From: Methanosarcina sp. MTP4
GTDB lineage: Archaea; Halobacteriota; Methanosarcinia; Methanosarcinales; Methanosarcinaceae
Direction: 5' to 3'
Assembly: GCF_000970045.1 (NCBI RefSeq)
Contig: NZ_CP009505.1
Span: 1,550,001 to 1,614,000 of the forward strand
DNA length: 64,000 bases
Under the pieces are notes generated by a model. That model was not told the DNA's origin. It searched no databases and saw nothing but the letters and a program-made list of their open reading frames with translations. Position 1 is the stretch's first letter. Every line of letters starts with the position of its first letter. Shown in pieces: positions 1 through 64,000 of this stretch. The position numbers and the translations under genes are program-made.

Positions 1-504
1 GCTTTTCCGGTCAGAAAAAAGGACTTCTCCGTCCCTTACCCTTACAATATCCTTTCCCTTGTACCCGAAAACAGGTTTTATGACCGCGTCCCCGAACCCT
101 GAGACAACCTTCAAGGCAGCGCTGGAGCTCTGTACGGCTTCGGTTTCGGGCACAGGAAGCCCGGTTTTTGCCAGGAGCCAGGAAGCGTGGTATTTGTTGG
201 CGGCGTTCTGGATTGCTTCGGGGGAATTGATGACCGGGATTCCTTCCGCTTCAAGCTCCCTCAGGATGTCGAACCTGAAAGAAACCCCTTCCAGGGTGCC
301 TGCTCCAACGTCCCGCACGACCACGGCGTCAAGGTCGCTAAGGCGGGTTTCCCCTACTTTAAAATCAATTTGTGAGTTTATGCTGACCTCTGCGCTCCTG
401 AGGTCAAGAATAAGAGGAAAAAAGCCTTCTTCCCGGGCTGCCTCGATCAGGGCCCGGGCCGTCCAGTCCTCAGGGTCGGTTACTACAATCCCTATTTTTT
501 TCAT
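1..504 (-). CDS. RimK-family ATP-grasp glutamate ligase, C-terminus cut by window edge
   Basis: The minus strand from the ATG at 504 stays open for 168 codons to the window edge. The protein begins [14 protein letters not shown], has a Rossmann-like pre-ATP-grasp region (residues 1-90), then [17 protein letters not shown] and [14 protein letters not shown], which match the start of the ATP-grasp fold in RimK-type ligases (the lysine of KPVFGYKG would bind ATP). In methanogens this family includes MptN, which adds glutamate to tetrahydromethanopterin, and CofF, which caps the coenzyme F420 tail. The start resembles MptN a little more, but I cannot separate them without the missing C-terminus. 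It is transcribed away from the isc genes. Confidence 0.72.
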
Positions 505-1008
505 AGGGTAAAATCTGAGCTTTTCCTGATTAAGTTTACGATAAAACAGGAGCAGGATGTTTAAAATTTCTGACAGGGCAAATTATTTTTATAACTTTTT
601 GGCACTTTCCTGAAACTGTTTCAGTTTTAGTTCTGGTGCCCATCGTTAGCTTTTCGAATATAATTCGTTAGCTAAATAATATGCTTTATGTTACTTGATC
701 TTGTTTTACTACCTTGCATAGCAAACATGAGCGGAGGTAAACCCACCGAATTTGCAAGTTTGAGCATTTTCCTCCAAAAAAAAGCTAAGGCTGACTTCAA
801 CAAAGTTCTTTCCAGGTATCATGCTGCCTTCAGAGGTTTTACGCTGCCTCAAGTCAGCCTTTGCTTGAAAACAGTCCTCAAACCTTAACTGAGAATCTCT
901 TCTCTCTGAGCTTCTCCGCATGCGGTTCTTTTAGGGTTTTAGGGGCTGCCCTCAGTTCTCCGGGATCTCAGTTTTAGGGACTTCAATTTTCCGGGCTTAC
1001 CTCTGCTC

Positions 1009-1086
1009 CTTTCTTTCTCCCCTTCCTCTTTTTTCTTTCTTTCTCCCCTTCCTCTTTTTTCTTTCTTTCTCCCCTTCCTCTTTTTT
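1009..1086. repeat. 26-bp pyrimidine tandem repeat, three copies
   Basis: Three perfect tandem copies of a 26-bp unit made only of C and T (CTTTCTTTCTCCCC then TTCCTCTTTTTT), continuing into degenerate pyrimidine sequence to about 1150. It fills the space between the ligase gene and the 3' end of iscU. Apparent reading frames across it are low-complexity Lys/Glu or Phe/Ser runs and are not genes. The rest of 505-1164 shows no gene I can support; GTTAGCT is repeated near 646 and 668. Confidence 0.85.
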
Positions 1087-1164
1087 CCTTCTCTTCTTTC
1101 TATTTCCTTTTCCTCTTCCTCTTTCTCCTTTTTCTCATCCTTTTCTTCTCTAAGGGCCGGGTTT

Positions 1165-1557
1165 TTACTGCTGTTTCTCTTCCCAGGGCTCAAGTCCCTG
1201 CTTTTTCCTATATTCGTTGATCGCCATGTGGATGGCTTCCTTGGAGACCACCGAGCACTCCAGTTTTCCGGGAGGCAGGCCCCCAAGGGCTTCGGAAACG
1301 GCTTCGTTTGTCAGGTCCCAGGCTTCTTCCAGGGTTTTTCCCTTGATCAGTTCCGTTGCCATGCTGCTCGATGCGATTGCCGCCGCGCAGCCGAAGGTCT
1401 TGAACTTCACGTCCTCGATGCGGTTGTCCTTTATCTTAAGGAAAATTTTCATGAAATCCCCGTGAGGGTTTCCGGCTTCCCCCACTCCGTCGGAGTCTTC
1501 GATTTCTCCCACGTTTCGCGGGTTTGTGAAGTGGTCCATTACCTTTTCATTATACAC
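1165..1557 (-). CDS. iscU: IscU/NifU-type Fe-S cluster scaffold with an altered first ligand site
   Basis: A 130-residue protein of the IscU/NifU N-terminal family, the scaffold on which Fe-S clusters form using sulfur from IscS. Start is GTG at 1557 behind AGGAGG. Recognisable motifs are MYNEKVMDHFTNPRNVG, GCAAAIASSS (second conserved Cys) and KLECSVVSKEAI (third Cys). The first conserved site, normally GxPxCGD, reads GNPHGD: one residue is missing and the cysteine is gone, with His in its place. The other two cysteines remain. It lies 51 bp downstream of iscS on the same strand, so the two are probably co-transcribed. It may be a specialised scaffold or an impaired one. Confidence 0.9.
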   Translation of the reverse strand: MYNEKVMDHFTNPRNVGEIEDSDGVGEAGNPHGDFMKIFLKIKDNRIEDVKFKTFGCAAAIASSSMATELIKGKTLEEAWDLTNEAVSEALGGLPPGKLECSVVSKEAIHMAINEYRKKQGLEPWEEKQQ

Positions 1558-1608
1558 CCGATTTCCTCCTGGAATTTGTTTCTCACGTGCTTGCTTCAGG
1601 CTATTGGC

Positions 1609-2787
1609 TCAGGTTGTCGGCTTATAGAACGGGGACATTGCTCTCAACTTCTCGACAACTTCCGGCAGCAGCTCGAGCACGTAGTCTATATCCTCTTCGC
1701 TGTTGGCGTCCCCCAGGGTCAGGCGAAGGGTCCCCTGAGCGATTTCCGGAGAGAGCCCGATTGCGGTGAGCACATGCGAAGGGCCGACCGAACCCGAGGA
1801 ACAGGCGCTTCCCGTAGACCCGCAGATCCCTGCCTGATCGAGCATGAGCAGCAGGGACTCTCCCTCAATAAACTCGAAGCTGAAGTTCAGGTTCCCAGGC
1901 AGGCGCTTTTCCGGGTGCCCGTTCAGCCGGGTATGGGGAATTTCCAGGACGCCTACCCTGAGCCGGTCCCGAAGCTTCATTATCTTTTTATTATGGGTTT
2001 CGATGTCTGCGGTAGCAAGCTCGATTGCCTTTGCCATGCCGACAATCCCGGCGACATTTTCCGTCCCGGCCCGCTTTCCCCGTTCCTGTGCGCCTCCGTG
2101 CATGTAATTATCGATTTCCAGCCCTTTCCGGATGTAGAGGGCTCCCACCCCTTTCGGCCCGTAGAACTTGTGCGAGGAAAGGGAAAGCATGTCCACGTCC
2201 GAATGAGCCCGCTTCATGTCCAGCGGGACTTTCCCTATCACCTGCACGGCATCGGTATGGAATGGAATCCCCTTCTCGGAGGCTATTTTCCCTATCTCGG
2301 GCACAGGCTCAAGGGTCCCGATCTCGTTGTTGGCGTACATGACCGAGATCAGGATAGTGTCTTCCCGGATCGCGGCTTCCACGTCCGCAGGGTCAACAAG
2401 CCCGTCCCCGTCCACAGGCAGGTAAGTCACGTCAAAGCCCTTCGTTTCCAGGTACTCACAGGGGTAAAGCACGGCATGGTGCTCGATTGGAGTTGTGATA
2501 ATGTGTTTTCCTTCCTTTCGCCTGCCAAAAGCCGTCCCCTTGACAGCCCAGTTGTCGGACTCCGTCCCCCCGGATGTAAAATAGATCTCTTCGGGCTCGG
2601 CTCCCAGGCTTTTTGCAAGCTGTTCCCGGGCTGTTTCCACTACTTCCCTGGCTTCCCTCCCTATGGAGTACAGGGACGAAGGATTCCCGAAATGCTCTTT
2701 CAAAAAATACCGCATAGCCTCAACCACCTCGGGTTTGCTGAAGGTGGTGGCTGCATGGTCCATGTAAACGAAACGTTTCTTTCCCAT
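1609..2787 (-). CDS. iscS: cysteine desulfurase IscS/NifS
   Basis: A PLP-dependent class V aminotransferase of 392 residues that takes sulfur from cysteine for Fe-S cluster assembly. Evidence: YMDHAATT at the N-terminus, SGGTESDNWA, the PLP lysine in SLSSHKFYGPKGVGALY, and the persulfide cysteine in GSACSSGSVGPSHVLTAIGL. I start at the ATG at 2787 because GGGG lies five bases upstream; a TTG at 2799 in the same frame is less likely. The active-site loop is intact, so this enzyme should be functional even though its partner iscU is unusual. No other sulfur-relay gene is adjacent. Confidence 0.95.
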   Translation of the reverse strand: MGKKRFVYMDHAATTFSKPEVVEAMRYFLKEHFGNPSSLYSIGREAREVVETAREQLAKSLGAEPEEIYFTSGGTESDNWAVKGTAFGRRKEGKHIITTPIEHHAVLYPCEYLETKGFDVTYLPVDGDGLVDPADVEAAIREDTILISVMYANNEIGTLEPVPEIGKIASEKGIPFHTDAVQVIGKVPLDMKRAHSDVDMLSLSSHKFYGPKGVGALYIRKGLEIDNYMHGGAQERGKRAGTENVAGIVGMAKAIELATADIETHNKKIMKLRDRLRVGVLEIPHTRLNGHPEKRLPGNLNFSFEFIEGESLLLMLDQAGICGSTGSACSSGSVGPSHVLTAIGLSPEIAQGTLRLTLGDANSEEDIDYVLELLPEVVEKLRAMSPFYKPTT

Positions 2788-2903
2788 CAAAATCCCCAAT
2801 GAAAATAGGGGCTTTTCGTAATATGAAGGTATTGTTTTTTTGACCCATGTCCACTTAGACCCGTCTCTTTAAGGCCCGTACCTCTTTTCCAGACCCATAA
2901 CAA

Positions 2904-2948
2904 ATTTATATAATGAAATTTTCCCTGTACCCCACCTGAATCAGGTGG
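2904..2948 (+). promoter_or_regulatory. TATA box and palindromic operator-like site before lrgA
   Basis: TTTATATAA lies at 2905-2913, a good archaeal TATA box. About 27 bp downstream, at 2932-2948, is the palindrome CCACCTGA-A-TCAGGTGG, which covers the expected transcription start and overlaps the GTG start codon of lrgA (2945-2947). A regulator bound there would block both transcription and ribosome access. No ribosome site precedes the GTG, so the message may have a very short leader. Confidence 0.5.
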
Positions 2949-3430
2949 AGGCAAAACAAACCTTGCTAAAACAATTCTCAATTATCCTGAGCATTTATTT
3001 TCTGGGCGAGCTGCTGCAAAAAGCGTTCGGTCTTCCGGTCCCTGGCAACGTCATAGGCATGCTTCTCCTCTTCTTCGGCCTGTCTGCGGGCGTGATCAAG
3101 CTTGAAATGATCGACAAAATGAGCGGGTTTTTGCTTGATAACCTGGCTTTTTTCTTCCTGCCCGCAGGAGTCAGCCTGATCACCTGCTTTACCCTGCTGG
3201 AAGGGAAGTGGACGGCGATTCTCGAAATCTCCGTGCTTTCAACCGTTGTAATCCTGGCCGTGACAGGGCTTACCGTGGAACTCGTGAAAAAATACCTTGA
3301 TAAAGGCCAGCCTGAATCCGGCTCCCCGGAAAAACCCGCCGCTGCGGCTGAAAAAGTTGCTGCAGAATCAAGAGCCGGAACTGTTGTAAATACAGGGACA
3401 GCAGAGCCTGCGCAGGGGCAGGTGAGCTAA
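2945..3430 (+). CDS. lrgA: LrgA/CidA-family membrane protein
   Basis: A 161-residue protein with four hydrophobic segments (about residues 8-25, 30-50, 62-82, 90-112). The stretch LPVPGNVIGMLLLFFGLSAG is typical of the CidA/LrgA family, small membrane proteins first described as holin-like and later linked to export or uptake of small organic acids. The C-terminal tail (residues 120-161) is hydrophilic and rich in Ala, Glu and Pro, longer than in most family members. Its TAA is followed at once by the ATG of lrgB, so the two are translated together. Confidence 0.88.
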   Translation: MEAKQTLLKQFSIILSIYFLGELLQKAFGLPVPGNVIGMLLLFFGLSAGVIKLEMIDKMSGFLLDNLAFFFLPAGVSLITCFTLLEGKWTAILEISVLSTVVILAVTGLTVELVKKYLDKGQPESGSPEKPAAAAEKVAAESRAGTVVNTGTAEPAQGQVS

Positions 3431-4156
3431 ATGCCGGACCTGCAGGTATACCTTGCCGAAGAGTTCATTTCCACGCCCCTTTTTGGGATTCTGCTTTCCC
3501 TCGTCGCTTACCAGATAGGCATTGTGCTGTACAAAAAGATCAGGGTATCAGCCCTGAATCCTCTCCTCGTGGGCTGCGTTATCGTAATTCTTCTCCTCAT
3601 GTACACCGGGGTCGATTTCGAGACATTTAACCGGGGCGGGGACTACATCTCCTTCTTCCTGGGACCTGCAACCGTTGTCCTTGCCGTCCCCCTCTATAAA
3701 AAGATCCAGCTCCTGAAAAGCGACGCCCTTCCAATCCTGGCCGGCATAAGCGCAGGCAGCATTGCGGGAATGTCAAGTATCCTCGTCCTTTCCCGCTTCT
3801 TCGGACTCGATGAAGCCCTGAGCATTTCCCTTGTCCCAAAGTCCGTTACCACCCCAATAGGCATGGAAATCTCAAGGCAGCTTGGTGGCCTGCCCGCCGT
3901 AACCGTTGCAGCCATCGTGATCACGGGAATCATTGGAGCCGTCGTGGGGCCGTTTATCTGCCGCTGCTTCCGGATAAAAGACAAAGTTGCGGTCGGTGTT
4001 GCCATCGGCACTGCTTCCCACGCCCTCGGGACCACCAAAGCCATAGAACTCGGAGAAACCGAAGGGGCGATGAGCGGGCTTGCAATCGGAATCGCGGGTC
4101 TGCTTACGGTATTTCTTGCACCGCTGCTGGTTTACGTATTCGGGCTTCTTTTCTGA
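3431..4156 (+). CDS. lrgB: LrgB/CidB-family membrane protein
   Basis: A 241-residue polytopic protein of the LrgB family, the partner of LrgA. Signature stretches are NPLLVGCVIVILLL, GPATVVLAVPLYK, LVPKSVTTPIGMEIS and GTASHALGTTKAIELGE, the last two being among the most conserved in the family. It starts directly after the lrgA stop codon with no spacer. The pair is widespread in bacteria and patchy in archaea; here both members are complete. Function in this host is not shown by the sequence; transport of glycolate or pyruvate-like acids is known for some relatives. Confidence 0.92.
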   Translation: MPDLQVYLAEEFISTPLFGILLSLVAYQIGIVLYKKIRVSALNPLLVGCVIVILLLMYTGVDFETFNRGGDYISFFLGPATVVLAVPLYKKIQLLKSDALPILAGISAGSIAGMSSILVLSRFFGLDEALSISLVPKSVTTPIGMEISRQLGGLPAVTVAAIVITGIIGAVVGPFICRCFRIKDKVAVGVAIGTASHALGTTKAIELGETEGAMSGLAIGIAGLLTVFLAPLLVYVFGLLF

Positions 4157-4199
4157 AGCCTTCTATCTTTTAATCCGGAAAAGGCGATCGTGATCCGAT

Positions 4200-4285
4200 C
4201 ATTCAGTTATTCCAAAAACCTTTTTCGGATTGCCTTTCAGGTACCGACGCTCTCACCGGTCGTCGAAGACGACCGGCCTTTTCTG
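4200..4285 (-). repeat. dispersed hairpin repeat, copy A
   Basis: Read on the minus strand, this begins GAAAAGGCCGG, forms a perfect 9-bp stem (CCGGTCGTC / GACGACCGG, + strand 4257-4277), continues TGAGAGCGTCGGTACCT and ends near TTTTTGGAATAA. Copy C (8805-8892) shares both flanks and differs in the stem tip. No gene is supported in 4157-4573; the minus-strand frame there is made of this repeat. Confidence 0.7.
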
Positions 4286-5579
4286 AAAATTTGAATGAGC
4301 ATATCCTAAAGCTCAATATTTGTTCATTAAAATCTCTTGTTCCAGATAAGTAATCTGGGTTAGGATCGTGAAAAATAGTCACAAAAACACTTGTTGCTAA
4401 TGAAAAAAATCGGTTTTGTGATAAACTCATTAATTAATTTTGAAATTTTAATTTTTTAGCTACTTTGCTTGATAATTTCCAACTTTGATTGATAACGAAC
4501 ATATATTAAAAGAGATAATTGTGAATTGCATTTAGATTTTAGTTATTTGTTAATGTTAGTATGGGGAACCGGAATGAGATTTAAATACAACATAATAATT
4601 TGCATTAACATATCCATCATTTTTCTGGTTGCAACCGCTGGTATTGTATCGGCTAATGAAATTCATGTGTATCCTGAGGATTCAATACAGACTGCTATCA
4701 AAAATGCTAATTATGGCGATACAATTATTGTGTATCCTGGAACCTATTCAGAGAACATAGACGTTAACAAATCAGTCACTATAATATCAAAATCCGGAAA
4801 TCCCGATGATACAATAATTAGAGCTGCAAATCCAGGCAATCATATATTTTATCTAACTGCAGGCAATGCTGTTATCCGGGGTTTTACCATAACAGGTGCT
4901 TTTGAAGAACCCGAGAGACGTTATTTCCCAGATGCAGGCATGACTGAAAGTTCTTTCAATGAAACAACAGGCAAGTACGAAGTTGTCAATTTTTCTGAAG
5001 GGCTATGGGTCGGCATACCCAAAAACTGGGCAGGAATTTATGTTGATAATTCTAATGGCGATATTATCAGCAACAATATTTTTTTGGAAAACAATCGAGG
5101 TATTTTGCTTAATTCATCAAGTAATAATTTTTTAGAGAATAATACTGCAATTAATAATGATGGTGCAATTTCAGTATGGAATTTCAGCGATTTCAACATT
5201 GTTAGAAACAACAATATGACCTCTGATGAAATATATTTGAATAACTATGGAATTAGTTTGATAGAATCAGATGGTAATGAAGTTTATAATAATAATCTAT
5301 TACGGCTTGATTCTATAATATTGCGTCAATCAGATGCTAACAAAATAGTTAATAATACAATAAATAGAGGAAGGGGAATCGCTCTTATCGAATCCAACGG
5401 TAATATGCTTAGCCGAAATTCCATATCCAAATCTAGTGACGGCATAACTTTACAAAAAAATTCAAGTTACAATCAATTAACTGATAATATCATATTTGAC
5501 AACTTTGTGGGGATTAAGCTGGAATCATATAGCAACAACAATACAATTTCTGAGAACATATTAAAAAATAATGAGGACA

Positions 5580-7276
5580 GGCTGTCTCAAAACTATGCTT
5601 GATCGTACATTTGGGTAAGAAATATTAGGAATATTTATCTTTTTAAAAATATGTATTACATCTAAGTACACTATTTGAGAAAATTAATTCCAGTGTTTCA
5701 CCATGTTCAAAAAGTACGATCAAAAGCAGCAATTTTTACTTCCATTAAGCCTGGAAGAGTTTGTTCCTGAAAACCATATTGCCAGAGTGTTAAACGACCT
5801 CATAGATCTCGTTGATATCAGTGATATTGAGTCCACTTACTCTGAGGAAGGTTGTCCTGCCTATCACCCAAGATTTCTTTTAAAAATCTTACTCTACGGG
5901 TACCTTATAAACATTAGAAGTTCACGCAAGATAGAGCAAATGACACAAACTGATACTGCTTTTATGTACCTTGCAGCTATGCAAAAACCTGATTTCCGCA
6001 CTATTTGTCGATTCCGTTCAACTCATCTTGACTCTATTAAAGAAATATTTTCACAGGTTGTCACGTTTTGTAAGGAAATGGATATGATTGGTTCCAGTAT
6101 TTCGATCGATGGAACAAAGGTTAAGGCAAACGCTTCACCAAGACAAAGTAAAAGTTCCGACGCTCTCAAAAAAGAGATCGATAAGATACTCAAAGAAAGC
6201 ATTGAGATCGATAAACAGGAAGACGAAATTTATGGTGATTCGACACCGTACCAGGTGCCAGAAGAACTGGTTAACAAGCAGAAAAGAGTAGAGAAAATCA
6301 AAGCTGCTATGAAAAAAATTGACGAAGAAAAGTTAAAAAAAGTAAACATCACAGACAACGATGCTAAAATTATGAAGCATAAAGATGGAAGCAAGAAACC
6401 TTCCTATAATTGTCAGGTTGCTGTTGATGAAAAGGAACAAATAATCGTTGCATCAGACGTTGTCGATGAAGAAAATGACTTGCATCAAGTTGTACCAATG
6501 ATAGAAAATGTAAAGGAAACACTGGGATACAAGCCGACAATAGTGCTGGCAGATGCAGGTTATTTTTCATATGATAATGTGAAATTTTTACTCGATCAAG
6601 AAATTGATGCTTATATTCCTGATAACTTTTATGAAGTAGAGAAAAGGGGAAAAACAAAGAAGTTCAGAAAATCTCTCTTTAAATATGATCCGGAAAAGGA
6701 CTGTTATTATTGCCCTGCTGCTTTTGAAATCCCATTTACAAGAATCCAAAAAAGGAATGATGAGCCAGATTTACGGTATTATGTCTGCAAGTATTGTTCT
6801 TTGTGTGTGTTAAAAAATGCATGTACTGAGAGTGAAAACAGGACAATATCAAGAGATCCAAGGGAGTACCTCATGGAGAATATGAGGGCTAAACTGAATA
6901 CAGAAGAAGGAACGGAACAGTATCAGAAAAGAATGTGTACTGTAGAACCTGTGTTTGGCCAGATGAAACAGGATAGAGGATTCAGGGAATTTCTTTTGAG
7001 AGGGAAAAGGAAGACAAAAATTGAGTTTCTTATGATGTGTACTGTACACAACATAAAGAAAATAGCAGATTTCATGAAAAGAGAAGGAAAAAGCCTGAAG
7101 GAAATACTGAATATGATAACCGGGAGAGGAAATGAATGTAGGAATAAAGGGGGAATTACTGCAAGAAAGGCAAGTATGGTACGTTGATCAATGAAAACTG
7201 ATCTTTTTTTGAATAAAAATTGAAATGGAAATGGATATTACCCAATTGTAGAATTCAAAATGGTTTTGAGACAGCT
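5580..7276 (+). mobile_element. IS1182-family insertion sequence, complete
   Basis: The ends carry a 13-bp perfect inverted repeat, GCTGTCTCAAAAC (5581-5593) and GTTTTGAGACAGC (7263-7275). Flanking it are TGAGGACA (5572-5579) and TGAGGATA (7277-7284), an 8-bp target duplication with one mismatch (six perfect bases). The element is about 1.7 kb and carries one intact transposase gene on the plus strand. Exact ends are uncertain by one or two bases. Intact ends, an intact transposase and a near-perfect target duplication point to a recent insertion. Confidence 0.9.
5703..7187 (+). CDS. IS1182-family transposase
   Basis: A 494-residue DDE transposase. The N-terminal region (residues 1-110, LPLSLEEFVPENHIARVLND and YHPRFLLKILLYGYL) is the DUF772-type domain of IS1182 and IS5-like elements. 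Catalytic acids fit SIDGTKVKANAS (first Asp), VLADAGYFSYDN (second Asp) and VEPVFGQMKQDRGFREFLLRG (Glu). A cysteine cluster (YYCPAAF, CKYCSLCVLKNAC) at about residues 340-380 is usual for the family. No frameshift or stop interrupts it, so the element may still be mobile. It starts about 120 bp inside the left end. Confidence 0.94.
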   Translation: MFKKYDQKQQFLLPLSLEEFVPENHIARVLNDLIDLVDISDIESTYSEEGCPAYHPRFLLKILLYGYLINIRSSRKIEQMTQTDTAFMYLAAMQKPDFRTICRFRSTHLDSIKEIFSQVVTFCKEMDMIGSSISIDGTKVKANASPRQSKSSDALKKEIDKILKESIEIDKQEDEIYGDSTPYQVPEELVNKQKRVEKIKAAMKKIDEEKLKKVNITDNDAKIMKHKDGSKKPSYNCQVAVDEKEQIIVASDVVDEENDLHQVVPMIENVKETLGYKPTIVLADAGYFSYDNVKFLLDQEIDAYIPDNFYEVEKRGKTKKFRKSLFKYDPEKDCYYCPAAFEIPFTRIQKRNDEPDLRYYVCKYCSLCVLKNACTESENRTISRDPREYLMENMRAKLNTEEGTEQYQKRMCTVEPVFGQMKQDRGFREFLLRGKRKTKIEFLMMCTVHNIKKIADFMKREGKSLKEILNMITGRGNECRNKGGITARKASMVR

Positions 7277-7740
7277 TGAGGATATTTATTTTTCAGAGGA
7301 CAGCAACAATAACATCATTCACAACAATAAAATAGACTACATTAAATATCTTAAAAGACCGTTCAGAGACGGTACTGCGTTGATATTCTTATCTGTGATT
7401 GGCATGATGGTTTATTTGTTCATTTTGCTGTTTCGAAAATAACGGCTGTGGAAATCACATCTAAATCAATTACAGGAAAAATCAAGATTCAGAGGTCTTC
7501 TACAAAGCCAAAATTTTATTCTTTAAATTCCTTTAGTTTGCACGAGGTTTTCGTGTATGTATTTTTGGGGGGTGAAATATAACTTTCTATGAATTTTCAT
7601 AAATTTTCAATGTATTCTCAAAAAGAGCATCCCGATGACTGATTAGAAGTATACAGGAAAAATCTGGAGCCTTAATTCTTAATCAATACATTGGAAAAAA
7701 GTTTTGCCCATAAAATTTCGCGTCTTTTTCTATGAATTTT

Positions 7741-7790
7741 TATGGAAAAGCCGGCCGCTTCGCTGCGCTCGCGCCCGGTGAGAGCCCGGG
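7741..7790 (+). repeat. dispersed hairpin repeat, copy B (diverged)
   Basis: TATGGAAAAGCCGG followed by a GC-rich hairpin tip (CGCTTCGCTGCGCTCGCG) and CCCGGTGAGAGCC. The first 14 bases match copy C at 8805 and the GGTGAGAGC matches copies A and C. The stem tip is different and longer and the 3' half is lost. The sequence between 7443 and 7740 has no gene I can support; it holds short scraps such as TCTACAAAGCC that recur near 8936. Confidence 0.55.
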
Positions 7791-7863
7791 GTTCCGAGTT
7801 CCTGTGGAAAATTCGGCTGTTAAATGGCTGTTAAAGTTCCGAATACTTTGTAACGAAGGCGGG

Positions 7864-7968
7864 CTTGAGGTCGAATGCATCGATTATTTCCCATACGGCC
7901 AGGTCAGGTTAGGAGGTCTGGAGAAATACGGGTTTACAGGGCAGGAGAACGATGCCGATACCGGGCTG
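7864..7968 (+). pseudogene. RHS/YD-repeat core remnant
   Basis: The frame reads VECIDYFPYGQVRLGG followed by LEKYGFTGQENDADTGL, which matches the RHS repeat-associated core signature (DYxPFGQ, YxFTGxExDxxTGL). In intact RHS proteins this precedes a GARYYDP motif and a variable toxin tip. Here the match breaks off into KKRTVKGKK at the point where YYYGARYYDP is expected. About 35 residues survive and nothing like a full RHS gene lies upstream, so this is a relic of a large surface or toxin protein. Confidence 0.7.
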
Positions 7969-8011
7969 AAAAAAAGAACAGTAAAAGGTAAAAAGCAGGC
8001 GTTTTCCCTTT

Positions 8012-8419
8012 TCAGGGCCTGAAATTCGTGTACATTTGCATCTGCACATCTCCCCTTTCGATCTTTTTCCGGAGCGTCTCTTTTGCAATGCCCACGTAGA
8101 TTTCCCGGATCTGGGGGATGAGCATGGAAAACCCGATGGCGTCGGTCAGGAAGCCGGGGGTAAGGAGGGCAAAGCCGCCGATGAGGACGAAGAGGCCGTG
8201 CAGGAGTTCGTTGCCGGGCATGTAGCCCTGGCTGTTTGCTTCCTGGATCTTGCGGAGTACAAGGAAACCCTGGCTTTTTGCAAGGTAAGCGCCAATGGTT
8301 GCGGTTATGAAGATGACCAGCACTGTGTTGAAAGCGCCGATTATGCCTCCGATCTTGAGCAGGAGGTAGAGTTCCACGAGGGGAATAATCAGGAAAAGGG
8401 AAAAGAGTTTTAGAAACAT
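8012..8419 (-). CDS. FxsA-family membrane protein
   Basis: About 135 residues with the FxsA layout: hydrophobic segments at roughly residues 1-20, 24-45 and 78-100, and the family stretches LIIPLVELYLLLKIG, GFALLTPGFLTDAIGF and LIPQIR. FxsA is an inner-membrane protein of unclear role; in E. coli its overproduction relieves phage T7 exclusion by the F plasmid. The ATG at 8419 is preceded by AAAGGA, so I prefer it to the ATG 12 codons upstream. The gene converges on the RHS remnant region and has no same-strand partner. Confidence 0.85.
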   Translation of the reverse strand: MFLKLFSLFLIIPLVELYLLLKIGGIIGAFNTVLVIFITATIGAYLAKSQGFLVLRKIQEANSQGYMPGNELLHGLFVLIGGFALLTPGFLTDAIGFSMLIPQIREIYVGIAKETLRKKIERGDVQMQMYTNFRP

Positions 8420-8804
8420 GTTTATCCTTTTCTGGGGTTGTTTAATGGTTATCAAACAAGTTTTTTCGGTTTTTTGCCTGATACCTGGGTCTTACACTTA
8501 TTAACCACTCCACCTATATTGTTTTTTTGGAGTTTTTTGTTTTTGCCTTCCGGAGTTTTTTGCTTTTTGTGTTTCGTTTTTTGAGTCTTTCCTTTTTCGC
8601 TAATCTCAAGGCAAAATTTAATCACAGAAAGTGCGGAAAATACTGAATAAAGTAAATGGGGGAATAACCCTTCCGTGCTTTCCGTGTCTTCCGTAGTTAT
8701 AACATAAGTGTAAATATTTACATCCGGGACTATAGTTGTCCAAACATATTTTTGGGCGCTTCCACACTATTTTTACTCACATAAATACTCATAAAAATAT
8801 CCTT

Positions 8805-8892
8805 TATGGAAAAGCCGGTCAGCAAGCTGACCGGTGAGAACGCCGGTACCTACAAAACAAATCGAAAAAAGGTTGTCTGGAATAGATGAACA
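8805..8892 (+). repeat. dispersed hairpin repeat, copy C
   Basis: TATGGAAAAG, then a perfect 9-bp stem CCGGTCAGC / GCTGACCGG (8815-8834), then TGAGAACGCCGGTACCT, CGAAAAAAGG and TGGAATAGATGA. Copy A has the same flanks with a stem tip changed on both sides. A 26-codon frame from the ATG at 8807 to the TGA at 8887 exists but is not matched in copies A or B, so I treat this as a repeat, not a gene. The surrounding 8420-8994 gap otherwise shows only short repeats. Confidence 0.7.
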
Positions 8893-8917
8893 GGATAATT
8901 ACAGCTACCCTGTCCGG

Positions 8918-8984
8918 GTTGATTTAGATCGGTTTTCTACAAAGCCTAATTTCGAGTTGATTTAGATTGGTTTTCTACGAAGCC
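8918..8984. repeat. 29-bp direct repeat pair
   Basis: GTTGATTTAGAT-(C/T)-GGTTTTCTAC-(A/G)-AAGCC occurs at 8918-8946 and again at 8956-8984 with two differences in 29 bases. A related scrap (TTCTACAAAGCC) lies at 7497-7508, and an inverted TTGATTTAGATG sits at 7458-7469. These fragments bracket the RHS remnant and fxsA and look like debris of one repeated element. Confidence 0.65.
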
Positions 8985-8994
8985 GTTTGATTAT

Positions 8995-9798
8995 TTAAAT
9001 CAGGGCAAAAGCCCTCAGGTATATCAGCATGCTGACGCCGATTAGCAGAACCCCCACATAAAGCCTCATTCCCTGCGGCGAGAACCTTCTTGCAACAGCC
9101 GGGCCCATCTGCCCTCCCAGGACCACTCCCGGAGCTACCCAGAGCATCGTATCAAAGATAAGTACCTTCTGTTCTATCAGGACAGGAATAAAGTCCGGGG
9201 TCAAGCGGAAGAGGAGGGCAATAATGTTCACAACAAAGATTATGGGGACCGTGGAACCCACAGCTTCCGCAGGAGACCTGATTTCTTTATGCTCCAGGAT
9301 GCAGGGGGTTATCAGCTTTCCAAGCCCGGTTGCGATGAGCCCTTTCAAAAAGCCGGCAACAGCAGCGCGTTTCCAGCATATATTATCACGGGTTACGAAT
9401 TCTTCCGGGACTTTTCCCCTCCTGTAAAGCCAGTAGCGGTATATGAGGTAGCTCCCGTATCCCAGGATGAAACTTGCAAAGAGGAGCAGAAGTAGTCCAA
9501 CGGGGGCAAATGGAACCAGCAGGGCTCCTACAATAGCTGCCGGGATCGTGATTTTCAGGTACTCTTTCACTATGTACCAGTTAACGGTTTCCTGTTTCAG
9601 GTTCCTGAGCACACCGGAACCGAACCCGAAGATCATGGTCAAAAGCCCGAGCCAGAAAGCCGTTTTCGTATCAAATCCAAGCCATATGATGTAGACCGGA
9701 ATCCAGAAATTCGTGCCCGAAATGCCTGCGGACATAGCAAGGATTGCAATAATGACGGCTACGGGAAAGAGAAAGGAGTAGGTCAGGCAGTCAGGCAT
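8995..9798 (-). CDS. TauE/SafE-family anion exporter (YfcA-like)
   Basis: A 267-residue membrane protein with about eight hydrophobic helices in two halves: VAVIIAILAMSAGISGTNFW opens the first, GFLKGLIATGLGKLITPCIL the second. This two-half layout with a Gly-rich turn in each half is that of the TauE/SafE/YfcA family, which moves sulfite, sulfoacetate or other organosulfur anions across the membrane. The substrate cannot be read from the sequence. No sulfonate genes are next to it. It reads away from the racemase gene. Confidence 0.87.
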   Translation of the reverse strand: MPDCLTYSFLFPVAVIIAILAMSAGISGTNFWIPVYIIWLGFDTKTAFWLGLLTMIFGFGSGVLRNLKQETVNWYIVKEYLKITIPAAIVGALLVPFAPVGLLLLLFASFILGYGSYLIYRYWLYRRGKVPEEFVTRDNICWKRAAVAGFLKGLIATGLGKLITPCILEHKEIRSPAEAVGSTVPIIFVVNIIALLFRLTPDFIPVLIEQKVLIFDTMLWVAPGVVLGGQMGPAVARRFSPQGMRLYVGVLLIGVSMLIYLRAFALI

Positions 9799-9944
9799 TG
9801 TAATCGTTTTCTCCTGTGAATATGTAGGATCTTTTTATTCTGCAAACGTGTTAGCTTTGAGATGTCTTAGTTTTGAGGCGTTTTGGATTTGAGAGGTTTT
9901 AGTTTTGAGACGTCTTGTATGTGAAAAGTGCTGGATGTGAAAAG

Positions 9945-10066
9945 TGTAGATATGAAACGTGTAGATATGAAACGTGTCAGACATGAAACGTGTTAGACAC
10001 GAAACGTGTTAGACATGAAACGTGTTAGACATGAAACGTGTTAGACATGAAACGTGTTAGACATGA
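9945..10066. repeat. 16-bp tandem repeat, about seven copies
   Basis: The unit GACATGAAACGTGTTA repeats tandemly, perfect at the right end and degenerating leftwards through GATATGAAACGTGTA. It lies between the divergent exporter and racemase genes. Upstream (9850-9945) are looser relatives such as GAGACGTCTTG. No gene is present in the array. Confidence 0.85.
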
Positions 10067-10136
10067 TACTTTAATTAATTAAAAGTGTTTTATTGTATCG
10101 AATATATCGAAAACAGGGTTTATTTGAGGTTTTTGC

Positions 10137-10829
10137 ATGAAAACGATAGGAATGATCGGCGGGATGAGCTGGGAATCTTCCCTCGAATATTATAGGCTTG
10201 TTAATGAGGCGGTAAAGGAGAGAATGGGCGGGCTGCATTCCGCAAAGTGCGTCCTCTACTCGGTTGATTTCGGGGAAATCGAAAAAATGCTGGTCATCGG
10301 GGACTGGGAAGGGCTTGAAGCCTGCCTGGGAGAGGCTGCCCTGGAACTGAAAGAGGCGGGAGCGGATTTCCTAATGATCTGCACGAACACCATGCACAAA
10401 CTTGCGGAAAAGGTGGAAGCAAAAGCCGGGCTCCCGTTGTTGCACATTGCTGATGCGGCTGCCGGGGAGATCCAGGCGGCAGGGCTGGAAAAAGTAGGGC
10501 TTCTGGGTACGAAGTTTACCATGGAGGAAGCTTTTTACAGGGAGCGGCTCGAAGAGAAGTTCGGAATTAAGGTGCTTATTCCTGAGGCAGGGGATCGGGA
10601 ATTCGTGAACAGCGTGATTTTCAATGAACTGTGTCTGGGTGTTATAAAGGAAGATTCCAGGAAAAAATTCAGGGGAATCATCGGAGACCTTGTTTCAAAA
10701 GGAGCAGAGGGCATCGTCCTCGGGTGTACCGAAATCCCGCTGCTTATCGGGCAGGAGGACGCGGAAGTTCCCGTGTTTGATACGACTAAAATTCATGCGC
10801 TTGCGGCGGTTGAATTTGCTCTGGAGTGA
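10137..10829 (+). CDS. aspartate/glutamate racemase-family amino acid racemase
   Basis: A 230-residue cofactor-independent racemase. MKTIGMIGGMSWESSLEYY is the family N-terminus. The two catalytic cysteines fit MICTNTMHK (residues about 80-88) and VLGCTEIPLL (about 192-201), one in each half of the pseudo-symmetric fold. Members interconvert L- and D-aspartate or related acids. Length is normal for the family. It stands alone; D-amino-acid use in this organism cannot be inferred from neighbours. Confidence 0.93.
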   Translation: MKTIGMIGGMSWESSLEYYRLVNEAVKERMGGLHSAKCVLYSVDFGEIEKMLVIGDWEGLEACLGEAALELKEAGADFLMICTNTMHKLAEKVEAKAGLPLLHIADAAAGEIQAAGLEKVGLLGTKFTMEEAFYRERLEEKFGIKVLIPEAGDREFVNSVIFNELCLGVIKEDSRKKFRGIIGDLVSKGAEGIVLGCTEIPLLIGQEDAEVPVFDTTKIHALAAVEFALE

Positions 10830-11128
10830 GCTTTTGGAGGGTTTGCCTGATTTTTTGAATGGCTCCTCATATTCTCATTCTTAATTTCCCTAATTTCTCA
10901 AATTCTAAACTTTTTTAACTTGTGTTGTGAGTATTTGTATTATAAAAAAGTATTTATTATCCAAACAGTAAATGATTAGTGGGTAAGACAAAACTGTTCC
11001 GGGAGCCTTTTTGGGAAATATAACCTTGAAGGAACCTGTTTTGGGAATAGAACTTTATCGGGATTGTTTTTGGAAATGCTATTTTTTCCGATAGAAACTT
11101 TTCCGGATTTTTGGGAGATTTGATTTTT

Positions 11129-12304
11129 ATGGACCTGGATGCACTCAACAAACTTGTCTTTGATGTCGTGGAGATTGTCAGGAAGGATGAAAATGGGCTG
11201 GACCTCGGGGTTGATTTTGCTCTTGACTTTTCAAGGGAAAATGCGATTTCAGCCGATTGCCTTCTGGAACTTGCAAAGATCTGCGATTCCAGGGGCATGT
11301 TCAGGGAAGAGTATGTTTTCCTGAAAGCCTGTGCAGGCCTGGCAACCGGGAAGGTGCGGGTTGAGGCTCATTTCCTTTCCGGGGTGATCGCTTACTTCAT
11401 AGGGTTCAAGGAAAAAGCTCTTGAGGAGTTTAGGGAGGTGCTCAGGCTTGACCCGGAGCATGTAAATGCCCTTTGCAATAAGGGAATCGTCCTTGCAGAC
11501 TTCGGAAACCGGGTTGAAGCCGAAAAGCTGTACAAACTGGCTCTGGAACTTGATCCCGGGAATGTCAGCACCCACTGCAACTACGGAAATCTTTTTTATG
11601 AACTCGGGGAACTGGAAAAAGCGGAATACGAATTTGAAAAGGTACTCGAACTGGACCCCGGGCATGCAAACGCCCGCTGCAACTATGCAAACCTTCTGGA
11701 AGAACTCGGGAGAAAGGAGGAGGCAGAAGCCCAGTTTGAAAATGTGCTTGAAAAAGTTCCTGAGCATGTGGCAGCTAACTACAATTATGCCAACTTCCTG
11801 AAGCAGGAAGGGAGGTTCGGGGAAGCCGAATATCATTATAGGGAAGTGTTGAAAGTAAGCCCGGGTCATTTAAATGCCCTCTGCAACTACGGGAACCTGC
11901 TTTCGGAATCCGGCAGGCTTGATGAGGCTGAAACCCAGTACAGGCTGGTGCTCAGGCTTGACCCCGGGGATGTGGATACCCGCGCTAACTACGGTCAGCT
12001 CCTTTTCGAGTTTGGGCGCTACAGGGAAGCTGAGTTCCAGTACAGGGAAGTCCTTGAAACGGACCCGTTCCATGTGCCCACTCTCTGCAATTACGGAAAC
12101 CTGTTTAAAAGGCTCGGAATGCTCAGGAAAGCTGAAGACAAATACCGGGAAGCCCTGGAACATGATCCCAAAGACATTAAGACCTGCTATAATTACAGCA
12201 TGCTCCTCTTCAAACTCGAAAGGGTTGAAGAAGCAAAGGAACACTATCTGAAGGCTGTTTCCACAAAGGATTTTCTTTCGGAACTTCCAACCTTTATGCT
12301 TTAA
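11129..12304 (+). CDS. TPR protein 1 of a four-member paralogous cluster
   Basis: 391 residues. An N-terminal domain (residues 1-90, MDLDALNKLVFDVV, LDFSRENAISADCLLELAKI, EEYVFLKACAGLATGKV) is shared with the three paralogues. It is followed by nine tetratricopeptide repeats of exactly 34 residues with the consensus CNYGNLLxELGRxEEAExxYRxVLxLDPGH. There is no signal peptide or membrane segment, so it should be a cytoplasmic protein-binding scaffold. I start at the ATG at 11129 because it aligns with the paralogues' starts and follows TTGGGAG. The very regular repeats suggest recent internal duplication or strong structural constraint. Confidence 0.92.
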   Translation: MDLDALNKLVFDVVEIVRKDENGLDLGVDFALDFSRENAISADCLLELAKICDSRGMFREEYVFLKACAGLATGKVRVEAHFLSGVIAYFIGFKEKALEEFREVLRLDPEHVNALCNKGIVLADFGNRVEAEKLYKLALELDPGNVSTHCNYGNLFYELGELEKAEYEFEKVLELDPGHANARCNYANLLEELGRKEEAEAQFENVLEKVPEHVAANYNYANFLKQEGRFGEAEYHYREVLKVSPGHLNALCNYGNLLSESGRLDEAETQYRLVLRLDPGDVDTRANYGQLLFEFGRYREAEFQYREVLETDPFHVPTLCNYGNLFKRLGMLRKAEDKYREALEHDPKDIKTCYNYSMLLFKLERVEEAKEHYLKAVSTKDFLSELPTFML

Positions 12305-12543
12305 TTCCGGCTAATCCGATAGGTTTCGTTTAATTCGGTAATTTCTGGTTAATCCGGTAATTTTCGGTTAATTCAGTCAATTCTTTTTAATTCAGGAATT
12401 TCCGGTTAATCCGGCAGAACTCTTCTTTTCTATTTTTTTTCTACTTTTCCCTTTATATTAAAAATATTTGGATATTTGTCAGAACTATATAAATAATTAT
12501 TTATAGATGGCAGGGAAACTTATTTTTGAGAGGTGCATCACCG

Positions 12544-13728
12544 ATGGACTATTCTAGAGTTGATGAACTCGTATCTGCTGTGATTGCAAAGATAGGGCCG
12601 GACCGTGAATCCCTTGATTCAGCTCTGGATTTTACCCTCGATTTTGCTGCCACGAACGCTGTACATCCCCAAATGTTGCTGGAGCTGGCTGCGGTCTGCG
12701 AACAGCAGGGTATGTACCGGGAAGAGTATGTGTTTGCAAAAGCCTGTTCCAGGCTTGGGTCCGGAAAAACCCGGGAAAATGCCTTTTTTATCACGGGTGT
12801 GATGGCCTATCTTATGGGTTACTTTGAGGAAGCCGAATACTGCTACCGGCTTGTCCTGGAAGAAAACCCGGTGCATACTGCTACCCTCTGTAATTACGGG
12901 TCCCTCCTGACTGACCTTGAACGCTTTGAAGATGCGGAATGCTTGTACCGGAATGCGCTCGCAAACGATCCCGGCCACGCCAGTTCCCGCTGCAACTATG
13001 CTTTTCTCCTTGCCGAAATAGGAAGGCTCGAGGAAGCTGAAGAACAATACCTGCTTGCCCTTGCCTCCGATCCTGAGCATGTGGGAGCCCGCTCCAACTA
13101 CTCTAACCTGCTCTCCGACCTGGGCCGAAACGATGAGGCGGAAAAAGAATACCTTGCCACCCTTGAACTTGACCCGGAGCATGTGGGCACCCGCTACAAC
13201 TACGGGATTTTCCTTTCTGCTCTCGGAAGGCTCGAGGAAGCCGAAGTCCAGTACAGCGAAGTGCTGTCCCTGAACCCCCGGCACATCCATGCCCTCTGCA
13301 ACTACGGGAACCTCCTCTCGCGGCAGGGCAGGGTTTCCGAAGCTGAGACCCAGTACCGGAAAGCCCTTAAACTGGTTCCCGAAGATGCCGACCTCCACTG
13401 CAACTATGCCCTGCTCCTGCTGGACTGCGGGCGCAGTACCGAAGCTGAAAAAGAGTTCCTAAAATCCCTCTCCCTGGATTCCATGAGGGCACCCCCTCAC
13501 TACAATTACGGGCGCCTGCTCGCGAAGAAAGGGCGAGTGGAAGAAGCCGAAGCCCAGTATATGGAAGCTCTTGTTCTGGACCCCGAGCATACCGGGACCC
13601 ATTACAGCTATGGCTCCCTTCTGAAAAAACTGGGGCGAACGGAAGAAGCAAAACAGCACTACGTCCTGGCCCTGAAGGAGAACTATTCTCTTGAGAGTGA
13701 GGACTGCCAGTGGGTTTTCTTCGATTGA
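12544..13728 (+). CDS. TPR protein 2 of the paralogous cluster
   Basis: 394 residues, same plan as its neighbour: N-terminal domain (MDYSRVDELVSAVIAKIG, LDFAATNAVHPQMLLELAAV, EEYVFAKACSRLGSGK), then nine 34-residue TPRs (CNYGSLL, CNYAFLL, YNYGIFL and so on). GAGGTG lies nine bases before the ATG at 12544. A TATA-like ACTATATAAATAATTATTT stands about 50 bp upstream, so it probably has its own promoter even though it follows TPR 1 by 240 bp of AT-rich sequence with a repeated GGTTAATCCGG motif. A cytoplasmic scaffold role is inferred from the TPRs. Confidence 0.92.
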   Translation: MDYSRVDELVSAVIAKIGPDRESLDSALDFTLDFAATNAVHPQMLLELAAVCEQQGMYREEYVFAKACSRLGSGKTRENAFFITGVMAYLMGYFEEAEYCYRLVLEENPVHTATLCNYGSLLTDLERFEDAECLYRNALANDPGHASSRCNYAFLLAEIGRLEEAEEQYLLALASDPEHVGARSNYSNLLSDLGRNDEAEKEYLATLELDPEHVGTRYNYGIFLSALGRLEEAEVQYSEVLSLNPRHIHALCNYGNLLSRQGRVSEAETQYRKALKLVPEDADLHCNYALLLLDCGRSTEAEKEFLKSLSLDSMRAPPHYNYGRLLAKKGRVEEAEAQYMEALVLDPEHTGTHYSYGSLLKKLGRTEEAKQHYVLALKENYSLESEDCQWVFFD

Positions 13729-13747
13729 GTTCGGGATGGCTTATTTC

Positions 13748-13880
13748 AATCTTTTTTTTCTTTTGTTTTTTCTTTTGTTTTTCCTTTTGTTTTTTCTTTC
13801 GTTTTTATCCTTCTGTTCTTCCCTTCTGTTCTTCCCTTCTGTTCTTCCCTTCTGTTCTTCTCTTCTATTCTTCCCTTCCG
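13748..13880. repeat. T-rich simple-sequence tract
   Basis: Runs of TTTTCTTTTG, then TTCTGTTCTTCCC repeated four times, just downstream of TPR protein 2. It could act as an archaeal terminator, which uses T-rich tracts, but its length goes far beyond that need. The remaining 13881-14272 is AT-rich with a duplicated CCCTACCAAC at 14214-14232 and shows no gene. Confidence 0.7.
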
Positions 13881-14272
13881 TTAATCCCATTGTTCATTAT
13901 TAATCATTATAATTTTTTTCATTGATGGAAAGTGCCTGGTTTTGGGATTTTGCTTTCTTTATTTCAATCGGAGCACCTTCCCTAAGAATACTCTTTTGAC
14001 TCTCGGGTATTTTCTTCATTGATATTTTTTCCGACAATTTCAAGATCAGTAGCTTGGTTTTTTCAATTTCGTTAACTGTTTTATATTGAGGAACAAAGGG
14101 AAAGGATGTTATATTATGGTTATAATCTTATATCTGACACTATAAAATCTATTCAATAACTAACTAATATATTCGAATCTATTTAAAATATATTCGGGAT
14201 GTTTAACTTCCATCCCTACCAACCCTACCAACCCACAAACTTGAACAAAATTCTCTTTCTTGAGGTCGGATA

Positions 14273-15460
14273 ATGGACTTCAACTCGATTGATGAAATTG
14301 TATATTCCGTTGTTGAAAAGATCGGATCGGACCATAGAAACCTTTGCTTTGCGGTTAATTTTGCCCTGGAATTTGTTGAAAAAAAATCTTTCCCCCCTGA
14401 AATTTTGCTTGACCTTGCAGATGCCTGCAAAAAGCAGAAGATGCCCCTTGAAGAATATGTATTCGCAAAAGCCTGCTCGAGGCTGGCTTCCGGAAAGCTC
14501 CGGGAAGATGCCTCTTTTGCTGTAGGTAATGCGGCTCACTTCCTGGGTTTACCCTGCGAGGCCGAAGCGAACTATATGGAAGCTCTCACAAAAAACCCTG
14601 AAAATGCGGACGTCAGGTCGGCATATGGGGACCTGCTCATGGAACTCTGGCGGATCGCCGAAGCTGAAAATGAGTATCAGGCTGCGCTTTCATTTGACTC
14701 AGGGCATGTGAAGGCAAATTCAGGATATGCATGTCTTTTAGCGCAAATGGGGCGGGTAAGTGAAGCCGAAGAGTGCTATTCCCGGGCACTTTCTTCCTGT
14801 CCGGACTATGTCCCGGCAAGAGGAGGGTATGCAAACCTGCTCTTTGAGCTGGGGCGTATCCGGGAAGCCGAAGAGGAATACAGGGCCGCACTCAACCTGG
14901 ACCCCGAAAACCCTGTGCTGCACCACAACTACGGGTCGCTACTCTCTTTCCTGGGACGCGCTTCCGAAGCGGAGGATGAGTACAGGAAGGCTATTGACCT
15001 GAACCCGAGTCACAGGAGGAGCCGGTTTCATTACGGCAACCTCCTTGCCCGGGAAGGCAGGGTGTCCGAAGCCGAAGAACAGTACATCGAAGCCCTTGCT
15101 CTGGATGAAAATGATGCAAAGACCCACTGTAATTACGCAAACCTCCTTTCCCGTTTCGGGCGGAGGTACGAGGCTGAAATGGAATACAAAAAGGCCCTCG
15201 ATCTGGATCCCGAAAGTGCCGAAGGGCACTACAGCTACGGGAACCTCCTTACCGAGATCAGTCGCTTTGTCGAGGCCGAAGAAGAGTACATTAAGGCCCT
15301 TGGCCTGAACCCCTATTACCCCCCCTTCCATTACAGCTACGGCTTGCTTCTCAGAAAAATGGGTAAGTTCGATGAAGCGAAAAAACAGTATAATAAAGCT
15401 ATGCAGCTCGACCCGGATATCATGGACAAAATGCTGGAACCCTGGATTATCCTCGACTGA
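14273..15460 (+). CDS. TPR protein 3 of the paralogous cluster
   Basis: 395 residues with the shared N-terminal domain (MDFNSIDEIVYSVVEKIG, EFVEKKSFPPEILLDLADA, EEYVFAKACSRLASGKL) and nine 34-residue TPRs. GAGGTC lies six bases before the ATG at 14273. Divergence from the other copies is greater in repeats 1-3 (SAYGDLL, SGYACLL) than in later ones. It converges on the protein phosphatase gene, 200 bp away. It probably binds partner proteins through the concave TPR face; no enzymatic domain is fused. Confidence 0.92.
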   Translation: MDFNSIDEIVYSVVEKIGSDHRNLCFAVNFALEFVEKKSFPPEILLDLADACKKQKMPLEEYVFAKACSRLASGKLREDASFAVGNAAHFLGLPCEAEANYMEALTKNPENADVRSAYGDLLMELWRIAEAENEYQAALSFDSGHVKANSGYACLLAQMGRVSEAEECYSRALSSCPDYVPARGGYANLLFELGRIREAEEEYRAALNLDPENPVLHHNYGSLLSFLGRASEAEDEYRKAIDLNPSHRRSRFHYGNLLAREGRVSEAEEQYIEALALDENDAKTHCNYANLLSRFGRRYEAEMEYKKALDLDPESAEGHYSYGNLLTEISRFVEAEEEYIKALGLNPYYPPFHYSYGLLLRKMGKFDEAKKQYNKAMQLDPDIMDKMLEPWIILD

Positions 15461-15662
15461 GAATGTTTAACCGGCGAGGTTTGAATGGCAAGGTTTGAAT
15501 GGCAAGGTATGACTGAAATATTCTGCCTGAGATGTGCTTTCAGATGCTTTGCAGCTTCTTCAGGATGCTTTCCAGATTCTTCCAGGCACCTTCCAGATTC
15601 TTCCAGGCACCTTCCAGGTTCTTCATTTAAAGGCAGGGATATCAAAAGTTTAATAAAAATTT

Positions 15663-16604
15663 TCACAGGGATTTGAGCAGAGAATACCCCTGTTCTTCGT
15701 TCCGTGTTTCGGTCTTCGTGTTTCCGAATACAAAGAGCTTAAGCTCTTTTTTTCCGGGCTCTCTTTCTCCAGTTTCTTCCTTCTTGACCCCTGTTTTTTC
15801 TATTTTTACTTCTCCGGCCTTTCCGTCCCCGAACAGCGCAAAGGCTCCAGAGTTTCTGAACCCCACATAATCCGGGCAGGAGAAAAGGGAGAGTAGTTTT
15901 CCCCCGAACCACCATTCGTACCCGTCCTTGATGGCGGTGTGGGCTCTGATGACCCGTTTTAAACCGTTAAGCTCCAGAAAGCCGTCTACCAGGTCAGGTC
16001 CGTATTCTTTTACCGTGTCTCCTCTTCTTGAGGCGCTGAGTCCGGGTTTTTCCGAGGGGTCGTTCCAGAGGTAGGGAAAAGCGTTTTCTTTCGTGATCTT
16101 CTCGATCTCCTCTACTCCGGTGATGCCTCCATGTACGCAGAAGGTATGTCCCGAAAGCACGGCTCCCACTGGCATTTCCTTGTATGTCCGGCTGATCCCG
16201 GCCAGGAACAGCGGGTCGAAGCCTATTTCCTCAAAAAAACCGTAGTAGACGTTCATCTCCACCGTTTCGTGGTTCCCGCGCAGCAGGAAAATGTTTTCAG
16301 GGTCTTCAAGTTTTAACCGGAAAAGCCTTACCAGCACTTCCACACCCTGCGGTCCCCTGTCCACGTAATCCCCCAGGAACAGGAGAGTTTTGCAGTCCAT
16401 TTCTTCTCTCATCTTCAAAATGAATTCAAGAGCTTCCAGGTTGCCGTGGATGTCCCCCACGAGCATGACAGGTTCTTCCTCAATCCGGAGCACGCTGGGT
16501 TCTGAATTGAAAATGCGGTTAGCTTCCGGTAGAAGGGCACGAAGGGCTTCTTTTGCGGCAGCTTTATCGATGACATCTTTATTGGGAAATTCTCCTGAAA
16601 GCAC
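15663..16604 (-). CDS. PPP-family serine/threonine protein phosphatase (PP1/PP2A-like)
   Basis: 313 residues with all PPP signatures in order: GDIHGN, GDYVDRG, RGNHE, then HGG (VHGGITG) and a C-terminal His region (RAHTAIKDGYEWWF). These bind the two catalytic metals and phosphate. PP1-like enzymes were characterised biochemically from Methanosarcina, so protein dephosphorylation is a fair call. Start is GTG at 16604 with GGTGAT upstream. The last 45 residues are a Lys/Glu-rich tail outside the catalytic fold. It sits between TPR genes on the opposite strand; eukaryotic PP5 fuses TPR to PPP, so a functional link is a reasonable inference, not shown. Confidence 0.93.
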   Translation of the reverse strand: MLSGEFPNKDVIDKAAAKEALRALLPEANRIFNSEPSVLRIEEEPVMLVGDIHGNLEALEFILKMREEMDCKTLLFLGDYVDRGPQGVEVLVRLFRLKLEDPENIFLLRGNHETVEMNVYYGFFEEIGFDPLFLAGISRTYKEMPVGAVLSGHTFCVHGGITGVEEIEKITKENAFPYLWNDPSEKPGLSASRRGDTVKEYGPDLVDGFLELNGLKRVIRAHTAIKDGYEWWFGGKLLSLFSCPDYVGFRNSGAFALFGDGKAGEVKIEKTGVKKEETGEREPGKKELKLFVFGNTKTETRNEEQGYSLLKSL

Positions 16605-16938
16605 TGGATCACCCCTGAAGAAAAGTGGTCTTAAATCCTCTTTTTTTACGGTTAATTAAGTTTTGAAGTATGGTTAATTATGTTTTGAAGCGCACAGTAA
16701 TTTAATTTTTGCATCGATAAACGTTTCTTCCCGCTTTTTTCAGTAAGCCTTTGCAGGTTTCTACCATTTTTTTGAAAATGCTGTCCCTTTTCTGGTAGAA
16801 GGTATAAACCCGAACCCTGCATATATGAAAGAGCAGGAAATACCGGAAAATGATAAATTTCCGCAAATAAAACCTGAACAGAACTTTAACTAAGATTTAA
16901 GTTCGAATTTAAAAATAAGACTTTTTGGAGTGGGGAAA

Positions 16939-17328
16939 GTGGAACTTGAAATCAACAGGCAGGACCCTGAAAAGATGGACCTTGCCGATGTGGTGCTTGA
17001 GTATGAAGGCCTGGTTTCCGCGATAGCCAGGCTGGAAGCCCGGCGGGAAAAACTCAGGAAACATATTCTGGACATCTGCAGGGAAAAAGCCATTGATTTG
17101 TTGAGGATAGGGAATGTGGAGCTCAGGCGGCAGGCGGCGGAGTGGAAACTCTGGCATATCACGAGTTTGAAGCCCTATCTTGAGAAAAAGGGTCTCTGGG
17201 ATATGGTGGAATCTGTCGACCGAAAGGTGCTGAGTGAACTTCTCGAAAAAGGCTTTCTGGAAGAAAGTGAGCTTAAGGGCATGTATGATGTTGAAACCAG
17301 ATACAGTTTGCATGTTAAAAGGGATTGA
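16939..17328 (+). CDS. small coiled-coil protein of unknown function
   Basis: About 129 residues, not recognised. Residues 12-60 form a likely coiled coil (LEYEGLVSAIARLEARREKL). The rest is charged and helical, with VELRRQAAEWKLWHI and LKPYLEKKGLWDMVESVDRK. The overall plan, a coiled coil followed by a Trp-containing helical region, recalls Gam- or Gp157-like phage proteins only loosely. GGAG stands eight bases before the GTG at 16939; another GTG at 16930 is possible. It lies between the phosphatase and TPR protein 4. Confidence 0.7.
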   Translation: MELEINRQDPEKMDLADVVLEYEGLVSAIARLEARREKLRKHILDICREKAIDLLRIGNVELRRQAAEWKLWHITSLKPYLEKKGLWDMVESVDRKVLSELLEKGFLEESELKGMYDVETRYSLHVKRD

Positions 17329-17333
17329 CTGCG

Positions 17334-17423
17334 GCTAGTGTCGCGTCAACAGTAAAATGTCGTATGAAATAAGTCACAACTATCCAGAATTGTTCAATCC
17401 TTAAGGATTGACGCGACACTAGC
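17334..17423. mobile_element. 90-bp MITE-like element
   Basis: A perfect 16-bp inverted repeat, GCTAGTGTCGCGTCAA (17334-17349) and TTGACGCGACACTAGC (17408-17423), encloses 58 bp. CTAG at both outer ends could be a 4-bp target duplication, leaving TGTCGCGTCAA as the terminal repeat. Just inside the right end is CAATCC-TTAA-GGATTG, a second palindrome. It has no coding capacity, so it would depend on a transposase elsewhere. It lies 6 bp after the stop codon of the coiled-coil gene. Confidence 0.75.
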
Positions 17424-17603
17424 TGCCTGAATCTGTGTTAACTGCCCGAAGCTGTGTTAAAAGGAACTGATTAAAATGGCTTGAATTTTATTCGGTGTAA
17501 TTTAATAAGGCTAATTATTTATAGAGAGTCGAATAAACTTACTTTAAAGGGAAATTTCCTGAGGTTTTTCCCGGGAGTTTTATCCCCTGGAGGTTTTTTC
17601 GGC

Positions 17604-18653
17604 ATGGAGATAGATGCTGTCGATACTCTTGTTTCTGATGTAATCGAACGGGTTGCATCGAATAAAAAGGATCTCAAAAGTGCTGTTGAATTTGTAGTCG
17701 ATTTTTCAGGCAAACATTCGGTTTCTCCGGAAACCCTGCTGAAGCTTTCAGCCGTCTTTGATGCTGATAAAATGTATAAGGAAAAATATGTGTTTTCCAG
17801 GGCCTGCGCCGAGCTTGCAGGGGGAAAGCTTCGCGAAGAAGGCCTTCTCAGCGCAGGAAATACCGCGTCGGCTCTCGGGGAAAAGGAGCTGGCTGCGGGG
17901 GTATACGAGGAACTGCTAAAGTCAAGCCCGGACAATGTTGAGGCTCTAAGCAGGAATGGGGCAGTTTTTGCGGAATTTGGGGAACTGGAAAGGGCCCGGG
18001 AACTGTTCGAGAAGGTCCTGGAATTTAACCCCTACCATGTGGACACGCTTTGCAATTACGGTCTGCTCCTTCACAGGCTCGGGAGAATAAAAGATGCCGA
18101 AGCCGCTTACAAAAAGGCCCTGATCCTGAAACCCAGGCATGTGGAGACCCATTGCTGGTACGGGGTCCTGCTTTCCGAACTCGGGCAGAGGATAGAAGCA
18201 ATTTATCATTATGGGCGGGTCCTCGAATTCGATCCGGACCATGTAGAATCGAACTTCCGCTATGCCCTCCTCCTGGAACGGGAAGGGGATGCTCTGGAGG
18301 CGGAAATCCATTACATAGCGGCTCTGAAGGCAGCCCCGGAAAACCCGGAGATCCACCGAGCTTATGCCAGGTTGCTTTCCAGGTACGGCATAGTCCATGG
18401 GGCCAGGCAGCATTTCAAGCATGCTCTCAAACTGGACCCCCATGACGTGGAAACCTGCTGTGAGTATGCCCGGCTCCTTGCAAGGTTCGGTCACCGGCAC
18501 GAGGCCGAGGTCCAGTACAGGAAAGCCCTGGAACTTGACCCGAGGCACATGGATACCCTCTGCGGATACGGAGACCTCCTTCGGGAAAAAGGGCAGTATT
18601 CCGAAGCCGAAGAGTTGTATCGGCAGGCTCAGACATGCAGCCGGGAAGAGTGA
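17604..18653 (+). CDS. TPR protein 4 of the paralogous cluster
   Basis: 349 residues. The shared N-terminal domain is clear (MEIDAVDTLVSDVIERV, VDFSGKHSVSPETLLKLSAV, EKYVFSRACAELAGGKLREE), followed by eight TPRs, one fewer than its paralogues. Repeats 1 and 5 are the most diverged. I start at the ATG at 17604, about eight bases after GGAGG, because it aligns with the other three starts. It is separated from the others by the phosphatase, the coiled-coil gene and the MITE, so the cluster has been broken up or expanded around them. Confidence 0.91.
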   Translation: MEIDAVDTLVSDVIERVASNKKDLKSAVEFVVDFSGKHSVSPETLLKLSAVFDADKMYKEKYVFSRACAELAGGKLREEGLLSAGNTASALGEKELAAGVYEELLKSSPDNVEALSRNGAVFAEFGELERARELFEKVLEFNPYHVDTLCNYGLLLHRLGRIKDAEAAYKKALILKPRHVETHCWYGVLLSELGQRIEAIYHYGRVLEFDPDHVESNFRYALLLEREGDALEAEIHYIAALKAAPENPEIHRAYARLLSRYGIVHGARQHFKHALKLDPHDVETCCEYARLLARFGHRHEAEVQYRKALELDPRHMDTLCGYGDLLREKGQYSEAEELYRQAQTCSREE

Positions 18654-18750
18654 ACCGGGATGAATAAAAATTCGGTAAATCCGGTTTGAAATTCGACAAA
18701 TGAAAAACAGAATCAATACAGCCTTAAAAGTTCAATACAGCCTTAAAAGT

Positions 18751-19440
18751 TCAATACAGTCTCAAAGGCTCAATTCCTCTTTTTTCCATGAGGCAGGCGG
18801 GGATGTCGAGAACCTGCAGGACCGAATCGATTATGATCCCGTCCGAACTTGCGACCACAAAGTCACTTTCGGGTTTCCCGCCTTCTTTTTTCAGGTCGAA
18901 ATCGACGTGTTTTGAGGTCCGGGCATCGCCGGGAATACCTTTTTCCTGCATTCTGCGGCGGATTAAGCCGGCAAGTTCCCCGCTCCGGCTGATCTGGGCG
19001 TCGAGGAGGAAGGTTGAGGTATTAGGTCCGGTTTCGGAGAGAAAATCCAGGACGGTTTCGAGGGCTTCCTCTATGTCCTGGGCGTGCTTTGCTTTGCTGA
19101 AATAGAAACGTGTGTCCCGGATGTAGCTGTCGTCGCAAAACCACATTGGCTCTTTTTTCAGCAGGCTGTCCACGGTGAGCAGGACGTTGTATCCGTCGAG
19201 GAGAATGTCCCTGTTTCCTGTTTCTTTACACCCTATCTTTTTCTTTGCCCTGGAAACGGTCCTGTCCGGGGGCATGATGACCCTGGTAAGGATGTGCCGC
19301 TCTTCGGCGCTGAGCCGGGAGTGGTCGGCTACAAAACGGATGGTTGCGAACTTCGGGTAGCCCCAGCGGAGGATACTCCGGACGTCGTTTGCGGGTTTAA
19401 GTAATTTTTCTATTAAAAAAACGGTTGACTGCTCCTGCAT
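18751..19440 (-). CDS. DUF434-domain protein
   Basis: About 229 residues. The N-terminal half (PANDVRSILRWGYPKFATIR, FVADHSRLSAEERHIL) matches the DUF434 family of archaea and bacteria. The C-terminal half (ILLDGYNVLLTVDSLL, then FLLDAQISRSGELAGLIR, ASSDGIIIDSV) carries regularly placed aspartates and a PIN/NYN-like look (LDGYNVL resembles the NYN nuclease motif), so an RNA-cleaving role is possible but unproven. Start is the ATG at 19440 after AGGGG; an upstream in-frame ATG at 19512 lacks a ribosome site. Short direct repeats (TTCAATACAGCCTTAAAAG) follow the stop. Confidence 0.8.
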   Translation of the reverse strand: MQEQSTVFLIEKLLKPANDVRSILRWGYPKFATIRFVADHSRLSAEERHILTRVIMPPDRTVSRAKKKIGCKETGNRDILLDGYNVLLTVDSLLKKEPMWFCDDSYIRDTRFYFSKAKHAQDIEEALETVLDFLSETGPNTSTFLLDAQISRSGELAGLIRRRMQEKGIPGDARTSKHVDFDLKKEGGKPESDFVVASSDGIIIDSVLQVLDIPACLMEKRGIEPLRLY

Positions 19441-19642
19441 GGCCGGTCCCCTTTCCGAAAGGAGGTTCTTTAAGTGAGTGAGGCTATATGTTATATATAC
19501 ATATTTACACAATTAATTATGATCTTTGTTGAGTCAGTGGTCAATTTGCCTGTGCGTCTACCGGTTTATCCCCTGGCTTTTCTAAGTTTCAGCCCGGTTT
19601 GGGCTGCGGGCCGTTTGGAGTTCAGGCTGGAGGGTTACTATT

Positions 19643-20623
19643 ATGGAAGTGTTGTGGCTGGATCAGGAAGAAGTTAAAAGTGTCATTGATATGCGTTCTG
19701 ATATGGAAGTGGTGGAAAGTGCTTTCAGGCAGCACGGCCTTGGCAAGGTGCAGATGCCGCCCAAGTCCTATCTATACTATGCCGAATACAACGGGGACCT
19801 CAGGACCATGCCTGCCTACCTTGAGGAGGAGGACGTTACGGGCGTGAAGATCGTAAATGTCCACCCGGGAAACCCGATGAAAGGCCTCCCCACCGTGATG
19901 GCGCTTATTGTCCTGATCTCCCCGGAAACCGGGGCTCCCGTCGCAATCATGGACGGGACCTACCTGACCGACATCCGGACAGGAGCAGCAGGCGGAATCG
20001 CCGCAAAATATCTTGCCCGGAAAGACTCCGGAATTATCGGCATGATAGGGACCGGGAACCAGGCAAGGAGCCAGCTTGAAGCCCTCTGTGAAGTCTTTGA
20101 ACCCGAAATGGTAAAGATCACCTCCAGGACCCGGAAGAGCAGTGAAAAGTTCAAACAAGAAATGGAAGACCTGGCCTGCTGTGAAATCAGCATTGAGGAA
20201 AACGTTGAAAAGGTTTGTGACTGCGACATACTCTTCACGACCACCCCGGTTCGAAAACCCGTCGTAAAAGCCGAATGGGTCAGGGGAGGTACTCACATAA
20301 ACGCAATCGGCGCCGATGCTGTCGGGAAAGAAGAACTTGACCCCGAACTCCTGATGCGCTCCAAAATCATTGTAGACGACATGGTACAGGCCGTTCACTC
20401 GGGGGAAGTCAATGTCCCGCTTTCCAAGCACTACATCTCCGAAAACGACATCCACGCCGAGCTAGGGGAAGTTATCACAGGCCTGAAGCCCGGCAGGACC
20501 AGCGATGAGGAGATAACGATCTTCGATTCAACAGGCCTTGCAATCCAGGACGTCGCAACTGCAAACCTTGTCTATGAAAGAGCTGTTGTGAAGGGCTTTG
20601 GTAGGGAAGTCAGGATGTTCTGA
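19643..20623 (+). CDS. alanine dehydrogenase (ornithine cyclodeaminase/mu-crystallin family)
   Basis: 326 residues. The NAD-binding site is GMIGTGNQARSQLEAL (about residues 132-147). Family signatures are MPPKSYLYY with the substrate-contact lysine, GAPVAIMDGTYLTDIRTGA, and HINAIGADAVGKEELD. This family contains ornithine cyclodeaminase and the archaeal type of alanine dehydrogenase, described in Archaeoglobus; the sequence looks more like the latter, but substrate is not certain. It would interconvert alanine and pyruvate with NAD and ammonia. GGAGGG stands about ten bases before the ATG. It is monocistronic. Confidence 0.87.
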   Translation: MEVLWLDQEEVKSVIDMRSDMEVVESAFRQHGLGKVQMPPKSYLYYAEYNGDLRTMPAYLEEEDVTGVKIVNVHPGNPMKGLPTVMALIVLISPETGAPVAIMDGTYLTDIRTGAAGGIAAKYLARKDSGIIGMIGTGNQARSQLEALCEVFEPEMVKITSRTRKSSEKFKQEMEDLACCEISIEENVEKVCDCDILFTTTPVRKPVVKAEWVRGGTHINAIGADAVGKEELDPELLMRSKIIVDDMVQAVHSGEVNVPLSKHYISENDIHAELGEVITGLKPGRTSDEEITIFDSTGLAIQDVATANLVYERAVVKGFGREVRMF

Positions 20624-20763
20624 AAGGCTTTTTAAAGCCTTTTTTGATTTTCTTTTCCGTTTATCTTTTCTGCTTCCTTTTTTTGTTTCCCTTTCTCTGC
20701 TTCCTTTTTTGTTTCCCTTACTCATCCTCCACAGAATGCAGGCAAAGTTTTATATTCGGTTTT

Positions 20764-20904
20764 ATGTTATGTATTTACAACATTATGTTTGATTTCTCCA
20801 ACAATATGTTGTAAATTACTAACTATTTTTTTCTGCCATCCGGAAACCTTTAAATATCATGAAGAGTTATCTATCTCTAACTCAATGTTGCAAATACATA
20901 ACAT
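20764..20904 (+). promoter_or_regulatory. repeated dyad sites upstream of the membrane protein/HTH pair
   Basis: ATGTTATGTATTTACAACATT (read as 20764-20783 plus one base) recurs inverted at 20884-20904 with one mismatch. Within and between them AACATTATGTT occurs at 20779 and 20900, and AACAATATGTT at 20809. These are near-palindromic 11-mers of the kind a dimeric HTH protein binds. They lie upstream of a gene pair ending in an Xre-type regulator, so autoregulation through these sites is the obvious inference. The second inverted copy is about 70 bp before the GTG start. Confidence 0.6.
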
Positions 20905-20976
20905 TATGTTGGAAATATGCAATATGTGGTTATAAATAGTCAACAAACATGCGGATCGGTTTGAGAGGCGTTTAAA

Positions 20977-21372
20977 GTGGAATACATTGAAAAAAAATAT
21001 AAGTACAAACTGCTCATGGGCCTGGGTATATTGCTTGCCGGGATGCTGGTTGCAGCTTTTCTTGAAGTTGACATTCTGATTCCTATTGTCCTTATCAACA
21101 CAGGCCTGATCGTTTTTCTTGCTACGGTGTTCAAGCTTTTCAAGAGCGGGGATCTTCCTGACAAGGATGAGAGGACAAAGAAGCTGGCTGCTTACGGGAT
21201 TACCTATTCCTGGTTTCTGACCCTGGTGCTAATTACGGTCCTGATCTGGGTGGACTACTTCAAACTGCTTGAACTTACAGCAAAGGGAGTGCTGGGAATA
21301 CTGCTCTTCTTCATGATTATTTCCGCAAATATTTTCAGGTGGTATTTCATGCGTAAGGGTGATGTTGAATAA
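20977..21372 (+). CDS. small integral membrane protein paired with HTH regulator (DUF2178-like)
   Basis: 131 residues with four hydrophobic segments (about 12-30, 34-54, 75-95, 103-122) and a charged loop with PDKDERTKKLAAYGITYSW between the second and third. This loop plus four helices resembles the DUF2178 family, whose genes often sit before a small Xre-type regulator, as here. Start is GTG at 20977 after GAGAGG. The downstream regulator gene begins 21 bp after its stop, so they are co-transcribed. A sensor or anti-regulator role is possible but not shown. Confidence 0.82.
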   Translation: MEYIEKKYKYKLLMGLGILLAGMLVAAFLEVDILIPIVLINTGLIVFLATVFKLFKSGDLPDKDERTKKLAAYGITYSWFLTLVLITVLIWVDYFKLLELTAKGVLGILLFFMIISANIFRWYFMRKGDVE

Positions 21373-21393
21373 TAAGGCCCCGGAGGTCACTTC

Positions 21394-21600
21394 GTGAAAA
21401 CAAGGATAAAGGAATTCAGGGCCCGGTATGACCTGACCCAGGAAGCTCTGGCAAAGATGGTCGGGGTAAGAAGGGAAACCATCGTTTTTCTTGAAAAAGG
21501 AAAGTATAACCCCTCTTTAAAGCTTGCTTACAAGCTTGCAAGGGTTCTGGAAACGACAATTGAGGAGTTGTTTATCTTTGAGGACTCGGACCTGGAATGA
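21394..21600 (+). CDS. Xre/Cro-type HTH regulator
   Basis: 68 residues, essentially one helix-turn-helix domain: [52 protein letters not shown]. Proteins of this compact type (YgzD/YozG-like) accompany small membrane proteins in many genomes. GTG start at 21394 with GGAGGTCAC upstream. It probably binds the repeated dyads 500 bp upstream. The following 21601-22008 has no gene; it is AT-rich and contains a run TTTAATGTTTCTTT repeated at 21957-21990. Confidence 0.92.
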
Positions 21601-22008
21601 GCCGGATGGTCCATTATATTTCAATTTTTTATATATTATATCCGGGATTTTTTTGAGGGCGGCTTTAAGTTGAAGGTTAACCTGATTTTTGTTAAGGAAG
21701 TAAAATTCATAATCCATAAATACTTGAAAACAAACCGGGTAATTGTTTAGCGGTTAACTGTTTTGGAGATTTATACATTACCCCCCAAAAATAGTTGTAC
21801 CTTGCCCCAATGGTATAATGAAAAATTTTTGTCCCAAAATACTCCCATATACTCTCCCTGAAAACCTGCTCAATACCCTCATTTTAAAAACAGGTATGGG
21901 TACTGCACGGCTACGCAGTACCTGTCCACTTTCCTTTTAATGCCGAGTTTACTTAAATGTTTTAATGTTTCTTTTTAATGTTTCTTTTTGACGTTTCTTT
22001 AAATTTAT

Positions 22009-23475
22009 TCAGGCCCCGACGATTTCGTAGAGCTTATCCATATCAATGTGCTGTTCCACCACTCTTGCAAGTTCTTCGTAGGCACCGTCTTCGGTCATGA
22101 CTTCTTCGAGTTCGTATTCGAGGCCTTTTTTCTCGTAGAGGTACTTCATCAGAGCGTTCCTGATGTTTCCGTTTTCGAAAAGCCCGTGGAGGTAGGTGCC
22201 TATAACAAGGCCTTCCTCATCAATGGAGCCGTCGTCCCCGAAAACATGTCGCTTCGAGTCAGTTGCGCCCATGTGGATCTCGTAGCCTTTTACTTCTTCT
22301 CCGTCTATGGGGGCAAGGATCGGGCCGTGGGCATTGACGGTTTTTGTGACCTGGATGGTCCGTTTTTCGTATTCTCCGAACTTTGTCCTGATGTCCAGGA
22401 GCCCGAGGCCCTCGAACTCAGCTTCGACCCCGTTTTCGATACCTGAGTCAAAGATGGTCTTTCCTAGCATCTGGTAGCCGCCGCAGATCCCGAAGATGGG
22501 GATTTTCCCTTTGAACGCCGCGATTTTTTTGGCCATGCCGCTTTCCCTGAGGTCAAGCAGGTCGTTGATGGTGTTCTTTGTGCCAGGAATGGCGATTGCG
22601 TCGGGGTTTCCAAGTTCTTCGTCAAGGTCCACATAGCGGATGTTGGCGTGGCTTTCCAGGGGTTCGAAGTCCGTGAAGTTCGAGATTCTGGGCAGGCGGA
22701 TGACTGCAATTTCGATTTTCTTTTCCGCTTTCGAGTTTTCCTTGTCCCCCAGGGAGACCGAGTCTTCGGAGGGGATGTGGAGTTTGAAATATGGGAGTAC
22801 GCCGAGTACCGGGATTCCGGTTTTTTCCTCAAGTTCCTTTAAGCCCGGCTTCAGGATTTCCAGGTCGCCTCTGAACTTATTGATGATGAAACCTTTGACG
22901 TTTTTCCGCACGTCTTCGGGCAGGAGGGCTATGGTCCCGTAGAGGCTTGCAAAAACGCCACCTCTTTCGATGTCTCCTACAAGGATAATCGGGGCCTGGG
23001 TAAGCCTTGCAGTGCCTACATTTACGATGTCCCTTTCATAGAGGTTGATTTCAGCAGCCCCGCCTGCTCCTTCCATAACAATGATGTCGTGTTCGTTCCC
23101 GAGCCTTTCCAGGGCCCCTTCCAGGACTCCGTTCATCTCCTCGATAGAATCGTAGTACTGGCCTGCGCTCCTGTCTGCGTAAGGTTCCCCAAGCAGAATA
23201 ATCTGGGAAACGCAGTCACCTTTCGGTTTCAAGAGGACCGGGTTCATGTCGGCAGTGGGTTCGGTGCCGGCAGCTTTCGCCTGAATCGCCTGTGCAATCC
23301 CGATTTCCTTCCCGTCCTTTGTAATCCAGGAATTCAGGCTCATGTTCTGGGCCTTGAAGGGGGCAACACTGTACTTTCTGGACAGGATCCTGCAAATGGC
23401 GGTCACAACTGAACTCTTCCCAACATGTGAAGCGGTTCCCAGGATTAAGACGCTTTTCGTATCCATTTTTACCAT
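22009..23475 (-). CDS. cobQ: cobyric acid synthase CobQ/CbiP
   Basis: 488 residues. It adds amide groups to the corrin side chains during cobamide synthesis, using glutamine and ATP. The N-terminal dethiobiotin-synthetase-like ATPase domain has GTASHVGKSSVVTAI and PFKAQNMSLNSW; the C-terminal class I glutamine amidotransferase domain has the catalytic Cys in IFGICGGYQMLG and the His in TYLHGLFENG. Length is normal. ATG at 23475 is chosen; a GTG six codons upstream and an ATG three codons downstream are alternatives. Methanogens need cobamides for methyl transfer. No other cobamide gene is adjacent. Confidence 0.96.
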   Translation of the reverse strand: MVKMDTKSVLILGTASHVGKSSVVTAICRILSRKYSVAPFKAQNMSLNSWITKDGKEIGIAQAIQAKAAGTEPTADMNPVLLKPKGDCVSQIILLGEPYADRSAGQYYDSIEEMNGVLEGALERLGNEHDIIVMEGAGGAAEINLYERDIVNVGTARLTQAPIILVGDIERGGVFASLYGTIALLPEDVRKNVKGFIINKFRGDLEILKPGLKELEEKTGIPVLGVLPYFKLHIPSEDSVSLGDKENSKAEKKIEIAVIRLPRISNFTDFEPLESHANIRYVDLDEELGNPDAIAIPGTKNTINDLLDLRESGMAKKIAAFKGKIPIFGICGGYQMLGKTIFDSGIENGVEAEFEGLGLLDIRTKFGEYEKRTIQVTKTVNAHGPILAPIDGEEVKGYEIHMGATDSKRHVFGDDGSIDEEGLVIGTYLHGLFENGNIRNALMKYLYEKKGLEYELEEVMTEDGAYEELARVVEQHIDMDKLYEIVGA

Positions 23476-23842
23476 ATCCGTCTTCTCGAACACTGATTGT
23501 GGGTATTGTTAGTGAATATTATTCCCGAAATAACATCAATGAATATTATTATGATCTCGCAGTTATAATAAAATGTTTGGGTACTGTGGGTATTAAATCA
23601 AGAAAACTTGTTTAAATTAAATAATTGCATTCTTATACTTCTGCCCAAGGATATATAGTTTCTGACGCCTGGCAGGTTTTTTGATCTCCTTAAAAAAGCC
23701 GTCTTTTTACACATTATTTTTTCCTTTCTCAATCTTTGTTTCTTTCGGGATTTGCTTCCTTAAAGCCTTCTGTTTTTTCGGATCTCAATTTCTTCTGAAC
23801 CCAATCCCTTCCTCACTCTTTCCTGGATGTGCTTGAGTTTAT

Positions 23843-23898
23843 TCAGGGTTGCCAATTCAGGGTTGCCAATTCAGGGTTGCCAATTCAGGGTTGCCAAT
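23843..23898. repeat. 14-bp tandem repeat, four copies
   Basis: TCAGGGTTGCCAAT four times in perfect tandem, upstream of the surface-protein gene and in the 490-bp gap after the cobQ start. A fifth partial copy (TGGGATTG) follows. The rest of 23494-23966 is AT-rich promoter-type sequence without a gene. Confidence 0.92.
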
Positions 23899-23966
23899 TG
23901 GGATTGCACTTCTTTTAAATAAGATCAAAGCAATCTTTCTGGTATCGAATCCGGGGAAAAAAGACC

Positions 23967-25142
23967 ATGAAAGCCGTATTTTTCCTATTCATTTTGCTTC
24001 TTATCATGCCGGTACAGCCAGCCTTTGCAGCCGAAACCCTTCAGGCAGGGGACGCGGGCATGCCCCGCATATCCGAGCTCTACAGTGACCTCGAATCTTT
24101 TGATGTGACTGTTTATTCGGAGGTGCCGAATGAAGACCTGACCCTTGAAACCTCTCTTGTCAGGACTGAGAGTAACACCGAGGAGGTGCTCGTAAAGAAA
24201 GTTTTTTCTGTTGAGGAAGTCCCCGCAAACACCAGGGTTATAAAGGTGGGGTTCTGGGATGTAAAGGGAGCTGAAGACGGTTCATACCTCCTTAAAGCTC
24301 GCCTGCTCCGGGATAAGGAGCTACTTTCCGAGGCTGAGTACAAATTTGTCTACGGGCGCCGTTCCATTCCCAGGGTCAGGGTCAATGACCTGGTCCCTAA
24401 TTCCGAAGGGATCAGTGTGGTAATCTCTCCCAATGAACCGGTGCTCTTCGATATCGAGTACATGCTTGTTGACGGTTCGGACGTTGTGTACACGACCAGG
24501 TCCGAGAAAGTTGCCCTGACAGGTTCCCCTGAAGCTTTCTCCGCAGCCTGGGGCACCCTGCTTGAAAACAACAGGGAATACCTGGGAAGGGTGAAGATCC
24601 AGGTTTATTCCCCGAGGCGGGAGTTTATCGCAGCTACGGAAAGTTTCACAGCGAAGGATGACGCAGAAATTACTGATATTTACGAAGACGAGACCGGGGC
24701 AAGTGCAACTGTCTTTGGCAGGTCCCAGGTGCCTTTCGAAGGGAACCTGATATTTACTGTCTACGAACTGGGCGAGAATGCCGCTTCCGAAACAGCCAGG
24801 CCTTTTGATTCAGCCCGGGAAAGGGTGCCCGTGCTGTTGACAGACGACGATGAGACCGTTGAAGTCGCCTGGAAGGAGAGGCTTCCCAGGGGTGTTTACA
24901 GGCTCGAGATAGAACTTACAGGCAAAGACGGGGACGTGATAGAGCGCAGGGAGACAATTATCGAGTCTGACCTGTCGTCCTACTCCTATGTGAACGGAGC
25001 TGATGGAAGCGATTCAGACTCTGCAGGTACGGGAGACGGAGCTGCGGAAGAAGACGGTGCGGGAGGTATCCCGGGCTTTTCTGCCGCTGCGGTACTGGCA
25101 GTACTTGGTGTTTCTGCGGTTCTTTTCAGGAAACGAAGCTAA
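23967..25142 (+). CDS. surface protein with signal peptide and PGF-CTERM-like anchor
   Basis: 391 residues. Signal peptide at residues 1-22 (FLLIMPVQPAFAAET region). The body is predicted beta-rich with three or four Ig-like segments (for example SVEEVPANTRVIKVGFWDVK). The C-terminus has an acidic Gly/Ser/Asp linker, then GGIPGFSAAAVLAVLGVSAV and LFRKRS: PGF motif, hydrophobic helix, basic end. That is the PGF-CTERM layout processed by archaeosortase A in haloarchaea and found in Methanosarcina. It should be anchored to the outside of the cell. It precedes the FtsX-like permease in the same direction by 137 bp, and the pair may work together. Confidence 0.85.
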   Translation: MKAVFFLFILLLIMPVQPAFAAETLQAGDAGMPRISELYSDLESFDVTVYSEVPNEDLTLETSLVRTESNTEEVLVKKVFSVEEVPANTRVIKVGFWDVKGAEDGSYLLKARLLRDKELLSEAEYKFVYGRRSIPRVRVNDLVPNSEGISVVISPNEPVLFDIEYMLVDGSDVVYTTRSEKVALTGSPEAFSAAWGTLLENNREYLGRVKIQVYSPRREFIAATESFTAKDDAEITDIYEDETGASATVFGRSQVPFEGNLIFTVYELGENAASETARPFDSARERVPVLLTDDDETVEVAWKERLPRGVYRLEIELTGKDGDVIERRETIIESDLSSYSYVNGADGSDSDSAGTGDGAAEEDGAGGIPGFSAAAVLAVLGVSAVLFRKRS

Positions 25143-25279
25143 ATGTAATGCCGGCCCAAATACCTAATTTCAGCAGCTTAAGTTTGCAGGTCAATTTTGC
25201 AGGTTAAACTGATAATTTAAGTTTGCAGGTCAAACAAAAATCAGTAAACGAATAATCAATAAGGAAACCGTGAATTCCC

Positions 25280-26455
25280 ATGCGCTACGAACTGTTTATC
25301 GCCCTCCGGCAGATCCGGGCCAGGAAATTCCAGACCCTTCTTTCCGTAGGAGCGATAGCCCTGGCTGTGATGGTACTCACCATTTCCCAGGCGTTCATGG
25401 TAGGGTTTACCGATGAACTTTATGACACCACGGTGGACAAACTCCCTCATGTCTCGGTCTCCCCGACAGAAGACGAGGAATACATCTACCTTTACAGGAC
25501 TCTGATGGAGGAAATAAATTCAATCGAAGGCGTCACAGCGGTTTCACCTTTTCTGACAGGCAAGGCTTCCTTAAATTTCAAGGAAAATTCCCGGAACGTC
25601 GAACTGAGGGGCGTGATCCCCTCCCGGGAGAACGAAATCAGTGAAATAGAAAGCGACATGGTGGAGGGCGACTTCCGGGAACTCGAGTTTTCGCGGAACA
25701 CCGTGGTCCTTGGCTCGAAACTCGCGGACAGGCTCGAAGTCAAACTGGGGGATTTTGTGGACGTTTCCTTCCCTGATGCAAATCCTCTGTCCCTCAGGGT
25801 TGTCGGGATCTTCCACACAGGGTCTCCTCTGGACGAGTCCCTTGCCTACTGCTCTCTCGAGACTGCCCGGAACTTTTACGACGTATCGGACGTGGTAAGC
25901 GGGATCTCCGTCCAGATCGAAGACTTCAATAAAGACAGGGAACTCGCTGCCAAAATCGAACAGACTGGCTATGAAGCCAAAGGCTGGACCGAGACAAACC
26001 CCGAGATCCTGCGCACCCTTGCTATAGAGGGGACCTCAAACAGCATCACCCTCGGCCTTATCGTGATCATAGCTTCCTTTGGCGTGGTCAGCACCCTGAA
26101 CCTCTCCGTAATAGGCGCAACCCGCCAGATAGGCATGCTCCGCGCCATGGGTGCCTCTGTCTCAAGTATAAGAATGATTTTCCTTCTCCAGAGCGGTATT
26201 CTGGGCTTCCTGGGGGCCTTCTTCGGGACTCTTATCGGCATCGTCATCTCTCTCTGGATCGGAGAATACGAATATCCAGAAGGCGTAGAGTTCGCCGAAC
26301 AGTTCGGGGGTATCAGCTCTATCCCGGTAGTCATCCGCCCTGAGGACATCATCTTAATCATTATCGCGGTCTTTCTTTTGAACCTTATTGCAGGTATCTA
26401 TCCTGCACAGCAAGCTGCAAAACTGGATCCTGTGAAGGCTATCAGTTCGAGGTGA
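25280..26455 (+). CDS. ABC transporter permease, FtsX/MacB/LolC type
   Basis: 391 residues. First membrane helix at about 17-40 (FQTLLSVGAIALAVMVLTIS), a large outside domain (about 45-245, MacB periplasmic-core type), then three helices near the C-terminus and GIYPAQQAAKLDPVKAI, a nearly invariant end of this family. These permeases act with a separate ATPase to move lipoproteins, peptides or to transmit force, not to import solutes. No ATPase gene follows or precedes, which is unusual because they normally adjoin. The upstream surface protein may be its partner. Confidence 0.92.
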   Translation: MRYELFIALRQIRARKFQTLLSVGAIALAVMVLTISQAFMVGFTDELYDTTVDKLPHVSVSPTEDEEYIYLYRTLMEEINSIEGVTAVSPFLTGKASLNFKENSRNVELRGVIPSRENEISEIESDMVEGDFRELEFSRNTVVLGSKLADRLEVKLGDFVDVSFPDANPLSLRVVGIFHTGSPLDESLAYCSLETARNFYDVSDVVSGISVQIEDFNKDRELAAKIEQTGYEAKGWTETNPEILRTLAIEGTSNSITLGLIVIIASFGVVSTLNLSVIGATRQIGMLRAMGASVSSIRMIFLLQSGILGFLGAFFGTLIGIVISLWIGEYEYPEGVEFAEQFGGISSIPVVIRPEDIILIIIAVFLLNLIAGIYPAQQAAKLDPVKAISSR

Positions 26456-26732
26456 GCTTCTGCCGGAAAGGCGATCTTCTGTCAGAAATGTGCTCTTCTG
26501 TCGGAACATCGGGTTTTGGCCCCCCAACTCCGGTTTCTTTTTATCTTTCCTTAAAAAAATAAACCGCCTTAAAAAATTCAACTACTTTTAATATATTACC
26601 GGCGTTGTAATGTTCCACGTGGATAAATAAGTCAACCGGGTTGAAAATTTATCCCCGGTAATTATATATCTTTTTCTTACCCTTGTTCACATACTTCCTA
26701 TAGCATAGCGAACAAAAAGGACCTTGTGCAGG

Positions 26733-26763
26733 AATTCTCATCAACTGACCACTGATGAGAATT
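26733..26763. other. 11-bp perfect hairpin in a gene-free region
   Basis: AATTCTCATCA (26733-26743) and TGATGAGAATT (26753-26763) pair perfectly around a nine-base loop. No T-run follows in either direction, so it is not an obvious terminator. It lies 280 bp after the permease stop and 430 bp before the next gene. The gap 26456-27188 also has AT-rich promoter-like sequence but no gene I can support. Confidence 0.5.
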
Positions 26764-27188
26764 TCTCATATCTCTATTCTAATGCGTTAACATAAGGATA
26801 TTTGTTCCTTATCATTTTCCTGATTTTGTTTTTATTTAACCGGGTCAACCTGGCTTTAAAAAATATTTCAGTCATTTCAAAAGAATTTCGGAAACTATAA
26901 ATAGTATCCTATGATAAATTGGCATGCTACTTTGTTGCATAGCGCGAACTTTGAGTGGGGGATTCCCTGCGGCTGATCACCTATTGGGAATTCTCATTTT
27001 TTCTTTCTGTTTGAATTTTGTTTGCGGAAGCATTTTTGTCGGTTTTTCACTTCCCTGTTTTCTTCTTCAGGCCAGGCTTTTGGTGTTGTTTGAAGATCAT
27101 AGAGGGAACTTATTATTTTTGTTAACATATCTTATTTATTTACATTCAATACAAATATTTATATTCGTTTACATATATTTATGCTGTG

Positions 27189-27410
27189 ATGGGCAACAGT
27201 AAAGAATACGAATTTTACCTTGCAGCCCTGGACAATAACAATTCCCTCTTTGGCAGGAGAAGAGCTATAAGGAGGCTCAGCAAATGCGGGACTGAGGAAG
27301 CCCTGTATTACATGAACGAGCTTGTAGTGGACAGGTACTGCCTGCTGCCCGACTGGACCAGAAGGATAGCAAGGGAATATTACGTCTGCCTCTGCCTTGA
27401 GTTCCTCTGA
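27189..27410 (+). CDS. small HEAT-like helical protein
   Basis: 73 residues: MGNSKEYEFYLAALDNNN, then FGRRRAIRRLSKCGTEEALYYMNELV, which has the spacing of a HEAT or PBS-lyase-type repeat (paired helices with Arg and a Gly-Thr turn). The C-terminal part is another helix with WTRRIAREYYVCLC. A TATA-like ACATATATTT lies about 18 bp before the ATG, so the message would be almost leaderless. Codon use looks like a real gene. Function unknown; no partner gene nearby. Confidence 0.65.
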   Translation: MGNSKEYEFYLAALDNNNSLFGRRRAIRRLSKCGTEEALYYMNELVVDRYCLLPDWTRRIAREYYVCLCLEFL

Positions 27411-27479
27411 ATATATAATATGGAAAATTCCGGCTTATCCTGTTCTTAACATTTGGCTCTGACAGTTAATCTAATACTT

Positions 27480-27690
27480 TCTCCCTTTTCCACTTCTTCC
27501 TCTTCTTTCCCTCTTCTTTTCTCCCTCTTCTTTTCTTCCTATTTTCTTCTTCTTCTTCTTTTCTCCCTCTTCTTTTCTTCCTATTTTCTTCTTCTTCTTC
27601 TTTTCTTCCTATTTTCTTCCTATTTTCCTCTTTCATTTTCTCCACTTCCTCTCCTTCTCTCCACTTCCTCTCCCCTTTTACAATTATTTT
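27480..27690. repeat. long CT-rich simple-sequence tract
   Basis: About 200 bp made almost wholly of TTC, CTT and CCT words, with a 55-bp block (TTTTCTCCCTCTTCTTTTC, CTATTTTCTTCTTC) repeated. It follows the small HEAT-like gene. The plus-strand frame across it is Phe/Ser/Leu low complexity and is rejected as a gene. 27691-27979 upstream of the exporter gene has no supported gene. Confidence 0.75.
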
Positions 27691-27979
27691 TTCTGCCTGA
27701 CCTGGCCCGGAAACTTTTCCTTGAAGTCTTTTCAGTTTTTTTTCGGTTCACTTCTGGGAAATACTTATGTATCTTGTCTGCATGCAGGTGGAGGCTGAGC
27801 TTGTTTCTTGCTTTGGTATTACATTATTCATCACAGTGTTCACCACAGGTATTCATCACATTATTCAATACGTATTCAGGCTTTTTTCCAGTTAAACCGA
27901 AAAGGGCTTTGCCTGGAAGAACATGTGCCGGGAAAATATTTTACTGGAACTTTACGGTTCTCGGGATGGTCGATCAAAA

Positions 27980-28861
27980 ATGGAAAAAAGGGCTTATCTT
28001 TTGATTATTGCAGGGGCAACCCTCTGGGGAATTATAGGGTTCTTTGTCAGGGGGCTTTATGGTTTTGGTTTCAGTCCCCTGCAGGTGGTGTCTCTCCGGG
28101 TCTTTGCCGCAGCCTTGATCATGATCGTGTACCTTTTTTTCACCCGTCCCGAACTCTTGAAGATCAGGTTCCGGGACTCGCTTTATTTTGTGGGGACAGG
28201 CATCTTCAGTCTTGCGTTTTTTAATTTCTGCTACTTTAGCACCATGAAGGAAACTTCAATCGCAGTTGCCGTTATTTTGCTCTACACTGCCCCGGCTTTC
28301 GTAGCGGTCCTTTCCCGCATCTTTTTCGGGGAAAAGCTGGGAGCAAAAAAGGTCTTTTCCCTGGGGCTGACCTTTGCAGGCTGTGCTTTCGTTACCGGGT
28401 ATTTTCCTTCCTTTGGGGCTTCCTCTTCTTTTTCCCTGTCCGGGCTCGGACTCCTTACCGGCATAGGGTCGGGTCTGGGATATGCCCTTTACAGCATCTT
28501 CGGGAAAGCCGCCCTTGAAAAGTACCATACCATGACCATTGCAACCTACACATTTGTTTTCGCAAGCCTGGCCCTGCTTCCGGTGAGCGGCCTTGGTAAT
28601 ATGGGCTGGGCCTTTTCAACCGCCAGTTTCTGGCTCTACCTTCTGGGGCTGGGGCTCTTTCCCACAGTCTTTGCCTATATCCTTTACACAAAAGGCCTTG
28701 AGGAGGTCGAGTCCAGCCGGGCATCCATTGTGGCTACGGTGGAACCGGTAGTCGGGACTCTGGTAGGGGTCTTTTTTTTCGGGGAAATGCTTTCCTCCTG
28801 GCAACTTGCAGGGGTCCTGCTCGTGCTTGTGGCTGTGGTGCTGATCCAGGAAAGAAAATAA
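27980..28861 (+). CDS. DMT-superfamily exporter (EamA/RhaT type)
   Basis: 293 residues with ten hydrophobic helices arranged as two EamA domains: GATLWGIIGFFVRGLYG opens the first, GIGSGLGYALYSIFGK the second, and PVVGTLVGVFFFGEML is the conserved end segment. Such proteins export amino acids or other metabolites, or import some solutes. Substrate unknown. I start at the ATG at 27980, where the first helix begins soon after; a longer frame reaches 27923 without a ribosome site. It is monocistronic. Confidence 0.9.
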   Translation: MEKRAYLLIIAGATLWGIIGFFVRGLYGFGFSPLQVVSLRVFAAALIMIVYLFFTRPELLKIRFRDSLYFVGTGIFSLAFFNFCYFSTMKETSIAVAVILLYTAPAFVAVLSRIFFGEKLGAKKVFSLGLTFAGCAFVTGYFPSFGASSSFSLSGLGLLTGIGSGLGYALYSIFGKAALEKYHTMTIATYTFVFASLALLPVSGLGNMGWAFSTASFWLYLLGLGLFPTVFAYILYTKGLEEVESSRASIVATVEPVVGTLVGVFFFGEMLSSWQLAGVLLVLVAVVLIQERK

Positions 28862-29244
28862 ATATTTAAATATTTAAATAATTTGAATAGGTTTTTTCTA
28901 GAAAAACCTGTTTCCGTGTATTTGAACCGTTTATTTTTTGCCCGACAGGAAATTATTAAAATTAACAGGATGTATAAAAAGAACTTGTGTTTTTTTAATC
29001 GCCCGTTTGTTCTTTTATATACAGACCAGGTTTGGTCGGATACAGGCACTGAGTTCGCATATACTGGGTTGGCATATACCGGGTTGACAGGCGCTTAACT
29101 TGCAGATGCCTGGCTAGTAGATCCCGAACCAGGGGATACGAGATGTGGGGAACACGGCTGGAAGTTTTATGAGGTTGAAGTTTCATAGAGTTATCATATT
29201 GATTTAATTGAAATGGAGAAAATGGACTGAAAAAGTGGTTACTC

Positions 29245-30774
29245 ATGCAATTGAAACTACAGCATTTTGACATAAAAATCGGGCAGCATAAAGTGATGTT
29301 CAATACTGCCGACGCAAAGGAACTGGGGGTAAATCCCGGAGACAGGGTGCGTCTCAGGAGTCATGAGAGCATCACGGCCATCGTGGACACCACGGAAGAT
29401 ATGGTGGAGCCGGGTACCCTCGGGGTTTTCACCGAGGTCTATGAGCACATGGAACCTGGCTGGGATAAACCGGTGGAGGTTTTCCCGGCGCTTCGCTCTA
29501 AGTCGGGCGCGGTGATCAAGAAGATGATGGACAAGAAGCGCCTGACCCGGGAGGAGATCTACATGGTCGTAAACGATGTTGTGGAGGAAAACCTCAGCGA
29601 TATCGAGCTTTCGGCCTTCATGACTGCTTCTTACATCCACGGTATGAGTGACGACGAGATCGAATGGCTGACAAGGGCTATGATCGATACCGGGGATACG
29701 ATCGAGTTTGATACCCACCCGGTGATGGACAAACACTCCATCGGAGGCGTGCCCGGGAACAAGATTTCCCTCCTTGTAGTCCCGATAGTAGCCGCAAACG
29801 GGCTCCTTATCCCCAAGACAAGCTCCAGGGCTATTACCGGGGCAGGAGGGACCGCGGATCTTATGGAAGTGCTCTCCGAGGTCGCGTTTACTTCCCAGGA
29901 GGTCAAGGAAATTTCCGAGAAGGTAGGAGGTGCCCTCGTCTGGGGAGGAGCCACGAACATCGCCCCTGCGGACGATAAGCTCATCAGGGCGGAATACCCG
30001 CTTTCCATTGACCCCTACTGCCAGATGCTCGCTTCCATCATGGCAAAGAAAGGGGCAATTGGAGCGGAAAATCTGGTAATAGACATCCCCACGGGGCCCG
30101 GGACCAAGGTCCCAAATGTGCAGGAAGGACAGAAGTTCGCAAGGGACCTGATAAACCTCGGCCACAGGCTCGGGATGAACGTGGAATGTGCCATCACCTA
30201 CGGCTCGTCTCCCATAGGCAGGACGGTAGGCCCGGCGCTGGAGGTCATTGAGGCTCTGAAAGCACTCCAAAACTTTGAAGGCCCGAACAGCCTGATCGAA
30301 AAGAGTGCGGCGCTTGCGGGCATCCTGCTCGAGATGGGAGGAGCTGCCCCGAGAGACCATGGCAAGGAACTTGCAATGGAGACTCTCAGGAACGGCAAAG
30401 CCTTTGAGAAGATGAAGGAAATCATCGAAGCCCAGGGCGGGGACCCGAACATCAACCCTGATAACATCCCTGTCGGGGAGTATACCGCTGACATCTGTGC
30501 CAGCACTGACGGCTATGTGATCGAGTTTGACAACAAGTGGATTGTCGAGATTGCAAGGCTTGCCGGAGCCCCGAACGACAAGGGTGCAGGCGTCAGGATC
30601 CACAAGAAACTCGGGGAAGCCGTAAAGAAAGGTGACCCTATCCTCACCGTCTATGCGGAAAAGGAATTCAAGCTCGACACTGCACTGGTCACTGCCCAGC
30701 GCTCGAACCCGATAGTAGTCGAGGGCATGCTGCTCAGGAGAGTTCCCGGAGGAACCTTTGGGTTTGGCGGGTGA
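29245..30774 (+). CDS. deoA: AMP phosphorylase
   Basis: 509 residues, matching archaeal AMP phosphorylase: an extra N-terminal domain of about 85 residues, then a nucleoside-phosphorylase II fold. Motifs include MDKHSIGGVPGNKISLLVVP and SSRAITGAGGTADLMEVL, the conserved substrate- and phosphate-binding stretches. It cleaves AMP (and CMP, UMP) with phosphate to ribose 1,5-bisphosphate and base. In archaea that product is isomerised and fed to form III Rubisco, giving AMP salvage to 3-phosphoglycerate. The other two genes are not in this window. It is preceded by a 380-bp AT-rich gap (28862-29244) with GCATATACYGGGTT repeated near 29056. Confidence 0.95.
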   Translation: MQLKLQHFDIKIGQHKVMFNTADAKELGVNPGDRVRLRSHESITAIVDTTEDMVEPGTLGVFTEVYEHMEPGWDKPVEVFPALRSKSGAVIKKMMDKKRLTREEIYMVVNDVVEENLSDIELSAFMTASYIHGMSDDEIEWLTRAMIDTGDTIEFDTHPVMDKHSIGGVPGNKISLLVVPIVAANGLLIPKTSSRAITGAGGTADLMEVLSEVAFTSQEVKEISEKVGGALVWGGATNIAPADDKLIRAEYPLSIDPYCQMLASIMAKKGAIGAENLVIDIPTGPGTKVPNVQEGQKFARDLINLGHRLGMNVECAITYGSSPIGRTVGPALEVIEALKALQNFEGPNSLIEKSAALAGILLEMGGAAPRDHGKELAMETLRNGKAFEKMKEIIEAQGGDPNINPDNIPVGEYTADICASTDGYVIEFDNKWIVEIARLAGAPNDKGAGVRIHKKLGEAVKKGDPILTVYAEKEFKLDTALVTAQRSNPIVVEGMLLRRVPGGTFGFGG

Positions 30775-30777
30775 AAT

Positions 30778-30905
30778 TACTTTTTTCCTTTCTTTTTTCC
30801 TTTCTTTTTTCCTTTCTTTTTTTCTTTTCTTTTTTCTTTCGAATCTAAATTTTTTCTTTTCCTTTTTCTTTTTTCTTTTTCTTTTTCTTTTCCTTTCTAA
30901 TCTCA
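30778..30905. repeat. TTTTTTCCTTTC simple-sequence tract
   Basis: Tandem TTTTTTCCTTTC units (12 bp, about four) that start five bases after the AMP phosphorylase stop codon and degrade into TTTTCTTTTTC runs. It may serve as a terminator and shows the local habit of simple-sequence growth right after stop codons. Confidence 0.8.
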
Positions 30906-30963
30906 ATTCTTTTTCCTTTCTTACAGTGAAATTTTAATACCTTGTAGGGGTTTTAGCACGGAT

Positions 30964-31497
30964 ATGAAACGGATAGTACTGCTCCGCCTGGGACATCGAC
31001 CTGAAAGGGACAAAAGAATAACCACTCACGTAGGGCTCACAGCCCGGTTGCTGGGGGCCGAAGGGATGCTTCTGGCCTCAAATGACCCGGGGATTGTGAA
31101 AAGCCTTGATGGCGTTGTCGAGCGCTGGGGCGGGAATTTTTATGTTAAAAATGATGTGAACTTCAAACAGGAAATCCGGAAATGGAAAGAAGAAGGCGGG
31201 AAAGTCTGCCACCTCTCCATGTACGGGGTCAACCTCCCGGACGTCACTGCCGAACTTAAACAGTGTGAGAAACTGATGCTGGTCGTGGGCGCGGAAAAGG
31301 TCCCTCCTGAGATCTACCAGCTCGCTGACTGGAACGTGGCAGTGGGAAGCCAACCCCATTCCGAGGTAACAGCCCTGGCCCTGACCCTGGACAGGATTGC
31401 GGAAGAGGACCCGCTCGAAAAGGAATTCTCCGATGCGGAGTTGACCATCATACCTATGGAATGCGGTAAAAAGGTAATTGAAAACGTCAGGGACTGA
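30964..31497 (+). CDS. tRNA (cytidine-56-2'-O)-methyltransferase Trm56
   Basis: 177 residues. The start MKRIVLLRLGHRPERDKRIT and THVGLTARLLGAEGM are characteristic of aTrm56, an archaeal SPOUT-class enzyme that methylates the ribose of C56 in the tRNA T-loop with S-adenosylmethionine. The knotted SAM-binding end is represented by LMLVVGAEKVPPEIYQLAD, NVAVGSQPHSEVTALAL. Length fits the family. The ATG follows a TATA-like AAATTTTAATACC, so the leader is short. Confidence 0.93.
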   Translation: MKRIVLLRLGHRPERDKRITTHVGLTARLLGAEGMLLASNDPGIVKSLDGVVERWGGNFYVKNDVNFKQEIRKWKEEGGKVCHLSMYGVNLPDVTAELKQCEKLMLVVGAEKVPPEIYQLADWNVAVGSQPHSEVTALALTLDRIAEEDPLEKEFSDAELTIIPMECGKKVIENVRD

Positions 31498-31558
31498 AAA
31501 CCTGTTACTGAAGACCTGTTACTGAAAACCTGTTACTGAAAACCTGTTACTGAAAACC
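31494..31558. repeat. 14-bp tandem repeat overlapping the trm56 stop codon
   Basis: CTGAAAACCTGTTA repeats about four and a half times with one substitution. The first unit begins inside the last codons of trm56, and the TGA stop at 31495-31497 is part of it, so each unit carries a copy of that TGA. The gap 31559-32195 beyond it has no supported gene. Confidence 0.88.
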
Positions 31559-32195
31559 GGTTTTCCTTCAGGGTATATTTTGTGTTTGTCTTCGATTTGT
31601 TTCTGCAGGAAATTTTCGGCAAGGGTAATAAATTCTTTAATTTTGATGGGATTTATTATTACATATTAAAAGAAAAGTGTTAAATATATGTTTGACATAC
31701 TGTAAAGTGTCTACAGGGGCAGATAGATTCCTCCAAAATTAACTACAGAGCCGAATTTTTCCCGTTTTCATTCCTGCTCGCCAGGGCAAGCAAGCGGGGA
31801 CCGGGAATGGTTTCGGGCTGGGGAGATGAGCTGGAATCCAGGTTGCAGGGGTCAGGAAAGTTTCCTTTTCAAACCTCTGTTTTCCCGGACATCTCCTTCA
31901 ATTCCCCTGAAGGTTTTCTATTTTTTTATAGGTCCATTTTTTATGTGGTCTTTCTTGTTTTTTACCTATTTTCGACTCGTTTCATCTGTTTTCTATTCAT
32001 TTTTATCTGGTTTCGACCCGATTTTATATCTACTACAATATTTTTTCCGGACTTAAGGGGACTTTTCCGTGCATCAGTACAAAAAGAAATACTTATTAAA
32101 TTTGGGGGAAATCCTACAGTCGTAAGAATAACAAACTTTTTATTTCCCACATCCTTTTCCGGCAGTGTGAAATGAGCAGACCTTCAGGAGAGAGC

Positions 32196-33572
32196 ATGAG
32201 TTCAAATGATATTGACTTCTTTTTTAATCCCCGGTCTATTGCTCTGGTAGGGGCTTCCCCTAAACCCAGTAGCCTTTCCTATACCATACTCGAGAGCCTT
32301 GATAAAATCGGGTTTGATGGAAAAATCTATCCGATAAACCCCAAGTACGAAGAAATCGGAGGGCTCAGGTGCTATGCATCCCTCGGGGAAATTGATGACA
32401 TAATTGACATTGCCGTCCTTTCGGTCCCGGCTCCGGGCATAATCGAGGTTATGAATGAAGATTTCGAAAACGTCAGGGGGGCTGTAGTGGTTAGTTCCGG
32501 TTTCAAGGAAATCAAAGGAGAAGGGGAAAAGCTTGAAGCCGAACTGAAAAGGCTGGCAGAGGCTAAAGGAATCAGGGTTATAGGCCCGAACTGCCTGGGC
32601 ATCTACGACACCATTTCAAAACTGGACACTTTTTTCATAACGCGGGAACGGGTTAAGCGCCCGGACAGGGGTGGGCTTTCCATCCTTACCCAGAGCGGCT
32701 CTTTTGCTTCCATGATCGTGGACGAGATCGCTTCGGAAGGTATAGGAATCGCAAGGATCGTAAGCTACGGGAACAAGGTGGACGTGGACGAGACCGACTG
32801 CCTGGCTTTCCTCTCCGAAGACGAGGCCACGAAGTATGTGGTGCTCTACGTGGAATCCGTGGAAGACGGTGCACGCTTCCTTGATGTTGCTTCCCACTGC
32901 ACTAAAACGAAGCCAGTAGTTGCGGTCAAGGTGGGGAAGAGGGATACAGGGCTCAAGGCCACGGCTTCCCATACCGGGGCTGCAGCAAGCAGGTATGAGG
33001 CTTATGAAGCTGCCTTCCGGAAAGCCGGCATCATCGAGGTGGACGGCTATGAGGGACTCAAAGACGCCTGCAGGGTTCTGAACTCCTACAGTCCGGGCCG
33101 TGGGAAGCGGATCCTTATCATCACAAACGGAGGCGGGATCGGGATCGGGATTGCCGATGCCTGTGAAAGCCTGGGCCTTTCCGTGCCTCAGTTTTCCGGA
33201 GAAAGAACAAATCACCTGAAATCGAAACTCCCTTCCTTTGCAGCCGTGGGAAACCCCATCGACATTACCGGAAACGGCTGGGACGACCATTATGCCGATG
33301 CCCTTAAAGAAGGGTTCGGGACCGAATACGACATCGCCATAGTGGCCGTGCTCTGGGGACCTCCCCTGCTGAGCGAAGGGATTGTCGATAAGCTGAAAGC
33401 CGTTGCAGATGAATACGACAAGCCGGTACTTATCTGCTCTCCGGGCGGGAATTTCACCCGGAAGATGTCCGGGGAGTTCGAAAGAAAAGGCCTGCCGGTC
33501 TTCGTCACTCCGGAAAGCGCGGCAAGGGCAGCTGCGATCCTGGCCGGGGGCAGGAAAGTGAACGGGCGGTAA
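32196..33572 (+). CDS. ADP-forming acyl-CoA synthetase, alpha (CoA-binding) subunit
   Basis: 458 residues. N-terminal CoA-binding domain (FNPRSIALVGASPKPSSLSY), then succinyl-CoA-synthetase-like domains with VIGPNCLGIYDT, LTQSGSFASMIVDE, and the phospho-histidine in ATASHTGAAASR. These match the alpha part of archaeal ADP-forming acetyl-CoA synthetases, which make ATP from acyl-CoA. The ATP-grasp beta part is absent from the protein and from its neighbourhood, so a separate beta gene is expected elsewhere. ATG at 32196 is chosen because AGGAGAG stands just before it; an ATG eight codons upstream is less likely. Confidence 0.9.
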   Translation: MSSNDIDFFFNPRSIALVGASPKPSSLSYTILESLDKIGFDGKIYPINPKYEEIGGLRCYASLGEIDDIIDIAVLSVPAPGIIEVMNEDFENVRGAVVVSSGFKEIKGEGEKLEAELKRLAEAKGIRVIGPNCLGIYDTISKLDTFFITRERVKRPDRGGLSILTQSGSFASMIVDEIASEGIGIARIVSYGNKVDVDETDCLAFLSEDEATKYVVLYVESVEDGARFLDVASHCTKTKPVVAVKVGKRDTGLKATASHTGAAASRYEAYEAAFRKAGIIEVDGYEGLKDACRVLNSYSPGRGKRILIITNGGGIGIGIADACESLGLSVPQFSGERTNHLKSKLPSFAAVGNPIDITGNGWDDHYADALKEGFGTEYDIAIVAVLWGPPLLSEGIVDKLKAVADEYDKPVLICSPGGNFTRKMSGEFERKGLPVFVTPESAARAAAILAGGRKVNGR

Positions 33573-33691
33573 AAACCCAAAAGTAGCAAATTTAAAGGGG
33601 TACCGGGTTTAAACCGGAGCTAATTGAAAATGAACCTTAAGCCGGAATCGAACCTGAATCTCTGTCCGGCCCCCGGACTCTGTCTGTATCG

Positions 33692-33746
33692 GGAACTTTA
33701 ATGGAACTTTAATGGAACTTTAATGGAACTTTAATGGAACTTTAAT
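33692..33746. repeat. 11-bp tandem repeat, five copies
   Basis: GGAACTTTAAT five times in tandem, in the 234-bp space between the acyl-CoA synthetase gene and the next small membrane protein gene. Nearby, CCGGGTTTAAACCGG (about 33604-33618) forms a short palindrome. Confidence 0.88.
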
Positions 33747-33806
33747 TGATCAGAGTCCAGATCCTAAAAAAGCATACATTAAAATAATAGCGAAAAGTAA
33801 GGGTCT

Positions 33807-34229
33807 ATGAATCATATGGATTTAGCGTCGCAAGATATACATTTGGCAGCAGGTTGTGCCTTTTTCCTTATTTTATCGTTTGTATTCTTCCACTTTTACA
33901 AGATCAGGTTACTTTCCCATTCCCTGAAACTCTGCAACTGGGTTTGCGGAATGGCGCTAAGCTCGGACAGCCCCTGGGTCAAGATGCTCGTGCTGCATCT
34001 CGTTTTTTTCATAAGGCTTCTCATGTACCTCGCAATTGTTTCCCTGGAACATGTGGATAAGCTGACAACAAAGGGTTTCTTGAAGCATTATGTATCAGGC
34101 ACCAGGGTCGTATTTTCGGAGTGCCTGTCAGCATTTGGCAATTCTTCCGAAGAGATTGAAAAATGTATAGGGGAACTTAACCCTCTCACTCCTCACACGA
34201 AGAGAAAAGAGAATCATCCCCGAAAGTAA
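33807..34229 (+). CDS. small membrane protein of unknown function
   Basis: 140 residues. Two hydrophobic segments, about residues 13-32 (LAAGCAFFLILSFVFFHFY) and 60-80 (MLVLHLVFFIRLLMYLAIVS), with a charged C-terminal tail ending in PLTPHTKRKENHPRK. AAGGGT lies just before the ATG. I do not recognise a family. The base composition and start context look genic, but independent evidence is thin. Confidence 0.6.
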   Translation: MNHMDLASQDIHLAAGCAFFLILSFVFFHFYKIRLLSHSLKLCNWVCGMALSSDSPWVKMLVLHLVFFIRLLMYLAIVSLEHVDKLTTKGFLKHYVSGTRVVFSECLSAFGNSSEEIEKCIGELNPLTPHTKRKENHPRK

Positions 34230-34347
34230 CGTCTCTGGAACTAAAGTTTCCGGATGCAACGTTTCGGAACTAAAGTCTCAGGAAGTAAGACCTCCGGAAG
34301 TCAAATTCTCGCAAGTAAGTTTACTTGTAAATTAGATTTAGTGTAAA

Positions 34348-34401
34348 GAGCCTGAAATGAAGCCTCAACTGCCAGCGAAGGTTAAGTTCCACTTCAGGCT
34401 C
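34348..34401. other. inverted repeat in a gene-free stretch
   Basis: GAGCCTGAA (34348-34356) and TTCAGGCTC (34393-34401) can pair around 36 bases that contain GAAGCCTCAACTGCC. Downstream is CGTATGATTTTCCC. It could be a terminator or a structured RNA. The gap 34230-34991 shows no gene I trust; a minus-strand frame at 34476-34829 lacks a good start and family features. A short CCGGC-TATC-GCCGG hairpin lies at 34627-34641. Confidence 0.4.
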
Positions 34402-34991
34402 GTATGATTTTCCCACTTCCTTTGATTTTTCCCCGGAGTTTTTGTCCCTTTTCTGCCGCTATGCACTTAAAGGATTCATGCTCCGGGGATTTTCCATTTT
34501 ATCGTTTTTACTGCTTCGCGCTCTCCTTTGGATTTTTCAGGTATATTTCCAAAGATGTTCAAACACCTGTTTCCTGTGTTAACCGGTTCCAGCCTGGCAC
34601 TGCCATAGGTAACCAGACTCGAATGTCTCCGGCTATCGCCGGAATCAGGTATTTTCTCCGATTCCCCGGATAGTCCTCTCCCTCCATCCGAAGTATCATT
34701 TTTCTCGTTTCCTCTCTCAAAATTCCAGAGGATAACCTGAGTTCGTCGCATCCCAAAAGCAAGATAATTTAAACGACCTTCCGCTTGTATGAAGCGGTAT
34801 GCAATATCCCAATTAAAAAATCGTGCCAATCATATATAAATACATATTATATTAATTAAATATGAATCGAGATTTATGAAAATGTCTCTTATAAATATGA
34901 AACCCCGTATAAGGCGTAAATGCATGGAGTAAAATGTTTGTAATGTGTAGCAATTTTTGCCTTTTTATAACTCCTAAAATTAAAAATGTTT

Positions 34992-35237
34992 TTACAATCC
35001 CCACTTTTCTTTCTGCGGCCCGATTATGCAGTAGTACTCCTGGTTCAACTCGAACTTTTCGCTTACCGGGCACTTCCCGCAGATGCATCCCAGATCTTTC
35101 CTGATGCACCTGTTTTTCCCGACCCCGGGAAAACAAAAACCGATTTCTTTTGCACATTCGTCCCAGGTAGGGCATTCCCTGCAGATGCAGAGTTCCTGGA
35201 CCTCCTTCCTGGTAGTCTCGATTTCTTCCGGGCTCAT
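34992..35237 (-). CDS. DUF2769 cysteine-rich protein
   Basis: 81 residues with eight cysteines in the pattern CICRECPTW, FCFPG, RCIRKDLGCICGKCPV. This is the DUF2769 family, small Cys-rich proteins common in Methanosarcina and thought to bind metal or an Fe-S cluster; the function is not known. ATG at 35237 gives the usual length. It stands alone between an AT-rich region and a CT-rich stretch (35395-35440, CTCCTTCCCTTT three times). The region 35238-35676 holds no other supported gene. Confidence 0.85.
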   Translation of the reverse strand: MSPEEIETTRKEVQELCICRECPTWDECAKEIGFCFPGVGKNRCIRKDLGCICGKCPVSEKFELNQEYYCIIGPQKEKWGL

Positions 35238-35676
35238 GTTTCCGTATTTCTTGATGGTTTTATCAAGTATTTGACCACCCCTTATTTCATAATCCTGTTC
35301 CCTTATTTTTCATATTGGCGTTATTTGTGTATAAATATGTGCATTGTATTCCATTTCCATTTCCGCTTCCTGCGGATTTTCCTATCCTTTTTGCTCTTTT
35401 CTCCTTCCCTTTCTCCTTCCCTTTCTCCTTCCCTTTTTTCTTTTAATTTGAGATTCTGTATCAAGCCCCTGAACGATCCTTGCAAACTCTGTAGGGTTCC
35501 AGGTGAAAAATTCAATCTCTTTGAGATAAAATATAATGTTGAAGGATTTATATATCAAGAGTTTATATATTTACACAGGCAAAAATTTATACATTGAGGG
35601 AGAATTTATAGGCGGGGAGTTTATCAGGGCTGGAAGCTTTGGTCCCTGTTTTCCGGAAGTTTTGGGGTAAAGTCGC

Positions 35677-36195
35677 ATGAATATAACCTTGATAGGTATG
35701 GCAGGTGTCGGAAAAAGCACGATTGGAAAGGCGCTTGCAAAACGCCTGAGCTGCACTTTTATTGACGTTGACTCGTTAATTAAGGAAAAAACCTGTATGT
35801 CTCTGCAGGCCCTTATTGACACGCGCGGGGATTCCGCTCTTGTCAGGCTGGAGGAGGAAGCCGTGCTCAGCCTTGATTTAAGGGGCGACTCTATCATTTC
35901 TCCGGGAGGGAGCGTAGTTTACTCCGAAAAAGCAATGAATTTCCTGAAAGAGAAATCAACAATCATCTTCCTGGACACTTCCTTCAGAAATATAGTGCGG
36001 AGGATCCGAAACCCGGCTAAGAGGGGGCTTGTCGGCTTCAAGGAAAGAAGCCTCAGGGAACTTTTCGAGGAGAGGCTTGTCCTGTACAGGAAATATGCTG
36101 ACATGACAGTAAAGGTGAAGGGCCACGAACGCGTTCCCGTTGTTGTGGAAAAAATTCTTGAAGGGCTTGAGAGCTTGCCCGATTCCCGGTGCTGA
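35677..36195 (+). CDS. shikimate kinase-like P-loop kinase
   Basis: 172 residues with the shikimate/gluconate kinase layout: Walker A GMAGVGKST, FIDVDSLI with the substrate aspartate, VRLEEEAVLS with the Arg/Glu pair, SPGGSVVYSE in place of the usual GGG loop, a lid with NPAKRGLV, and ERLVLYRKYADMTV with the late arginine. Most archaea use an unrelated GHMP-type shikimate kinase, so a bacterial-type homologue here could have another substrate. The third glycine of the GGG loop is Ser. It is monocistronic with a 27-bp tandem array behind it. Confidence 0.82.
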   Translation: MNITLIGMAGVGKSTIGKALAKRLSCTFIDVDSLIKEKTCMSLQALIDTRGDSALVRLEEEAVLSLDLRGDSIISPGGSVVYSEKAMNFLKEKSTIIFLDTSFRNIVRRIRNPAKRGLVGFKERSLRELFEERLVLYRKYADMTVKVKGHERVPVVVEKILEGLESLPDSRC

Positions 36196-36217
36196 AGGTT
36201 TCAAAAATCCTTAGGAA

Positions 36218-36438
36218 CCAAAATCTATTAACGTTCTTTTCTAATCCAAAATCTATTAATGTTCTTTTCTAATCCAAAATCTATTAATGTTCTTTTCTAA
36301 TCCAAAATCTATTAATGTTCTTTTCTAATCAAAATCTGTTAATGTTCTCTTCTAATCAAAATCTGTTAATGTTCTCTCCTAATCCAAAATCTATTCACGT
36401 TCTCTCCTAATCCAAAATTTCTTCAATCTCTCTTCTAA
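36218..36438. repeat. 27-28-bp tandem repeat, about eight copies
   Basis: The unit reads AATCCAAAATCTATTAATG then TTCTTTTCT, with the centre copies perfect and the outer copies drifting (CTGTTAATG, TTCACG). It starts about 25 bp after the stop codon of the kinase gene. No coding potential. Confidence 0.92.
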
Positions 36439-36763
36439 GGTATTACATATAACTGATACATATAACTAATAATAAAATTTTGAGATTATATCAAATTATT
36501 TTGCCTGGCTATCGATAACTATTTAGAATTGTGCGAAAAGCTGATATCTACCGAGTCTAAGTAGAGGAACTCCGGAAGAATAACTCCGGAAGAATAACTC
36601 CGGATGAAAAAATCAGGGCTAAAGACAGGAACCTGTGGGAAAGCTTATAATTGGCTCCGCCCTCTTGCTGGATAGAAATTTCCTGCAGATACTTTCCAAT
36701 ATTCTTTTCCAGAACTTTCCGGGTTTTGCGGCCCGGGTTTTTGAAGCAGAGAGGAGATATATC

Positions 36764-37042
36764 ATGACATCAAGTCGTTTCATAATCACGGTTATAGGGA
36801 GTGACCGGGTAGGGATTGTTGCCCGGATCACCACCGTAATGGCGAATTTCAACGTAAACATTGTGGATATAAGCCAGACCATCATGGATGGGATCTTTAC
36901 CATGATCATGCTGGCAGAAGCTCCGGAGGAGAACTTCGACCTTGCGGCTTTCCAGAAAACTATGGGCAGCGAAGGGAAAGAGCTCGGAGTCGAGGTTAAG
37001 GTGCAGCAAGAAGACGTTTTCCGCTTCATGCACAGGATCTGA
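36764..37042 (+). CDS. ACT-domain protein (UPF0237)
   Basis: 92 residues forming one ACT domain plus a short tail: [41 protein letters not shown] domains bind amino acids or other small ligands and usually regulate a partner. The ATG at 36764 follows GGAGAT. It is 26 bp before the UPF0210 gene on the same strand, an arrangement conserved in many bacteria and archaea, so it is likely the regulatory partner of that protein. Confidence 0.92.
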
Positions 37043-37068
37043 TCGTATGGATGGGAAGGAGGGATATC

Positions 37069-38430
37069 ATGCTAATCAACCCGAATGAAATTCTGGAAAC
37101 CATCCGGATGGTGAAAATGGAGCACCTGGACATCCGGACCGTAACCATGGGAATCAGCCTCCGGGACTGCAGCCACCCGGACATCGATATATTCAATGAA
37201 AATATCTACGAAAAGATCACGGCCAATGCGAAGAACCTGGTCCGGACAACGGAAGAAATTCAGAACCTTTATGGGATTCCCATCATTAACAAGCGGATCT
37301 CCGTAACTCCCATAGCCATCGCAGCCGAAAGCTGTGAAACTCCTGATTTTGTCTCCGTTGCCAAGACCCTGGATAAAGCCGCAAAGGAAGCCGGGGTGGA
37401 CTTCATAGGGGGTTTCAGTGCTCTTGTCCATAAAGGAGTCACGAAGGGTGACCTGAAATTAATCAATTCGATTCCCGAAGCTCTCGCTTCTACGGAAAAG
37501 GTCTGCTCTTCCGTAAACGTGGCAACCACCAGGGCGGGAATCAATATGGACGCAGTCGGCATGATGGGAAATATCATCAAAAAGACCGCCCGGCTGACAG
37601 CGGACCGGGACGGAATCGGCTGCGCAAAACTTGTGGTCTTTGCCAACGCCCCCGAGGACAACCCCTTTATGGCAGGGGCTTTCCACGGCATAGGCGAGCC
37701 CGAATGCGTGATCAACGTCGGGGTTAGCGGCCCCGGTGTTGTCAATGCTGCCTTAAGGGAGCTTGAAAACCCAAACCTTACGGATATCTCGGAAACGATC
37801 AAGAAAACCGCCTTCAAGATCACCCGCATGGGCGAGATGGTGGGCAGGGAAGTTTCCAGGAGACTGGGCGTGGAATTCGGCATCCTTGACCTCTCCCTTG
37901 CCCCCACTCCCGAAATAGGGGATAGTGTTGCAGCCATCCTGGAAGCCATGGGCCTGGAACGCTGCGGGACCCACGGGACAACCGCAGCCCTTGCCCTCCT
38001 GAACGATGCCGTAAAAAAAGGCGGAGCAATGGCTTCCTCATCCGTAGGCGGCCTGAGCGGGGCTTTCATCCCTGTCAGCGAGGACGCAGGCATGATCGAG
38101 GCCGTAAACGTCGGAGCCCTGAGCCTTGAAAAGCTTGAAGCCATGACCTGCGTCTGTTCCGTCGGCCTGGACATGATCGCTGTCCCAGGGGACACGCCTG
38201 CCTGCACCCTCTCCGCGATCATCGCTGACGAAATGGCAATCGGAATGATTAACAAAAAGACGACAGCCGTCCGTATCATCCCCGCTCCTGGCAAAAAAGT
38301 CGGGGATTCCGTGGAATTCGGAGGGCTCCTGGGTATGGCTCCCGTCATGCCTGTGAGCAAGTTCAGTTCCGAGACCTTCGTGAAAAGGGGCGGCAGGATC
38401 CCGGCTCCGATCCAGTCGCTTACGAACTGA
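37069..38430 (+). CDS. UPF0210/DUF711 family protein
   Basis: 453 residues of the UPF0210 (DUF711, PFL-like fold) family: [19 protein letters not shown] at the start, then [27 protein letters not shown] and GISGPGVV-type stretch ([16 protein letters not shown]). Structures of relatives resemble the glycyl-radical fold without the radical glycine; the activity is not established. AAGGAGGGATATC precedes the ATG at 37069. It is co-transcribed with the ACT-domain gene. Confidence 0.93.
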
Positions 38431-38656
38431 AATTCGATTTCGAAAATAGATAGGGGAAATGAAAAGATGTTTACAGTTCCCCTATTTTTACTTTTAGCAT
38501 TTTTATTTTTAACATTTTTATTTTTGACATTTTGATTTTTTGACTTTTGGCATTTTGACTTTTTGTATCTTTGATTTTTTGATTTTTTGTATCTTTGATT
38601 TTTTGATTTTTTGACTTTTTGTATCTCTGTATTTCGGTATTTTTATTTTTCAGTCT

Positions 38657-38931
38657 TTATTTTTCAGTCGCCTTTGCACGCTCCTCCTTTGTCATCTTAG
38701 CAAGGCGCTCAACTTCCTTTATGTCAAGTCCGAGGCCCTTCGCTACCCTGCTCCCGTAGTCGGGGTCAGCTTTGAAAAAGAGGGCAGTCTGCCTGAGATG
38801 GATGCGTTTCTGGGCGCCTGAAAGGTGGGCTACGATGTTGCCTACCAGGTGTTCCCGGGCCTCTTCGGTCATGACGTTACGGTAGAGGTTACCAGGCTGT
38901 ACAAAGTCGTCGTTGCCGTTTATAAGGTGGA
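38657..38931 (-). pseudogene. catalase remnant, C-terminal 91 codons only
   Basis: The minus strand reads LVHLINGNDDFVQPGNLYR, then NVMTEEAREHLVGNIVAHLS, GAQKRIHLRQTALFFKADPD, YGSRVAKGLGLDIKEVERLA. This is the C-terminal end of a heme catalase (clade 3 type). A TAA codon stands at 38932-38934 in this frame and no catalase sequence follows upstream, so the heme-binding core is gone. An internal ATG at 38872 would make a 71-codon frame, but it has no credible function. The 3' end (38431-38656) is bordered by T-rich TTGATTTTTTG repeats. Confidence 0.88.
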
Positions 38932-39435
38932 CTAATTAAGCAATAACCGTACTGAACTCTTCATTATATCCCCCAAAAAATAACAGTTAATTATTGTATT
39001 CTTTTTATAAATAATTACACGAAACCTTAGCATCAACCTGAGCATCAGTGAGATCGCCAGCCAAACGGGTTTTTTGCAGGAAAACCCACCAAAAATTTAT
39101 TTGGATATAATTATATATTATTTCAAATAATGTGTGTATTTATCATGGTAAAGGGGAACCGATGGCATCCAGGCGGTTCACCTCATCCGACATCTGAATG
39201 GCAGGTGCCTGGCGGATTGAAGCGGTAAAATACGGAAATTATGCATTTCAGTTATATTTGGTTTTTTTCTTATTGCGAAATCTATATATATTTGGACAAA
39301 TATGCTTAATTTGCATATTAAATGGTTTGAATTATGTTTTTTAATGTATAATCGGCTGAAAGAAATAATAATTCTCTCTGCTAGCACCGAACTTATTCGG
39401 GCTTTAATACCAATTCAATTTAACGAGGCTGAATC

Positions 39436-40740
39436 ATGGAAGGAAAAACATACGGACCTGATACACTTGCCCTGCATGCGGGGTTTACGTCTGACCCTGC
39501 AACAGGAGCTCATGCCGTACCGATCTATCAAACAGTAGCTTATCGCTTCGAGGACACCGAACACGCTTCGAACCTTTTCGGGCTCAAGGAATTCGGCAAC
39601 ATCTATACCCGCCTGACCAACCCTACCACCGATGTCCTGGAAAAGCGGGTTGCAGCTTTTGAAGGCGGGACAGGGGCTCTGGCCGTTTCGTCAGGGATGG
39701 CGGCAATCTCCCTTGCGCTGCTCACCATAACGGAACTCGGGGATGAGATTGTAGCGGCGGACAACCTCTATGGGGGGACATACCAGCTCTTCAACCACAC
39801 CCTCCCGAAACTTGGGAGGAATGTGAATTTTGTTGATTCCACAAAGCCTGAAGAGTTCAAAAAAGTGATCACTGAAAAAACAAAGGTGATATATGCCGAG
39901 ACAATAGGCAACCCCAAGCTTGATGTGCCTGACCTTGAAGCCATTGCGAAAATTGCCCATGAGGCTGGCATCCCCCTGATTGTGGACAACACGACAGGAA
40001 TCGGGCTTATCAGGCCCTTTGATTTCGGGGCGGATGTCGTTGTCATGTCCGCGACCAAGTTCCTTGGCGGGCACGGGACTTCCCTGGGAGGGGTTATTGT
40101 GGATTCGGGGAAGTTTAGCTGGGATTCGGGAAAGTTCCCGGGCTTCACGGAACCGGACCCGAGCTACCACGGGCTGAAGTACTGGGAAGCTTTCGGGAAC
40201 GTGCCGGAGCTCGGGAACATTGCTTTTATTGTAAAGGCCCGGGTCGAACTCCTGAGGGACCTCGGACCTGCCCTGAGCCCCTTTAACGCCTTCCTCTTCC
40301 TGCAGGGGCTTGAGACCCTCTCCTTAAGGGTTAGCAGGCACAGTGAAAACACCCTGAAGGTTGCGCAGTTTCTCAAAGGGCACCCTGCGGTTTCCTGGGT
40401 CAATTATCCGGGGCTTCCGGAGCATCCGAGCCATTCCCTGGCTTCCAGGTATCTCAAAGGAGGCTACGGGGCTCTGCTCGGTTTCGGGATAAAGGGTGGA
40501 CTGAACGCCGGCAGGAAGTTTATTGAGAATGTGGAGCTGCTCTCCCATGTCGCAAACATCGGGGACGCAAAGAGCCTTGTTGTCCACCCTGCTTCCACGA
40601 CCCATCAGCAGCTTACTCCTGAAGAGAGGGCAGCCACCGGGGTAACTGACGATTTCATCCGGATGTCCGTGGGGCTTGAGGATGTTGAGGACATTATCCG
40701 GGATATTGAACAGGCGCTGGCAAAGTCTCAGGAGAAATAA
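39436..40740 (+). CDS. metY: O-acetylhomoserine sulfhydrylase (MetY)
   Basis: 434 residues of the Cys/Met-metabolism PLP family. Motifs: [55 protein letters not shown], and the PLP lysine in [18 protein letters not shown]. The length and [10 protein letters not shown] are those of O-acetylhomoserine sulfhydrylases, which make homocysteine from O-acetylhomoserine and sulfide. GAGG lies before the ATG. metX follows 119 bp downstream, giving both steps in order. The 500-bp gap upstream (38932-39435) is AT-rich promoter sequence with no supported gene. Confidence 0.95.
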
Positions 40741-40859
40741 AACAGCAGGATGCAGCAGAAAAAACCGGGCATAAGAACTGGACTTAATGTTTGGACTTTA
40801 TGCTTGTACGTGATGCTCGGAAAAGATGCTCAGGGATGAAGTAAAACGGAGGTTCGAAT

Positions 40860-42347
40860 GTGAAAAGAGAATCTGTGGGCACCGTTGAGACCCGGTGTTG
40901 CCGGTTTGAGGGTGAGTTGCTGCTTGAAGGCGGGGGCAGACTCAAAGATCTAACGTTAGCCTACGAAACTTACGGGGCCCTGAACCGGGAGAAAAGCAAT
41001 GCTATCCTGGTCTGCCACGCCCTGACCGGGGACGCCCATGCCGCGGGCTGGCATGAAGGGGATAAGAAGCCCGGGTGGTGGGACAGCATCATCGGGCCCG
41101 GGAAAGCCTTGGATACGGAGAAGTATTTCATTGTCTGTTCCAACGTCCTCGGGGGCTGCAAAGGTTCCACTGGACCGGCTTCAATCAACCCGGAGACAGG
41201 AACGACTTACGGCATGGATTTTCCCGTGATCACCATCGGAGATATGGTGCATGCCCAGAAAAAACTGGTCGAACACCTGGGGGTCTCCCGGCTTTTTGCG
41301 GTTGTGGGAGGTTCCATGGGAGGGATGCAGGTTTTACAGTGGTCGGTTTCGTATCCGGATATGGTGGAAAAGGCCGTTGCAATTGCGACCACTGCCTCCT
41401 CTTCTGCCCAGCAGATCGCCTTTAACGAGGTCGGAAGGCTTGCAATTCTCTCCGATCCGGACTGGAAAGGCGGGAACTACCCGGCAGGAACCCCTCCGGG
41501 TCACGGGCTGGCCATTGCCCGGATGATCGGGCATATTACTTACCTGAGTGACGAGTCCATGCACCGGAAGTTTGGCAGGGAACTGCAGGACAAGGAGGAA
41601 TATGCTTTTGATTTTTCCCGGGACTTTGCGGTGCAGAGCTACCTGCACCATCAGGGCAGTTCCTTTACCGAGCGTTTTGACGCAAACTCCTATCTCTACA
41701 TCACAAAGGCAGTGGATTACTTCGACCTTTCTAGAAACGGTTCCCTGATCGAAGGCTTCGGGGGCGTGAAGGCGGCTTTCCTGGTGATTTCCGTAAGTTC
41801 GGACTGGCTCTATCCCCCCTACCAGTCAAGGGCGATAGTCTCTGCCCTGAGTGCCGCTAACGTGGAGGTTACTTACCGGGAAATCGAGTCCCATTACGGG
41901 CATGATGCCTTTTTGCTGGAAGCCGGGCAGCTGAATTACCTTCTCCACAATTTCCTCTCCCGGCTCTGCATTTCCGAAGTCATGGCAGAAAATGTAATTA
42001 CCATTGGGGAAGGAAGCAGTATTGAAGACGCTGCTTGCACAATGTTCAGGGAAGGGATTACCCATTTGCCTGTGGTTTCGGAAAAACCAGGAAAACCAGA
42101 AGATGAAAAACTTGTGGGGATCGTAACTGCCTGGGACATTACCAGGGCCTTTGCGTTAAAATGCCGGACCCTCGACGAGATTATGACAAAAGAAGTTATA
42201 ACAGCAAACCCCGAGGAGCCTGTTGAAACTGCGGCCAGGAAAATGGATTCCCACAGGATTTCGGCTCTGCCGGTAGTAGACGGGGAGGGAAGGCTCCTCG
42301 GGATCGTGGGGGATGAGGCTATAAACCGGTTTATAGGCAGGTTTTAA
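40860..42347 (+). CDS. metX: homoserine O-acetyltransferase MetX with C-terminal CBS pair
   Basis: 495 residues. The alpha/beta hydrolase part (1-370) has [16 protein letters not shown], the nucleophile in [15 protein letters not shown], the Asp in [14 protein letters not shown] and the His in [11 protein letters not shown]. It acetylates homoserine for the following MetY step. The C-terminal 115 residues are two CBS motifs ([40 protein letters not shown]), which bind adenosine-type ligands, so feedback by S-adenosylmethionine or ATP is plausible. This fusion is known in methanosarcinal MetX proteins. Start is GTG at 40860 behind GGAGG. Confidence 0.95.
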
Positions 42348-42362
42348 GGTCTTTGTATTTCA

Positions 42363-42420
42363 TTTTTTCTCTTCAATTTTTTCTCTTCAATTTTTTCTCT
42401 TCAATTTTCTCTCTTCAATT
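42363..42420. repeat. 13-14-bp T-rich tandem repeat after metX
   Basis: TTTTTTCTCTTCAA is repeated about four times between the convergent metX and helical-repeat genes, and the last copies run into the coding end of the latter. It could terminate both genes. Confidence 0.8.
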
Positions 42421-43322
42421 TTCAGGCCTGCGGAGCCTATCCAGAGTTCCCTCATCGTTTCCCTGATTTCTTCTATCTTCCTTACGTTTTCTTCATCGTT
42501 GATTATGTCAAGTTCGTTGAAAGATTCCAGGGCCACCTTTGCTGCGATCGAGGCGTCGTTAAGGTATCTGTTTTCAGCATGGGCCATTATGGTCTGGAGG
42601 GAGGACGTAGCCTGGAAAACGGCGTTTTCCATTTCTTCTTCCTTTGCACTCTTTCCTATTTCCTCAAGGGAATCGGCAATGCTTCCTGCCGCACTTTGCA
42701 TGTTCTCTGCCATTGCTGCAACTGCCATCTCTTCCAGCATGAGCTCTATTCCAACCGCGGCATCTTCAAGTTTTTGCTGGGCTGCGAGCTTTCCCGTATC
42801 TCCCAGACAGGAAATGCAGTTTGCGGTGTTTTCCGAAAAGTCCGGAAACCTCAGCCTGGCAACTGATTTCCCTATTTCCCCAAGCCCGACTGCAACTGCA
42901 ACTGTTTCCCTTTCCTCGTTTCTGAGAGCCGCCGAATTTCCGCTTTTTCCAAGCACCGAAGCGGCAAGTTTGGCAACCATTTCCATCTGCTGCTCCGCAG
43001 CAGCTTTTCCGATGGTCCCGAAAGAGAGCAGGATACTGATAGTTGTGCTTTCGGTTTTCTGTTCCACGGAACGCTGTAAGATCCTTTCAAGAGCCCTGAT
43101 GGAATTTACAGCGGCATTTTCCATTCCCTGCATGGTGGCGGCTTTTCCAATCGCCTTTATTGAAACTACCGCATTTTCTGCCTCATACTCTTTCCTATCA
43201 TTTAGATAAGCCGTCCCGATTTCACTCAAAAAATCGAGGGCCTGGCGCACCCCTTCGTCAAAATTCTCTTCGACGGAAGCCAGCCCCAACTCTACCATCT
43301 TGTTTTCTTCCTTTGAAAGCAT
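42387..43322 (-). CDS. alpha-helical repeat protein of unknown function
   Basis: About 311 residues, almost wholly helical, with loose repeats every 33-40 residues of the type SIKAIGKAATMQGMENAAVN, GTIGKAAAEQQMEMVAKLA, GLGEIGKSVARLRF, SLEEIGKSAKEEEMENAVFQ. Each has a helix, an IGK turn and a second Ala/Met-rich helix, as in HEAT- or TPR-like solenoids. No signal peptide or membrane segment. ATG at 43322 is preceded by GGGGTTACAGGT. I do not recognise a named family. It reads from the same side as the tiny membrane protein genes upstream. Confidence 0.8.
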   Translation of the reverse strand: MLSKEENKMVELGLASVEENFDEGVRQALDFLSEIGTAYLNDRKEYEAENAVVSIKAIGKAATMQGMENAAVNSIRALERILQRSVEQKTESTTISILLSFGTIGKAAAEQQMEMVAKLAASVLGKSGNSAALRNEERETVAVAVGLGEIGKSVARLRFPDFSENTANCISCLGDTGKLAAQQKLEDAAVGIELMLEEMAVAAMAENMQSAAGSIADSLEEIGKSAKEEEMENAVFQATSSLQTIMAHAENRYLNDASIAAKVALESFNELDIINDEENVRKIEEIRETMRELWIGSAGLKIEERKLKRKN

Positions 43323-43494
43323 GACCTGTAACCCCTTTACAACCACCAATTATTTTTATTAAAGCAGGTTTCCCGTTCGATTTGCACCTGTTATGCCTAA
43401 TTTTCTTTCACTTTTTTATTTCGATTGTCTTCTAATTCTGTTCTCTTTTCAGTTTTCAGTTCTTTCTATATCAACAAGGCTCAATTTACAAATC

Positions 43495-43599
43495 TCAATC
43501 TACAAGGCGGCCTTCTGAGAAATGATATATATAATAAAGAATCAGGAAAACAAGAATTGTAAGCACTGCTTTGAAATCTATTTTCTTCAAAAAATCCAT
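43495..43599 (-). CDS. 34-codon single-span membrane microprotein, copy 1
   Basis: The peptide begins MDFLKKIDFKAVLTILVF and continues LILYYIYHFSEGRLVD. From Asp-8 it aligns with copies 2 and 3: DFKA-V-L, LVF, LYYIYH, F-S, G. It has seven extra residues at the start and a charged end where the others have AGAIA. One membrane helix is predicted. GGGGGGATT lies about 8-14 bases before the ATG. It lies 620 bp beyond the other two on the same strand, so probably has its own promoter. Conservation of sequence and length is the main evidence that it is real. Confidence 0.68.
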   Translation of the reverse strand: MDFLKKIDFKAVLTILVFLILYYIYHFSEGRLVD

Positions 43600-43755
43600 A
43601 ATTATCAAATCCCCCCGCATTTTCTGTTATATTACTCTATTCTGTTATATTCCTCTATTTTGCACTATCCAGATGTCCCTTAATAACTTTATGGCATCCT
43701 TTGTTCAAATATTTTCAGGTTATGTATTTTCGGGCAGGAATATTCTGGAAAAAAC

Positions 43756-43819
43756 ATTCTGAGAAAAAGTATTCTGAGAAAAAGTATTCTGAGAAAAAGT
43801 ATTCTGAGAAAAAGTATTC
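43756..43819. repeat. 15-bp tandem repeat, about four copies
   Basis: ATTCTGAGAAAAAGT repeats in tandem within the 620-bp gap between microprotein copies 1 and 2. The rest of that gap (43600-43755, 43820-44224) has no supported gene. Confidence 0.88.
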
Positions 43820-44224
43820 CCGGTGGAAAATCCTTTGCAGGAGTAATTCCCGGTACATTATAATGTTAATATATTTTTCAAGTGCCCGGGAGCATAAAAT
43901 AACAAATATGCTGGTGCAAAGCACCCTTTTCGAACCTTTAATCTACCCTTCGAGCTAAGCCGTTGTACCGAGCTGTTTTGCCGAGTTTGCAACGGGCTGC
44001 TCTACTTAGTGAGACTTTTGCATATGGATTTTCGTGTTAGGGGGCTGTAGTAACGGAGGCAGTCTGTGAAGGGAAACTCTGTGCAGACATCTCCAGCTAT
44101 CCGGGTATAAATAATAGCTACAGGGATTACAGGGGTTATTCGAATAACTGCAGTGAACTTACCCTGATCCCTTCAGGACGGCTTCTTTTCTGTTTACTCT
44201 TATCGGGCTTTTCCTGAAGTTTTC

Positions 44225-44308
44225 TCAGGCTATGGCGCCGGCTGAAAAGTGATATATGTAATATAGAATTGCAAACACAAGTACTGCAAGTACTGCTTTG
44301 AAGTCCAT
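44225..44308 (-). CDS. 27-codon single-span membrane microprotein, copy 2
   Basis: MDFKAVLAVLVFAILYYIYH followed by FSAGAIA and a stop. A strong ribosome site (GGAGGATCAC) stands five bases before the ATG, identical to that of copy 3. The peptide is one predicted membrane helix with a short start and a small neutral end. It differs from copy 3 at five of 27 positions, all conservative, while third codon positions differ freely, which points to selection on the protein. It is 32 bp downstream of copy 3, so they are co-transcribed. Function unknown. Confidence 0.8.
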   Translation of the reverse strand: MDFKAVLAVLVFAILYYIYHFSAGAIA

Positions 44309-44340
44309 AATTGTGATCCTCCTTTTTTCTGGAGTGTTTC

Positions 44341-44424
44341 TCAGGCTATGGCGCCGGCGGAAATGTGGTAGATATAGTAAAGCATACAGAATACCAGTAA
44401 CGCAAGGATTGCCTTGAAGTCCAT
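44341..44424 (-). CDS. 27-codon single-span membrane microprotein, copy 3 (first in the transcript)
   Basis: MDFKAILALLVFCMLYYIYH followed by ISAGAIA. It has the same AGGAGGATCACAATT leader as copy 2. The TATA box at 44497-44509 is placed to start transcription near 44475, about 50 bases before the ATG. The family pattern MDFKA-L-LVF-LYYIYH-S-AG-AIA does not match KdpF, CydX or other micro-subunits I know. It could be a small subunit or regulator of a membrane complex. Confidence 0.8.
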   Translation of the reverse strand: MDFKAILALLVFCMLYYIYHISAGAIA

Positions 44425-44496
44425 AATTGTGATCCTCCTTTTGAAACTATCAAGAAAAATCCGTTTTGTAAGGTGAAAAATAGTAGTGAGGAGCAG

Positions 44497-44509
44497 GTAT
44501 ATATAAATT
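44497..44509 (-). promoter_or_regulatory. TATA box for microprotein copies 3 and 2
   Basis: On the minus strand GAATTTATATATACC is a strong archaeal TATA box about 75 bp before the ATG of copy 3. It implies a 50-nt leader. The divergent thioredoxin-like gene has its own TATA box at 44682-44692, so the two transcripts start about 230 bp apart. Confidence 0.6.
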
Positions 44510-44738
44510 CCGTTTTTGTGCCGCTATTGCTTCCTTTTCCGGGTTTTTTAGAGGATCTGCAATTCTCATGTTTGGTTTCATTTAAGGGCTAAATTCTTAC
44601 GTTATTTTTCAGGGAGTGAGGCCAAAGGAACGAAGCTTTATCAGCCGGAAAGTTACTTAATCACTTATTTTCTAAAAGAAATTTTATATATATTCCAGCA
44701 TGATAATCCATGGGGGATTAATCATAGCTAGAGATCTC

Positions 44739-45302
44739 TTGAGTATACGTTTTATTTCCCTGATATTGATCGGACTTCTTCTATTCGCTGCGGGGTGTGT
44801 GGAAGAGGGTGCTGAAGAAGGAGAGGAAACAGGTGAAGTTGGTGAAGCCGGGGAAAGTTCTCTTCCTGCCGACTGGAAGGACTACGAACTTGTGGATACC
44901 CGGACCGGGGAGACATTCAGGGTAAGCGATTTCAAGGGGAAGCCCGTTCTGCTCGAAACCTTTTCCGTCTGGTGCCCTACCTGCCTGAAACAGCAGCAGG
45001 AAGTCAAGAAGATGGTGGGTAACTTAGGTAACGGGGTTATACATATATCCCTGGATGTGGACCCTAATGAGGATGAGGAAATCGTAAGGAACCATATGGA
45101 AAGCAACGGCTTTAAATGGTATTCGGCAGTGGCTCCCCCGGAAATGACCCAGGAGCTCATAGATGAGTTTGGGATAACGGTTGTAAATGCTCCTGCGGCT
45201 CCTGTGATACTTGTCTGCGAAGACCAGTCCGCCCGCTTGCTTGAGCAAAGGGGAGTAAAACCGGTAGCCCTTCTGGAAGAAGAAATTGAGAAGGGCTGCT
45301 GA
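44739..45302 (+). CDS. TlpA/ResA-like thioredoxin lipoprotein
   Basis: About 187 residues from the TTG chosen here. A lipoprotein signal (LILIGLLLFAAGC) is followed by an acidic linker and a thioredoxin fold with ETFSVWCPTCLKQQQEV (active CxxC), HISLDVDPNEDEEI and the cis-proline region NAPAAPVILV. It would act outside the membrane in thiol exchange. An ATG at 44700 in frame lies only about 11 bp after the TATA box TTTTATATATA (44682-44692), upstream of the likely transcription start, so I prefer the TTG at 44739 after GAGATC. The CcdA-like gene follows and could supply electrons. Confidence 0.85.
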   Translation: MSIRFISLILIGLLLFAAGCVEEGAEEGEETGEVGEAGESSLPADWKDYELVDTRTGETFRVSDFKGKPVLLETFSVWCPTCLKQQQEVKKMVGNLGNGVIHISLDVDPNEDEEIVRNHMESNGFKWYSAVAPPEMTQELIDEFGITVVNAPAAPVILVCEDQSARLLEQRGVKPVALLEEEIEKGC

Positions 45303-45491
45303 CGGGTTTAGCTGCTGACAGGTTTGATTGCTGACAGGTTTGATTGCTGACAGGTTTGATTGCTGACAGGTTTGATTGCTGACAGGTTTGATTGCTGACA
45401 GGTTTGATTGCTGACAGGTTTGATTGCTGACAGGTTTGATTGCTGACAGGTTTGATTGCTGACAGGTTTGATTGCTGACAGGTTTGATTGC
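45299..45491. repeat. 16-bp tandem repeat, twelve copies, starting at the stop codon
   Basis: GCTGACAGGTTTGATT repeats 12 times, the first two copies diverged, the rest perfect. The first unit contains the TGA stop codon of the thioredoxin gene (45300-45302). No coding potential. It separates that gene from the ccdA-like gene. Confidence 0.95.
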
Positions 45492-45687
45492 TTGTAAGTC
45501 TTAGTGCCAATAATTTTGGTTGCGGTAGACGTTGATTGCTCGAAAATTAAATGTTGAAGTTTTCTGGGCTGTAAAACCAGATAACCGGTAAACTTCGGAT
45601 TGCCCGGAGAGTTTCAAAAAGGGAGTATTGCCAGGCAAGTTGGAGAATTTCCTGTGTTGAAGGGGGGAGCACTAAACGATAAATTAT

Positions 45688-46374
45688 TTGCTGGAGATAT
45701 CCAGGGCTTTTTTGCTCGGGCTGCTAACTCCTTTGACAGCGGTCTGCGTTATCCCTCTCTACCCGGGATTTTTAGCATACCTTTCGAACCAGCTGGGCAA
45801 GAGGCCCGGAGGGGAAGCAGAAGAACGAAGCCGAAAAATGCTGGTTTTATTCGGGCTGATCATCACGGCAGGAATCATTACCTTCATGCTCATCCTGGGA
45901 TTCGTGTTCACAACGGTTTTGCAGGTTTCCCTTACAAAAGTCATCGGCGTTGTGTCCCCTATCGCATTCGGAATCCTGATCTTTATCAGCCTCATCCTGA
46001 TCTTCGACGTGGACGTGGCAAGGTACGTTCCGAGGGGCCGGGCTCCCAGGGTCGGGAATCCCTATGTTACTGCTTTTCTTTACGGCTTCTTTTTCGGGGC
46101 GATAGTGGTCCCATGCCAGCCGGCATTTATCGCAACCCTGTTTGCAATTGCGGTCTCCAGCCCGGCTTTTGGTATAAATATGCTTCGCTTTCTCTTTTTC
46201 GGCCTGGGAATCGGCTTTCCCCTCCTGCTGTTCTCGGCTGTTTCCACCCGGTCGAGCAGGCAGATAATCGGGTTCCTGGTCAAAAACAGGAGAAATATCA
46301 ACCTGGTTACCGGGGTTGTCATGCTGGTGGTTTCCGTTTACTATCTGGTTTTCGTGTTCAGGATATTCGGGTGA
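45688..46374 (+). CDS. CcdA/DsbD-type membrane thiol-electron carrier
   Basis: 228 residues, six hydrophobic helices. Cysteines that relay electrons lie in LLTPLTAVCVIPLYPGFLAY and FFFGAIVVPCQPAFIATLF, at the start of helices 1 and 4 as in CcdA. It would pass reducing power from cytoplasmic thioredoxin to the outside thioredoxin-like lipoprotein encoded just upstream. The start is uncertain: TTG at 45688 or CTG at 45691 fit the helix, while the strong GGGGGGAG lies nine bases before an ATA at 45679. Short direct repeats (GGACTCAGGCAAAGT, three copies) follow at 46425-46465. Confidence 0.9.
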   Translation: MLEISRAFLLGLLTPLTAVCVIPLYPGFLAYLSNQLGKRPGGEAEERSRKMLVLFGLIITAGIITFMLILGFVFTTVLQVSLTKVIGVVSPIAFGILIFISLILIFDVDVARYVPRGRAPRVGNPYVTAFLYGFFFGAIVVPCQPAFIATLFAIAVSSPAFGINMLRFLFFGLGIGFPLLLFSAVSTRSSRQIIGFLVKNRRNINLVTGVVMLVVSVYYLVFVFRIFG

Positions 46375-46536
46375 GGTGTTTTCAGGAAAGGTTGGACAGG
46401 CATAATGAGACATGGGAAGAGGACTCAGGCAAAGTGGACTCAGGCAAAGTGGGCTCAGGCAAAGTAGTATAAAGAAAATAGAGGTCCGGGAAATCCATTG
46501 TATTATTAATTATTTTCATTGATGGGGGGATTATGA

Positions 46537-47535
46537 ATGCTTATGCAAAGGGACAGGCGGCTTGGGATGTTCTTGATGTTTGTGCTTATCCTTGCAGGCA
46601 TCCTGAGCAGTTGCTGTATCGAAAACGGGGAGGAGGAAGTGGTCGGTACGACTCCGGAGGGGCTGGAAATCAGGGTTGGTTCGGACGGGGAGAAGTTCAT
46701 TATAGAACCGGATAAGCTGGTTTCCGGGGGGCCTCCGAAAGACGGGATCCCGTCAATTGATTCCCCGAAGTACGTGGGCGTGGAGGAGGCTGATGCCTGG
46801 ATCCGGGATGACGAACTCGTGCTTGCGCTCATCTACAGGGATGTAAAAAGGGTTTATCCGCTTCAGATCATGGTTTGGCACGAGATCGTAAATGACAAAA
46901 TTGCGGGAGATCCGATCCTGATCACATACTGCCCTCTCTGCGGCTCGGGAATTGCTTATGAGCGCACGTTGGACGGAGAGGACGTTGAGTTCGGAGTCTC
47001 GGGAAAACTCTACAATTCAAACCTGGTCATGTACGACCGGAAGACCGACTCTTACTGGACTCAGATCGACGGGCTTGCGATTGTCGGGGAAATGACTGGC
47101 ACTAGGCTGAAGCCGATCTCTGTTGACACAGTGGTCTGGAGGGACTGGAAAGCAGCCCACCCGGATTCCGAAGTCCTGAGCCAGGACACGGGCTTTGACC
47201 GGCCTTACGGGCGGGACCCCTACGGGAACTACTATGAGGACAGTTTCCTCTTCTTCCCGGTGGAAAATGAGGACGACAGTAGTGTTCACCCAAAAACCGT
47301 GATCTTCGGGATCGAAGTTGACGGGGTTTTCAAGGCCTACCGTGAGTCCGACCTGATTGAAGAGGGGGTTATTGAGGACACCGTGAACGGCGTCCCGATT
47401 AAGGTCGAAAGGGGCGAGGCAGGCATCGTTACCGTCACGAACCTGGAAACCGGAGATGAAATCGTAAAGGAGAGAGACTTCTGGTTTGCCTGGTACGCGT
47501 TCCACCCCGAAACCGAACTGTATGAGGCTGAGTGA
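46537..47535 (+). CDS. DUF3179 lipoprotein
   Basis: 332 residues. Lipoprotein-type signal ends in LAGILSSCC. The DUF3179 domain covers most of the rest; ILITYCPLCGSGIAYER (with the conserved CPLC) and SGKLYNSNLVMYDRKTDSYW are its hallmarks, followed by VVWRDWKAAHPDSEVL. The function of the family is unknown; the CPLC pair could bind metal or take part in thiol redox, which suits the TlpA/CcdA genes before it. GGGGGGAT lies seven bases before the ATG at 46537. It is followed by another lipoprotein gene in the same direction. Confidence 0.92.
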   Translation: MLMQRDRRLGMFLMFVLILAGILSSCCIENGEEEVVGTTPEGLEIRVGSDGEKFIIEPDKLVSGGPPKDGIPSIDSPKYVGVEEADAWIRDDELVLALIYRDVKRVYPLQIMVWHEIVNDKIAGDPILITYCPLCGSGIAYERTLDGEDVEFGVSGKLYNSNLVMYDRKTDSYWTQIDGLAIVGEMTGTRLKPISVDTVVWRDWKAAHPDSEVLSQDTGFDRPYGRDPYGNYYEDSFLFFPVENEDDSSVHPKTVIFGIEVDGVFKAYRESDLIEEGVIEDTVNGVPIKVERGEAGIVTVTNLETGDEIVKERDFWFAWYAFHPETELYEAE

Positions 47536-47577
47536 GGTAATTTGAGTGAGGTAATTTGAGTGAGGTAATTTGAGTGA
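47532..47577. repeat. 14-bp tandem repeat over the DUF3179 stop codon
   Basis: GTGAGGTAATTTGA about three and a half times. The TGA of the DUF3179 gene (47533-47535) is the first TGA of the array. It lies just before the next lipoprotein gene. Confidence 0.85.
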
Positions 47578-47608
47578 GTTAGGTAAGTTGAATGGAGGGT
47601 TTGTGTCT

Positions 47609-48626
<1,018 letters not shown>

Positions 48627-48673
48627 GTGGTTGATCGGCATATGGCAAATCTGTGAACGGCAAATTTATCAAG

Positions 48674-49402
48674 ATGCAGGAGAAGAGCAAGCAGTTCCGG
48701 CGCTCTCCGGTAGAGCAGGACTCATTCAGGTGCGAACTGATCAGTTTCAGGGAAGCCTGCAGGCTTTCCAGGTTACTCACCCGGAAAATCAAGGCTTCCG
48801 GCTTCCAGCCTGACCTGATCGTAGCCATTGGGAGGGGCGGCTATGTGCCGGCGAGGATGGTCGCGGATTTTCTCCTTTTCAATGACCTTTGCTCCATGAA
48901 GATCGAACACTACACCCGGGCTGCGGACATGCAGGAAGAAGCCCGGATCAAATTTCCAATTTCCGTGGATATAAGCGGAAAAAAAGTGCTTATCGTGGAC
49001 GATGTGACCGACACCGGGGAGACCCTTTGCCTTGCTGTGGACTATGTGCAGAGCCTGAACCCCGCAGAGGTCAGGACTGCCGTGCTCCAGCACAAGACCT
49101 GTTCCGCCTTTACCCCGGATTTTTACTCGCAAAAAATCGTCAAATGGCGCTGGATCATCTATCCCTGGGCCCTCTATGAAGACCTGGCAGGATTTACTGT
49201 AAAAGTCATTGGGGACAGGACCCGGGACCTTTCCGGGATCGTAGCCGGGTTTAAGGAAAGGTATGAGATAGAAATCGGGGAAGAAGAGCTTCTTGATATT
49301 CTGGCTGACCTGGTTGAGAGGGGAGAGCTTGAGAAGGTTGAAGGAGGAGAATTTGAGAGGGTTGAGGGAAAGAAGCCGGGGTGGCGGGTTTTAGCTAGAT
49401 AA
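48674..49402 (+). CDS. phosphoribosyltransferase (purine type) with C-terminal extension
   Basis: About 242 residues. PDLIVAIGRGGYVPARMVAD and the PRPP site KVLIVDDVTDTGETL define a type I phosphoribosyltransferase, similar to hypoxanthine/xanthine enzymes. The last 65 residues add a helical segment with EEELLDILADLVERGELEKV, like a small winged-helix end, then an acidic/basic tail. Purine salvage is likely; exact base is unknown. The start is uncertain: ATG at 48674 or GTG at 48653, neither with a good ribosome site. No operon partner. Confidence 0.85.
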   Translation: MQEKSKQFRRSPVEQDSFRCELISFREACRLSRLLTRKIKASGFQPDLIVAIGRGGYVPARMVADFLLFNDLCSMKIEHYTRAADMQEEARIKFPISVDISGKKVLIVDDVTDTGETLCLAVDYVQSLNPAEVRTAVLQHKTCSAFTPDFYSQKIVKWRWIIYPWALYEDLAGFTVKVIGDRTRDLSGIVAGFKERYEIEIGEEELLDILADLVERGELEKVEGGEFERVEGKKPGWRVLAR

Positions 49403-49471
49403 CTTGTAAGTGACAAAAAAGGATAACATTTCAGGACTTTACGGTCATTTTTCTTAAATATGTGTATTTCA

Positions 49472-49951
49472 TTAGCAGTAGGTACATTTTAAGTGTTCGA
49501 TCTTCAAAACGATTATTTGACTTTTCCCGAAATTTATCCTGTACAGGAACCTGTAGTGTCCGGCTCTCAACCTGATGAGTTCTTCCCTGCTCTCGATAAT
49601 TCTCTTTGCTCCGGGGGGCATAGGGTCGGTTGTTAGCTTTTTGATGATTTCCATTGTCCGGTAATCCGTATACAGGTTGGATTTTTCCAGGAAAGATTGG
49701 GAGTCTTCATCAAGAAAAATTTCAAATATGTCGGACTCATGGTCTTTCTTTAAGCCCATTTCTTCTTCCATTTTTTTCAGAGTTTTCAGTTTCCCTTCCG
49801 ATTCATTTTGAAAACTTGCTTTTAAGAGGTCACTTTCTTCCCAGGTAAGTATGGTATCTACATCAACCATATGTTCCCTTATTTCCCAGAGCTGTTTTTT
49901 GATGAAGTTAAGTTCTTCAATGACCTTTTTCTCGAACTCCGGCGTTCCCAT
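49472..49951 (-). CDS. fused RelB-like antitoxin and RelE-like toxin in one ORF
   Basis: 159 residues. Residues 1-66 (EELNFIKKQLWEIREHMVDV, LTWEESDLL, GKLKTLKKMEEEMGL) look like an archaeal RelB-type antitoxin. Residues 70-159 (DIFEIFLDEDSQSFLEKSN, DPMPPGAKRIIESREELIRL, RAGHYRFLYRINF, IIVLKIEHL) match a RelE/ParE-type toxin, including the conserved LRxGxYRxLYxI stretch. Normally these are two overlapping genes; here no stop divides them. An internal ATG at 49759 behind GGAAGAAGAA could start the toxin part alone. Family assignments rest on motif recognition. Confidence 0.72.
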   Translation of the reverse strand: MGTPEFEKKVIEELNFIKKQLWEIREHMVDVDTILTWEESDLLKASFQNESEGKLKTLKKMEEEMGLKKDHESDIFEIFLDEDSQSFLEKSNLYTDYRTMEIIKKLTTDPMPPGAKRIIESREELIRLRAGHYRFLYRINFGKSQIIVLKIEHLKCTYC

Positions 49952-50386
49952 GCTTAAATGTTGAATTGTCTCTTATATATAGGTATCTTCAAAAACTTAC
50001 AATGATATTCAGCTCTATAAATTTCAATTTTCCAGCCCCATGATTTTGTTTTCCATGAGAGAGTTCTTGTTTTGCGTCACTCTATGGTCACTTCTCGTTC
50101 GGTCTTCGTATCTATCTCTGGTTTTTGCCGGGGTCAGAAGTGTCACCATGGGTTTTCAGGGATTTCGATATAAAGAAAACTTTCCGCAATGTTTAAAATC
50201 TTTTAATATGCTAATATAGCATAATATGCAGACATCTGCTTATATTTCGTTTTTATCTCTTTAGTGCTGATTTTTATTACCTGTCAGCCTATCTTTATCA
50301 CTTTCTCGCTTATCCCTGATAGAAGTAGATAAATAAAAAATGTTTGATCAAGCGATTCAATTACACTGCTTCGCCGGAGAACAATT

Positions 50387-52447
50387 ATGGAATCATTGTT
50401 AGGAAACATCGACATCATACTTGGGGTCTCTATTCTTCTTCTTTCCATATTCCACAAATTTGCGGTTCCTTCGGTGCTGGGTTTCCTTGTAACCGGCATG
50501 CTTTTGGGGCCTTATGGACTGGGACTGATTGGAGAGACTCAGGGAGTGGAAATCCTTGCGGAGTTTGGGGTCATCTTCCTGCTATTTATTATTGGGGTTG
50601 AACTTTCCCTTAAGGAACTCTGGGAGATAAAGAAGACAGTGCTTGCAGGAGGTACCCTTCAAGTCCTGCTGACAATTTTACTGGTTTTCCTGCTATGCAC
50701 GCAACTGGGCTTCAGCAGGGCAACTTCGGTGTTCATAGGTTTTCTCATTTCCCTGAGCAGTACTGCAATAGTGCTCAAAATCCTTCAGGAAAAGTCCGAG
50801 GTCTACAGCCCCCACGGGCGAACCTCGCTTGCAGTTCTGATCTTCCAGGACATCATTATCGTGCCCATGATCCTTGTCACACCTCTGCTGGCAGGGGGCT
50901 CGGAAGGAGTTACGGGTTTGCTTTTAATCCTCCTCTTTAAAGGGGTAGGGATCATCCTGTTAGTTATTCTGAGTGCCCGCTATATTGTTCCCAGGCTCCT
51001 CTATTACGTTGCCACGACCCGCAGCAGGGAATTGTTCCTTCTGAGCGTTATTTTCATCTGCCTTTCAACGGCTCTCCTGACTTCAAGTGCCGGGCTGTCC
51101 CTTGCCCTGGGGGCTTTCCTGGCCGGGCTGGTCATTTCCGAGTCCGAATACAGCCAGCAGACTGCAGGGTACATTACTCCTTTTAAAGATGTCTTCATGA
51201 GCTTTTTTTTCGTGTCCATTGGCATGCTGCTGGATGTGCAGTATTTCCTTCAAAATCCCCATGTCTTCATCCTGATGGCTTTTGCCGTCGTCTTCCTGAA
51301 AGCATTTTCCGGAGCCATTGCAACTTTTTTACTCGGCTATCCTCTACGCACCACCCTGCTCACGGGGCTTGCCTTATCCCAGGTAGGGGAGTTCTCCTTC
51401 GTCCTTTCGAAGTTCGGCCTGGAATTCAATCTTCTGAACCAAAACACTTACCAGACTTTCCTTGCCGTTTCCATACTCACGATGGGCATCACCCCCTTTG
51501 TTATAAACGGGTCTCCCGGAGTTGTGGACTTCTTCCTCAGGAAGGTTTCCGACACGAAACTGGTGCATGGGCTCTATTCCAATAGACTGCGCTCTGACAA
51601 ACGGTGTTTCGGCAAGTTGCACCCTGACAAGCCACATTCCGATAAATCGCACCCTGGTCCCGGGAAAATTGAGGTTGGTGAAGAGCTCAAGCTTAACGAC
51701 CACCTTATAATTGTCGGGTATGGTTTTAACGGCAGGACAGTTTCAAAAGCAGCAAAAACCGCGGGTATTCCCTATATAATTATAGAAATAAACCCTGAAA
51801 TAGTCCGTCGGGAAAAAGCCAGAGGGGAACGGATCTACTATGGGGACGCCACTTACGAAGCTGTAATGGAACATGCCGGAATAAGGGATGCACGCATTCT
51901 TGTTATTGGGATTTCAGACCCTGCTGCTACCCGGAAGGCCGTGAAAATGGTAAAACACCTGAACCCTAAAATCCATATCATTGCAAGGACCCGCTACCTG
52001 CGCGAAATGGAACCTCTGCATGCCCTGGGCGCGGAGGAAATCATTCCCGAAGAATACGAGACTTCAGTTGAGGTTTTTGTCCGCCTCCTTGAAAAGTACC
52101 TTGTTCCCGGAGAAGACATTGAGAAATTAGTCAGAGAAATTCGGGCTGACGGCTATGGGATGTTGCGAAAGCTCTCCGACGGAAAACCCGTCAAATTCAA
52201 CATCAGAAAAGACCTCCCCGGGCTGGAAGTTACTGTAATCAGAGTACATGAGGGTTCCGAAATTGCCGGAAAAACCCTCACAGACATGGAACTCAGAAAA
52301 AAACACGGAGTTACAGTCCTTTCAATCCGGCGAGACTCCGATATGATACACACTCCCGACGGCTGTACTCCTATTCAGGCAAATGATGTCTGCATCCTGC
52401 TAGGGAAACCCCGTAAACTGCACGATGCCAGGAGATTTTTTGAATGA
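50387..52447 (+). CDS. CPA2-family cation/proton antiporter with TrkA-N and TrkA-C domains
   Basis: 686 residues. Twelve or so hydrophobic helices in residues 1-385, with FHKFAVPSVLGFLVTGMLLG and SLSSTAIVLKILQEKSE as in KefB/KefC-like carriers. A hydrophilic linker with short repeats (SDKRCFGKLHPDKPHSDKSH) leads to a TrkA-N NAD-binding domain (LIIVGYGFNGRTVSKAAKTA) and a TrkA-C ligand domain near the end (LPGLEVTVIRVHEGSEIAGK). This layout is used for K+ efflux or Na+/H+ exchange gated by nucleotides. The gap 49952-50386 upstream is AT-rich and has no supported gene. Confidence 0.93.
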   Translation: MESLLGNIDIILGVSILLLSIFHKFAVPSVLGFLVTGMLLGPYGLGLIGETQGVEILAEFGVIFLLFIIGVELSLKELWEIKKTVLAGGTLQVLLTILLVFLLCTQLGFSRATSVFIGFLISLSSTAIVLKILQEKSEVYSPHGRTSLAVLIFQDIIIVPMILVTPLLAGGSEGVTGLLLILLFKGVGIILLVILSARYIVPRLLYYVATTRSRELFLLSVIFICLSTALLTSSAGLSLALGAFLAGLVISESEYSQQTAGYITPFKDVFMSFFFVSIGMLLDVQYFLQNPHVFILMAFAVVFLKAFSGAIATFLLGYPLRTTLLTGLALSQVGEFSFVLSKFGLEFNLLNQNTYQTFLAVSILTMGITPFVINGSPGVVDFFLRKVSDTKLVHGLYSNRLRSDKRCFGKLHPDKPHSDKSHPGPGKIEVGEELKLNDHLIIVGYGFNGRTVSKAAKTAGIPYIIIEINPEIVRREKARGERIYYGDATYEAVMEHAGIRDARILVIGISDPAATRKAVKMVKHLNPKIHIIARTRYLREMEPLHALGAEEIIPEEYETSVEVFVRLLEKYLVPGEDIEKLVREIRADGYGMLRKLSDGKPVKFNIRKDLPGLEVTVIRVHEGSEIAGKTLTDMELRKKHGVTVLSIRRDSDMIHTPDGCTPIQANDVCILLGKPRKLHDARRFFE

Positions 52448-52541
52448 GTTCCGAAGGTAAAAAAATTAGAAGGTAAAAAAAGTAAATTCAGTTCATAAGT
52501 AAATTTGAGTAATCCGGAGAATTCATATTCAGATAGAGTAA

Positions 52542-53360
52542 TCATCTCCAGATGACGTCCGCCTGCTTTCTTCCCGGAATCTTTTTGAATTTATACTTCG
52601 GATACCCTACCATCAGTGCGTATTGCGGGACATACTCTTTGGGAATCCCCAGTTCATCTTTCAAAGGCTGATACTCCATCGCTCCGATCTGCAAGAGCCC
52701 GGCCCAGCAGGTGCCAAGCCCAAAAGAAGGAGCCATCAGGTCAAGGGTGCTCAGGGCGATGATGCTGTCGGTATATGCAAGCGTGTTTTCGGCGTAGGCG
52801 TATACCAGGCAGGGGGAACTGCGGCAGATGGGGTCGAGACCTGCGTCCCAGAGGCCGATAAGGGCAGGGAAGACCGGCTTTAGTGGGTGCACAGCGTCTT
52901 CGTTTTCTGCCATCATGCGCATCCAGTCGATCGTAAGTCCTGCAAGCTTCCTGACCTCTTCGGGGTCGCTTATCACAAGCCACTTCACGGGCTGGGCGTT
53001 CATGCCCGAGGGGGCAAAGCGGACCGCTTCCAGGATTCCGGCGATCTTTTCTTTTTCGACCGGCTTGTCCTTGAAAACCCTTGTTGAGCGCCTGCTCTGG
53101 ACATATTTCGTAAAGACTTCATGACTTAGCTGCGTGGTGTCCGATATATCGTTTTCCGGAGGGAAGGTCTCGTAATTTCCCCGGATAGCATCTGCCGGGC
53201 AGGCGGTTTCGCAGTGTCCGCAGCGGGAGCAAAAGGGCTCATTTTCAGCGGGGAGGGACGGATAACCATCCTCGCCGGGCATAATAATGTGCACAGGACA
53301 GATCTCGGAACATGTTCCGCAGGCTGTGCACTTTTCCAGATCAAAAGAAATCAGACTCAT
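52542..53360 (-). CDS. ferredoxin-nitroreductase fusion
   Basis: 272 residues. The N-terminal 65 residues hold two 4Fe-4S sites (CTACGTCSEICP and CSRCGHCETACP). The rest is an FMN-binding nitroreductase: SRRSTRVFKDKPVEKEKI, RFAPSGMNAQPVKWLVISD, SFGLGTCWAGLLQIGA. Electrons would pass from the clusters to flavin and then to an unknown acceptor. This fusion is common in anaerobes. ATG at 53360 after GAGGT. It converges on the antiporter gene. Confidence 0.94.
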   Translation of the reverse strand: MSLISFDLEKCTACGTCSEICPVHIIMPGEDGYPSLPAENEPFCSRCGHCETACPADAIRGNYETFPPENDISDTTQLSHEVFTKYVQSRRSTRVFKDKPVEKEKIAGILEAVRFAPSGMNAQPVKWLVISDPEEVRKLAGLTIDWMRMMAENEDAVHPLKPVFPALIGLWDAGLDPICRSSPCLVYAYAENTLAYTDSIIALSTLDLMAPSFGLGTCWAGLLQIGAMEYQPLKDELGIPKEYVPQYALMVGYPKYKFKKIPGRKQADVIWR

Positions 53361-53762
53361 TTCAGGTACCTCACTGATAAGGTTATTTCTCCTGAATTGA
53401 TGATATAATTAACTTTCAAAATGAGATATGGAAATCAAAATGGAACGAAATGAACAGGAACGAAGAGAAGGGAAATGAAATGGAGATGAGGCATCTGATT
53501 TTGGGGTGTGTTGGGTGGTTGAAGGGGGTAGGAGATTGGGGATTTTGAATCAGAAAAGAGTATTTCTCAGATGCCCAATTAATAGAACGATTGCAAATTA
53601 TATAAGGCTGGGGAAATAATGATTATATAGTTGATTATATGGAAGTACTGTTAAAATTTGGTCAAATATGACCGTACTCTTAATTTTCTTTGATTATTTT
53701 CTCTTCTCATTTTCTAAACGCTTTTTTTATTTCCATTTTTCATTTTGTTTGTGAGGGTGGGA

Positions 53763-53917
53763 AAATGAAAAAGGAGGTAATTAATGGGAGGAAAATAAAA
53801 ATGGAGGAAATTAATAAGAGGAAAATAAAAAGGAGGAAATTAATGGGGGGAAAATAAAAATGGAGGAAATTAATAAGAGGAAAATAAAAATGGAGGAAAT
53901 TAGTGAGAGAGGAAAAT
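53763..53917. repeat. 30-bp purine-rich tandem repeat, about four to five copies
   Basis: The unit GAGGAAAATAAAAATGG AGGAAATTAATAA repeats with small changes, running to within about 17 bp of the coding end of the phosphoesterase gene. GGAGG followed by ATG recurs in it, but every such frame is closed within a few codons. The gap 53361-53762 has no supported gene. Confidence 0.9.
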
Positions 53918-53934
53918 AGGGTTCTAAAAACCCC

Positions 53935-54708
53935 TCACATCACTGTTTCAGCAACCAACTCCTGGTTTCCTTCCGGGAAGATCCTGGAGACACGGACATT
54001 CCAGTTTCCGTTTTCCATTTTTCCATCTTTCTCTCCCAGGTCTTCATTTCTGCTGCTTTCGGCCTGGATAAGGTTGTAGCACTGGGAGGTTTTGCCTCTG
54101 GTTTTGGAGGAGCAGATGGTACCTGCGTTTACTACGAGCATGTTATTGAGGTTCCAGACCCAGGGGATGTGGCAATGCCCGCAGAGGACGAGGTTCACCT
54201 TACAGCCGTTTAAGAGGTTGAGGACGTCTCCTGCGTCCACCAGGACGGTGTTCTCCCTGCCCGCAAGGGGGATCGGGACCAGGTGGTGGTGCAGGGCAAA
54301 GACCTTGAATTCGTCTCCGGAAAAAGCTTCCTTGATCCAGCCGTAATTTTCTCTTCCCACATGCCCTTCATCAAGGTCCGGCTGGGATGAGTCAGCTCCT
54401 ACAATGGTAACGTTCCCGAGCCTGTGGGTGGAGAACCGGTCGTCAAAGAGGTCCTCGAAATGGAGGTATCCTGCATTTTTCGAGTCGTGGTTTCCGGGGA
54501 CAAGGACCTTATTTTTGCATTTTATCCTGTCAATAAACTGTTTTACCCCGTCGTATTCGGCGGAAAACCCGTTTTCCGTCAGGTCTCCCGTGATCACCAC
54601 GATATCAGGGGAAAGCCCGTTTATGCTCTCAATCATTGAATCCGCAATTTTCGGCACAAAGTACGTTTCTGAAAAGTGTATGTCTGAAAGATGTACGATT
54701 TGTATAAT
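53935..54708 (-). CDS. calcineurin-like metallophosphoesterase with a non-standard or damaged start
   Basis: All metal-binding motifs are present: LSDIHF, VITGDLTENG, VLVPGNHD, ALHHHLVP and LVLCGHCHIP. The first, DxH, lies upstream of the first normal start in this frame (GTG at 54657). The frame opens at a TGA and offers only ATT (54706-54708) and ATA before LSDIHF; AAGGA stands seven bases before that ATT. An ATG at 54713-54715 is one base out of frame. So either ATT starts translation, or a one-base shift has hit codon 2. The substrate (nucleotide, cyclic nucleotide or protein) is unknown. It is not related closely to the PPP gene at 16 kb. Confidence 0.85.
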   Translation of the reverse strand: MIQIVHLSDIHFSETYFVPKIADSMIESINGLSPDIVVITGDLTENGFSAEYDGVKQFIDRIKCKNKVLVPGNHDSKNAGYLHFEDLFDDRFSTHRLGNVTIVGADSSQPDLDEGHVGRENYGWIKEAFSGDEFKVFALHHHLVPIPLAGRENTVLVDAGDVLNLLNGCKVNLVLCGHCHIPWVWNLNNMLVVNAGTICSSKTRGKTSQCYNLIQAESSRNEDLGEKDGKMENGNWNVRVSRIFPEGNQELVAETVM

Positions 54709-55118
54709 TTCTCATTCCTTCTTTAATAAAATTATAATATTGCTTTTATTCGAGGGGTTGAATCCTTCCATGTTATATATATTTATCCTGTATGGCTCAA
54801 CATTTGTCTTAATCTAATTATAAATCATTAAAAATACATACTTGTATCGTCAGATATAATGGAATGGATCATCATATCCTAAATTTTAATTCATGACAAA
54901 ATAGCTGTTTTGAGCCGGATTTGGGGAATCAGGTTCTTTTTATTCTTTTTTTCAGAAATAGTTGCCAGGTGCGCGGGGACCTGGAGAGTTTGAGGTTGTG
55001 TGAGCTAAGATATGATAATATCATCAGCAAAAAGAAGATCAGCAAAAGAAGGTCAGTAAAAAGAAGATCATTCAATAAAGTGAACGGTTATTCAATGAAT
55101 TGAATGATTGGTATTCAG

Positions 55119-55745
55119 TCACTTATGAGATACTGCCAGCTGGATCCCGATTGCAGTAAAAATTCCTGCTTTTCCCCAGTTAATATATTTCCCGATTCCT
55201 GGCCTTTCCAGGATTTTGTTACCGATTGTTCCGGCAAAGACGGAAATTACTGAAAAGATTAGCAAGGCCTGGACCATGAATATTATTCCCAGCAATATCA
55301 TTTGTGTGGACACGTCGCCAGCCTCCAGATTTACAAACTGGGGCAGGAAGGCCAGGAAGAAGAGTGCGACTTTAGGGTTCAGAACGTTCATGAAAATTCC
55401 CTTCTTATATAGAGCCCGGAAGTCCGTTATCTGGGCCGGGCCGGAGGATAAGACTCTGTCGCCTTCTCTGAGGGCCTGCCATGCGAGATAGAGTAAGTAA
55501 GCTGCTCCCAGATATTTTAAAACCGTAAAAGCCAGGGCGGACTGATACACGATAGCAGAAATCCCTAGGGCCGCTGCGGTAGTATGGACCAGCACTCCGG
55601 TACACAGACCCGATGCGGTGGCAATCCCTGCTATTTTTCCCTGGGAAATGCTCTGGGTGAGCACAAATATAATATCCGGGCCAGGCAGGAACGTTAGCGC
55701 GGCAGATGCTGCGATAAAATATATCAACTGTGATGCTTCAATCAT
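55119..55745 (-). CDS. LysE/RhtB-family exporter
   Basis: About 208 residues, six hydrophobic helices. FIAASAALTFLPGPDIIFVL, SGLCTGVLVHTTAAALGISA and KYLGAAYLLYLAWQALREG are typical of LysE/RhtB amino-acid or homoserine exporters; the PGPD motif is conserved in RhtB. Start ATG at 55745, three codons after a GTG in the same frame. The gap 54716-55118 downstream holds A-rich direct repeats (AAAAGAAGATCA) and no supported gene. Confidence 0.92.
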   Translation of the reverse strand: MIEASQLIYFIAASAALTFLPGPDIIFVLTQSISQGKIAGIATASGLCTGVLVHTTAAALGISAIVYQSALAFTVLKYLGAAYLLYLAWQALREGDRVLSSGPAQITDFRALYKKGIFMNVLNPKVALFFLAFLPQFVNLEAGDVSTQMILLGIIFMVQALLIFSVISVFAGTIGNKILERPGIGKYINWGKAGIFTAIGIQLAVSHK

Positions 55746-56027
55746 TTTTCTCACTTTTTCATTTTATAGCTGTTTTTAAGATGGGATTGAACTACTTATA
55801 ATAAAAGGTTTAGACACCGGGTTTTAGTTTTTGGAGTTGTCTTTCGCATCTATACCAGGATGTAGGAATATACTTTAAAAGAAGAAGTGCCCCACGAAAA
55901 ATAATTCCCCTCATGTCCACAAGGAAAAACAAAAGAATAAAAATTAAAAAAGTATCCCACGTATTTTCTATGATCAAATAACCCTTCTCAGCCCTTCCTG
56001 TTTTTTCCAGACTTTTTATGGTGCTTT

Positions 56028-56531
56028 TCAGGCTTCAACGATCACCATACCTTCCATCCAGGGATGGAACGTGCAGATGTAATCGTAAGTGCCTTCCTCT
56101 TCAAAGGTGAACGTAAAGGTATCGCCCTCATTCAGGGTATCCGATTCAATTCCTTCACCCACCACATTGTGGACAGCAGTATCATAATTAGTCCACCTGA
56201 CGGTCTGCCCTACCTCAACTGTAAGGGTGTCGGGTATGTACGTGAAGTCCCGGATCTCAACATCGATTATTTCTTCCCCTGCTTTTTCGGCGGGTTCCTG
56301 AGCTTCCGTTTCTACTCCAGTTCCTTCTTCAACTTCTGCTCCGGTTTCGGTTTCCTCTTCTTCCATCTCGGTTTCTTCATCGTTTCCCGCTTCATCTGCA
56401 GGTTCAACCTCTTCTGCTTCATCTTCCCCCTGTGCTGCAGGAGCAGCTTCTTCCGAATCCCCGTAACCTGCACAGCCTGCAGCGAGAAGTATTCCGATAA
56501 TCGTCAGGAAAATTATTATTGCCTTTTTCAT
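56028..56531 (-). CDS. cupredoxin (plastocyanin-like) lipoprotein
   Basis: 167 residues. Lipoprotein signal (IIGILLAAGC), then an acidic Glu/Ala linker of about 60 residues, then a cupredoxin fold of about 95 residues. Copper ligands fit NYDTAVHNVVGEG (first His) and YDYICTFHPWMEGMVI (Cys, second His, Met). The protein would carry electrons at the outer face of the membrane, like halocyanin. GGAG lies before the ATG at 56531. Monocistronic. Its acidic linker is similar in composition to those of the other lipoproteins in the window. Confidence 0.92.
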   Translation of the reverse strand: MKKAIIIFLTIIGILLAAGCAGYGDSEEAAPAAQGEDEAEEVEPADEAGNDEETEMEEEETETGAEVEEGTGVETEAQEPAEKAGEEIIDVEIRDFTYIPDTLTVEVGQTVRWTNYDTAVHNVVGEGIESDTLNEGDTFTFTFEEEGTYDYICTFHPWMEGMVIVEA

Positions 56532-56783
56532 TCTACTCTCCATCTTTTCATTTCCCCGCTCATTATAATCATTTACTTTTTTGCCCTTGACATAATTTTC
56601 ACTTTCAATCCTAAAACCAGTATGTGAAACTGAGTTCAGTACTTATATTATTTATTTAAAAATATTTAATTGACATTCTATAATGTTCATAACATGTCCA
56701 AAAATGGAACAATAGTAACTCAACCAGTAACTCAATTAGCGACTAATTATTAACTCAACTAGTAACTCAACTCCTTTCATAAG

Positions 56784-56918
56784 TCCGCTTGAGCGAGCGG
56801 AGCGAGCGAAACAGACCGCATACTGTTGCGATTTCATCGCAACTAAAAGAAAAATCAAAGATTTTTCTGATGCCGAGCCACAACTCGGCTGTCGCAGCTA
56901 GGCTGACCCAATCCAGCC
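56784..56918. repeat. run of short perfect hairpins
   Basis: A tandem GAGCGAGCG pair (about 56791-56808) is followed by GTTGCGAT-TTC-ATCGCAAC (56825-56843), AGAAAAATC-AAA-GATTTTTCT (56848-56868), GCCGAG-CCACAA-CTCGGC (56872-56889) and GGCTG/CAGCC (56901-56918). The sequence between the cupredoxin and aspS genes has no gene; this block may be a structured RNA or a dispersed genome repeat. The gap also has TACGTTTCAGCATG-type direct repeats (56989-57040). Confidence 0.6.
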
Positions 56919-57156
56919 GAATCAACCTGGCTATCACAAACCCGGCTAAGACAAATACTTTAATAAAAGGGAAATGACTATTCACCTACGTTTCAGCGTG
57001 CATTTACGTTTTAGCATGCATGTACGTTTCAGCATGTACTCAGATTTCAGAATTCATTTGCATTACAGCGCCGTTCAAACATTATATTACCATATTGAAT
57101 CGGCATGTCACATTTACATTAAAAATTATATTTACCCTCAATCAAGGTGTGAATTT

Positions 57157-58491
57157 ATGTCTTTAGCAAATCTCAGAACGCATTATACAACCGACGTAAA
57201 CCCTGAAAAAATTGAAGACGGTCAGAAGGTAACCCTTGCTGGCTGGGTCCACGAGGTCAGGGACCTCGGAGGGATCTGTTTTGTTGTGCTCCGGGACCGG
57301 GAAGGAAGGGCTCAGGTCACGCTTGTTAAGAAGAAAATCGACAGGGACCTTTTCAACGCCGCAAGGAAGCTTGTGCGCGAGTCCGTGATCTCGGTAACAG
57401 GCTCTGTTAAACTCGAAGAAAAAGCTCCCAACGGGTACGAACTTATCCCCGAGGAAATCGTTGTCCTGAACGAGGCAAACTCTCCGCTGCCCATGGACAC
57501 CACCGGGAAAGTGGAAGCTGAACTGGACACAAGGCTGGACTCCCGCTTTATCGATCTGAGACGGGCCGAATCAACGGCTGTTTTCAAGGTCAGACACCAG
57601 GTGCTCCAGGCAGTCCGGGAATTCTTTGTGGAAAACGGTTTTCTTGAGACCGCAACCCCTAAGGTCGTGGCTACGGCTACGGAAGGCGGGACCTCACTTT
57701 TCCCGATCACCTACTTCGATAGGGAGGCATTCCTCAACCAGAGCCCCCAGCTTTTCAAGCAGATCCTTATGAGCGGCGGTTTTGACAGGGTCTTTGAAAT
57801 CGGGCCCATCTTCAGGGCAGAGGAGCACGACACCCGCAGGCACCTGAACGAAGCAACCTCCATTGATGTCGAGGTCAGCTTTGCCGACCACTTTGACGTA
57901 ATGGAAATCCTGGAAAACCTGGTGGCTTACGTCTACACAAAGGTCCTTGAAAACTGCGGCAATGCCCTTGAAACTCTCGGGGTCGAACTGAAGGTCCCGA
58001 AGCTCCCCTTCAAGAAGCTTACCTACGACGAAGTCATCGAGATCATAAATGCCCACTCGGAAGAGAAAATACAGTGGGGAGACGACCTCGGCACCCAGGG
58101 CGAACATGCTGTGGGCCAGTATGTATATGAAACCACCGGCGAGTCCCACTACTTCATCACCGACTGGCCTACGGAAATCAAGCCCTTCTATGCCATGCCC
58201 TACGAGGACAGGCCGGAATTCTCCAAGTCCTTTGACATGATGCACCGCACCATGGAACTCTCCTCCGGAGCCCAGCGGATCCACATCCCGGACCTGCTCA
58301 AGAGCCGGATCGAGTCCCAGGGCCTGAACCCCGACGGTTTTGAGTTCTACCTGAAAGCCTTCGATTACGGGATGCCCCCGCATGCAGGCTGGGGTATGGG
58401 CTGCGAACGTTTTGTCATGACAATGCTCGGCACCGATAACATCAGAGATACCGTGCTCTTCCCCAGGGACAGGAGAAGACTTTCTCCCTGA
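57157..58491 (+). CDS. aspS: aspartyl-tRNA synthetase
   Basis: 444 residues, archaeal/eukaryal-type class IIb enzyme. The N-terminal OB-fold (residues 1-105, [19 protein letters not shown]) binds the anticodon. Class II motifs: motif 2 in [20 protein letters not shown], motif 3 in [27 protein letters not shown] is the aspartate pocket region. ATG at 57157 after AAGGTG is chosen; a longer in-frame opening upstream is repeat-derived. Whether it also charges tRNA-Asn (non-discriminating) cannot be told here. Confidence 0.97.
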
Positions 58492-58523
58492 TTTCCCTCA
58501 ATTTTCTTTATTTTTCAATATTT

Positions 58524-58597
58524 TCTTCTTTGAAGTTCTTCTTTGAAGTTCTTCTTTGAAGTTCTTCTTTGAAGTTCTTCTTTGAAGTTCTTCTTTG
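58524..58597. repeat. 13-bp tandem repeat, about five to six copies
   Basis: TTCTTCTTTGAAG in perfect tandem between aspS and rpiA, ending in a degenerate copy about 55 bp before the rpiA start. No coding potential. Confidence 0.9.
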
Positions 58598-58654
58598 ATT
58601 TTCAGAATTTCAAGCGATTATTTTTTCAACTTTGAACGGAAGGTTGGTCATAGT

Positions 58655-59353
58655 ATGACAGACAGAAACGTATCCGCTGAAAAACCGGAGAAACGGTCAG
58701 CAGGGATTGCCGCAGCCCGGCTTGTCAGCTCCGGCACGGTTGTAGGGCTCGGGACCGGCTCAACGGTTGCATACACGATTAAAGAACTCGGAAGGCAGGT
58801 CCGGGAAGAGGGACTTAACATCCTGGGAGTCGTTACCTCATACCAGTCCGAGATGCTCGCTATCGAATCCGGAATCCCCCTGACCACCCTTGCCCAACAC
58901 CAGGAACTCGACCTTGCCATTGACGGGGCAGACCAGGTAGACGCAAAAATGTATGCTATCAAGGGAGGGGGAGCCGCTCACACCCGGGAAAAGATCGTCT
59001 CTGTTTCTGCAAAACGCTTTGTTGTGGTTGCTGATGACTCTAAAATGAGCGAGGAACTTGACCGGGAAGTGCCCGTGGAAGTCCTGCCCTTTGCAAAGGA
59101 GCTCGTCGTGAAAAAAATCCGGGAACTCGGGGGGAAACCCGAACTCAGAATGGCGTCCCGGAAAGACGGCCCCGTGATTACGGACAACGGGAATTTCGTT
59201 CTCGATGTGGCTTTTGGCGTGATAGAAGACCCCGCAGCCCTCTCCCTCCAGCTGTCTGCAATTCCCGGTGTTGTCGAGCACGGGATTTTTTCCAATGTTG
59301 ACGAGGTCTACATCGGGAAAACGGACGGGTCCGTGGAAATCATTAAAAAATAA
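58655..59353 (+). CDS. rpiA: ribose-5-phosphate isomerase A
   Basis: 232 residues, normal length. Motifs: [44 protein letters not shown] (catalytic Glu and phosphate loop) and PVEVLPFA. It interconverts ribose 5-phosphate and ribulose 5-phosphate for nucleotide and RuMP-type metabolism. ATG at 58655 has GGTTGGTC upstream; a longer in-frame opening is unlikely. It is preceded by a 13-bp array and followed by an AT-rich gap. Confidence 0.96.
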
Positions 59354-60000
59354 GATCATTAAGAAGTCATTGAGATGTACGATCATTGATAATTAAATAT
59401 AGATGTTATTGGTATGTACAATTATTGATAAGTAAGATCATTTAGAAGTCATTTAGAATTACGATCACTGGCAATTAAATAGAAAAGTGCTGCGGAAATA
59501 AGGCCGGATTTAAATCCGGACAAAATTTCTGTTTTGCATCCCTGAAAAAAGGAAACGGAACGGGTGTATATGCTCGTTTTGTTCTTCTGCTATCCGGGTT
59601 GTTGAATGGAATTTACATTTCCGAAGACCGGCATATTTTTATAGAAGTATTATCAGTACTTTTGTGATCAAATCCTTCTTCGATGCGCTTAAATTATTTG
59701 CAGGTGGAAGTAACAGGATAATCTGTGAGAGTTACTCTTATGTGAGATATACATATGAGAGATACCCTGAGCTGAGAGATATTCTCTGTTGGGAGAAATC
59801 TTCTCTGGTATGAGATATCTTTCCAGATACTAGAGAGGCTCTGACTGGAAAAACTACCTCAATTTATCCGGAATCAGGTAGACAGGATTAATCGCCGGGA
59901 AAAATACTTTAAGTTATCGGGTATTTAAGGATTCAGGTATCTGAAGTTTACAAATTTAAATGTCACGATAATCAAATATTTTCAGGAGGTTTAAGTTCAG
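59354..60000. other. gene-free region with loose direct repeats and the thermosome promoter
   Basis: AAGATCATT, AGAAGTCATT and GATCATTGATAATTAAAT recur at 59353-59480. GAGATAT-type words recur at 59727-59820. The last 60 bp hold AAATTTAAATG (about 59950-59962), a possible TATA box, and AGGAGG at 59984-59989, eleven bases before the thermosome ATG. No open frame with gene features was seen. The long leader region may carry heat-response control, which I cannot show. Confidence 0.45.
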
Positions 60001-61644
60001 ATGGCAAGCGGTGGCCAGCCAATTTTCATAATAGATCCGAATAAAGAGCAGACAAAGGGTAAAGAAGCCCTCAGCATGAACATTGCAGCTGCAAAAGCAG
60101 TGGCAAGCATTGTTAAGAGTACACTCGGGCCGAGGGGCATGGACAAAATGCTCGTCAATGTCCTGGGAGACGTTACTATTACTAACGACGGTGCTACCAT
60201 CCTGCACGACATGTCCATCGAACATCCTGCAGCCAAGATGGTTGTGGAGGTCGCCCAGTCCCTCGAGAGTTCAGCAGGGGACGGGACCACCAGCTCAGTT
60301 GTGTTTACGGGCACTCTGCTTGAAAAGGCCGATGAGCTTATTGAGAATGGGGTGCATCCCACTCTCGTTGTCAAGGGATTCAGGCTTGCGGCCGAAAAGG
60401 CTGTAGAGATCCTTGAGGGTCTCGCGGTTCCCGTGGGCTCTGGGGACAGGGAGGTTCTTGCCAGGGTTGCCAGGACTTCAGCTACGGGCAAAGCTACTGA
60501 AACATACAACACCCTGCTTGCAAAGATCGCTGTGGATGCGGTACTTGCCGTTTACGATAGGGATAAGGTGGACCTGAAGCACGTTGCCATGTTAAAAGAA
60601 ATTGGGGGTCTCACTGAAGATTCCGAGTTTGTGGAAGGGCTTGTGATCGAAAAGGTGGCTATGGACAGAAATGCTCCTCTCAGGATTGAAAATGCAAATC
60701 TTGCGCTCATCGATACCCCGATGGAAATCGAAAAAACCTCAAACAAGGCAAAATTACAGATCTCCAGCGTAGAGGACCTCGAAAAGTTCGTGAAAGAAGA
60801 GGAAGCTACCCTTTTCGGAATGGCTGATTATATTATCAGGGCAGGTGCCAATGCCGTTTTCTGTTCCAAGGGCATGGACGAAAAGATATCCGCTTACCTT
60901 CAGGGCCACGGAATCTACGCCACCCGTAGGGTGAAAAACGAGGACCTTCAGCACATCGCCGAAGCTACCGGCGGCCGGGCTATCCGGAACATCAAGGAAC
61001 TGACCAAAAACGAGCTTGGACATGCCGGACTGCTCGAACAGGACCGTGAAGGCGATCAGGGCAAGACCTATCTCAGGGACTGCAAAGGTGCAAAGACCGT
61101 CTCCATTGTCATCCGCGGCGGGACCGAACACGTTGTGGACAACGTAGAACGTGCAATTGACGATGGCCTGCGGGTTGTCAAATGTGTGGTCGAAGACGGT
61201 AGGATTGTGGCCGGAGGCGGAGCTCCCGAAGTCGAGGTCGCCCTTGGTCTGCGCTCTTACGCCTCAAGCATAGGTGGCCGCGAACAGATGGCTATTATGG
61301 CCTTTGCCGATGCCCTTGAGGAAATCCCGAGGACAATTGCCCGGAACGCGGGTATGGATACCATCGATACCATCCTGAACCTGCGGGCAAAACATGCCGA
61401 GGACAAAAACGCCGGGATAAACGTTTTCTCCGGTGAGATCGAGGACATGTTCGAAAAAGGTGTTGTGGATCCCCTCAGGGTCAAGCTAAACTTCATCAAG
61501 GCCGGCTCCGAAGCCGCAGAAATGGTCCTCCGTGTGGACAATATCCTCCGCGCCCAGCGCTCCGAAATCCAGGACGTCAGGCCCGAACACATGGCAGCCA
61601 CTTACGAAGGCATGTCTGCCCCGCAAATGAACATGCGCAGGTAA
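60001..61644 (+). CDS. thermosome subunit (group II chaperonin)
   Basis: 547 residues. Equatorial, intermediate and apical domains in the usual order. LGPRGMDKMLVN, VTITNDGATILHDM and AGDGTTSSVVFTGTLLEKAD are the ATP-binding motifs, with the catalytic Asp in GDGTT; VAGGGAPEVEVALGLRSYA is conserved near the end. The C-terminus ends MSAPQMNMRR instead of a long Gly-Met tail. The protein forms the double-ring folding chamber of archaea. AGGAGGTTTAAGTTCAG leads to the ATG. Methanosarcina carry several such subunits; others are not in this window. Confidence 0.97.
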   Translation: MASGGQPIFIIDPNKEQTKGKEALSMNIAAAKAVASIVKSTLGPRGMDKMLVNVLGDVTITNDGATILHDMSIEHPAAKMVVEVAQSLESSAGDGTTSSVVFTGTLLEKADELIENGVHPTLVVKGFRLAAEKAVEILEGLAVPVGSGDREVLARVARTSATGKATETYNTLLAKIAVDAVLAVYDRDKVDLKHVAMLKEIGGLTEDSEFVEGLVIEKVAMDRNAPLRIENANLALIDTPMEIEKTSNKAKLQISSVEDLEKFVKEEEATLFGMADYIIRAGANAVFCSKGMDEKISAYLQGHGIYATRRVKNEDLQHIAEATGGRAIRNIKELTKNELGHAGLLEQDREGDQGKTYLRDCKGAKTVSIVIRGGTEHVVDNVERAIDDGLRVVKCVVEDGRIVAGGGAPEVEVALGLRSYASSIGGREQMAIMAFADALEEIPRTIARNAGMDTIDTILNLRAKHAEDKNAGINVFSGEIEDMFEKGVVDPLRVKLNFIKAGSEAAEMVLRVDNILRAQRSEIQDVRPEHMAATYEGMSAPQMNMRR

Positions 61645-61750
61645 AAGCCTGAACCGTGCCTGTCCGGATAGGATAGGATCTTAAGACGGAAAAACGATAA
61701 TCAAACTAAATGAAAAAGGCAAAAGTTGCAGGCTATGTTCTGCAGCTTTC

Positions 61751-61970
61751 TTTCTTCGTTTTTCCTTCTTTGTTTTTCCTTCTTCGTTTTTCCTTCTTCG
61801 TTTTTCCTTCTTTGTTTTTCCTTCTTTGTTTTTCCTTCTTTGTTTTTCCTTCTTTGTTTTTCCTTCTTTGTTTTTCCTTCTTTGTTTTTCCTTCTTTGTT
61901 TTTCCTTCTTTGTTTTTCCTTCTTTGTTTTTCCTTCTTTGTTTTTCCTTCTTTGTTTTTCCTTCTTCGTT
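61751..61970. repeat. 14-bp TTTTTCCTTCTTTG tandem array, about 15 copies
   Basis: The unit TTTTTCCTTCTTTG (with TTCG variants at both ends) repeats without break about 100 bp after the thermosome stop codon, then degrades to TTTTCTTCG words up to 62045. All three plus-strand frames stay open as Phe/Leu/Ser runs because the unit has no stop; they are not genes. The rest, 62046-62480, is AT-rich with no supported gene. Confidence 0.95.
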
Positions 61971-62480
61971 TTCTTCTTTTTCTTCGTTTTCTTCGTTTTT
62001 GTTCTTTATTTTTCCTTATGCAGCTTTCTTTCTTCGTTTTTCATCTCAATATTCATAAGTTCAATGATTTTTTTTTATATCATTGAATTAATGTCTTTGT
62101 CTTCTTTTTCGCAAATGGTTTTTTAAAAACGTTTTTTTAGAACATTTATACGCAAATAATTTTGTTGTTTTGTAACTTTACATCTCTATAATTAGATGTG
62201 CAAAATTTTATATGTCATCTATTGGCTATGTTTTTTACCTTGGCCAATGTCAGGTATTTTTATGACATGATTACAAATTATATCATTGGGTTATTAATCT
62301 ATTATTAGACTATAAGTTTTAAGATTAGATAGGATTTTTACGATTTGACTATAATTAATTCAGAGCAATTATATATATAAATAAACAAATCTTTGCTTTA
62401 AATTAGAATGTTTTGAAGTTTTTCCCCGGAATTTCAGGCATCTTCAGGATTCAGGCATTGTAATTTAACGGTGGCGGAAA

Positions 62481-63458
62481 ATGTACTGTGGTAATTGTGG
62501 ATCGAAAATGGATCCGAAGGATCGTTTTTGCTCTAGTTGCGGAAGGGAAAGAAGAGGTAAACTCGAAACCGAAAAAATTGAATCAAATAGCCATGCCCCT
62601 GATGAAATAAGAAACCTGAAAACCGGTAGTTGTGTCACTAGTAAATATAAAAAAACAATCTGTAAGTCTCTTTTGAAGTGCATATGGGTCATAACTCTGG
62701 TTTGCATGGCCGGGTTCTTTTTAACTGCGTACTCAACCCTTGCCCTTGATTCCGATGCATATCTTCCGGACCTTACCGGTCCCGGAACAGATGAAGCGGA
62801 AAGAAACGTCCAGGTCTGTGAACAGATTGCAGCCGACTATTACGAGAGCCATACATATACTGAAGATGACGTTTATGACTGCGACAACATGGCCCAGGAC
62901 GTCTGGAACATGTTGAAGGCAAAAGGTATCAATGCAAGGATTGCAGTTGGTAATTTTGATTTTGAAGATAACGGCAGGATAGGGGACGGTAGGCCTATAG
63001 GCGAAAATCTTGATTCTGAAAGTCCAGGGGAGTTCGAGACACGTGATTCCGTATCAGGGGATTCCGGCTTACTGAACTCCGGGGTAATTGATAGCTTCAA
63101 CCACGCCTGGGTTCTGGCTGAAGTATCTCCTGGTTCCTGGTTAGCCATCGAATGTACCGGGGGCTACGTTGTTTACAGTGACGAAAACGAAAACTACTAC
63201 GGCGGACTTACGTTTAGCAATCCGAGGAACTATAGGAATTTTATTGATCTTTATGCTGACTGGAAAGTACAGTCCCTGGATTATGAGAACCAGCGGCTGT
63301 ACTATAATGGACTTGTAGAAACATACAACAATGCAAGTTATTTCGATCAGCAGGCTATGAAAAGCGGGGTGGAAGTCGCTGAAAATATCCTTCATGAAAA
63401 AGAAAAAGTCTTCCTGCAAACGGATGCCAAACTGAAAGCCCTGCTGGAATATGGGTGA
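62481..63458 (+). CDS. zinc-ribbon membrane protein with transglutaminase-like domain
   Basis: 325 residues. MYCGNCGSKMDPKDRFCSSC is a zinc ribbon. One membrane helix at about residues 71-90 (IWVITLVCMAGFFLTAYST). The outside part has YDCDNMAQDVWNMLKAKGIN, SFNHAWVLAEV and WLAIECTGGYVV, giving the Cys-His-acid triad of transglutaminase-like proteases. The end is helical. It may trim or cross-link surface proteins, but no activity is proven. The ATG follows GGTGGCGGAAA. Confidence 0.87.
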   Translation: MYCGNCGSKMDPKDRFCSSCGRERRGKLETEKIESNSHAPDEIRNLKTGSCVTSKYKKTICKSLLKCIWVITLVCMAGFFLTAYSTLALDSDAYLPDLTGPGTDEAERNVQVCEQIAADYYESHTYTEDDVYDCDNMAQDVWNMLKAKGINARIAVGNFDFEDNGRIGDGRPIGENLDSESPGEFETRDSVSGDSGLLNSGVIDSFNHAWVLAEVSPGSWLAIECTGGYVVYSDENENYYGGLTFSNPRNYRNFIDLYADWKVQSLDYENQRLYYNGLVETYNNASYFDQQAMKSGVEVAENILHEKEKVFLQTDAKLKALLEYG

Positions 63459-63611
63459 ACTACCTCTCCCTGTCTCCTTCGGAGCCGAGGAAGGGGACTT
63501 CCCACCTTAGAAGTTAAAAGGGAATACAAAAAAGAATTAAACGCTGGTTTCAAAACTTCGGTGTCAATTTCTGATTAAAGCCACATCTGATTAGGCCGCT
63601 GGATTACAGGC

Positions 63612-64000
63612 TCAGATCTCCCCATAAAAGCGCCTGTAATCCTCTACTGCTTTTTTCGCTTGCTCCGGGAATTCCTTTCGCAAACATGTGATAAACTCGT
63701 CCCTTGAACCTATTTCCTTTATTTTTTCAACCATCAAGGAAGCAAACTCCCTGGATGCGAGGTTACCTTTTTCGATTTCGAAAGAGAGGCAGAGAGCTTC
63801 TTTTGGAAAGTATTTTCTCCTGATGTGCGGGGAAACCGAGCCCAGAAGAACCCCTGCTTTCAGGATGCTGTAAGCTGGGACTCCTGCTCTGTCAATCCTG
63901 TCTTTTCCTGCGAGTTTTTCGAAGTTTTCCCTGCCGTATGAATGAAGCTCGATGTAGATTTCAGGCTCAAGCTTTTCTACGGTTTCAATGATCGGTTTTC
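63612..64000 (-). CDS. conserved archaeal protein (DUF2119-like), N-terminus outside the window
   Basis: The minus strand is open from the right edge to a TGA at 63612-63614. It reads EKLEPEIYIELHSYGRENFE, DRIDRAGVPAYSILKAGVLL, GSVSPHIRRKYFPKEALCLS and ends DYRRFYGEI. PEIYIELHSY and GVLLGSVSPHIR resemble the DUF2119 family of methanogens, whose role is unknown. That name is from memory and the match is partial. About 129 codons are visible; the start lies beyond 64000. Confidence 0.72.
   Translation of the reverse strand, partial: KPIIETVEKLEPEIYIELHSYGRENFEKLAGKDRIDRAGVPAYSILKAGVLLGSVSPHIRRKYFPKEALCLSFEIEKGNLASREFASLMVEKIKEIGSRDEFITCLRKEFPEQAKKAVEDYRRFYGEI

Follow-up and report, generated by a model that had tools for sequence, protein, structure and literature searches.

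A family of single-span membrane microproteins kept by purifying selection in Methanosarcina and its near kin and co-distributed with Rnf and Mrp

Three very short minus-strand frames in a 64,000-nucleotide stretch of the Methanosarcina sp. MTP4 chromosome (NZ_CP009505.1, positions 1,550,001 to 1,614,000; hereafter the window) certainly represent a genuine microprotein family that is kept by selection and that, as far as the libraries searched extend, was previously undescribed. A sequence-only reading had proposed that these frames encode one family of tiny single-span membrane proteins, and their coordinates, hydrophobic spans, orthologues and selection all agree with that proposal. The three frames, termed A1, A2 and B, and the larger gene beside B are located in the window as follows.

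44341-44424, minus strand: A1, a 27-codon ORF for a single-span membrane microprotein, with orthologues in 13 other genomes and under purifying selection
44225-44308, minus strand: A2, a 27-codon ORF and tandem paralogue of A1, assigned from orthologues and pN/pS
43495-43599, minus strand: B, a 34-codon ORF of the same family as A1 and A2, with a charged N-terminal extension (FLKK)
42387-43322, minus strand: a helical-repeat protein of 311 aa ("fam0"), characterized by synteny, AlphaFold2, Foldseek and VIA-align

The products are MDFKAILALLVFCMLYYIYHISAGAIA for A1 (translation of 44424-44341), MDFKAVLAVLVFAILYYIYHFSAGAIA for A2 (translation of 44308-44225) and MDFLKKIDFKAVLTILVFLILYYIYHFSEGRLVD for B (translation of 43599-43495). 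Each contains one hydrophobic span of ~17-19 residues with a mean Kyte-Doolittle value of ~2.0-2.2, preceded in all three by Asp and Lys, and a single cysteine is present in A1 and none in A2 or B. The spacing between A1 and A2 is 32-33 nt. An upstream in-frame ATG at 43620 would extend B to 41 aa but is not kept by every orthologue. Between A2 and B, at 43755-43820, the window also carries a ~15-base tandem repeat (ACTTTTTCTCAGAAT), and the apparent ORFs overlying it are repeat-driven.

The coding nature of the three frames is established by their pattern of substitution. Nei-Gojobori pN/pS was 0.21 for A1 (12 genomes), 0.15 for A2 (10 genomes) and 0.22 for B (13 genomes), and a comparison of A1 with A2 inside the window genome gave 0.14. 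In a Muse-Gaut codon model, a free omega was clearly preferred for A (lnL -754.3 vs -812.3 at omega = 1, a gain of 58) and for B (-473.7 vs -508.8, a gain of 35), with a gain of 87 log-likelihood units over omega = 1 for all members together. Residues D2, K4, V11, F12, L15, I18, S22 and G24 are invariant in the 23-member alignment. The ratio of synonymous to nonsynonymous change had been put forward with the sequence-only reading as a test, and with pN/pS values of 0.15-0.22, far from one, and omega = 1 rejected by the codon model, A1, A2 and B are therefore protein-coding genes under strong purifying constraint. Frames this small are frequent by chance, which is the ground for regarding them as spurious short ORFs; that explanation is already refuted by the selection tests, is opposed as well by the orthologues, the constraint on codons and the conserved ribosome sites and promoters, and retains a negligible probability.

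Presence of the frames at the same locus in relatives had also been set beforehand as a refutation test, and they were found there by tblastn and synteny; in each of the four genomes from the window's genus, tblastn placed A1, A2 and B at one locus with their order unchanged. Relatives were located with a scan for DNA patterns and with a family profile built from 23 members, for which a strong match was defined as E < 1e-5. The profile search recovered the family at this threshold in 14 of 112 Methanosarcinaceae genomes (four from the window's genus, two from a sister genus and eight from Methanosarcina proper), the usual complement being two A and one B per genome, and a class-wide HMM search of 238 genomes identified members in no genus beyond those three, consistent with the proposed restriction to Methanosarcina and near kin. 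We take genome G103 to be very probably M. acetivorans (it fits C2A), G110 to be mazei-like and the larger family-free clade to be barkeri/thermophila-like. All three genes are present in G103, and G110 is without intact family members.

In the tree of the neighbouring helical-repeat protein, taken as a proxy for species relationships, the losses fall in two separate, well-supported clades, which requires that A/B were lost at least twice. The A pair is missing in all 16 family-free genomes whose upstream region was read. A decayed B relic persists in G110 (alignment score 84, where shuffled sequences reach at most 33). The relic in G130 is shorter and still significant (44 vs 29), and other barkeri-type genomes give only marginal relic scores. 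Elsewhere, B is gone from G125, B is frameshifted in G111 with A1 and A2 intact, and the second A copy is degenerate in G124.

The signals that precede the three genes are located as follows.

44434-44438, minus strand: Shine-Dalgarno GGAGG of A1, read from the sequence and kept in all A1 orthologues
44318-44322, minus strand: Shine-Dalgarno GGAGG of A2, read from the sequence, with GGAG before most A2 orthologues
44498-44507, minus strand: TATA-box-like TTTATATATA of the A1-A2 unit, from an alignment of 14 A1 upstream regions
44425-44466, minus strand: conserved A1 leader, ACAAAACGGATTTTTCTTGATAGTTTYAAAAGGAGGATMACAATT and close variants, from the alignment of A1 upstream regions
43703-43720, minus strand: promoter-like ACCTGAAAATATTTGAAC upstream of B and the helical-repeat gene, conserved in the window's genus (g1) and in Methanosarcina proper

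The TATA element of A1 lies ~75-85 nt before the start and takes the form CGGCATTTTTATATACC in most of the relatives' genomes. A1 and A2 share an identical start context (AAAGGAGGATCACAATTATGGACTT), as the sequence-only reading had stated for its copies 2 and 3, and the co-transcription that it proposed for this pair is probable, judging from the 33-nt gap and the single TATA element. Its grouping of B with the A pair did not survive, as B lies ~625 nt past A2, has its own upstream element and goes with the 311-aa gene. The start of B is preceded by GGGGGG. The conserved B element, ACCTGAAAATATTTGAA, is still found upstream of the helical-repeat gene in genomes without B. Because A1 and B have separate conserved elements and that of B is kept without B, A1-A2 and B look like separate transcription units, with B in what looks like one unit with the downstream helical-repeat gene. 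In the other direction, positions 44700-48583 of the window contain divergent thioredoxin-like, DsbD-like membrane, DUF3179 and lipoprotein genes, which the window's genus keeps as a set and KYL-1 in part; a functional tie of A to these genes was considered and rejected, as most other genomes do not keep them beside A.

B resides 130-170 nt upstream of a helical-repeat gene of ~300 codons in every B-bearing genome, and this pairing holds even where A is distant or on another contig (G033, G004 and G017). AlphaFold2 models the 311-aa protein of the window as an all-helical superhelix (pLDDT 90.5), built of a 23-residue helix-loop repeat. VIA-align returned Z values up to ~19 for designed repeat proteins and 13-14 for ARM/HEAT proteins, and together with Foldseek indicates a general helical-repeat likeness, at the level of fold only. 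The protein appears to be a HEAT/ARM-like scaffold, which in its model shares the all-helical superhelix of HEAT/ARM scaffolds but differs from them in its 23-residue helix-loop repeat and in that all Pfam families scored below cut-off. The window genome (G000) encodes six paralogues of it, five of them in one cluster; this cluster (G000:C1:1989638-1994928, L103) is directly downstream of corrinoid/monomethylamine methyltransferase-like genes, and the arrangement in G103 (L105) is similar. An orthologue is present in nearly all Methanosarcina proper, and the gene survives in genomes without B; B is therefore not needed for its retention.

The start of B varies among genomes. The codon is ATG in the window's genus, KYL-1 and G124, and probably TTG in the sister genus. 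At the aligned position, which corresponds to window 43597-43599 and was compared in G103 (L080, near 9700-9780) and at further loci (L081, L086 and L083), the codon is ATC in G103, ATT in G109 and ATA in G112 and G121, with GGGGG before each; in G121 an in-frame TTG also lies nearby. The body of B in these four genomes without ATG is constrained (pN/pS 0.16), and initiation at AUA, AUC or AUU appears to be the simplest reading of their sequences. In G033 an ATG is present and an extra T puts it out of frame. An A copy in the low-coverage draft G017 (L007, 1501-1581) begins ATA GAC after GGAGG instead of ATG, reflecting either a sequencing error or an AUA start.

The distribution of the family parallels that of two energy-conserving complexes. 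RnfD (PF03116) and the Mrp subunit MnhG (PF03334) were both found in 14 of 14 family-bearing genomes and in none of 16 family-free ones, and a named M. acetivorans control has Rnf and Mrp; within Methanosarcina s.l., A/B occur only where Rnf and Mrp are present, and relatives such as the mazei- and barkeri-type species have lost A/B along with these complexes. The phyletic pattern is unusually clean and matches the published division of Methanosarcina, which sets species using Ech and hydrogen cycling (type I) apart from those using Rnf and sodium (type II) (PMC12297640). To gauge the background, we looked for 23 window genes in three family-bearing and three family-free genomes, and among the ~17 genes present in all three carriers, one was missing from all three non-carriers (~6%). 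That gene, at window 62481-63458, is missing in the mazei-, barkeri- and thermophila-like genomes and is another candidate type II-specific gene; by extrapolation, perhaps ~200 genes of the genome share the absence pattern. Because about one in 17 ordinary window genes is patterned alike, the match with Rnf and Mrp is a lead, not proof, and singles out no partner. A/B do not lie inside an rnf or mrp operon: in G000, RnfD is at 3603706, MnhG at 100919 and A/B at ~1593500-1594424.

Single-span proteins as small as these usually pack against larger membrane proteins. Their co-occurrence with Rnf and Mrp makes it plausible that A1, A2 and B serve one or more membrane complexes of the Rnf/Mrp-type (type II) Methanosarcina as accessory or regulatory subunits, and we tentatively adopt this as the likeliest reading, at somewhat under an even chance. 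A1, A2 and B would be translated into one-span membrane microproteins, A1 and A2 from one mRNA, probably with the lysine-bearing N-terminus in the cytoplasm and the short C-terminus outside, and would pack laterally against a larger Methanosarcina-specific membrane complex or complexes of sodium Rnf/Mrp energetics. B would be produced alongside the cytoplasmic HEAT/ARM-like scaffold and may link that scaffold to a membrane target. A more specific version, in which the three are single-span subunits or regulators of Rnf and/or Mrp, B ties in the HEAT/ARM scaffold and B starts at AUA, AUC or AUU in M. acetivorans-like species, has in our estimation a small chance of being correct. Counting against a role in such complexes are the location of A/B outside the rnf and mrp operons, the commonness of their pattern (~1/17 genes) and the retention of the helical-repeat gene without B.

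The main rival holds that A/B serve type II stress or envelope functions (salt, sulfide, redox) and only co-vary with Rnf and Mrp. We regard it as unlikely, albeit deserving of weight, as ~6% of the sampled genes show the same pattern and the A pair adjoins divergent thioredoxin-like and lipoprotein genes in g1 and KYL-1; however, most such neighbours are not beside A in other A/B genomes, making this link unstable. The constant position of B 130-170 nt upstream of the helical-repeat gene, the promoter-like element common to both, and the apparent AUA, AUC or AUU starts of several B orthologues, weak starts of this kind being known in regulated genes, could instead mean that B is a leader peptide or upstream ORF controlling translation of that gene, with A playing an unrelated role. 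What usually constrains leader peptides, however, is codon identity and not a membrane span. The same sequence is retained by A1 and A2 without a helical-repeat gene directly downstream, and B is dispensable for keeping that gene, leaving this explanation improbable.

A/B also share by hydropathy the small hydrophobic single span of type I toxins (Ldr/Ibs/Hok-like), and their tandem paralogues, 17-19-residue span, strong ribosome sites and patchy loss would suit peptides that depolarise the membrane under antisense RNA control, as Ldr or Ibs. Such a toxin is nevertheless difficult to reconcile with a chromosomal locus that stays fixed across the genus (four genomes) and across Methanosarcina s.l. 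(14 genomes), with strong constraint on specific residues, with a stable neighbourhood that includes the scaffold gene and with the lack of any mobile context or Rfam match, and we consider this identity quite improbable. The Rfam search of 43300-44750 gave nothing credible, with one implausible sub-threshold snoRNA match, and is one that an undescribed RNA could escape.

That the peptides belong to no known family, as initially suggested, was borne out by the absence of any Pfam match above cut-off, of any NCBIfam family for A/B and of any hit when A1 and B were searched against PDB sequences. The best Pfam score, for DltX (PF12459), was 16.3 bits against a gathering cut-off of 25, and this candidate was discarded as the likeness is confined to a short hydrophobic stretch. 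A literature search returned nothing for the YYIYH motif, and none of the terms looked for occurs in the main text of the Ribo-seq paper on M. mazei. A defined, selection-maintained microprotein family is added where archaeal annotation has a gap. It provides a tangible marker for the Rnf/Mrp (type II) way in which Methanosarcina conserves energy, and a candidate part of it, and all three genes are at hand in G103, very probably M. acetivorans, a genetically tractable species.

Among known systems, AcrZ is a bacterial small membrane protein of less than ~50 aa, and such proteins often regulate larger membrane proteins. YohP (PMC12719787) is likewise a bacterial small membrane protein of less than ~50 aa, similar in this to A/B but from another domain of life, and no sequence relation of A/B to YohP/AcrZ-type bacterial proteins was found. 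Nearer at hand, MtrR of M. mazei (PMC13370731), compared with A/B by description only, is small, membrane-associated and acts on an energy-conserving complex, Mtr, but is longer at 49 aa. MtrI of M. mazei (68 aa; PMC12774963), which also acts on the Mtr complex, resembles A/B as an unannotated Methanosarcinales small protein whose gene lies apart from the operon of the complex it binds. Identity of A/B with MtrI was rejected, as MtrI is a cytosolic protein of ~68 aa that has four helices and a zinc ribbon formed by four cysteines, whereas A/B cross the membrane once, are 27-34 aa long, lack a cysteine cluster and are absent from the mazei-like G110. A regulatory role of A/B on an energy complex has precedents in MtrI and MtrR of M. 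mazei.
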